From IMG/VR virus record IMGVR_UViG_3300000116_000228, positions 1 through 23,824 of that record: a stretch of DNA of 23,824 bases; one strand, 5' to 3'. The translations under genes and the position numbers were made by a program. A model generated the notes under the pieces. It searched no databases. It was not told the origin of the DNA and saw nothing but the letters and a program-made list of their open reading frames with translations. Positions 1-23,824 of the stretch are shown here, piece after piece. Positions within the stretch are counted from its first letter, which is position 1. Each line of letters begins with the position of its first letter. Source of the stretch: a virus.

Positions 1-1622
1 ACGATACTTTACCTAGTATCTTCTCTAGCGATATGGCTATTGGGTCATATGTTGCTCAAAGGGCTGGCATTGGTATCAATGCTGGCAGAATTAGGGGAAT
101 TAATAGTCGTATCCGTGGCGGAGAAGTTCAACATACCGGCGTTGTCCCATTTCTTAAAAAGTTTGAGGCAACGGTCAAGTGTTGTACACAAAACGGTGTT
201 AGAGGCGGTTCAGCAACTGTACACTTTCCTATTTGGCACCAAGAAATAGAAGATATACTTGTTTTAAAAAACAATAAAGGTACGGAAGATAATAGAGTTA
301 GAAAATTAGATTACTCTATACAATTATCAAAATTATTTTACGAAAGATTTATTAAGAATGAAGATATAACTTTATTCTCTCCACATGATGTGCCAGGTTT
401 ATATGACGCATTTGGTAAGGAAGAGTTTGACGAATTGTATGCTTCGTATGAAAGAAAAACATCTATAAAGAAAAAGAAAGTCAACGCACAAGATTTGTTT
501 ATGTCAATCTTAAAAGAAAGAGCAGAAACAGGTCGTATCTATATTATGAACATTGACCATGTTAATACTCATTCATCTTTTAAAGATAAAGTAAACATGT
601 CTAATCTATGCCAAGAGATTACATTACCAACAGAACCTATTAGTCACATTGACGGTGAAGGTGAGATTGCATTGTGTATTCTATCTGCTATCAATATGGG
701 TGCAATTAATGATAAAGAAGAATTAGAAAACCTTTGTGATTTATCTGTAAGAGGACTAGAAGAAATAATTGACCATCAAAATTATCCTGTTATAGCGGCA
801 GAAAAAAGTACAAAAGCAAGGCGTTCACTAGGTATTGGTTATATTGGTCTTGCTCATTTCTTAGCAAAGAACAAGGTTTCTTACGCCTCAAAAGAAGCCT
901 GGAAGTTGGTGGACGAGTTTACTGAGGCATTTCAATACTATCTACTCAAAGCTTCCAATGAGATTGCAAAAGAAAAAGGACCATGTGAATACTTTAGTAG
1001 AACAAAATACTCAGATGGTATATTACCAATTGACACTTATAAAAAAGATGTTGATAATATAGTTAAAAGAAAACTATCTTACAATTGGGAAAAGTTAAGA
1101 AAAGAAATACAAGAACATGGTTTAAGACATAGTACATTGTCAGCACAAATGCCAAGTGAAAGTTCAAGTGTTGTATCAAATGAAACAAATGGTATTGAAC
1201 CACCAAGAGATTACTTGTCTATTAAGAAAAGTAAGAAAGGTCCTTTAAAACAAATTGTACCAGGATATCCTAATATCAAAAACTTCTATACTCTATTATG
1301 GGAAATGCAAGGCAATGAAGGATACATTAATGTTGTTGCAGTAATGCAGAAATACTTTGACCAAGCAATATCAGGTAACTGGTCTTACAATCCAGAACAG
1401 TTTGATGGCAACGAAGTGCCTCTTTCAGTAATGGCAAAAGATTTGTTGACTACATATAAACTAGGATGGAAGACAAGTTATTATCAGAATACATATGATA
1501 GTAAGCGTGATGATGACGAACCTGCTCATAGTATAGGTGGTCCTGAACAAGAACTAAAAACAAGAGAAGAATTTAATAGTAATGAAGAATACGAAGAATA
1601 TTGCGAGAGTTGTGCCATATGA
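1..1622 (+). CDS. nrdA: Ribonucleoside-diphosphate reductase class Ia, alpha (large) subunit, 5'-truncated by window edge
   Basis: Catalytic subunit that reduces ribonucleoside diphosphates to deoxynucleotides in the cytoplasm, supplying dNTPs for phage replication. The frame is open from base 3, so the ATG at 33 is internal and roughly 230-240 N-terminal residues (ATP-cone and the first redox cysteine) lie upstream. Counting from that internal Met, the core motifs are present: SNLCQE with Asn191, thiyl Cys193 and Glu195 (E. coli N437/C439/E441), redox partner Cys215 in GEIALC (E. coli C462), the tyrosine pair in SYYQNT (E. coli Y730/Y731), and a C-terminal CESC pair that would be reduced by glutaredoxin or thioredoxin. 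SQRAGIGINAGRIR- and VRGGSATVHFP-like blocks match the family well. It ends in ATGA with the next gene. Works with NrdB (2789) and probably the glutaredoxin at 17602. Confidence 0.97.
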   Translation, partial: DTLPSIFSSDMAIGSYVAQRAGIGINAGRIRGINSRIRGGEVQHTGVVPFLKKFEATVKCCTQNGVRGGSATVHFPIWHQEIEDILVLKNNKGTEDNRVRKLDYSIQLSKLFYERFIKNEDITLFSPHDVPGLYDAFGKEEFDELYASYERKTSIKKKKVNAQDLFMSILKERAETGRIYIMNIDHVNTHSSFKDKVNMSNLCQEITLPTEPISHIDGEGEIALCILSAINMGAINDKEELENLCDLSVRGLEEIIDHQNYPVIAAEKSTKARRSLGIGYIGLAHFLAKNKVSYASKEAWKLVDEFTEAFQYYLLKASNEIAKEKGPCEYFSRTKYSDGILPIDTYKKDVDNIVKRKLSYNWEKLRKEIQEHGLRHSTLSAQMPSESSSVVSNETNGIEPPRDYLSIKKSKKGPLKQIVPGYPNIKNFYTLLWEMQGNEGYINVVAVMQKYFDQAISGNWSYNPEQFDGNEVPLSVMAKDLLTTYKLGWKTSYYQNTYDSKRDDDEPAHSIGGPEQELKTREEFNSNEEYEEYCESCAI

Positions 1623-2146
1623 TAATTAAAACTAATGTATTATACGAATTTACTAAAGGCGCAGATAAACTTATAGAGATATATGAAGCAGAGAAAGATT
1701 TAGTACAAGTTGATAAGTATGGTTACGATTATATTGATTGTACACAATTACCTGAAAAATATGATAGTGATACTGCCTTTATAGGTAAAATGGTTAGAGA
1801 CCATGCACCACATATTAAATTGTTTGAACCTACAAAAGAGGGTTTAAGATTAGATTATATTCAAATAAGAAAGTCTGTACCAGGTAATACAAAATATAAA
1901 TGGAACGAAAAAGCATGGAACAAACTAGACATTCACATACCTATAAATAAGTCTGTTGGAGGTCAATATAGATTTTCTACATGTACTATAGGTTCACAAC
2001 CAGGTGCTATGCTTATGTTCAATCCACTAGAAGATTGGTGGTCAGTTGACGAAACAAAAAATATTCATTATAAACTAATATTAAGATTTAGAGACCTTGA
2101 TAAAGAATTAAGGTATACAGGACAAAATTTAAATGACGAGGTTTAA
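1619..2146 (+). CDS. Hypothetical protein in the nrdA-nrdB interval
   Basis: 175 residues starting MIIKTNVLYEF. The ATG at 1619 overlaps the nrdA stop (ATGA), which I prefer to an upstream in-frame start at 1601 inside nrdA. I do not recognise a family. No signal peptide, membrane helix or cysteine cluster; mixed charge with several aromatic residues towards the C terminus (DWWSVDETKN). A soluble cytoplasmic protein is likely. Placement between the two reductase genes and translational coupling to nrdA suggest co-expression during DNA synthesis, but no role in nucleotide metabolism can be shown. Confidence 0.8.
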   Translation: MIIKTNVLYEFTKGADKLIEIYEAEKDLVQVDKYGYDYIDCTQLPEKYDSDTAFIGKMVRDHAPHIKLFEPTKEGLRLDYIQIRKSVPGNTKYKWNEKAWNKLDIHIPINKSVGGQYRFSTCTIGSQPGAMLMFNPLEDWWSVDETKNIHYKLILRFRDLDKELRYTGQNLNDEV

Positions 2147-2148
2147 GA

Positions 2149-2796
2149 ATGGCATACTTAACTGTTAACATACCACACATAGATGTGTATGTAAAGAAAG
2201 AGTTTCTTTATGACAACGAAAAAGGTCATGGAGAATTAACTGAAGGAGTTTGGGTTACGGCAAAATCTATACAAGGTCGTGCCCTTTATTTTGAAACTTA
2301 TCTACCAGAGTATGGTGCTCTGTATGACAAGTTACCTATTAGTGCGTTTGTATGGAAAAAAGATTATGGTGAAGATGTACCTTTAACTGAGTTACAGTTA
2401 TGGGATTGTTTTAGTTATGATATATCAGTTATTGAAAAACAAATGTTATCAGGTAATCAATGTAAGTATTTGTCACCAGGTAAAAAATGGTACAATGGTT
2501 GGTACATGTTTACAATAGATAATGCGAACAGTACAAACTTGGAAAGAAACATAACTTATAGTGAGATACCAAGTCAACACAAATCTTTTAATATTATAAA
2601 ATTAAATAATGGACACTTTGCGGCTCAACCTAATAATAGAGTTATCTTTTATGATAAGAGTTTGTCGCCAAGTAAATTAAAGTTTCCAGACTTTAAAGTT
2701 TCTACACAAGAGTTTAGTGTAGAAGGCGACCTAAAGTGGACAGCAGGTGATAGTGATGAGTTTTTTTACGAACTAAAAGAAGGAGAAAATGAGTAA
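2149..2796 (+). CDS. Hypothetical protein preceding nrdB
   Basis: 215 residues starting MAYLTVNIPHIDVYVKK, two bases after the preceding stop. Rich in aromatic residues and beta-prone segments (VWVTAKSIQGRALYFETY, KKWYNGWYMFTID), with no transmembrane segment or catalytic motif that I can name. The C terminus is acidic. Its last eight bases overlap nrdB, so it is probably translated as part of an nrdA-X-Y-nrdB unit. I know of unassigned genes between reductase genes in T4-like marine phages but cannot assign this one to a family. Confidence 0.8.
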   Translation: MAYLTVNIPHIDVYVKKEFLYDNEKGHGELTEGVWVTAKSIQGRALYFETYLPEYGALYDKLPISAFVWKKDYGEDVPLTELQLWDCFSYDISVIEKQMLSGNQCKYLSPGKKWYNGWYMFTIDNANSTNLERNITYSEIPSQHKSFNIIKLNNGHFAAQPNNRVIFYDKSLSPSKLKFPDFKVSTQEFSVEGDLKWTAGDSDEFFYELKEGENE

Positions 2797-3892
2797 GAGC
2801 GTTTACAATAAAAATCAAGTGGACTTTACAAAACAACCAATGTTTTTTGGAGAGGACAATTCAGTACAAAGATATGATACATTTAAGTATCCTGTGTTTG
2901 ATAAATTAACACAACATCAATTAGGTTTGTTTTGGCGACCAGAAGAAATATCTTTACAAAAAGATAGAAACGATTGGCAACAATTACGACCAGAACAAAA
3001 ACATATCTTTACATCTAATCTAAGATATCAAACATTATTAGATAGTGTACAAGGTAGAGGACCTAGTTTATCTTTCTTACCATTTTGTAGTTTACCTGAA
3101 ATAGAAAGTCATATCTTAGTATGGGACTTTATGGAAAGTATTCATAGTAGAAGTTACACATACATTATTAAAAATATTTACTCAGACCCTGGTGAAGTAT
3201 TTGATAAAATTTTAACAGATAAGTATATCACAGAAAGAGCAGAAAGTGTTACAGCAACATATGATGATTTAATTGAACACGGACAAAGATGGTTACTTGA
3301 TAAAAAAGGTAGCATGAAAGAACTAAAAAGAAAACTTTGGCGAGCGATAGTCAATGTAGCAATACTTGAAGGTATCCGTTTCTATGTTTCTTTTGCTTGT
3401 TCGTTTGCATTTGGTGAATTAAAACTTATGGAAGGTAGTGCAAAAATTATATCTTTGATTGCTAGAGACGAAAGTCAACACTTAGCAGGTTCTCAGCATA
3501 TGATGAAACTTTATAAGAGTAAAGAAAACGATAAAGAAATGTTACAAGTAATTAAAGAAGAAGAAGAAAATACTATACAAGCATTTAAAGACGCCGTTGA
3601 CCAAGAAAAGCGTTGGGCAAATTATCTATTTAAAGATGGTTCAATGATTGGTCTTAATGATAAATTATTACATAACTATGTTGAGTTTATTGCTAACAAG
3701 AGAATGAGAGCAGTAGGATTAACGCCTATATATGACCAGTCAAGTACAAACAATCCATTACCTTGGACTGAACATTGGCTAAATAGTCGTGGTTTACAAA
3801 ATGCACCACAAGAAACAGAAATAGAAAGTTATGTTGTTGGAGGAATAAAACAAGATGTTAAAAAAGATACGTTTGAAGGATTTAAACTATGA
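2789..3892 (+). CDS. nrdB: Ribonucleoside-diphosphate reductase class Ia, beta (small) subunit
   Basis: 367 residues, close to the usual length. It carries the diferric-tyrosyl radical cofactor that fires the NrdA thiyl radical. All cofactor residues are visible with a one-residue offset from E. coli NrdB in the N-terminal half: Asp85 (LLDSVQGR), Glu116, His119 and radical Tyr123 in MESIHSRSY, then Glu194 (ILEGIRFY), Glu228 and His231 in IARDESQH. The radical tyrosine is therefore retained (class Ia, not a Tyr-less variant). The ATG at 2789 has a clear GGAG Shine-Dalgarno about 5-8 bases upstream and overlaps the previous gene by 8 bp. The stop overlaps the ATG of the small zinc-ribbon gene. 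Confidence 0.98.
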   Translation: MSKSVYNKNQVDFTKQPMFFGEDNSVQRYDTFKYPVFDKLTQHQLGLFWRPEEISLQKDRNDWQQLRPEQKHIFTSNLRYQTLLDSVQGRGPSLSFLPFCSLPEIESHILVWDFMESIHSRSYTYIIKNIYSDPGEVFDKILTDKYITERAESVTATYDDLIEHGQRWLLDKKGSMKELKRKLWRAIVNVAILEGIRFYVSFACSFAFGELKLMEGSAKIISLIARDESQHLAGSQHMMKLYKSKENDKEMLQVIKEEEENTIQAFKDAVDQEKRWANYLFKDGSMIGLNDKLLHNYVEFIANKRMRAVGLTPIYDQSSTNNPLPWTEHWLNSRGLQNAPQETEIESYVVGGIKQDVKKDTFEGFKL

Positions 3893-4029
3893 TAATTTGT
3901 GAAAGCTGTGACGCTGAATTTAAAGTAAAAGTGCTTAATGAATTACCAGTTAAGTTTTGTCCGTGTTGTGGAGAAGCAATACATAATGACGCTGATTGGG
4001 AAGATGAAATAAAATATGAAGACGAGTAG
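3889..4029 (+). CDS. Tiny zinc-ribbon protein
   Basis: 46 residues beginning MIICESCDAEFKV. The start overlaps the nrdB stop (ATGA). Two cysteine knuckles, Cys4-x2-Cys7 and Cys24-x2-Cys27 (CPCCG), spaced by 16 residues, form a classic zinc-ribbon arrangement, followed by an acidic tail (DADWEDEIKYEDE). Proteins of this size and layout in phages often act in transcription or as protein adaptors, but the function here is unknown. It overlaps the next gene by 14 bp, so it sits in a coupled nrdB/zinc-ribbon/nuclease string. Confidence 0.75.
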   Translation: MIICESCDAEFKVKVLNELPVKFCPCCGEAIHNDADWEDEIKYEDE

Positions 4030-4366
4030 TGCGAAAGCAAAAGGTAGAAATTTACAAAAAAGAGTAAGAGAAATACTAATAGAAAAACTAGACATACATC
4101 CAGAGGACATTGAAAGTCGTTCTATGGGTGCAGGTGGTGAAGACTTAATAATGGCACGAGCTGCCAGAGAAAAGTTTCCATATTCAATAGAGTGTAAGAA
4201 CCAAGAGAAAGTAAATGTTTGGTCAGCATATGAACAAGCAAAAGATAACTCTGGCAAATACGAACCTATTGCAGTAATCAAAAAGAACAATCAAAAACCT
4301 TTAGTAGTTATGGACTTAGAAGCATTTGTACAATTACATTTGCCTAAGACGGTAGAAGATTTATGA
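4016..4366 (+). CDS. Putative PD-(D/E)XK-fold nuclease
   Basis: 116 residues. A basic N terminus (KAKGRNLQKRVREIL) is followed by the compact core of a PD-(D/E)XK nuclease: GGEDLIM with Asp43, then SIECKNQ giving Glu59-x-Lys61, then a helix with AYEQA (residues 71-75) where such enzymes often carry a further conserved Gln. The length and order match small phage resolvase or VRR-NUC-like nucleases. Likely a DNA endonuclease for recombination, branched-DNA processing or host DNA breakdown; substrate not determinable. The ATG at 4016 lies inside the zinc-ribbon gene, and the stop overlaps the next ATG. Confidence 0.75.
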   Translation: MKTSSAKAKGRNLQKRVREILIEKLDIHPEDIESRSMGAGGEDLIMARAAREKFPYSIECKNQEKVNVWSAYEQAKDNSGKYEPIAVIKKNNQKPLVVMDLEAFVQLHLPKTVEDL

Positions 4367-4461
4367 TAGGTCTATTTTTTTTAGGAATACCTGTAACAGT
4401 ATTAGCAATGTATATATTATTAAAAGCAAGGGAGGGTGATGATAATAACAGGAGTAGATAA
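4363..4461 (+). CDS. Tiny single-pass membrane protein
   Basis: 32 residues. One hydrophobic helix (about residues 3-20, LFFLGIPVTVLAMYILL) followed by a short charged tail. Start overlaps the nuclease stop (ATGA), and its end runs 23 bp into the glycosyltransferase gene. No family recognised. Its reality rests on the coupled start and the well-formed helix-plus-charged-tail layout; a non-coding linker that carries the next gene's ribosome binding site remains possible. Confidence 0.5.
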   Translation: MIGLFFLGIPVTVLAMYILLKAREGDDNNRSR

Positions 4462-5080
4462 GAACCATGAAGACATGGTTATCTGGTGGTATGAAAATGT
4501 TAAAAGACATAATCCAGATGTAAAAGTAGGCATATGGGATTTTGGTATGTCTATGCAAATGAGAGAAGTAGTTAAAGGTATAGACGCATGGTTAAGTGAC
4601 CCTATTACACACCCTAGTAACATAGGTTGGTTTAATAAAACAAGAGCAGTTATAGATACACCAAGTCAATCAGTTGCATGGTTAGATGTAGATTGTGAAG
4701 TCTTAACAAACATAGAAGAAATATTTTCATTAGTGCCACCTAACATGATAGGTCTTACTAGAGATTGGGTAAGAGACAATTGGTGGGCAACTGGCGTTAT
4801 AGTTGTTAATGATAGACCAGAATTACTCAAACATTGGAATGAAATGTTGTTAAAGACAGCAATCAGAGGCGACCAAGAAATGTTATTTGAAATAGTTGGT
4901 AAAGAAGTACATGATGAAATACAAGAATTGCCACAAGAATATCAATGGTTAAGAATATCATTAAATAAAGGCGTAGATAGTCCAACTAAAAAGATTATTC
5001 ACTGGACAGGACCTAAAGGTAAAAAATTTATAAGAGAACATTTGAAACAAGGTAGAAAGTATAAAGGTGAAACTGTATGA
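4439..5080 (+). CDS. GT-A glycosyltransferase, GT8-like
   Basis: 213 residues from the ATG at 4439; GTG at 4436 is directly adjacent and also possible. A strong GGAGG lies at 4431-4435. Family features in order: Rossmann-like start MIITGVDKNH, metal-binding Asp83-x-Asp85 in WLDVDCEVL, NWWATGVIVVN (acceptor loop, like the NsGvm motif of GT8), GDQEMLFE, and a C-terminal HWTGPKGK with His188 (matching the HfnG.KPW metal/diphosphate motif). Expected to transfer a sugar from a nucleotide-sugar donor. It opens a block of three consecutive glycosyltransferase-like genes and overlaps the next by ATGA. Acceptor unknown. Confidence 0.85.
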   Translation: MIITGVDKNHEDMVIWWYENVKRHNPDVKVGIWDFGMSMQMREVVKGIDAWLSDPITHPSNIGWFNKTRAVIDTPSQSVAWLDVDCEVLTNIEEIFSLVPPNMIGLTRDWVRDNWWATGVIVVNDRPELLKHWNEMLLKTAIRGDQEMLFEIVGKEVHDEIQELPQEYQWLRISLNKGVDSPTKKIIHWTGPKGKKFIREHLKQGRKYKGETV

Positions 5081-6168
5081 TAAATGAAAATACTATTTCT
5101 ATATTAACACCTACAAGAAATAGACCTAACAATTGTGAAAGGTTTATTAAATCAATATATGCAACAGCAAGTGATAAGACTAAGATAGAATTATTTTTTT
5201 ATGTTGATAATGATGACCCAGCATTAGAACAATACAAATCTTTAGCTGCTCATTGTGATAGTGAATATAAAGATTTTAAAAAAGTAGATTTTACATTTGG
5301 TGAACCTAAAAGTGTTTCTCTTTCATGGAATGATTTAGCAGCTAAGAGTTCAGGTTATTTAATGATTATGGGTAATGATGATTTAATTTATAGAACTGCT
5401 AATTGGGATAGTTTACTCATACAAAATTTAGCAATAAGATATAAAGAGGATCCATATTGGGTTAGTTGGGTCAATGATGGTATCAATGCTGATAGACATT
5501 GTGCCTTTCCTATTATTGCAAGAGAGTGGTATAATACTGTAGGATATTTTGCACCTGGTTGTTTTCATTTTGGTTACAACGATACATGGGTATTTGATAT
5601 TGCAAAGAGATTAGAAAGAACACATTATATTAATAACATACTTGTTGAACATATGCATTTTTCAAAAGGCAAAAGTGATATGGACGATACATATGCTCAT
5701 AATAGAACAGGACCTAGAGGTAATCTATATCAAAAAGATAAAGGGATTATGTACCATGTACATCAGGTAAATAGAAGAATAGAAGAAGCAGAAAAAATTA
5801 AACAAGAGATAAACAAGATAAAAGGTCCGTCTTTAAAAGCACAAGTGATTGAAGATATACCTGAATATGAATTAGTATTTGTACAGAAACTACAAAAAGA
5901 ATGGCAAGCTTCTTCACATAAACTAAAACAAGACCCATTAAAAGAACAGACAGAAAAATATAATAAACTATGTGAGAGTATAAAAAAACATGGTATGAAA
6001 TATCCTATTCTGATTGATGGCGAAAACAAAGTATTACGAGGCAATCAACGAGCATGGTATTGTATTGATAATGATATTAAATATATTAGTGCTTATAGAA
6101 TTAAAGATAGTGTTATAGATAAGTTTATTCAGAAAACATATATTGACGGTGACGAATACCCTCTATGA
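5077..6168 (+). CDS. GT2-like glycosyltransferase fused to a C-terminal ParB-like domain
   Basis: 363 residues. N-terminal part (about 1-240) is a GT2/GT-A fold: SILTPTRNRP at 8-17, FYVDNDDP with Asp44/Asp46/Asp47, and NDD at 100-102 in MIMGNDDL as DxD equivalent. After a charged helical linker (about 230-290), residues about 293-345 resemble the ParB/sulfiredoxin superfamily: KLCESIKKHG, then PILID, then VLRGNQRAW with the G-x-x-R-x-x-A pattern, then a short hydrophobic strand. ParB-like domains bind DNA or act as nucleotide-dependent enzymes, so fusion to a glycosyltransferase is unusual and may tie sugar transfer to DNA or to a phosphorylation step. Coupled by ATGA on both sides. The GT assignment is firm; the ParB-like call is by motif only. 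Confidence 0.85.
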   Translation: MINENTISILTPTRNRPNNCERFIKSIYATASDKTKIELFFYVDNDDPALEQYKSLAAHCDSEYKDFKKVDFTFGEPKSVSLSWNDLAAKSSGYLMIMGNDDLIYRTANWDSLLIQNLAIRYKEDPYWVSWVNDGINADRHCAFPIIAREWYNTVGYFAPGCFHFGYNDTWVFDIAKRLERTHYINNILVEHMHFSKGKSDMDDTYAHNRTGPRGNLYQKDKGIMYHVHQVNRRIEEAEKIKQEINKIKGPSLKAQVIEDIPEYELVFVQKLQKEWQASSHKLKQDPLKEQTEKYNKLCESIKKHGMKYPILIDGENKVLRGNQRAWYCIDNDIKYISAYRIKDSVIDKFIQKTYIDGDEYPL

Positions 6169-6887
6169 TATATGCTCTATATAGAATCCACTATGGATTA
6201 GATTTCTTAGAAAAATCAATTAACTCAATCATTGATGATGTTGATATGATTTTTATATACTGGTCTAAACAACCTTGGTATAAAGGTTGTAAAGATTTAC
6301 CACCTATGAATGAGAATGTAAAAGAGTATTGCAAAAGATGGAATGGTAAAGTAAATGTTATAGAAAGAGAATTTGACCTACCATCAGGACAATATACTCA
6401 AATGTATGCAGACATGATTACAGGTCATACAATACCAAAAAAAGTATTAATGATGGAACCTGATATGGTGTGGGACAAAGAACAATTAAAAAAAGCATTA
6501 GAACTAACAGATCCAGAAATTTCATTTAAACAAATAGAATTTTGGAAGAATGAAGAATGGTATATAAAAAGAACTAGAGAAAGACCAGGACCTACATTGT
6601 ATAATCAGGCACCAGGTCTTACAGGTAAAGGTACTGCTACGAATACACATCTGATAAATAATAATATATATTGTTATAATTATGGATTTTGTTTAAGCAA
6701 AGAAGTGATGAAGTATAAGTTTGAAGTCGCCATACAATCATCCAAACATTATAAAGATAGTATACCTTCTAAAGATTGGTATGAAAAGAAATGGTTAAAC
6801 TGGACACCAGAGACGGAAGATTTAGAAATGTCAGAAGCACATAAACACTACATTAAAAAGGCACTACCATATGGCACTAAAGATTAA
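6165..6887 (+). CDS. Putative GT-A glycosyltransferase-like protein
   Basis: 240 residues starting MIYALYRIHYG. The first half reads as a GT-A fold: a start strand, SIINSIIDDVDMIFIYWSK-like segment, and VLMMEPDMVW at about 95-103 where Glu98-x-Asp100 sits in the position of the DxD metal motif. The second half is rich in Tyr, Trp and Asn and ends with a His/Lys-rich tail (EAHKHYIKKALPY). It follows two stronger glycosyltransferases with an ATGA overlap, which supports a shared pathway. The family is less certain than for its neighbours, and the acceptor is unknown. Confidence 0.65.
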   Translation: MIYALYRIHYGLDFLEKSINSIIDDVDMIFIYWSKQPWYKGCKDLPPMNENVKEYCKRWNGKVNVIEREFDLPSGQYTQMYADMITGHTIPKKVLMMEPDMVWDKEQLKKALELTDPEISFKQIEFWKNEEWYIKRTRERPGPTLYNQAPGLTGKGTATNTHLINNNIYCYNYGFCLSKEVMKYKFEVAIQSSKHYKDSIPSKDWYEKKWLNWTPETEDLEMSEAHKHYIKKALPYGTKD

Positions 6888-8241
6888 AGATTACGAACCA
6901 GTTAGAGTACATACTAAAGAAGGTTCTGAAATAGGTCTCTATAAAAAATTAACAGAAGCAGGTACTCAATATGTTATCTATAGACATGCTGCCAGAGGTA
7001 AGATTAAAAACTTTGTTGGTAATTATGAATACATTGATAACAATAATGTATCACATTTAAAACCTATAGACTTAGAATACGGTAATAAAATTTTAGATAG
7101 AGTAGAACAAGGAATGAAATATTCCAATATCTATATTTTCTATGATGTAAAAAGTGAAGATACAAAATTACCAGATGAACCAAGTGAACAAGAACATAAA
7201 TTTACATCTACAGGTATTAAATGGTGGCGACACCAAGAAGCAATGTTTAATTACAAATCTGGTAATCCTAATACAGTTATTTCTACACACATAAGTCCTG
7301 AAGGTGCATGTAATCTTAAATGCCCATATTGTAGTGTAACATATAGAGATACACATACAAGAATAGATTTAGATACAATCAAAGACTATGTAACAAAATT
7401 AAAAACAAGAGGACTGAAAGCAGTAATATTAACTGGTGGTGGTGAACCTACTGCTTATAAACACTTCAATGAATTAGTGCGTTGGTTATATGGCGAAGGA
7501 TTAGAAGTGGCACTTATTAGTAATGGTAGTAAACAATATTGGAAACGAATAGACGAAGATGTATGTAAAATGTTTAGTTGGGTTAGAATATCAATTAATG
7601 TATTTACAGATTGGGAAAACAGAATTGGTTTACCATTAGAAAAATTTGATATGAATAAAACGATTGTAGGTAACTCAATGGTTTATACAGTAGAACACGA
7701 ACTATCAGACGAAGTAATGGCAGATAGAGTTGGGTTACTAGATAAAGTTTCTAAAGTGGCAGACGCTTGTGGTAGTAAGTATATAAGATTATTACCTAAC
7801 TGTTTATTAGAACAAGAGAATTTAATTAGACAACATAAAAGTTTAGACAATGTATTGTCACAGGTAACAGATACAAGATTTTTTCATCAATACAAAATAC
7901 ATGGAGCACCTAAAACACCAACATGTCATCAATCATATTTCAGACCTTATCTAAGTGAAGAAATACATAAAGAGACAGGTAAACCAGGTACTGTTTATCC
8001 TTGTGATAGCGTTGTATTGAATGATAACTATGAACACTTTGCTGAAGAATATCAGTTATGCCATGCTAGTGATATACTAGACTACTTGGATAAAAAAGTA
8101 TTACAAAAATTTGACGCAACAAAAAGATGTACAGGTTGTGTCTTTACTGATAATGTCAATATGCTTGATGATTTTATAAATGATAAAGTTAACAGGTTTG
8201 ACGAATTTAAGGAGCCGTTGACACATGAAAACTTTGTTTAA
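6871..8241 (+). CDS. Radical SAM enzyme with Cys-rich C-terminal region
   Basis: 456 residues. Residues 1-135 are an N-terminal region I do not recognise. The radical SAM core follows: Cys147-x3-Cys151-x2-Cys154 (ACNLKCPYC) binds the [4Fe-4S] cluster, TGGGEPT at 188-194 is the SAM-binding GGE motif, and ALISNGS and VRISINVF are later barrel strands. C-terminal cysteines at 352, 378, 397, 420 and 423 resemble a SPASM/twitch-type auxiliary cluster region. Such enzymes generate a 5'-deoxyadenosyl radical to rearrange, methylate, dehydrogenate or cross-link a substrate; which applies here is unknown. The start at 6871 lies 17 bp inside the preceding glycosyltransferase gene, and the gene ends 17 bp inside the methyltransferase gene. 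Confidence 0.93.
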   Translation: MALKIKDYEPVRVHTKEGSEIGLYKKLTEAGTQYVIYRHAARGKIKNFVGNYEYIDNNNVSHLKPIDLEYGNKILDRVEQGMKYSNIYIFYDVKSEDTKLPDEPSEQEHKFTSTGIKWWRHQEAMFNYKSGNPNTVISTHISPEGACNLKCPYCSVTYRDTHTRIDLDTIKDYVTKLKTRGLKAVILTGGGEPTAYKHFNELVRWLYGEGLEVALISNGSKQYWKRIDEDVCKMFSWVRISINVFTDWENRIGLPLEKFDMNKTIVGNSMVYTVEHELSDEVMADRVGLLDKVSKVADACGSKYIRLLPNCLLEQENLIRQHKSLDNVLSQVTDTRFFHQYKIHGAPKTPTCHQSYFRPYLSEEIHKETGKPGTVYPCDSVVLNDNYEHFAEEYQLCHASDILDYLDKKVLQKFDATKRCTGCVFTDNVNMLDDFINDKVNRFDEFKEPLTHENFV

Positions 8242-8953
8242 ACCAGGTCAATTCTTTGACGAAAATTATTACGAAAGAGGTGCAGAAACAGGTAAGAGTT
8301 TGTATTCACATTATAGATGGATGCCAGAACTCACAATACCTATGTGCCATCACATTGCCAAATACCTAGAATTAAAAGAAACAGATAAAGTATTAGACTT
8401 TGGTTGTGCCAAAGGATTTTCAGTATATGGTCTTAGACTATTAGGTTATAAGGCATATGGTGTAGATGTATCAGAATATGCAGTTAAGAAATCACCAGAA
8501 GAAATAAGAAAGTGGTTAGGTGTAATAGAACCACAAGAAGAATTAACATGTGCTGAAGGTGGTTATGACTGGATACTTTGTAAAGATATATTAGAACATG
8601 TACCCTATGAAAATATAGAACAACAACTGGAAGTATTTCACAAAGGTGGTAAAAGATTATTTGTGATTGTACCTATAGGTCGTAATGGTAAATATTTAAT
8701 TGATAGTTATGAACAAGACAAGTCACACTTTATTAAAGAAGATATAGATTGGTGGACTAAAAAGATAGAAGACGCAGGTTTTGAGATAGACTTAGCAACT
8801 TATGATTTAGGTCCTTTTAAAAAGAACTGGCAATTTGAACCAGAAGGTAATGCCTTAATTATGGCAACAAGACCAAATACTTTACACGAAGATTTAATGA
8901 TAGGTTTTAAAGAAGAACAAAGACAAAGAGAATTAGAAGAAGAAGACGAGTGA
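8225..8953 (+). CDS. Class I SAM-dependent methyltransferase
   Basis: 242 residues. Motif I is KVLDFGCAKGF (about 55-65), motif II acidic residue is Asp81 in YGVDVSEYA, and the post-I region has DWILCKDILEHVP, typical of small-molecule or sugar methyltransferases of the UbiE/Methyltransf_11 type. No DNA-methylase catalytic motif (DPPY/NPPF or PCQ) is visible, so DNA base methylation of the Dam or Dcm kind is unlikely. It has a good GGAG site upstream of the ATG at 8225 and overlaps the carbamoyltransferase by GTGA. Probably O- or N-methylates the product of the surrounding sugar cassette. The C-terminal tail is strongly acidic. Confidence 0.88.
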   Translation: MKTLFKPGQFFDENYYERGAETGKSLYSHYRWMPELTIPMCHHIAKYLELKETDKVLDFGCAKGFSVYGLRLLGYKAYGVDVSEYAVKKSPEEIRKWLGVIEPQEELTCAEGGYDWILCKDILEHVPYENIEQQLEVFHKGGKRLFVIVPIGRNGKYLIDSYEQDKSHFIKEDIDWWTKKIEDAGFEIDLATYDLGPFKKNWQFEPEGNALIMATRPNTLHEDLMIGFKEEQRQRELEEEDE

Positions 8954-10482
8954 TTATATTAGGATTATATTTTGGTCATAATGCTGCTGCCTGTGTACTT
9001 AAAGATGGCGAAGTATTAATCAATTGGGAACTAGAAAGATTTACGAGAATAAAACATGACTTTGGTTTTAGTCAGGAGTTTATTGATAAGACATTAGAAC
9101 ATTGTGGTTTAACAATGAATGATGTTGACCATATTGCATGTAATAATCCAGGCACAATTACTAGATGGATTGAACAACACATGCCAGAAAGAAAATTAAA
9201 TTTTAAAGTACCTAGTGCAAAGACTTTAGAATATAAAAAGTTTGATAGAGGTTACATTGTTAATCATCATTTAGCACACGCAGCTTCAACATACTATACA
9301 AGTCCTTTTGATACTGCCACAATCTTTACATGGGACGGTGGTGGTGATAGTGAGAACTCTAGTGTATCACAAGGTGTTGGTAATAAGATAGAACAATATA
9401 AACCTGACGCAAGAAAGAACTTAGCGGCATACTGGTCAAGTATTACAATCAATAATTATAGAATGAAAAGAGTACATGAATGGGACCCAGGTTCTGGTGC
9501 AGGTAAAGTTATGGGTCTTGCAAGTTATGGTAATGCTAATGAAGATTTGATAAGAACGATAGAGAGAACATTATCAGAGGCACCAAGACATGAATATTAT
9601 GATCCACGAGCCAGAGCATATAACAATTGCGAAGACTTATCAGATACAAAAACATCTAATAGTCAAAATGTGGCAGCAAGTTTACAAAGTCTTACTACAC
9701 GAACACTACTAACTGAAATAGATGATATTTACACAGGTAATCAAAACTTATGTTATGCAGGTGGACTTGCGTTAAATTGTATTGCAAATAGAGAGATTAT
9801 CAAACAGACAAAGTTTGAAAAATTGCATGTTCCTCCGTTTCCTAACGACACAGGATTAGCAATAGGGTGTGCTTTGTACATCTGGCACCATGTGTTAGAT
9901 AACCCTAAGAAAACATCATATTTTAGTCCTTATACAGGACCAGATTATAATGTAGGACAACCTGACATTGAAAGAGTTGGTAACCTACTTGCAGATAATA
10001 AAGTTATATGTTACTATGAAGGTCGTAGTGAGAGTGGACCTAGAGCATTAGGACATAGAAGTATTTTATGTAATCCAGGTATTGATGGCATAAGAGATAG
10101 ATTAAACTACAAAGTAAAAATGAGAGAATGGTACAGACCATATGCACCTATTATACCTGAAGAAAATGCCAAAGAAATGTTATTAGATTATAACGAATGG
10201 TCACCTTATATGCAAACAAGTGCCATAGTTAAACATGAGTATGATGAGGCATTATCAGGCGTTACACAAGTTGATGGTAGTACAAGAGCACAAATTTTAA
10301 AACACGACCATAATGAAACACTATATAATATTATACAACAAAGTAAATTGCCTGCTTTGTTGAATACAAGTTTTAACTACCAAGAACCTATAGTTGAAAC
10401 ACCTGAACAGGCGAAGGCAACATTTGATAGAATGAAAGATGTTGATGTATTAGTAATTGGAGATAAAATATATGAAAGATAG
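8950..10482 (+). CDS. NodU/CmcH-family carbamoyltransferase
   Basis: 510 residues with a GTG start overlapping the previous stop (GTGA). Enzymes of this family transfer a carbamoyl group from carbamoyl phosphate, via carbamoyl-adenylate, to a hydroxyl on a sugar or other small molecule. Motifs in order: GLYFGHNAAACVL at the N terminus, NHHLAHAAS (His106/107/110, metal site), FTWDGGGD, GSGAGKVMGLASYG, CYAGGLALNC, FPNDTGLAIG, then the C-terminal domain with EGRSESGPRALGHRS, WYRPYAPIIPEE and LLNTSFNYQEPIVETP. Length is slightly short of the usual 540-600 residues but both lobes are present. Phage members are known in base-hypermodification clusters and in sugar decoration; either fits here. Confidence 0.95.
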   Translation: MIILGLYFGHNAAACVLKDGEVLINWELERFTRIKHDFGFSQEFIDKTLEHCGLTMNDVDHIACNNPGTITRWIEQHMPERKLNFKVPSAKTLEYKKFDRGYIVNHHLAHAASTYYTSPFDTATIFTWDGGGDSENSSVSQGVGNKIEQYKPDARKNLAAYWSSITINNYRMKRVHEWDPGSGAGKVMGLASYGNANEDLIRTIERTLSEAPRHEYYDPRARAYNNCEDLSDTKTSNSQNVAASLQSLTTRTLLTEIDDIYTGNQNLCYAGGLALNCIANREIIKQTKFEKLHVPPFPNDTGLAIGCALYIWHHVLDNPKKTSYFSPYTGPDYNVGQPDIERVGNLLADNKVICYYEGRSESGPRALGHRSILCNPGIDGIRDRLNYKVKMREWYRPYAPIIPEENAKEMLLDYNEWSPYMQTSAIVKHEYDEALSGVTQVDGSTRAQILKHDHNETLYNIIQQSKLPALLNTSFNYQEPIVETPEQAKATFDRMKDVDVLVIGDKIYER

Positions 10483-11230
10483 AATTGACCACATAGTAAA
10501 ATGGATAAAAGATTATGCAAACAAATATAACAAGACAACATTAGTTATAGGTGTATCAGGTGGTATAGATAGTGCAGTAGCGTCAACGCTATGTGCTATG
10601 ACAGGTATCAAAGTCATACCAATTGTAATGTCAATTAAAAATAAAGATACATTAGCATTAGAACATGCTTGGTGGTTAGATGAGAATTTTGATAATGTAA
10701 GTCGTAGAGTTATTAACTTAGAAAAAATATTCCATGAGTTTGAAAACGCAAGTAATTATCTAGGTGCTGATAGTAAATTAGCATTTGCAAATAGTCGTAG
10801 TAGATTAAGAATGATGATGTTATATCAAGTGGCACAAAGTAGTAATGGATTAGTTGTAGGCACAGGTAACAAAGTAGAAGATTTTGGTGTAGGTTTCTAT
10901 ACTAAGTATGGTGATGGTGGTGTTGATATATCACCTATTGCAGATTGTATGAAAACAGATGTATGGAAAATTGCAAAAGAATTAAATATATTACAATCAA
11001 TACAAGAGGCAAAACCAACAGATGGTTTATGGGACGATGGAAGAACAGATGAAGACCAACTTGGTATGAGTTACGAAGAATTAGAAAAAGCAATGAAGCA
11101 AGACCAAATGGGTGCCATTGTTACTAAACCTAGTGACCAAGAAAGAATGAGTATATATATGAAACATAGAAAACAAAATTTACATAAGATGGAACCTATT
11201 CCAGTATGTAGCATGGAGAAATTTAAATGA
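10472..11230 (+). CDS. nadE: NH3-dependent NAD+ synthetase
   Basis: 252 residues from the ATG at 10472, which has GGAG at 10459-10462; the upstream TTG at 10457 would sit on the ribosome binding site. It amidates nicotinate adenine dinucleotide to NAD+ using ATP and ammonia. The ATP pyrophosphatase P-loop is SGGIDSA (about 29-35), followed by NSRSRLRMMMLY, the signature GTGNKVEDF, FYTKYGDGGVDISPIAD, KTDVWKIAKEL and PTDGLWDDGRTDEDQLGMSY. There is no N-terminal glutaminase domain. Set between the carbamoyltransferase and an NAD-dependent dehydrogenase, it may feed that enzyme with NAD+ or refill the pool during infection. The TDGLWDDGRTDE variant suggests a subgroup often seen in polysaccharide or specialised-metabolite clusters (from memory). 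Confidence 0.93.
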   Translation: MKDRIDHIVKWIKDYANKYNKTTLVIGVSGGIDSAVASTLCAMTGIKVIPIVMSIKNKDTLALEHAWWLDENFDNVSRRVINLEKIFHEFENASNYLGADSKLAFANSRSRLRMMMLYQVAQSSNGLVVGTGNKVEDFGVGFYTKYGDGGVDISPIADCMKTDVWKIAKELNILQSIQEAKPTDGLWDDGRTDEDQLGMSYEELEKAMKQDQMGAIVTKPSDQERMSIYMKHRKQNLHKMEPIPVCSMEKFK

Positions 11231-12372
11231 AAGTAGGATTTATAGGACTAGGTAAACTAGGCAGAGACGCAGCTGAAGTATTAGCAGAAAAACATGATGT
11301 AACAGGTTATGACCCTCATGTAGATGTACCAGGTTTATCAGGTACACAAGAACAAGCATGTAAAGGTAAAGATGTAGTTTTAATTGCAGTACAAACACCA
11401 CATGACCCTTTGTATGACGGTAAAGACCCAACATCACATTTACCACCAAAAGATTTTGATTACTCTTACATTATAGAGGCAACGAAACAAGTTGACGCAT
11501 TAGTAGATAAAGGTACTTTAATTTCTGTTATATCAACTATGTTACCAGGTACTGTAAGAAAACAAATACAACCACTTGTACAAAATGGTCAGTTTATTTA
11601 CAATCCTTATTTGATTGCACAAGGTACTGTAAAATGGGATATGAAAAATCCTGAAATGATTATGATAGGTACGGAAGATGGCAAAGAAAGTTTAGCAGTA
11701 GATATGTTGCATGACTTATATGACCCTATCTTAGAGAAAGAAGTAAGATATGAATTAGGTACATGGGAAGAAATAGAAGCATTAAAAGTATTCTACAATA
11801 CCTTTATATCTACAAAACTTGCATTAGTGAATATGATACAAGACACAGCAATGAATGTTGGTCATATGAATGTTGATGTGGTAACAAATGCATTGAAAAA
11901 TAGTACACAAAGAATTATGGGACCTAGTTATATGAAAGCAGGTTTTGGTGACGGTGGTGGTTGCCATCCTAGAGATAATATCGCATTAAGAGTATTGAAT
12001 GAAAGATACCAATATGGTTATGACTTGTTTGATAGTATTATGAAAGCAAGAGAAGAACAAGCTGCCAACATGGCAAGATATTGTTTATCTTTTCAAATGC
12101 CTGTAGTTATACTAGGTAAGGCATTTAAACCTGGCATTGACCAAACGGCAGGAAGTCCTTCTATGTTAGTTGGTTGGTATGTAGAAAAGTTAGGTAGTCA
12201 AAAAGTACATTATGATAAAGCACCTGATGGTGGTGCATACACTTATCTTATACATGATAAAGGTTTGATACCTGAAGAATGGAATCCTGGTAGTTGTATT
12301 ATAGACCCTTATAGAGAATTAGGTCCAGTTAAAAATTGTGTGGTAAAACATTATGGTAACACTCGCAGATAG
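11227..12372 (+). CDS. UDP-glucose/GDP-mannose dehydrogenase-family protein, divergent
   Basis: 381 residues. The NAD-binding fold starts MKVGFIGLGKLG; IAVQTPHDP and ISTMLPGTV follow, then the central helix EALKVFYNTFISTKLALVN with Lys187 and Asn191, the catalytic loop GDGGGCHPRD with Cys246, and the C-terminal LGKAFKPGIDQTAGSP. These enzymes oxidise a nucleotide sugar's C6 alcohol to a carboxylate in two NAD-dependent steps. Odd points: the usual PEF/PER..E segment reads NPYLIAQG, so two conserved glutamates are missing, and the Lys after the catalytic Cys is Arg249. A different sugar or a one-step reaction is possible. GGAG upstream and an ATGA overlap with nadE support co-expression with NAD supply. 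Confidence 0.9.
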   Translation: MKVGFIGLGKLGRDAAEVLAEKHDVTGYDPHVDVPGLSGTQEQACKGKDVVLIAVQTPHDPLYDGKDPTSHLPPKDFDYSYIIEATKQVDALVDKGTLISVISTMLPGTVRKQIQPLVQNGQFIYNPYLIAQGTVKWDMKNPEMIMIGTEDGKESLAVDMLHDLYDPILEKEVRYELGTWEEIEALKVFYNTFISTKLALVNMIQDTAMNVGHMNVDVVTNALKNSTQRIMGPSYMKAGFGDGGGCHPRDNIALRVLNERYQYGYDLFDSIMKAREEQAANMARYCLSFQMPVVILGKAFKPGIDQTAGSPSMLVGWYVEKLGSQKVHYDKAPDGGAYTYLIHDKGLIPEEWNPGSCIIDPYRELGPVKNCVVKHYGNTRR

Positions 12373-12841
12373 AAAGATTGGAACAAATGTATTAGTTAAC
12401 CTTGTTAACATAAGGTCAACTCTTCCACAAAAACTTGTAGGTCTACAAAGACATTTACAACAAGATTATAATTCTTATATAGAATATCTAAATGCAAGAT
12501 GTCAAGCATTTGTAGATAGAGGTTGGAAAATTAATATGATGAATGATGTTATTGACGAAACTGTTAATGATAGAAAACTTGTACATCCTTTATTTGACTT
12601 TAAAGATTTTAAAAGAAGACAGTTTATACCAGAAGATGAGATAAGAAGTTATGAAAAGATATTTGTTGCAGGTGTATTTTTACAACATGAGGTATTAGAA
12701 AAGTATCATATGTTAAACAAAGTAAATCCTGAAACTTATATTACACCTACAATATCATTTTGCCAAGAATGGGGATATGATACACAAAAGAATGAAAACT
12801 GGAAAAAACTTGTAACTTTAGATATGTTTGCTTATGTTTAA
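12353..12841 (+). CDS. Hypothetical protein of the sugar cassette
   Basis: 162 residues starting MVTLADRKIGTNVLVN. The ATG lies 20 bp inside the dehydrogenase gene. No recognised domain. It is predicted soluble and mainly helical, with a basic N-terminal half and aromatic C-terminal stretch (CQEWGYDTQKNENW). Tight overlap on both sides suggests it belongs to the same pathway as its neighbours. An enzyme or partner of the dehydrogenase or oxygenase is conceivable but not supported by motifs. Confidence 0.75.
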   Translation: MVTLADRKIGTNVLVNLVNIRSTLPQKLVGLQRHLQQDYNSYIEYLNARCQAFVDRGWKINMMNDVIDETVNDRKLVHPLFDFKDFKRRQFIPEDEIRSYEKIFVAGVFLQHEVLEKYHMLNKVNPETYITPTISFCQEWGYDTQKNENWKKLVTLDMFAYV

Positions 12842-13466
12842 TATACCTCATTGGAAATATAATGTGGATCCTAAAAGTTATGATAGAGATATCATATTAA
12901 AAGAAATAGAACATAATTATAATATTGATAATCACAGAAACGAATGGGATGGTAACAATCCTTTACAAAGTGATTTACACCATAGTAATAAGGATCCAGA
13001 TAATCCTAAATTTAAAAAGATTAATTATAAATCTATCATACCAGTTTACCATAAACTCTTTGATAATTTTTGTAAAACATTAAAACTTAAAAGTTCATTT
13101 ACATATACATTTCAGATTACAAACTATACTGCCATGAAGTCAGGTCAATATATGAGACCACATAATCATGTAGGTGATAGTGATTTCACTTGTATTCATT
13201 ATATCAAGTACAATAAAGACAAACACCAATCCACATTATTCCACAATGCCAATCATTGGGCAGATGATTACCAATACTTACGACCTATATTCTATTCTAA
13301 ATTAGACCCATTAAACGAAGAACATAGTTATCTTAACAAATACTGGAAACTTCCTACTGAGGAAAATGATTTTATTATTACACCTTCCGCTTTAGTACAC
13401 GAAGTACCACCTTTCAAATCAGACGAATTAAGGGTTACCTTAGTCGTAAATCTTCAAATTAAGTAG
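12834..13466 (+). CDS. Putative 2-oxoglutarate/Fe(II)-dependent oxygenase
   Basis: 210 residues from the ATG at 12834, overlapping the previous stop by 8 bp; an in-frame TTG at 12828 is less likely. Central region PHNHVGDSDFTCIHYI supplies the proximal facial-triad ligands (His110 or His112 with Asp115 or Asp117), and FIITPSALVHEVPP gives the distal His189. The C-terminal LRVTLVVNLQ gives Arg200, the expected 2-oxoglutarate-binding residue. The layout matches the small phage 2OG-Fe(II) oxygenases (PF13759-like) that are common in T4-like marine phages, although the proximal triad is not canonical H-x-D. Last gene of the sugar cassette; its substrate could be the same sugar or an amino-acid side chain. 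Confidence 0.7.
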   Translation: MFNIPHWKYNVDPKSYDRDIILKEIEHNYNIDNHRNEWDGNNPLQSDLHHSNKDPDNPKFKKINYKSIIPVYHKLFDNFCKTLKLKSSFTYTFQITNYTAMKSGQYMRPHNHVGDSDFTCIHYIKYNKDKHQSTLFHNANHWADDYQYLRPIFYSKLDPLNEEHSYLNKYWKLPTEENDFIITPSALVHEVPPFKSDELRVTLVVNLQIK

Positions 13467-13481
13467 AACAAAACAAGAACA
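13464..13481 (+). promoter_or_regulatory. GAAC-N7-GAAC direct repeat, LexA-box-like (copy 1)
   Basis: TAGAACAAAACAAGAACA overlaps the stop of the oxygenase gene. It contains GAAC-AAAACAA-GAAC, the complement of the alphaproteobacterial LexA pattern GTTC-N7-GTTC. A second copy with one mismatch lies at 15055-15072, again on a TAG stop and again ahead of a promoter. This copy is about 80 bp upstream of the -35, far for classical repression. LexA binding is an inference from pattern only. Confidence 0.45.
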
Positions 13482-13484
13482 TAG

Positions 13485-13507
13485 GCTGTGCGATATGTCG
13501 CACCAGC
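13485..13507 (+). terminator. GC-rich hairpin after the sugar cassette
   Basis: GTGCGA (13488-13493) pairs with TCGCAC (13498-13503) across a TATG loop. GCT/AGC adds three more pairs with one bulged C. It is the most GC-rich hairpin I noticed and lies 19 bp after the oxygenase stop, as expected for the end of a transcript, but it lacks a T tract. A related dyad follows the gene ending at 15499. It may be a terminator, an mRNA-stabilising hairpin or an operator. Confidence 0.4.
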
Positions 13508-13560
13508 ACTAAACCATTGCCAGGCAACGGAACTAATTTGCTGTTTTATGCCAATAGTTG

Positions 13561-13589
13561 TTGACTTTTGGTTAAAAGTGTGGTATATT
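13561..13589 (+). promoter_or_regulatory. Sigma70-type promoter
   Basis: TTGACT (13561-13566), 17-bp spacer, TATATT (13584-13589), with expected transcription start near 13596. The core closely resembles the promoter at 20348-20376 (both TTGACTTTTG, then TATATTATA). It faces the small-gene module starting at 13629. An ATG at 13599 would give a nearly leaderless message. Confidence 0.75.
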
Positions 13590-13628
13590 ATACAGTATAT
13601 GATAACAAAAAATATAAAAACAAATAAT

Positions 13629-13811
13629 ATGACGATTGTAAGAAATGTTGCATACAGTCAAATTAACAAGATGAGTAAGAATATCAAAGAAGTTATTGAA
13701 GTTGATACTACTCTTTTAAAGATGATTGATATTAATATGAAGAACGCAATTAATAAAATCATTTACGACTATAATGTATATCAACAAACTGGTGTACTAA
13801 AAATTAAATAA
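13629..13811 (+). CDS. Small hypothetical protein
   Basis: 60 residues starting MTIVRNVAYSQINK. The frame extends upstream past the promoter, so starts at or before 13488 are excluded. ATG 13599 is three bases from the predicted transcription start (leaderless) and would add ten residues; ATG 13629 is preferred, though neither has a clear ribosome binding site. The product is helical and hydrophilic with alternating Lys/Glu and no recognised motif. First gene behind the promoter, so presumably expressed early. Confidence 0.6.
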   Translation: MTIVRNVAYSQINKMSKNIKEVIEVDTTLLKMIDINMKNAINKIIYDYNVYQQTGVLKIK

Positions 13812-13830
13812 ACTAACAGAAGGATATATT

Positions 13831-14034
13831 ATGACATATGAAGAAATGAGAGACAAAGTTACTAAGTTACTTGACAATACAGAAGAAAAAATGTCTGAGT
13901 TGATTGAAAACTATAACGAGAATAATAAAGAAAATACAGAAGTTGATACTGTTGATTTATCTAGTAAGTTTTCAGAATTACAAGATTACTTAGAAGACTA
14001 TACATCTGAGTTTGAAAAAGTACAAATACAATAA
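13831..14034 (+). CDS. Small acidic coiled-coil-like protein
   Basis: 67 residues starting MTYEEMRDKVTKLL. Strongly acidic and almost entirely helix-forming, with heptad-like spacing of Leu/Val/Met in both halves separated by an Asn/Glu-rich linker, so a short coiled-coil or helical hairpin is likely. Good ribosome binding site (AAGGA) with the TATATTATG start context shared by several small genes here. Function unknown; small acidic early phage proteins often bind and redirect host enzymes. Confidence 0.7.
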   Translation: MTYEEMRDKVTKLLDNTEEKMSELIENYNENNKENTEVDTVDLSSKFSELQDYLEDYTSEFEKVQIQ

Positions 14035-14053
14035 TTAGAAAGAGAGATATATT

Positions 14054-14257
14054 ATGAATAAATTTTTAGAATACACAACTACTACATTTGCCATCATTGG
14101 TATTTTGAGTTTGATATTTGCCGTTGGTGCTATTGACGGTGGTTATAATGGTGTGCCAATGAATGACAATTGGTTCGCTTTTGGTATTTGTACAATGATA
14201 GGTTTAATATCATTTGCAATATCTTTATTAAGTCAATCTAAAATAGAAAGGATATAA
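14054..14257 (+). CDS. Small two-helix membrane protein
   Basis: 67 residues. Two hydrophobic segments (about 9-27, TTFAIIGILSLIFAVGAI, and about 42-60, FAFGICTMIGLISFAISLL) with a short polar loop (DGGYNGVPMNDNW) and a basic C terminus. AGAGAG ribosome binding site before TATATTATG. Its stop overlaps the next ATG (TAATG). Likely an inner-membrane protein; holin, superinfection-exclusion or envelope-remodelling roles are possible, none shown by motif. Confidence 0.7.
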   Translation: MNKFLEYTTTTFAIIGILSLIFAVGAIDGGYNGVPMNDNWFAFGICTMIGLISFAISLLSQSKIERI

Positions 14258-14601
14258 TGAGAAAAACATTTTTTTACGTTTTTGTTGCTTGGGTCTATAT
14301 TTGGTCTTGGTCAATATTTAATGTAGTGAAAGCAGATGAACCAATAGTTTCAAAAGAGTATGTTGAAACAGTTGTTGGTCATGTGATTAGAAATATGAAT
14401 AATATGGACCATGGCGAGGTGTTAAGTAATGACCTTGCTAGAATTGCCCATATGTATGCCATTGATATGTTGATAAGTGTACAGAAACATTTACCTTACA
14501 TATTAGAAGGTGCTATAGTTGACATGAGACTAAAAGCAGATAAAGAGTATAAATGTTCAATCCAAGGTGACAGTAAAAACAAGGAGTGTTATGACAATTA
14601 A
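14257..14601 (+). CDS. Exported hypothetical protein with signal peptide
   Basis: 114 residues. The N terminus (MRKTFFYVFVAWVYIWSWSIF) looks like a signal sequence with likely cleavage after VVKA (about residue 26), leaving a mainly helical periplasmic domain with two Cys near the C terminus (YKCSIQ, KECYDN) that could form a disulfide. No family recognised. The AAGGA site and TAATG overlap couple it to the preceding membrane protein gene, so the two may act together in the envelope. Confidence 0.7.
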   Translation: MRKTFFYVFVAWVYIWSWSIFNVVKADEPIVSKEYVETVVGHVIRNMNNMDHGEVLSNDLARIAHMYAIDMLISVQKHLPYILEGAIVDMRLKADKEYKCSIQGDSKNKECYDN

Positions 14602-14827
14602 AACAAAAGAAGATATTATAGAAACAATAGAATATGCCATCAAAGATATTAAGAGTGGTATGGAAGAAAGTGGTATTGCTGAACTGGAAGATTTAGTGAA
14701 AGATATTAAGGATCCTAAAATGATGACAGTTGATTTAAAGAAACAGTATGATTGGAGAACTGATTACGATTGGACTGATTTGAATGACCATCCTGTAGAT
14801 TTGCCAGATGGTTGGGTAAAAGTATGA
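14591..14827 (+). CDS. Small acidic hypothetical protein
   Basis: 78 residues from ATG 14591, chosen because AAGGAG sits 6-11 bases upstream; the earlier GTG at 14567 lies inside the preceding gene without such a site. Highly acidic: helical Lys/Glu/Asp-rich N-terminal 45 residues, then DWRTDYDWTDLNDHPVDLP, an Asp/Trp-rich tail. Cytoplasmic. No family recognised. Confidence 0.65.
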   Translation: MTIKTKEDIIETIEYAIKDIKSGMEESGIAELEDLVKDIKDPKMMTVDLKKQYDWRTDYDWTDLNDHPVDLPDGWVKV

Positions 14828-14853
14828 ATAAACGAAAGCGAAAGGAAACAATT

Positions 14854-15057
14854 ATGATTGCAGAATTAACATTTATTGATGAGTTGAAGGAAATTAAGAA
14901 CTCCTTAGGAGTAGGTACAGATAATGCTACCTTTAAATTAATTGATACTATTCAGAGGAAGTGGGAAAAACAGGTAGACGATTTTGAGAAAGCAGTGGCA
15001 CCACAGGATCCTGTAGAAATGACTGAAGTAATGGGTATCACAGGACTAGAGGACTAG
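14854..15057 (+). CDS. Small hypothetical protein
   Basis: 67 residues starting MIAELTFIDELKEIK. ATG 14854 is preferred because AAAGGA lies just upstream and the leader (AACGAAAG...ATTATG) resembles that of other small genes here. An alternative ATG at 14824 overlaps the previous stop (ATGA) and would add a very basic MNKRKRKETI extension. The product is helical and acidic with a short hydrophobic end. The stop codon overlaps the second LexA-box-like repeat. Confidence 0.6.
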   Translation: MIAELTFIDELKEIKNSLGVGTDNATFKLIDTIQRKWEKQVDDFEKAVAPQDPVEMTEVMGITGLED

Positions 15058-15072
15058 AACAAAACGAGAACA
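15055..15072 (+). promoter_or_regulatory. GAAC-N7-GAAC direct repeat, LexA-box-like (copy 2)
   Basis: TAGAACAAAACGAGAACA matches copy 1 at 17 of 18 positions and again starts on a TAG stop. It ends 9 bp upstream of the -35 hexamer at 15082, a position where a bound regulator could touch RNA polymerase. The match to GTTC-N7-GTTC (reverse complement) is exact, but binding by host LexA is inferred. Confidence 0.5.
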
Positions 15073-15081
15073 AATAAAGGC

Positions 15082-15110
15082 TTGACAAAAGCACTCTTTT
15101 ATGATAGGAT
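15082..15110 (+). promoter_or_regulatory. Sigma70-type promoter
   Basis: Consensus TTGACA (15082-15087), 17-bp spacer, TAGGAT (15105-15110). Predicted start near 15117, only about 5 bases before the ATG at 15122, so the message would be nearly leaderless. The LexA-box-like repeat lies just upstream. Confidence 0.7.
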
Positions 15111-15121
15111 ATAGACAATAG

Positions 15122-15499
15122 ATGGCAATAATTTATACACACAATACGTCTGGTGCAATAAGACGTTTAAAAAGAAGAAGACCCACTAAAGAATATATGA
15201 TTGCTTTAGCAAAGCATATCAAGTATTTAAAAAAACTAGGTCTAAAAGTGAATGATAAAGGTAGAATTGTAATGAAACAAAACCCAAAATATACAACTGT
15301 TACATATAACGAGATTTCAAAAGACAGTACGAAAAGACTAGACGCAGAATACTGGATTAATAAAAAATTTTCAGGTGGTACAAAACCTGTAAATAACTGG
15401 CGACTTGAAGAAAGTAAAAATTTTACTATCGCTCCTGCCTACAACAAAGGTGCTTATCAAGTAATTACTAAATCTAATGTGAAAGACATAGGTAAGTAG
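15122..15499 (+). CDS. Basic hypothetical protein
   Basis: 125 residues starting MAIIYTHNTSGAIRRLKRRRPTK. The N terminus is very basic, the middle carries KYLKKLGLKVNDKGRIVM, and the C-terminal half is Asn/Lys-rich with aromatic residues (EYWINKKF, NNWRLEESKNF). A nucleic-acid-binding role is plausible from charge alone. I have a weak recollection of short phage proteins beginning MxxIYSNNTSG.I.R, supporting the start at 15122 despite no ribosome binding site. Its promoter is immediately upstream, and a hairpin with T-rich tail follows the stop. Confidence 0.7.
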   Translation: MAIIYTHNTSGAIRRLKRRRPTKEYMIALAKHIKYLKKLGLKVNDKGRIVMKQNPKYTTVTYNEISKDSTKRLDAEYWINKKFSGGTKPVNNWRLEESKNFTIAPAYNKGAYQVITKSNVKDIGK

Positions 15500-15516
15500 T
15501 GCGACATCCTGTCACA
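15500..15516 (+). terminator. Imperfect hairpin with T-rich tail
   Basis: TGCGACA (15500-15506), loop TCC, TGTCACA (15510-15516): six of seven pairs, followed by TTTACTTTTC. It directly follows the stop of the basic protein gene. The arm sequence resembles the dyad at 13488-13503 (GTGCGAYAT shared), so it could be a weak terminator or a repeated protein-binding site. Confidence 0.35.
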
Positions 15517-15583
15517 TTTACTTTTCTATTAAAGCATGATAGAGTTAACAATATATTATTAACAAAAACGAGGAGACTATAAT

Positions 15584-15910
15584 ATGACTACAAAAACTAT
15601 ACAACAAAAAGTTAAAGAGAACGATTTATCTATGCAAGGTATTTTGAAAGAGTTTAACTCTTACGATAACCCTTTAGACAAAGCTAAATTTCTTAGAGAA
15701 ATGGGTGGGTTAAATTTACCCTATGATGTGAATTGGGAGAGACTTGCTCAAGGATATGACGGCACGAAACCTTTTCCTGTCATTAAGAAAGTTGATGAAG
15801 ATGAAGGTGATGAAGATATCCTTTCTGATAGAGTTTCAATGGACTCAGTTGGTCATGCAGAAGCACACGGTGATCCTTTAACTAAAAGGGAATTGGATGC
15901 GTTACTTTAG
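15584..15910 (+). CDS. Hypothetical acidic protein
   Basis: 108 residues starting MTTKTIQQKVKENDL. N-terminal two thirds look folded (helices plus LNLPYDVNWERLAQGYDG); residues about 70-82 are an acidic run (KKVDEDEGDEDIL), and the end is KRELDALL. Strong GAGGAG site before the ATG in the shared ACTATAATATG context. No family recognised. A TATATT at 15552 could be a -10, but no convincing -35 is visible. Its last 14 bases overlap the lipoprotein gene. Confidence 0.7.
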   Translation: MTTKTIQQKVKENDLSMQGILKEFNSYDNPLDKAKFLREMGGLNLPYDVNWERLAQGYDGTKPFPVIKKVDEDEGDEDILSDRVSMDSVGHAEAHGDPLTKRELDALL

Positions 15911-16247
15911 TATCGCAATAATATTGACAATGTTAACTGGTTGTGGAAGTATGAATGATAGAACTGTCCACGCCAGTTTATTTGTTGACCATTTAAATAA
16001 TATGCCTATTGGTAAAACTAATTATTTTATGTGGCACAATAGTGCCACAGGTAATCAAGGTAATGTTAAGATTGTGAATAGTTATGTACATAAGTCAGGT
16101 GCTAAATGTGTTGATTATCAATCTACAGTTAATATACAAGATAGCTGGCCAATGAATTTTCCTGGTAGTTTAGATAGAAGTACAGAATTTGGTAAGGCAT
16201 GTCAAATGCCTGATGGCAGATGGAGAATAATAGAGAGGGTAATGTAA
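15897..16247 (+). CDS. Lipoprotein resembling the 17-kDa surface antigen family
   Basis: 116 residues. Type II signal peptide MRYFSIAIILTMLTGC with lipobox LTGC (Cys16), so an envelope lipoprotein. The C-terminal half matches the pattern of the alphaproteobacterial 17-kDa surface antigen domain (17kDa_Anti_2, COG4520): GAKCVDYQSTV (Cys71) aligns with the C-R-E-Y/F-x-x-T-V strand, and GKACQMPDGRWRII (Cys102) aligns with the A-C-R-Q-P-D-G-S-W closing motif. The two cysteines probably pair. The usual glycine-zipper segment is absent, so it is a shortened version. Good site (AAGGG) before the ATG; TAATG overlap with the next gene. May alter the host surface, for example in superinfection exclusion. 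Confidence 0.75.
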   Translation: MRYFSIAIILTMLTGCGSMNDRTVHASLFVDHLNNMPIGKTNYFMWHNSATGNQGNVKIVNSYVHKSGAKCVDYQSTVNIQDSWPMNFPGSLDRSTEFGKACQMPDGRWRIIERVM

Positions 16248-16450
16248 TGACAAAAGAATATAGTTCACATGATTGGAGAAAGAATACAGATGGTGCTATT
16301 GTTGAAGATGGTGATTATAGTATGAAAGTAAATGACAGTAGAGTTATCTTTATTAATCCACACACATTAAAAGAAGAAACAATTGATGTGTCCAGATTGA
16401 TTAGAGTATTTGTAAACAATCAAACACAGATGAGGAAAAGTATAAAATGA
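16247..16450 (+). CDS. Small hypothetical protein
   Basis: 67 residues starting MTKEYSSHDWRKNTDG. The ATG at 16247 overlaps the lipoprotein stop (TAATG) and is served by GAGAGGG; an earlier in-frame ATG at 16220 is inside the lipoprotein gene and unlikely. Beta-prone, soluble (YSMKVNDSRVIFINPHT), with a basic C terminus. No recognised family. Ends in ATGA with a tiny membrane protein gene. Confidence 0.7.
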   Translation: MTKEYSSHDWRKNTDGAIVEDGDYSMKVNDSRVIFINPHTLKEETIDVSRLIRVFVNNQTQMRKSIK

Positions 16451-16572
16451 ATATGTTTTATGGTATAATTGTTTCATTGGCGATACTATTAGTACCTGTT
16501 GGTATGATGTATTCAATGAATAAAGAAAAACCAAAAGAGAAGAAACCAATTTATAATGATGATACTGTATGA
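16447..16572 (+). CDS. Tiny single-pass membrane protein
   Basis: 41 residues. Hydrophobic helix at about 4-22 (FYGIIVSLAILLVPVGMMY), then a Lys/Glu/Pro-rich cytoplasmic-type tail (KEKPKEKKPIYNDDTV). Start overlaps the preceding stop (ATGA) and has a GAGG site 10-13 bases upstream; its stop overlaps the next ATG (ATGA). The unbroken chain of overlapping starts makes it convincing despite its size. Function unknown. Confidence 0.65.
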   Translation: MNMFYGIIVSLAILLVPVGMMYSMNKEKPKEKKPIYNDDTV

Positions 16573-16895
16573 GACAACCAAACTTTAATGTAATGTTTTT
16601 TATTGTATTGATATTAGCAATATTAATCTGGTCAGGTGCAATAGCAAATGACGAGACACCTAAATTCACAAAGAGTAATTGTGTTATAGAAGTTATCTAT
16701 GATGAAAACATGGAGAACGAAGTCAGTAGAAAAATGATATGTAGAGACGGTGTTATAGGTCCTACTTACTGGCAACTATTCGCTCAATTTTATTACGGAC
16801 AGGATAATGTGCCTGCCTACTGTAGAAAAGTTGAAGGCGGTTTAATACCTGATACGGTATGTTTAACAAATGAAGGCACGTGGGAGAAACAATGA
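16569..16895 (+). CDS. Exported or membrane-anchored Cys-containing protein
   Basis: 108 residues. N-terminal hydrophobic stretch (FNVMFFIVLILAILIWSGAIA, about 6-26) is a signal peptide or anchor, followed by a small extracytoplasmic domain with four cysteines (CVIEV, MICRDG, AYCRKV, DTVCLT) that could form two disulfides. Coupled by ATGA at both ends. I do not recognise the fold. Its position among lipoproteins and membrane proteins suggests an envelope role. Confidence 0.7.
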   Translation: MRQPNFNVMFFIVLILAILIWSGAIANDETPKFTKSNCVIEVIYDENMENEVSRKMICRDGVIGPTYWQLFAQFYYGQDNVPAYCRKVEGGLIPDTVCLTNEGTWEKQ

Positions 16896-17008
16896 AGTTA
16901 ATCTTTGGTATGATAATAGGTGGTATAATAGTATATCACAATCCAGATATTGGGTTTGATATATACCACAATTCAATAGAGTATATAAGAGAGGTGATAA
17001 GAAAATGA
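16892..17008 (+). CDS. Tiny membrane-associated protein
   Basis: 38 residues: a short glycine-containing hydrophobic start (MKLIFGMIIGGIIVY) followed by an amphipathic, Tyr/His/Asn-rich tail (HNPDIGFDIYHNSIEYI). GGGAG site upstream and ATGA overlaps on both sides. Function unknown; I have a faint recollection of similar very short ORFs in marine phage genomes. Confidence 0.6.
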   Translation: MKLIFGMIIGGIIVYHNPDIGFDIYHNSIEYIREVIRK

Positions 17009-17598
17009 ATAAAATAATAATAATGATTTTACTAGGTCTATTAGTTACAGGTTGTGCTAAGACAGTAAAAATTGAACATGAAGGACAGACCAAGTCTGGT
17101 ATGTTAGAAGAAGTACCTAAATGGTTCGTAGAAAAAGAAGGTAAGAAAGGTCTCTTTAATAAAAAAGACAAGTTTTATCTTTATGGTGTAGGTGTGGCAA
17201 CAAGTCCAGATTTACAACTTGCAATGGACAAAGCAACAATGGTAGCGAAAGCTGACTTAGCAGATGTAATGCATGGTGAAATGAATAAGAATGCTAATGT
17301 GTTTATACAAGAACTAGGACAAGAAGGTTCTAAAATTATAAACTCTAAAGCAGAGTCCACAATTGTAAACATAATTAAACAAACTAAAGTACAAGGTTAT
17401 GAACAATGGCAGATTGCTGTATCTATAACCGGAGACAATGAGTATAGAGTTTACATGGGTTTACAGTTACCGTTAGGTGAGTTAAACAAGTTAGCGGAAC
17501 TGGTAAAAGCAGAAGCTAAAAAAGATATAAATATGGCAGAAGCTAATATTAAAGCGAATGACGCTATAGAAAGTTTAACAGAAATAGCAACGGAGTAA
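17005..17598 (+). CDS. LPP20-like lipoprotein
   Basis: 197 residues. Signal peptide MNKIIIMILLGLLVTGC with lipobox VTGC (Cys17). The mature part resembles the LPP20 family: P38-x-W40 (VPKWF), then FYLYGVGVATSPD at about 58-69 followed by an alanine-rich helix (LAMDKATMVAKADLA), a helical middle with KAESTIVNIIKQTKV, and a beta strand YRVYMGLQLP. The C-terminal about 40 residues are an Ala/Lys/Glu-rich helix. LPP20 proteins are outer-membrane or periplasmic lipoproteins of poorly known role. AGAGAGGTGA site before the ATG. Last member of the envelope gene run. Confidence 0.75.
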   Translation: MNKIIIMILLGLLVTGCAKTVKIEHEGQTKSGMLEEVPKWFVEKEGKKGLFNKKDKFYLYGVGVATSPDLQLAMDKATMVAKADLADVMHGEMNKNANVFIQELGQEGSKIINSKAESTIVNIIKQTKVQGYEQWQIAVSITGDNEYRVYMGLQLPLGELNKLAELVKAEAKKDINMAEANIKANDAIESLTEIATE

Positions 17599-17601
17599 AT
17601 A

Positions 17602-17862
17602 ATGTATAAAGTATTTTCAAAAGATAATTGTGTCTATTGCACAAAGGCAAAGTCCTTACTCAATAGTATAAATTTACCTTTTGAGGAACATAAACTGTCG
17701 CCTACTTTTACACCAGATAAAATGTTTGAAATGATAGGCAAACAAGTACGGTCTATGCCTCAAATTATGAAAGATGATGAGTTGATTGGTGGTTATACTG
17801 ATTTGCGAGAACATCTAATAAATGAAGGTAAAATCAATTTTCAAGGTGAAACCAAGGAATAA
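17602..17862 (+). CDS. grx: Glutaredoxin
   Basis: 86 residues, normal for a phage glutaredoxin. The redox site is Cys10-Val-Tyr-Cys13 (NCVYCTKAK), the cis-Pro loop is RSMPQI (Pro53), and GGYTDL (63-68) is the glutathione-contacting GG[YF]xDL motif. It accepts electrons from glutathione and probably reduces the C-terminal cysteines of NrdA, linking it to the reductase genes at the start of the window although about 14 kb away. GGAG site upstream in GGAGTAAATAATG. The 50-bp gap after it holds only the next gene's ribosome binding region. Confidence 0.94.
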   Translation: MYKVFSKDNCVYCTKAKSLLNSINLPFEEHKLSPTFTPDKMFEMIGKQVRSMPQIMKDDELIGGYTDLREHLINEGKINFQGETKE

Positions 17863-17912
17863 AGATTGGTGTACCAACCCAGGACGGACAAAATCAAAGA
17901 GAGTGATACTAG

Positions 17913-18374
17913 ATGACAGCGAAAATTTTATCGTTTCCAGAAGGAAAACATATACCTAATCTGACCAGAGAACAGAGAAAACCTGTAGAAGAAAAGATAG
18001 CGGAAGAACAAACAAAGAAATACGCTAATGCAGTTGCTGATGATATGGTCATTGGAATGTTGTCACAGTTACAACAAGAGGGTATGAACATTGGTTTACG
18101 AGATCCAAAGTTAAGTAATAAAACTTTCTTAGATTTAGGTATCTTTATGGAGGCATTAAAAGGTTTATTGTATAGAGAACTAAATTTAGAACACCCTTTC
18201 CATGAGATAACTGATAATCTTATGTTTAAACAGAAAGATGAAAAATCAGGTAGGACATTTTCAGTAATTGATTATGAAGGCAAAAGAATTTGTGACAAAA
18301 ATGATGAAGACGAAATTGAATTTGAAGGAGAAAATTTAGATGATACTGATAGACTACAGCCAGATAGCGATTAG
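17913..18374 (+). CDS. Hypothetical protein upstream of RNase H
   Basis: 153 residues starting MTAKILSFPEGKHIPNLTREQ. N-terminal charged helix (KPVEEKIAEEQTKKYANAVAD), a central helical region (GMLSQLQQEGMNIG, FLDLGIFMEALKGLLYREL) and a very acidic C terminus (DKNDEDEIEFEGENLDDTD). Soluble. Its placement before the FEN nuclease and partial resemblance to unnamed marine T4-like phage proteins suggest a replication-associated accessory, but I cannot name it. Overlaps the nuclease gene by 35 bp. Confidence 0.7.
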   Translation: MTAKILSFPEGKHIPNLTREQRKPVEEKIAEEQTKKYANAVADDMVIGMLSQLQQEGMNIGLRDPKLSNKTFLDLGIFMEALKGLLYRELNLEHPFHEITDNLMFKQKDEKSGRTFSVIDYEGKRICDKNDEDEIEFEGENLDDTDRLQPDSD

Positions 18375-19227
18375 TAATATCGCTGTACAATTGGCAATGA
18401 GTAAAGACAAGATGACCTTGTCTATACCAATTGTAAGACATATGATACTAAACTCTATTAGAGGATTAGTACACAGATTTAAACAAGACTATCCAGGTGA
18501 TGTTGTCATTGCAGTTGACGGACCGGCACCTTGGCGTAGAGATATATTTCCACACTACAAAGCAAAACGAAGGGAAGGGCGAGACGAATCCAAAACTGAT
18601 TGGGAAAGTGTATTTGGTTTAATACACATAATCAAAGAAGAAATACGAGACAACTTCCATTATAAAGTTGTACAATTAGATAATGTTGAAGCAGATGATA
18701 TTATTGCTGTACTATGTAAAAAAGAACAGACAGGTGTAAACATTGCTAAAAACGAAAAGATTTTAATTATATCAGGTGACAAAGACTTTCAACAACTTCA
18801 AAAGTATCCAAATGTATCACAGTATGCACCTATACAAAAGAAGATGATAGAAACACAAAATCCACAAGAGTATATCTTTGAGCATATAATGAGAGGTGAT
18901 ACCTCTGATGGCATACCTAACTTTTTGTCACCAGATGATACCTTTGTAAATAAGATTAAACAAAAACCTATACAAAAGAAAAAATTATCATATTGGATTG
19001 ACACTTTAATGAAAGGTGAGGATCCTAAGACTTTCTGTAATGAATATCACTATAGAAACTACCAAAGAAACCAAAGACTAATTGACTTTGACTATATTCC
19101 AGACGATATGGAAGAAGACATATATAATACATACAAAAACATTAAGGTACAATCTAAACAAAAGATATTACCTTATTTAATTAATAACGATTTGAAAGAA
19201 TTGATTGGCAAAATAGAGGAGTTTTAA
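18340..19227 (+). CDS. rnh: T4 RNase H-type 5'-3' nuclease (FEN/PIN-like)
   Basis: 295 residues, close to T4 RNase H (305). It removes RNA primers and adjacent DNA from lagging-strand fragments. Acidic metal-binding residues are in place: Asp5 (LIDYSQ), Asp60 (AVDGPAPWRRD), Glu117/Asp119/Asp120 (NVEADDIIAVL), Asp147/Asp149 (SGDKDFQQL) and Asp187/Asp190 in RGDTSDGIPN, the helix-hairpin entry. The bridge region FPHYKAKRRE (about 70-79) fits the FEN family. Start 18340 has GGAG about 8-11 bases upstream. The C-terminal about 90 residues are helical and may contact gp32-type SSB or the clamp, as in T4 (family knowledge). Confidence 0.93.
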   Translation: MILIDYSQIAISNIAVQLAMSKDKMTLSIPIVRHMILNSIRGLVHRFKQDYPGDVVIAVDGPAPWRRDIFPHYKAKRREGRDESKTDWESVFGLIHIIKEEIRDNFHYKVVQLDNVEADDIIAVLCKKEQTGVNIAKNEKILIISGDKDFQQLQKYPNVSQYAPIQKKMIETQNPQEYIFEHIMRGDTSDGIPNFLSPDDTFVNKIKQKPIQKKKLSYWIDTLMKGEDPKTFCNEYHYRNYQRNQRLIDFDYIPDDMEEDIYNTYKNIKVQSKQKILPYLINNDLKELIGKIEEF

Positions 19228-19228
19228 A

Positions 19229-19690
19229 ATGGCTGAACCAATGTATCAATTATCATTCCATGAAATATTAACAAAAGTTAATAATGCGAAAGATAAAAAG
19301 AAAAAAATAGAAGTGTTACAAAAGTATGACACTAAAGAATTACGAATGTTAATGAAGTTAGCATTTGATACCAAACTAATATGGAAGTTACCAGAAGATA
19401 ACCCACCGTATAAAGCAAACGAAGCACCACTAGGTACTGAGGGACATATATGGTTAAAGGCAGAGGTAAGAAAACTGTTTCATTTCTTAGAAGGTGGTAA
19501 CCCACAACTAAAACAATTGAAAAGAGAAGCTATGTTTATAGAAACACTTGAAGCATTAAGTGAAGAAGAAGCAAAGTTACTTTTACAAATCAAAGATAGA
19601 GAACTAAACAAAATTTACAAAGGTTTGACGGAGAATTTAGTAAAAGAAGCGTTCAATTGGGACGACAATTTTATGAGAATTAATAAGTAA
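19229..19690 (+). CDS. DUF6433-like conserved phage protein
   Basis: 153 residues. Pattern remembered from T4-like marine phages: an N-terminal LSFHEILTKVNNAKDKKKKIEVL, then LRMLMKLAFDTKLIWKLP, PPYKANEAPLGTEG, KLFHFLEGGNPQLKQLKRE, and the closing EAFNWDDNFMR. All-helical, cytoplasmic. It has no known function but is a conserved neighbour of replication or clamp-related genes. GAGGAG upstream of the ATG at 19229; MYQLSF at 19241 is an alternative start. Family number is from memory. Confidence 0.8.
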   Translation: MAEPMYQLSFHEILTKVNNAKDKKKKIEVLQKYDTKELRMLMKLAFDTKLIWKLPEDNPPYKANEAPLGTEGHIWLKAEVRKLFHFLEGGNPQLKQLKREAMFIETLEALSEEEAKLLLQIKDRELNKIYKGLTENLVKEAFNWDDNFMRINK

Positions 19691-19691
19691 C

Positions 19692-20291
19692 ATGGAAATA
19701 TATTCCTTGTATGCAAGACCATTGGCTGTTACACAGATAAAGGAACATATACCAAAAGTTGAAGTCATACAAAATTGTACCAGTTGGAGTAATTACGATA
19801 ACCTTGGTGAATACTCTAATGATAAAAAAATATTATCAAAGTTTCCTGAATTACAAAAAGTAATTACAGAAAAGGTACAAGAGTATAACGACCATGTAAT
19901 GACTTATACTGACAATGAGGTTCAGTTAATAAGTTCCTGGGCAACAAAGTATCAACCTGGTTATCAAGGCAACTTACATAACCATGACAATACAATGTAC
20001 TCAGTTGTATTCTATCCTGTATCTGGTGGATCCAATATTACATTTATTGATTATAATAATAAGTGGCAATGGTATGTACGACCAAAAAAAATTAATCATT
20101 TTAATCAACAAAGACTTACCATAACTCCTGAGGCAGGAATGTTAGTTATATTTCCTGGATTTGCTCATCATAAGGTTGATGTAAATGCAGATAATCAAAG
20201 TAGATATTCTATTGTGGCAAACTATACTATCACAGGACCTGTAGGATATGACGATACTAGCTGGCATAATACAGGACATGCGACAGAATAG
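19692..20291 (+). CDS. Phage 2OG-Fe(II) oxygenase
   Basis: 199 residues with the layout of the small phage oxygenase family PF13759. NLHNHDNTMYSVVFYP (His96, His98, Asp99) provides the proximal iron ligands, IFPGFAHHKVDVN (His159/His160) the distal histidine, and SRYSIVANY (Arg171) the 2-oxoglutarate salt bridge. It differs in sequence from the oxygenase at 12834 and sits in a different gene context (after the RNase H block), so the two are probably not a recent duplication. Members in cyanophages are common, with unknown substrates. Start ATG at 19692 follows the preceding stop by one base. Confidence 0.85.
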   Translation: MEIYSLYARPLAVTQIKEHIPKVEVIQNCTSWSNYDNLGEYSNDKKILSKFPELQKVITEKVQEYNDHVMTYTDNEVQLISSWATKYQPGYQGNLHNHDNTMYSVVFYPVSGGSNITFIDYNNKWQWYVRPKKINHFNQQRLTITPEAGMLVIFPGFAHHKVDVNADNQSRYSIVANYTITGPVGYDDTSWHNTGHATE

Positions 20292-20322
20292 CACACTTTT
20301 ATTTCATAAACCGTTGATTTAT

Positions 20323-20345
20323 AAAGGTTTTATTATACCTTTTTT
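20323..20345 (+). terminator. Short stem-loop with T run
   Basis: AAAGGT (20323-20328), 8-nt loop, ACCTTT (20337-20342) then TTT. Weak and AT-rich but placed between the oxygenase stop and the next promoter, whose -35 begins 3 bases later. A compact terminator/promoter junction. Confidence 0.45.
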
Positions 20346-20347
20346 AC

Positions 20348-20376
20348 TTGACTTTTGCTTGTTTTTAGTGTATATT
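20348..20376 (+). promoter_or_regulatory. Sigma70-type promoter
   Basis: TTGACT (20348-20353), 17-bp spacer, TATATT (20371-20376); transcription start expected near 20383, giving a leader of about 29 nt with a GAAAGG ribosome binding site. Nearly the same core as the promoter at 13561, suggesting one regulatory class. Confidence 0.8.
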
Positions 20377-20411
20377 ATAAGTATATTAACAAGAAAACGA
20401 AAGGTTATATT

Positions 20412-20642
20412 ATGAGTAAAGTTAAAAACATGGCGTGGGACAACGCTGAAGAACAATCTGATAAGATTATTAACAACTATTGTATTGGTGCTATTGACGA
20501 AGCAACTGCTACAAAACAATTGAAAGATGTTGACAACCTATCATTGTGTGGTATTGATGAGGACAATGTAGATGAAGTCCTTGATATTGCAAAAAAAGAA
20601 TATGGTGCTAAATTATTATATAAAAACGAATATCTTAGATAA
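20412..20642 (+). CDS. Small acidic hypothetical protein
   Basis: 76 residues from ATG 20412 (MSKVKNMAWDNAEEQSDKI). The frame stays open upstream across the promoter, but only this ATG has a ribosome binding site (GAAAGG) and lies downstream of the predicted transcript start. Helical, with acidic patches (GIDEDNVDEVLDIAKKEYGAK) and two Cys. Soluble. No family recognised. First gene of a new transcription unit that leads into SprT-like protease and the Bax-like hydrolase. Confidence 0.75.
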   Translation: MSKVKNMAWDNAEEQSDKIINNYCIGAIDEATATKQLKDVDNLSLCGIDEDNVDEVLDIAKKEYGAKLLYKNEYLR

Positions 20643-20645
20643 TAT

Positions 20646-21080
20646 ATGGCAAGAAAAAAGATAGATAGATTAGCAGAAAACTTTAACAAAAAGTTTCCAT
20701 ATTATCCTACACTTACAGACGCTGAGCTGTGGTTTGATATACTAAATAATATTATCTTTAAAAGAAAACTACCGTCTTTTGATAGTATATCTATTAGAAG
20801 ATTAAGAGGTGCTGTTGGTCAAGTAGTATTTAATGACCAATCAGAAAAGCGAAAAAAGAAACCTAGAGAATGTCATTTAGAATTACATTATAAAATGAAA
20901 TCCTTTGACACTTTTTTACAAGTGTTAGGACATGAAATGGTACATCTATGGCAATATTATGCGTTAGAAGATAACAGTTGTAACCACAACATTGATTTCT
21001 ACAAATGGCGTAGAACGTTTGGTGCAAATGGTATTAAACTAACACTTACTATTGACAATGATACAACTAATATTGACTAA
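20646..21080 (+). CDS. SprT-like zinc metalloprotease
   Basis: 144 residues. The active-site helix is LGHEMVHLWQYY with His96-Glu97-x2-His100 (HExxH), and HNIDFYKWRRTF (His114) supplies the likely third zinc ligand, as in SprT/Spartan domains. The N-terminal part (LWFDILNNIIFKRKLPSFD) matches the usual lead-in. Spartan-type proteins degrade DNA-crosslinked proteins; phage versions are common in T4-like marine phages but their targets are unknown. No C-terminal zinc ribbon is present, so this is the bare protease domain. No clear ribosome binding site precedes the ATG at 20646. Confidence 0.85.
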   Translation: MARKKIDRLAENFNKKFPYYPTLTDAELWFDILNNIIFKRKLPSFDSISIRRLRGAVGQVVFNDQSEKRKKKPRECHLELHYKMKSFDTFLQVLGHEMVHLWQYYALEDNSCNHNIDFYKWRRTFGANGIKLTLTIDNDTTNID

Positions 21081-21089
21081 GGAGGTCTT

Positions 21090-21722
21090 ATGAAAATATT
21101 TTCAACTATATTATTACTAATTGCTGGTGTGTTTATGTGGAACGCAGTAGCAAAAGAACAACCATGTACAGATGATGGTTGCAAAGAATTTACTGAACAA
21201 GTAGAACTAATCACATACCAGGAGATAGAAGATTTTCCTAATGTTTTACCTGTTATCAATACAGATACAAAATCTCAATTTGTTTATACACTATCAAAAT
21301 GTATAGATAAAATTTATGAGACAACAGATATTTCAAAACAAATACCAAAAGAACTAATCATTGCTCAAGCGGCATTAGAGACAGGTTGGGGTAAAAGTAG
21401 ATTTGCCAACGAAGGTAATAATCTATTTGGTATTAGAACTTTCAACAAAGATAGTAAATGGTTATTACCAATTACATGGGACCAAACAAAATGGATTGGT
21501 TGGGGTGTTAAAGTTTATGAAACTAGATGTAATAGTGTAAAGGACTATGTAAGGATCCTTAACGAAGTATTTGCTTATGAAGAATTTAGAGAAGCAAGAA
21601 GCAACGGTGCAAATGTATACCAACTTGCTGATACTCTAACGAAGTATGCGACAAAAAAGAACTATACATCACTAATTAAACAAGTTATTAAACATAATAT
21701 AGTAGGTGTCTATGAACTCTAA
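21090..21722 (+). CDS. Exported Bax-like glucosaminidase domain protein (GH73-type)
   Basis: 210 residues. Signal peptide or signal anchor MKIFSTILLLIAGVFMWNAVA (cleavage probably about residue 21), then a Cys-containing linker, then a peptidoglycan hydrolase core: IPKELIIAQAALETGWGKS with catalytic Glu97, EGNNLFGIRTF, and WIGWGVKVYETRCNSVKDYV, the usual order in Bax/FlgJ-type N-acetylglucosaminidases. It would cleave glycan strands in the periplasm. Strong AAGGAGG site before the ATG. The signal peptide implies export by the host Sec system, so it could act without a holin. A separate GH108-type endolysin starts at 23547. Confidence 0.88.
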   Translation: MKIFSTILLLIAGVFMWNAVAKEQPCTDDGCKEFTEQVELITYQEIEDFPNVLPVINTDTKSQFVYTLSKCIDKIYETTDISKQIPKELIIAQAALETGWGKSRFANEGNNLFGIRTFNKDSKWLLPITWDQTKWIGWGVKVYETRCNSVKDYVRILNEVFAYEEFREARSNGANVYQLADTLTKYATKKNYTSLIKQVIKHNIVGVYEL

Positions 21723-21855
21723 AGAAGAATTATACTGGAAACGTGTTGACGCTCTAAGAGCATATTTAAAAAAGGTTGACAAAAAGTTGCCGGTGATGTA
21801 TAATATGTTTAGATTAAAATTAATTAAGTTAATGGAAAAAGTGAAGGAGTTTTAG
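21712..21855 (+). CDS. Small basic hypothetical protein
   Basis: 47 residues starting MNSKEELYWKRVDAL. Begins 11 bp before the Bax-like stop and ends on the base that starts the next GTG (TAGTG). Lys-rich amphipathic helices (RAYLKKVDKKL, FRLKLIKLMEKVKEF). A perfect consensus promoter lies inside it, so this stretch may be partly regulatory; the coupled ends still favour a real gene. Confidence 0.5.
   Translation: MNSKEELYWKRVDALRAYLKKVDKKLPVMYNMFRLKLIKLMEKVKEF
21776..21804 (+). promoter_or_regulatory. Perfect-consensus sigma70 promoter inside a small gene
   Basis: TTGACA (21776-21781), exactly 17-bp spacer, TATAAT (21799-21804). Expected start near 21811, giving a leader of about 44 nt before the GTG at 21855. 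Both hexamers are fully consensus, the best match in the window, and the spacer holds the locally GC-rich GCCGG. Confidence 0.7.
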
Positions 21856-22412
21856 TGAATATATTTTATTTGAACCACGATACAAAGACATGTGCTGAAC
21901 AGCATGTAGATAAACACGTTGTAAAGATGATTGTAGAATACGCTCAATTATTATCTACAGCACATAGAATGCTAGACGGTAAAGAGATTGAAGGTAGAAG
22001 TAAGACAGGTAGAAAAGTGAAACGTTATATTATGGAAGATAAAAGAGAAGACATTATATACAAAGCAGTACACTACCACCACCCTAGTGCTGTATGGGCA
22101 AGAGAAACTAAAATGCAGTATCTATGGTTATATGATTTGTTTAAAAAACTAGGACAAGAGTACACTCACAGATATGGTAAAGTACATAGTACAAACTTTA
22201 AACTGAATGAGATACTGGCAAATGCACCTAACAATATTAAACAAGACGGTTGGCGAGAACCTACACCGGCAATGTCACACTATCCTCAATGTATAGTACC
22301 AAATGATAGTATTGCTAGTTACAAAAATTATTATGTAGAAGCAAAAGCATATTTTGCCAAATGGTCTAAACGTGACGTACCAGCCTGGTACGCTGCCAGA
22401 ATAACAGCATAA
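21855..22412 (+). CDS. Conserved T4-like phage protein of unknown function
   Basis: 185 residues with GTG start (GGAG upstream, overlapping the previous stop by one base). Sequence is rich in conserved-looking His/Trp/Tyr blocks: MNIFYLNHDTKTCAEQH, DKHVVKMIVEYAQLLSTAHRM, HYHHPSAVWARET, WREPTPAMSHYPQC and a C-terminal YFAKWSKRDVPAWY. I recall a widespread family in T4-like phages with exactly these blocks (DKHVVKM..EYAQLLSTAHR, HPSAVW, PTPAMP, W..R..P.WY) and no established role. The His clusters suggest a metal or nucleic-acid site. Cytoplasmic. Confidence 0.8.
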   Translation: MNIFYLNHDTKTCAEQHVDKHVVKMIVEYAQLLSTAHRMLDGKEIEGRSKTGRKVKRYIMEDKREDIIYKAVHYHHPSAVWARETKMQYLWLYDLFKKLGQEYTHRYGKVHSTNFKLNEILANAPNNIKQDGWREPTPAMSHYPQCIVPNDSIASYKNYYVEAKAYFAKWSKRDVPAWYAARITA

Positions 22413-22420
22413 ATAAACAT

Positions 22421-22735
22421 ATGCCAACATATACATTTAGAAATAAAAAGACAGATGAAGAATGGACTGATTTGATGTCCATATCTGAAATGGAAGAATA
22501 CTTAGAAAAGAATAAAAGAAAAATAGGTCTTGTACCGGCTGCACCACTTATAGTAGGTAGTGTAGGTCAACTTGATAGTAAAACTGATAGTGGTTGGAAA
22601 GACATGTTAGGAAGAGTTGCAGAAGCACATCCAGAAAGTGCTCTTGCTGATAGATATGGTAAAAAAGACCACAAAACATTAAAGATAAAAGACACTATTA
22701 AAAAACATAGGAAAAGAGCAAAAGGTAAAATCTAA
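22421..22735 (+). CDS. Conserved phage protein with FmdB-like N terminus
   Basis: 104 residues starting MPTYTFRNKKTDEEWTDLMSISEMEEYL. The MPTY-T-F opening and following helix recall FmdB-type regulatory proteins, but the zinc-binding cysteines of that family are missing. Then LVPAAPLIVGSVGQL, GWKDMLGRVAEAHP and a basic tail (KKHRKRAKGKI). Short cysteine-less relatives occur in marine T4-like phages (from memory). No ribosome binding site before the ATG; CATAAATA, a T4-late-like motif, ends 5 bases upstream. Could be a nucleic-acid-associated structural or late protein. Confidence 0.75.
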   Translation: MPTYTFRNKKTDEEWTDLMSISEMEEYLEKNKRKIGLVPAAPLIVGSVGQLDSKTDSGWKDMLGRVAEAHPESALADRYGKKDHKTLKIKDTIKKHRKRAKGKI

Positions 22736-22747
22736 ATAGTCTAAATA
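22732..22747 (+). promoter_or_regulatory. Tandem CTAAATA late-promoter-like motifs
   Basis: CTAAATA at 22732-22738 and again at 22741-22747, as a 9-bp tandem repeat CTAAATAGT. CTAAATA/NATAAATA is the form of the T4-type late promoter box in marine T4-like phages (from memory). The first copy overlaps the stop codon of the preceding gene. It would drive phoH and the endolysin. Confidence 0.45.
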
Positions 22748-22793
22748 GTTATATGATAGTTAACAGCACTAAGTTGTAGGGATATCATATAAC
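22748..22793 (+). repeat. 11-bp perfect inverted repeat upstream of phoH
   Basis: GTTATATGATA (22748-22758) and TATCATATAAC (22783-22793) with a 24-nt loop. Directly follows the tandem CTAAATA boxes, about 50 bp before the phoH start. The loop begins GTTAACAGC, which can pair with GCTGAGTTAAC (22807-22817), so two alternative or interlocked stems are possible. No T tract follows; likely an RNA structure or operator. Confidence 0.55.
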
Positions 22794-22843
22794 CCAAAGA
22801 TTGTAAGCTGAGTTAACACATAATCCGTAAGTGAAGGAATATT

Positions 22844-23563
22844 ATGGCAAGTAAAAAGAAACAGTTGGAAATATCATTAAAGGATTTAAATGATATTAAA
22901 CCAATCACAGATAATCAGAAGGAAGTTTTCAATAACTTCGCTGACAAAAATTTATTCCTATATGGTGTAGCAGGAACTGGTAAAACTTTCGTAGCGTTAT
23001 ATAATGCTTTGAAAGATGTTCTGGATCCTAAATCACCTAGAGAAAGAGTATATATTGTCCGTTCTATCATACCAACAAGAGACATAGGTTTCTTACCTGG
23101 TGATGAGGAAGACAAATCATACTTATACCAAACACCTTACCAGAACATGGTTAGGTTTATGTTTAAAAGAGGTAGTGACGCTGAGTTTGATAGACTATAT
23201 AATGACCTAAGAAATCAAGGCACAATTGATTTTCTTACTACTTCCTTTTTAAGAGGTGTAACAATAGATAATGGCGTTATAATTGTAGATGAATGTCAAA
23301 ACTTAAATTTCCATGAGTTAGATACAATAATGACCAGAGTAGGGCAAGATAGTAAAATTGTCTTCGCTGGTGATATGCAACAAACTGACTTAACGAAAAC
23401 ACAAGACCGTAATGGCATCCTAGACTTTGTGAATATACTTCAGCAAATGCCTGAAGTAAATTGCATTGAATTTGATTTGAATGATATAGTGAGAAGTGGA
23501 TTAATCAAATCATATTTAATAAACAAAATAAAGTTAGGATTGCACTATGAGCAACAAATTTAA
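22844..23563 (+). CDS. phoH: PhoH-like ATPase
   Basis: 239 residues. P-loop GVAGTGKT (41-48), Walker B VIIVDECQN (Asp149/Glu150), and FAGDMQQTD as the sensor/motif III region; this is the single-domain PhoH fold (SF1-helicase-like ATPase). IVRSIIPTRDIGFLPGDEEDK is the family's typical loop. PhoH is one of the commonest auxiliary genes of marine phages; its role in infection is unsettled and it is not reliably phosphate-controlled. AAGGA site before TATTATG. No pho box is visible upstream. The end overlaps the endolysin gene by 17 bp. Confidence 0.95.
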   Translation: MASKKKQLEISLKDLNDIKPITDNQKEVFNNFADKNLFLYGVAGTGKTFVALYNALKDVLDPKSPRERVYIVRSIIPTRDIGFLPGDEEDKSYLYQTPYQNMVRFMFKRGSDAEFDRLYNDLRNQGTIDFLTTSFLRGVTIDNGVIIVDECQNLNFHELDTIMTRVGQDSKIVFAGDMQQTDLTKTQDRNGILDFVNILQQMPEVNCIEFDLNDIVRSGLIKSYLINKIKLGLHYEQQI

Positions 23564-23824
23564 AGAAGCGTTAGAAATAATACTACACCACGAAGGTGGT
23601 TATGTAAACCACCCTAAAGACCCAGGTGGTGAAACAAACCTAGGTGTTACAAAAAGAGTTTATGAAGAATTTGGTGGTACTAAGGATATGAAAGACCTTA
23701 CACATGAAGATGTGGCACCAATCTACAAAAAAGGTTATTGGGACAAATGTAAATGTGATGATTTGCCATCAGGTTTAGACCTGTGTGTATTTGACTTTGC
23801 TGTCAATGCAGGTCCAGGCAGAGC
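23547..23824 (+). CDS. GH108-type endolysin (lysozyme), 3'-truncated by window edge
   Basis: First 92 residues of a frame that runs off the window. FKEALEIILHHEGGYVNHP with catalytic Glu16, then DPGGETNLGVTKRVYEEF, and DLCVFDFAVNAGPGRA match the glycoside hydrolase 108 (ZliS-like) muramidase family, normally about 170-180 residues. No signal peptide, so export would need a holin not seen in the window. The ATG at 23547 is inside phoH with an AGGA site upstream, so lysis and phoH are co-transcribed. Only the first half is visible; whether a C-terminal PG-binding domain exists is unknown. Confidence 0.92.
   Translation, partial: MSNKFKEALEIILHHEGGYVNHPKDPGGETNLGVTKRVYEEFGGTKDMKDLTHEDVAPIYKKGYWDKCKCDDLPSGLDLCVFDFAVNAGPGR

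What the first reader, a model, noticed from the sequence alone, without database searches (positions are those of the whole stretch)
15897..16247. Phage-encoded relative of the alphaproteobacterial 17-kDa surface antigen
Lipobox plus the two C-terminal family motifs (CVDYQSTV and ACQMPDGRWRII), but without the glycine zipper. The family is a hallmark surface lipoprotein in Rickettsiales and other Alphaproteobacteria. A phage copy suggests gene capture from the host and a role in changing the outer membrane during infection, perhaps blocking further infections or stabilising the envelope.
Basis: partly seen in the sequence, partly recalled or inferred. Interest (0 to 1): 0.55.

Follow-up and report, generated by a model that had tools for sequence, protein, structure and literature searches.

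The report
Early phage lipoprotein in envelope-gene cassette
A virus of the most abundant ocean bacterium carries a small membrane-anchored protein related to a common bacterial surface antigen, set in a fixed group of envelope genes that a few host bacteria also carry in their chromosomes, and probably used early in infection to alter the cell surface.

Summary
In detail: window 15897-16247 encodes a 116-aa lipoprotein, gene gp173 of Pelagibacter phage HTVC008M (window 99.7% identical). The record already calls it 'putative outer membrane protein ... surface antigen protein'. It matches Pfam 17kDa_Anti_2 at E=2.3e-4, below the curated cut-off (21.4 vs 26.6 bits). An alignment with bacterial 17-kDa antigens supports homology of the C-terminal domain.

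New here:
(1) The phage family has two forms. Mosig-type relatives carry a Gly/Ala-rich hairpin that this clade lacks.
(2) The gene leads a cassette, antigen - secreted Cys protein - LPP20-like lipoprotein - glutaredoxin, in 88 of 88 loci long enough to show it.
(3) Homologues of the first three, plus a small secreted protein, sit side by side in a few Pelagibacterales chromosomes (4 of 147; two more).
(4) A sigma70-type promoter lies two genes upstream in 26 of 26 distinct short-form loci, pointing to early expression.

Recent capture from the present host is not supported: host copies are rare and form a separate clade. Best explanation: an early outer-membrane lipoprotein cassette that excludes further phages. 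The exclusion step is inferred.

The parts
15082..15110 (+). sigma70-type promoter TTGACA-17-TAGGAT with extended -10 (TGA), upstream of gp171
   Evidence: 33 sites found in the region against 30.9 in shuffles, so alone not evidence; conserved at 35-40 nt upstream of gp171 in 26 of 26 distinct short-form upstream sequences, random 120-nt background 7.4%; intergenic
15122..15499 (+). gp171, small protein of unknown function; its family lies upstream of the antigen in 68 of 81 loci with 1.5 kb upstream
15584..15910 (+). gp172, small protein; its end overlaps the antigen gene's start by 14 nt
15897..16247 (+). gp173: lipoprotein, divergent relative of 17kDa_Anti_2 (the finding)
15933..15944 (+). 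lipobox LTGC; lipid-attachment Cys16 at 15942-15944
   Evidence: sequence; Cys16 invariant in A3; lipobox rule recalled
16107..16130 (+). CVDYQSTV motif; Cys71
   Evidence: sequence; Cys invariant in A3
16197..16232 (+). ACQMPDGRWRII motif; Cys102
   Evidence: sequence; Cys invariant in A3
16247..16450 (+). gp174, 67 aa, unknown
16447..16572 (+). gp175, 41 aa, one hydrophobic segment
16569..16895 (+). gp176: N-terminal hydrophobic anchor or signal and a periplasmic Cys domain; four Cys invariant with the host homologue
   Evidence: profile match to host ORFs E 1.4e-4 to 7.1e-4
16892..17008 (+). gp177, 38 aa, hydrophobic N-terminus
17005..17598 (+). gp178: LPP20-like lipoprotein (lipobox VTGC); Pfam LPP20 only at E=0.12 here and 0.0044 in Mosig
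   Evidence: host homologues E 4e-34 to 1e-35
17526..17533 (+). TATAAATA, T4-type late-promoter motif inside gp178, upstream of glutaredoxin; present in 16 of 24 short-form loci
   Evidence: late-promoter meaning recalled
17602..17862 (+). gp179 glutaredoxin, next gene of the conserved order; probably serves ribonucleotide reductase
   Evidence: role inferred

Best explanation
gp173 is an outer-membrane lipoprotein made early in infection, one part of a phage envelope cassette (antigen-like lipoprotein, exported Cys protein gp176, LPP20-like lipoprotein gp178) that remodels the infected cell's outer membrane so that further phages, and the phage's own progeny meeting cell debris, do not bind or inject productively. 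Inferred steps: the protein is exported, lipidated on Cys16 and moved to the outer membrane; the conserved Cys71 and Cys102 form a disulphide that holds a five-stranded beta domain; in this clade, which has no membrane hairpin, the domain probably faces the periplasm and acts on a host outer-membrane protein from inside, as T5 Llp does on FhuA; in Mosig-type phages the added hairpin could insert in the membrane, as TraT's helices do. Shown: gene, lipobox, family relation, conserved cassette, host homologue cluster, conserved sigma70-type promoter. Not shown: expression time, location, partner, exclusion.
For: Lipobox and invariant Cys. Cassette kept in order in 88 of 88 loci with 2.6 kb downstream, and in the reverse direction 15 of 15 LPP-anchored loci with enough upstream sequence have the antigen gene. 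Promoter TTGACA-17-TGnTAnnnT in 26 of 26 distinct short-form upstreams, with divergent spacer; the late motif TATAAATA lies after the lipoprotein genes, not upstream of the antigen, 176 or LPP genes (0 of 26, 28, 26). Three of four short-form cassette products examined carry export signals or anchors. Homologous chromosomal cluster in Pelagibacterales. Precedents: T5 Llp lipoprotein blocks FhuA from the periplasmic side (PMC9586334, abstract and passages); TraT surface-exclusion lipoprotein has lipidated, membrane-inserted helices and a beta-sandwich (PMC11733297, passages), and is among the top rows for the long-form model's hairpin, weakly (Z 5.9, rmsd 4.8, 50 residues).
Against: No expression, localisation or phenotype data. 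The long-form phages do not share the upstream promoter pattern (0 of 31 with the strict pattern; 6 of 32 with the loose one). The single-sequence promoter scan is no better than shuffles. The structural matches are below Z 8 and may be only a common arrangement; Foldseek found nothing at E<=0.001 in PDB. The models are modest (pLDDT 76.5 and 75.2). No PADLOC match. Host chromosomes with the same cluster show that its function need not be viral. Loci were fetched by the antigen gene and include near copies, so 88 of 88 overstates independent evidence.
Confidence: 0.42

Rival explanations
1. Envelope maintenance: the cassette stabilises or keeps sealed the outer membrane of the streamlined host during infection, standing in for host lipoproteins that are degraded or no longer made, without excluding other phages.
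For: The same gene families form a chromosomal cluster in some Pelagibacterales, where a phage-exclusion role is not needed. The phage also carries other envelope genes: CsgF, CsgG, a CsgB-like gene and an outer membrane porin.
Against: Most Pelagibacterales sampled lack the cluster (4 of 147 have it), so it is not a general need of the host envelope.
Confidence: 0.25
2. Lysis role: an outer-membrane lipoprotein (gp173) and an anchored periplasmic protein (gp176) act as a spanin-like pair or control lysis together with the nearby endolysins.
For: The topologies (lipoprotein beside a protein with an N-terminal hydrophobic anchor) resemble an o-spanin/i-spanin pair; two endolysin genes lie downstream. 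PMC9004378 proposes a lysis role for the phage CsgGF (passages seen).
Against: The promoter upstream is of the sigma70 type and the late motif lies after the lipoprotein genes. Chromosomal homologues outside a prophage setting do not fit a dedicated lysis device. A beta domain with two invariant Cys is unlike the spanins I recall.
Confidence: 0.12
3. Part of a secretion or appendage assembly: the two lipoproteins build a ring or pilotin-like complex with the phage CsgG/CsgF, or with host pili.
For: LPP20-like proteins in two other alphaproteobacterial genomes lie next to an ORF that looks like CsgG/FlgO (resemblance recalled). A pilin-like gene lies inside or beside the host cluster in three of four regions. 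The phages carry CsgG and CsgF (PMC7029224 section 11).
Against: In HTVC008M csgF-csgG lie about 19 kb away across the record's ends, not in the cassette. The fourth host region, L215, shows no pilin gene in its listing.
Confidence: 0.12
4. Recent capture of a host surface-antigen gene.
For: The family is common in the class (203 of 385 over the cut-off).
Against: Rare and divergent in the SAR11 order; phage clade separate from host copies (96/95); 23-25% mean identity of phage to host B copies, 29-30% to other bacteria.
Confidence: 0.05

Closest known systems
17kDa_Anti_2 (PF16998), alphaproteobacterial 17-kDa surface antigen lipoproteins
   Same: Lipobox; C-terminal domain with W[YH]NxxTGNxG, Cys-x-[DE]-Y, GxACxxPDGxW; two invariant Cys.
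   Different: Below the gathering score; no glycine zipper; about 10 extra residues with a conserved aromatic-Pro between two strands, in the phage rows only; conserved FVDHLN helix.
Mosig EXVC030M gene 171 product and its IMG/VR relatives (long form)
   Same: 41-46% identity for most pairs with HTVC008M (39-48% range), same gene order.
   Different: About 44 more residues: a Gly/Ala-rich two-helix hairpin with two Cys.
Pelagibacterales chromosomal cluster (M173-like, LPP20-like, 176-like, 17-kDa-like A and B)
   Same: Four gene families shared with the phage cassette.
   Different: Order differs, no glutaredoxin seen beside it, two antigen-like genes; divergent (23-25% mean identity in the antigen domain).
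TraT surface-exclusion lipoprotein (F plasmid)
   Same: Works-like: lipoprotein, and in the long form a helical hairpin before a beta domain (PMC11733297 passages).
   Different: No Pfam TraT match for P0001 at E<=10; structural match weak and only over the hairpin; the HTVC008M protein has no hairpin.
T5 Llp superinfection-exclusion lipoprotein
   Same: Works-like: small lipoprotein of a lytic phage; Llp acts from the periplasmic side (PMC9586334 passages).
   Different: Sequence relation not tested; receptor of HTVC008M not examined here.

Membership tests
17kDa_Anti_2 (PF16998) | score over the curated gathering cut-off (26.6 bits) | tested here: not met
   HTVC008M protein 21.4 bits, E=2.3e-4; Mosig protein 20.2 bits
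17kDa_Anti_2 (PF16998) | C-terminal domain motifs and Cys pair | tested here: met
   10 invariant columns in 41 rows, bacterial copies included; all 41 match PF16998 at E<=0.1
17kDa_Anti_2 (PF16998) | lipobox with lipid-attachment Cys | tested here: met
   LTGC16; the Cys is invariant in A3. Lipidation itself not tested
17kDa_Anti_2 (PF16998) | glycine zipper after the lipobox, in this protein | tested here: not met
   absent from the 116-aa protein
17kDa_Anti_2 (PF16998) | glycine zipper, in the long-form phage relatives | tested here: inconclusive
   Gly/Ala-rich hairpin present, but a profile of it finds no bacterial zipper at E<0.01 (best 6.6 bits; shuffled control 5.9)
TraT (PF05818) | profile match | tested here: not met
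   no match for P0001 at E<=10 nor for the Mosig protein at E<=1; the scan of A3 lists TraT for 3 of 41 members, not named
TraT (PF05818) | oligomeric ring with membrane helices | not testable with these tools
   only monomer models made; weak match of the long-form hairpin, Z 5.9
LPP20 (PF02169), for the neighbour gp178 | score over the gathering cut-off (25.9 bits) | tested here: not met
   13.2 bits in HTVC008M, 17.9 in Mosig
Phage superinfection-exclusion lipoproteins (T5 Llp type) | blocks infection by a second phage | not testable with these tools
   needs an experiment; early-type promoter is indirect support
Spanins | complements outer-membrane disruption in lysis | not testable with these tools
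   no spanin profile search aimed at this was made; PHROGs gave no lysis family for P0001, gp176 or gp178

The most novel reading that the evidence does not exclude
Pelagimyophages carry a dedicated surface-exclusion cassette (antigen-like lipoprotein, Cys protein, LPP20-like lipoprotein, often a small helical exported protein) that exchanges with host chromosomes: the rare Pelagibacterales that carry the same cluster use it as a chromosomal immunity that blocks phage entry at the outer membrane, so one gene set serves phage against phage and host against phage.
Probability: 0.22. Interest if true: 0.75.

Novelty: new variant of a known kind. Interest (0 to 1): 0.52.

Why it matters
Phages of SAR11 are among the commonest viruses in the sea, yet how they handle the envelope of their host is little studied. 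A conserved, probably early, outer-membrane lipoprotein cassette found in both pelagimyophages and a few Pelagibacterales chromosomes gives a concrete set of genes with which to test surface exclusion in SAR11 phages, and a case of an envelope gene cluster shared by phage and host. The two forms of the antigen-like protein, with and without the membrane hairpin, offer a natural comparison of what the hairpin does in a large and poorly understood bacterial antigen family.

Tried and rejected
Rejected or empty: PHROGs (only weak matches for P0001, E 0.033 and 0.089) and NCBIfam (no match near a cut-off) did not name the protein. PDB sequence search of the Mosig protein gave only chance immunoglobulin-type hits (best E 0.058). 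Foldseek PDB search of the short model gave nothing at E<=0.001; VIA-align rows for it are all below Z 8 (best 6.5); BFVD gave the protein itself (M1I816, 100% identity) and nothing else at E<=0.001. PADLOC gave nothing for 10 proteins of the phage and host clusters. Sequence homology of the long-form hairpin with bacterial glycine zippers was tested and not found. Recent host capture was considered and set aside. Direction of the exchange between phage and Pelagibacterales was tried with an antigen tree (95 columns, long branches meet, phage plus host against other bacteria only 81/75) and an LPP tree (host clade 100/100 but joined to phages in an unresolved fork): unresolved. Melnitz, a related phage of another host, has an LPP homologue (E 4.8e-27) but no clear antigen or 176 gene among the ten neighbouring CDS examined. 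The LPP relatives in G090 and G134 have no antigen gene beside them. Literature: 'pelagiphage'+'surface antigen' gave 2 unrelated-looking papers by title and abstract start, 'pelagimyophage'+'lipoprotein' none, 'pelagiphage'+'superinfection'+'lipoprotein' one Psychrobacter phage paper, 'HTVC008M'+'outer membrane' six, of which I searched two: neither holds 'lipoprotein' or 'surface antigen' in its main text. Supplements were not open to me.

Full report
What it is. The window is a stretch of Pelagibacter phage HTVC008M or a near twin: 99.7% identity over 100% of the query to NC_020484 119943-143763. So the name is not new.

Family. Pfam gives 17kDa_Anti_2 at E=2.3e-4, 21.4 bits, cut-off 26.6. 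The Mosig relative scores 20.2 bits. A scan of reference genomes with an alignment of phage proteins found 19 loci. One, L131, is a phage-like contig in a Rickettsiales bin; the other 18 are bacterial, mostly Alphaproteobacteria, and most encode lipoproteins with a glycine zipper and the same C-terminal pattern. Eleven of the 19 loci were put in the alignment; near copies, two divergent ones and L131 were left out. In A3 (41 rows) ten columns are invariant: Cys16, Trp46, Asn48, Thr51, Asn53, Gly55, Cys71, Cys102, Asp106, Trp109 in HTVC008M numbering. Each of the 41 rows matches PF16998 on its own at E<=0.1. I therefore take homology of the C-terminal domain as well supported, but do not file the protein as a canonical member, because two defining features (cut-off and zipper) were tested and not met.

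Two forms. The first viral scan gave 44 loci. A scan with the Mosig protein found 425 loci with a relative, of which the best 80 were kept. Of 125 loci read, a script assigned an ATG and lipobox to 117, giving 79 distinct sequences, one of them a truncated fragment (L044). The other 78 fall in two size classes, 114-120 and 157-176 aa. All 78 have the lipid Cys and the C-domain pair; the long ones have two more Cys in an added Gly/Ala-rich stretch. AlphaFold models: short form, pLDDT 76.5, pTM 0.59, a long N-terminal helix and five strands; long form, pLDDT 75.2, pTM 0.52, a helical hairpin, then five strands. The second look with VIA-align puts a Legionella Dot/Icm outer-membrane subunit (Z 6.0) and TraT (Z 5.9, rmsd 4.8, 50 residues; another TraT entry Z 5.2) among the top rows for the hairpin. 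These are below Z 8 and may be only a common arrangement. The hairpin has no significant sequence similarity to bacterial zippers, so 'lost zipper' is an inference from position and character; gain in the long form is not excluded. In the antigen tree short and long are each one group (94/92 and 94/94).

Cassette. With tblastn of HTVC008M and Mosig genes against 126 loci, 88 loci had at least 2.6 kb downstream of the antigen gene: all 88 have gp176, gp178 and glutaredoxin families downstream, and 83 have gp180 as well in order. Loci were fetched by the antigen and include near copies. A separate scan by gp178 gave 24 loci; 15 had 1150 bases or more upstream and all 15 have the antigen gene. 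gp173 and gp178 have lipoboxes; gp176 has a strongly hydrophobic N-terminus.

Host cluster. A 16S probe pattern recalled from memory marked G236 and G325 as SAR11; it falls in loci with a full bacterial 16S gene. In the order of G236, PF16998 at E<=0.01 hits 4 of 147 genomes, none over the cut-off; the A4 profile hits the same four. In a class sample 218 of 385 match at E<=0.001 and 203 pass the cut-off. In the four genomes (G419, G490, G546, G547) phage profiles searched against 223 ORFs of the four regions hit neighbouring ORFs every time: LPP E 4.4e-34 to 1.1e-35, M173 3.5e-7 to 1.5e-12, antigen to copy B 8.4e-9 to 1.7e-10, antigen to copy A only 0.0066 to 0.075, 176 family 7.1e-4 to 1.4e-4. 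Four Cys are invariant between phage and host 176 proteins in six rows. The LPP protein search alone gives 8 of 147 at E<=1e-4, with only these four below 1e-80. In the genus of G419, 6 of 121 match the LPP profile at E<=1e-5, three strongly (G419, G606, G651); beside the LPP gene, G606 has 176-like and antigen-like ORFs (0.0032, 2.7e-6) and G651 has M173-like, 176-like and a weaker antigen-like ORF (4.3e-11, 4.2e-5, 0.004). Flanking genes checked in two of the four regions are housekeeping or metabolic (tartrate dehydrogenase, glucosylphosphoglycerate synthase, sfsA, map, purB, purC), and the G419 contig is 1.46 Mb, so the cluster is chromosomal.

Origin. Phage antigens form one clade (96/95) and host A plus B another (98/97); phage plus host against other bacteria has 81/75 only, and long branches meet. 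Mean identities over the domain: phage to host B 23-25%, phage to other bacteria 29-30%. The LPP tree keeps host copies as one clade (100/100) but does not root them inside or outside phages. Recent capture from SAR11 is not supported; an old exchange is, direction unknown.

Timing. TTGACA-17-TAGGAT with an extended -10 lies at 15082-15110, intergenic, 12 bases before gp171. In the region as a whole promoter-like sites are no more than in shuffles (33 against 30.9). But upstream of the gp171 family the pattern occurs in 26 of 26 distinct short-form sequences, 35-40 nt before the start codon, with differing spacers, against 7.4% of random 120-nt windows; with a stricter pattern 25 of 25 short and 0 of 31 long. 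TATAAATA is seen before glutaredoxin in 16 of 24 short-form loci and before none of the antigen, 176 or LPP genes. In T4-type phages sigma70 sites serve early and TATAAATA late genes (recalled). I infer early expression in the short-form phages; for long-form phages I have no such evidence, and the conserved sites upstream of 176 and LPP there lie in coding sequence.

Mechanism. An early, outer-membrane lipoprotein with a disulphide-held beta domain and partners fits surface or superinfection exclusion best. T5 Llp acts on FhuA from the periplasmic side (PMC9586334, abstract and passages); TraT has lipidated, membrane-inserted helices and an extracellular beta domain (PMC11733297, passages). 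The short form has no membrane hairpin and would be Llp-like in position; the long form could be TraT-like. This step is inference. Envelope maintenance is the main rival.

Literature. The two pelagimyophage-related papers that I searched (PMC7029224: passages and section 11; PMC9004378: passages) discuss phage CsgG and CsgF but hold neither 'lipoprotein' nor 'surface antigen' in their main texts. Other searches found no discussion of this gene or cassette. Most subscription papers are outside the library, including, as far as I know, the original HTVC008M description.

Noticed in passing
NC_020484.1 7562-9557 and 28040-28897 (L226): HTVC008M carries CsgF, CsgG, a CsgB-like gene and an 'outer membrane porin' gene, so the antigen is one of several envelope genes.
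   Followed up: partly
window 13466 and 15057: A repeated motif, GAACAAAAC[AG]AGAACA, lies before the gp165 and gp171 genes, the second just upstream of the conserved promoter.
   Followed up: no
window 17526-17533: TATAAATA inside gp178, upstream of glutaredoxin, kept in 16 of 24 short-form loci: a likely switch from early to late transcription.
   Followed up: partly
L213:8585-9094, L216:6929-7438: A type IV pilin-like gene (GFTLIELLVVVAIIG) lies inside or beside the host antigen cluster.
   Followed up: no
L231:8738-10805 (G090): LPP20-like lipoprotein next to an ORF with a CsgG/FlgO-like 'CIAVLPF' stretch (resemblance recalled), without an antigen gene.
   Followed up: partly
L131 (G001, Rickettsiales bacterium MED606): A Mosig-like phage contig binned into a bacterial metagenome assembly; it is the only PF16998 match in that genome.
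   Followed up: partly
L046:5427-5816 and window 16569-16895: The 176 family's C-terminus weakly resembles the 17-kDa domain (PF16998, E=0.1 for the Mosig protein): perhaps a distant paralogue.
   Followed up: partly
L216:10466-10936 (G547): A third, weak antigen-like ORF near the host cluster (A4 profile E=0.007).
   Followed up: no
window 4436-12372: A surface-sugar-like block: glycosyltransferase, carbamoyltransferase, methyltransferase, UDP-glucose dehydrogenase by annotation, and an ORF at 6871-8241 with a radical-SAM-like CxxxCxxC stretch (by eye).
   Followed up: no
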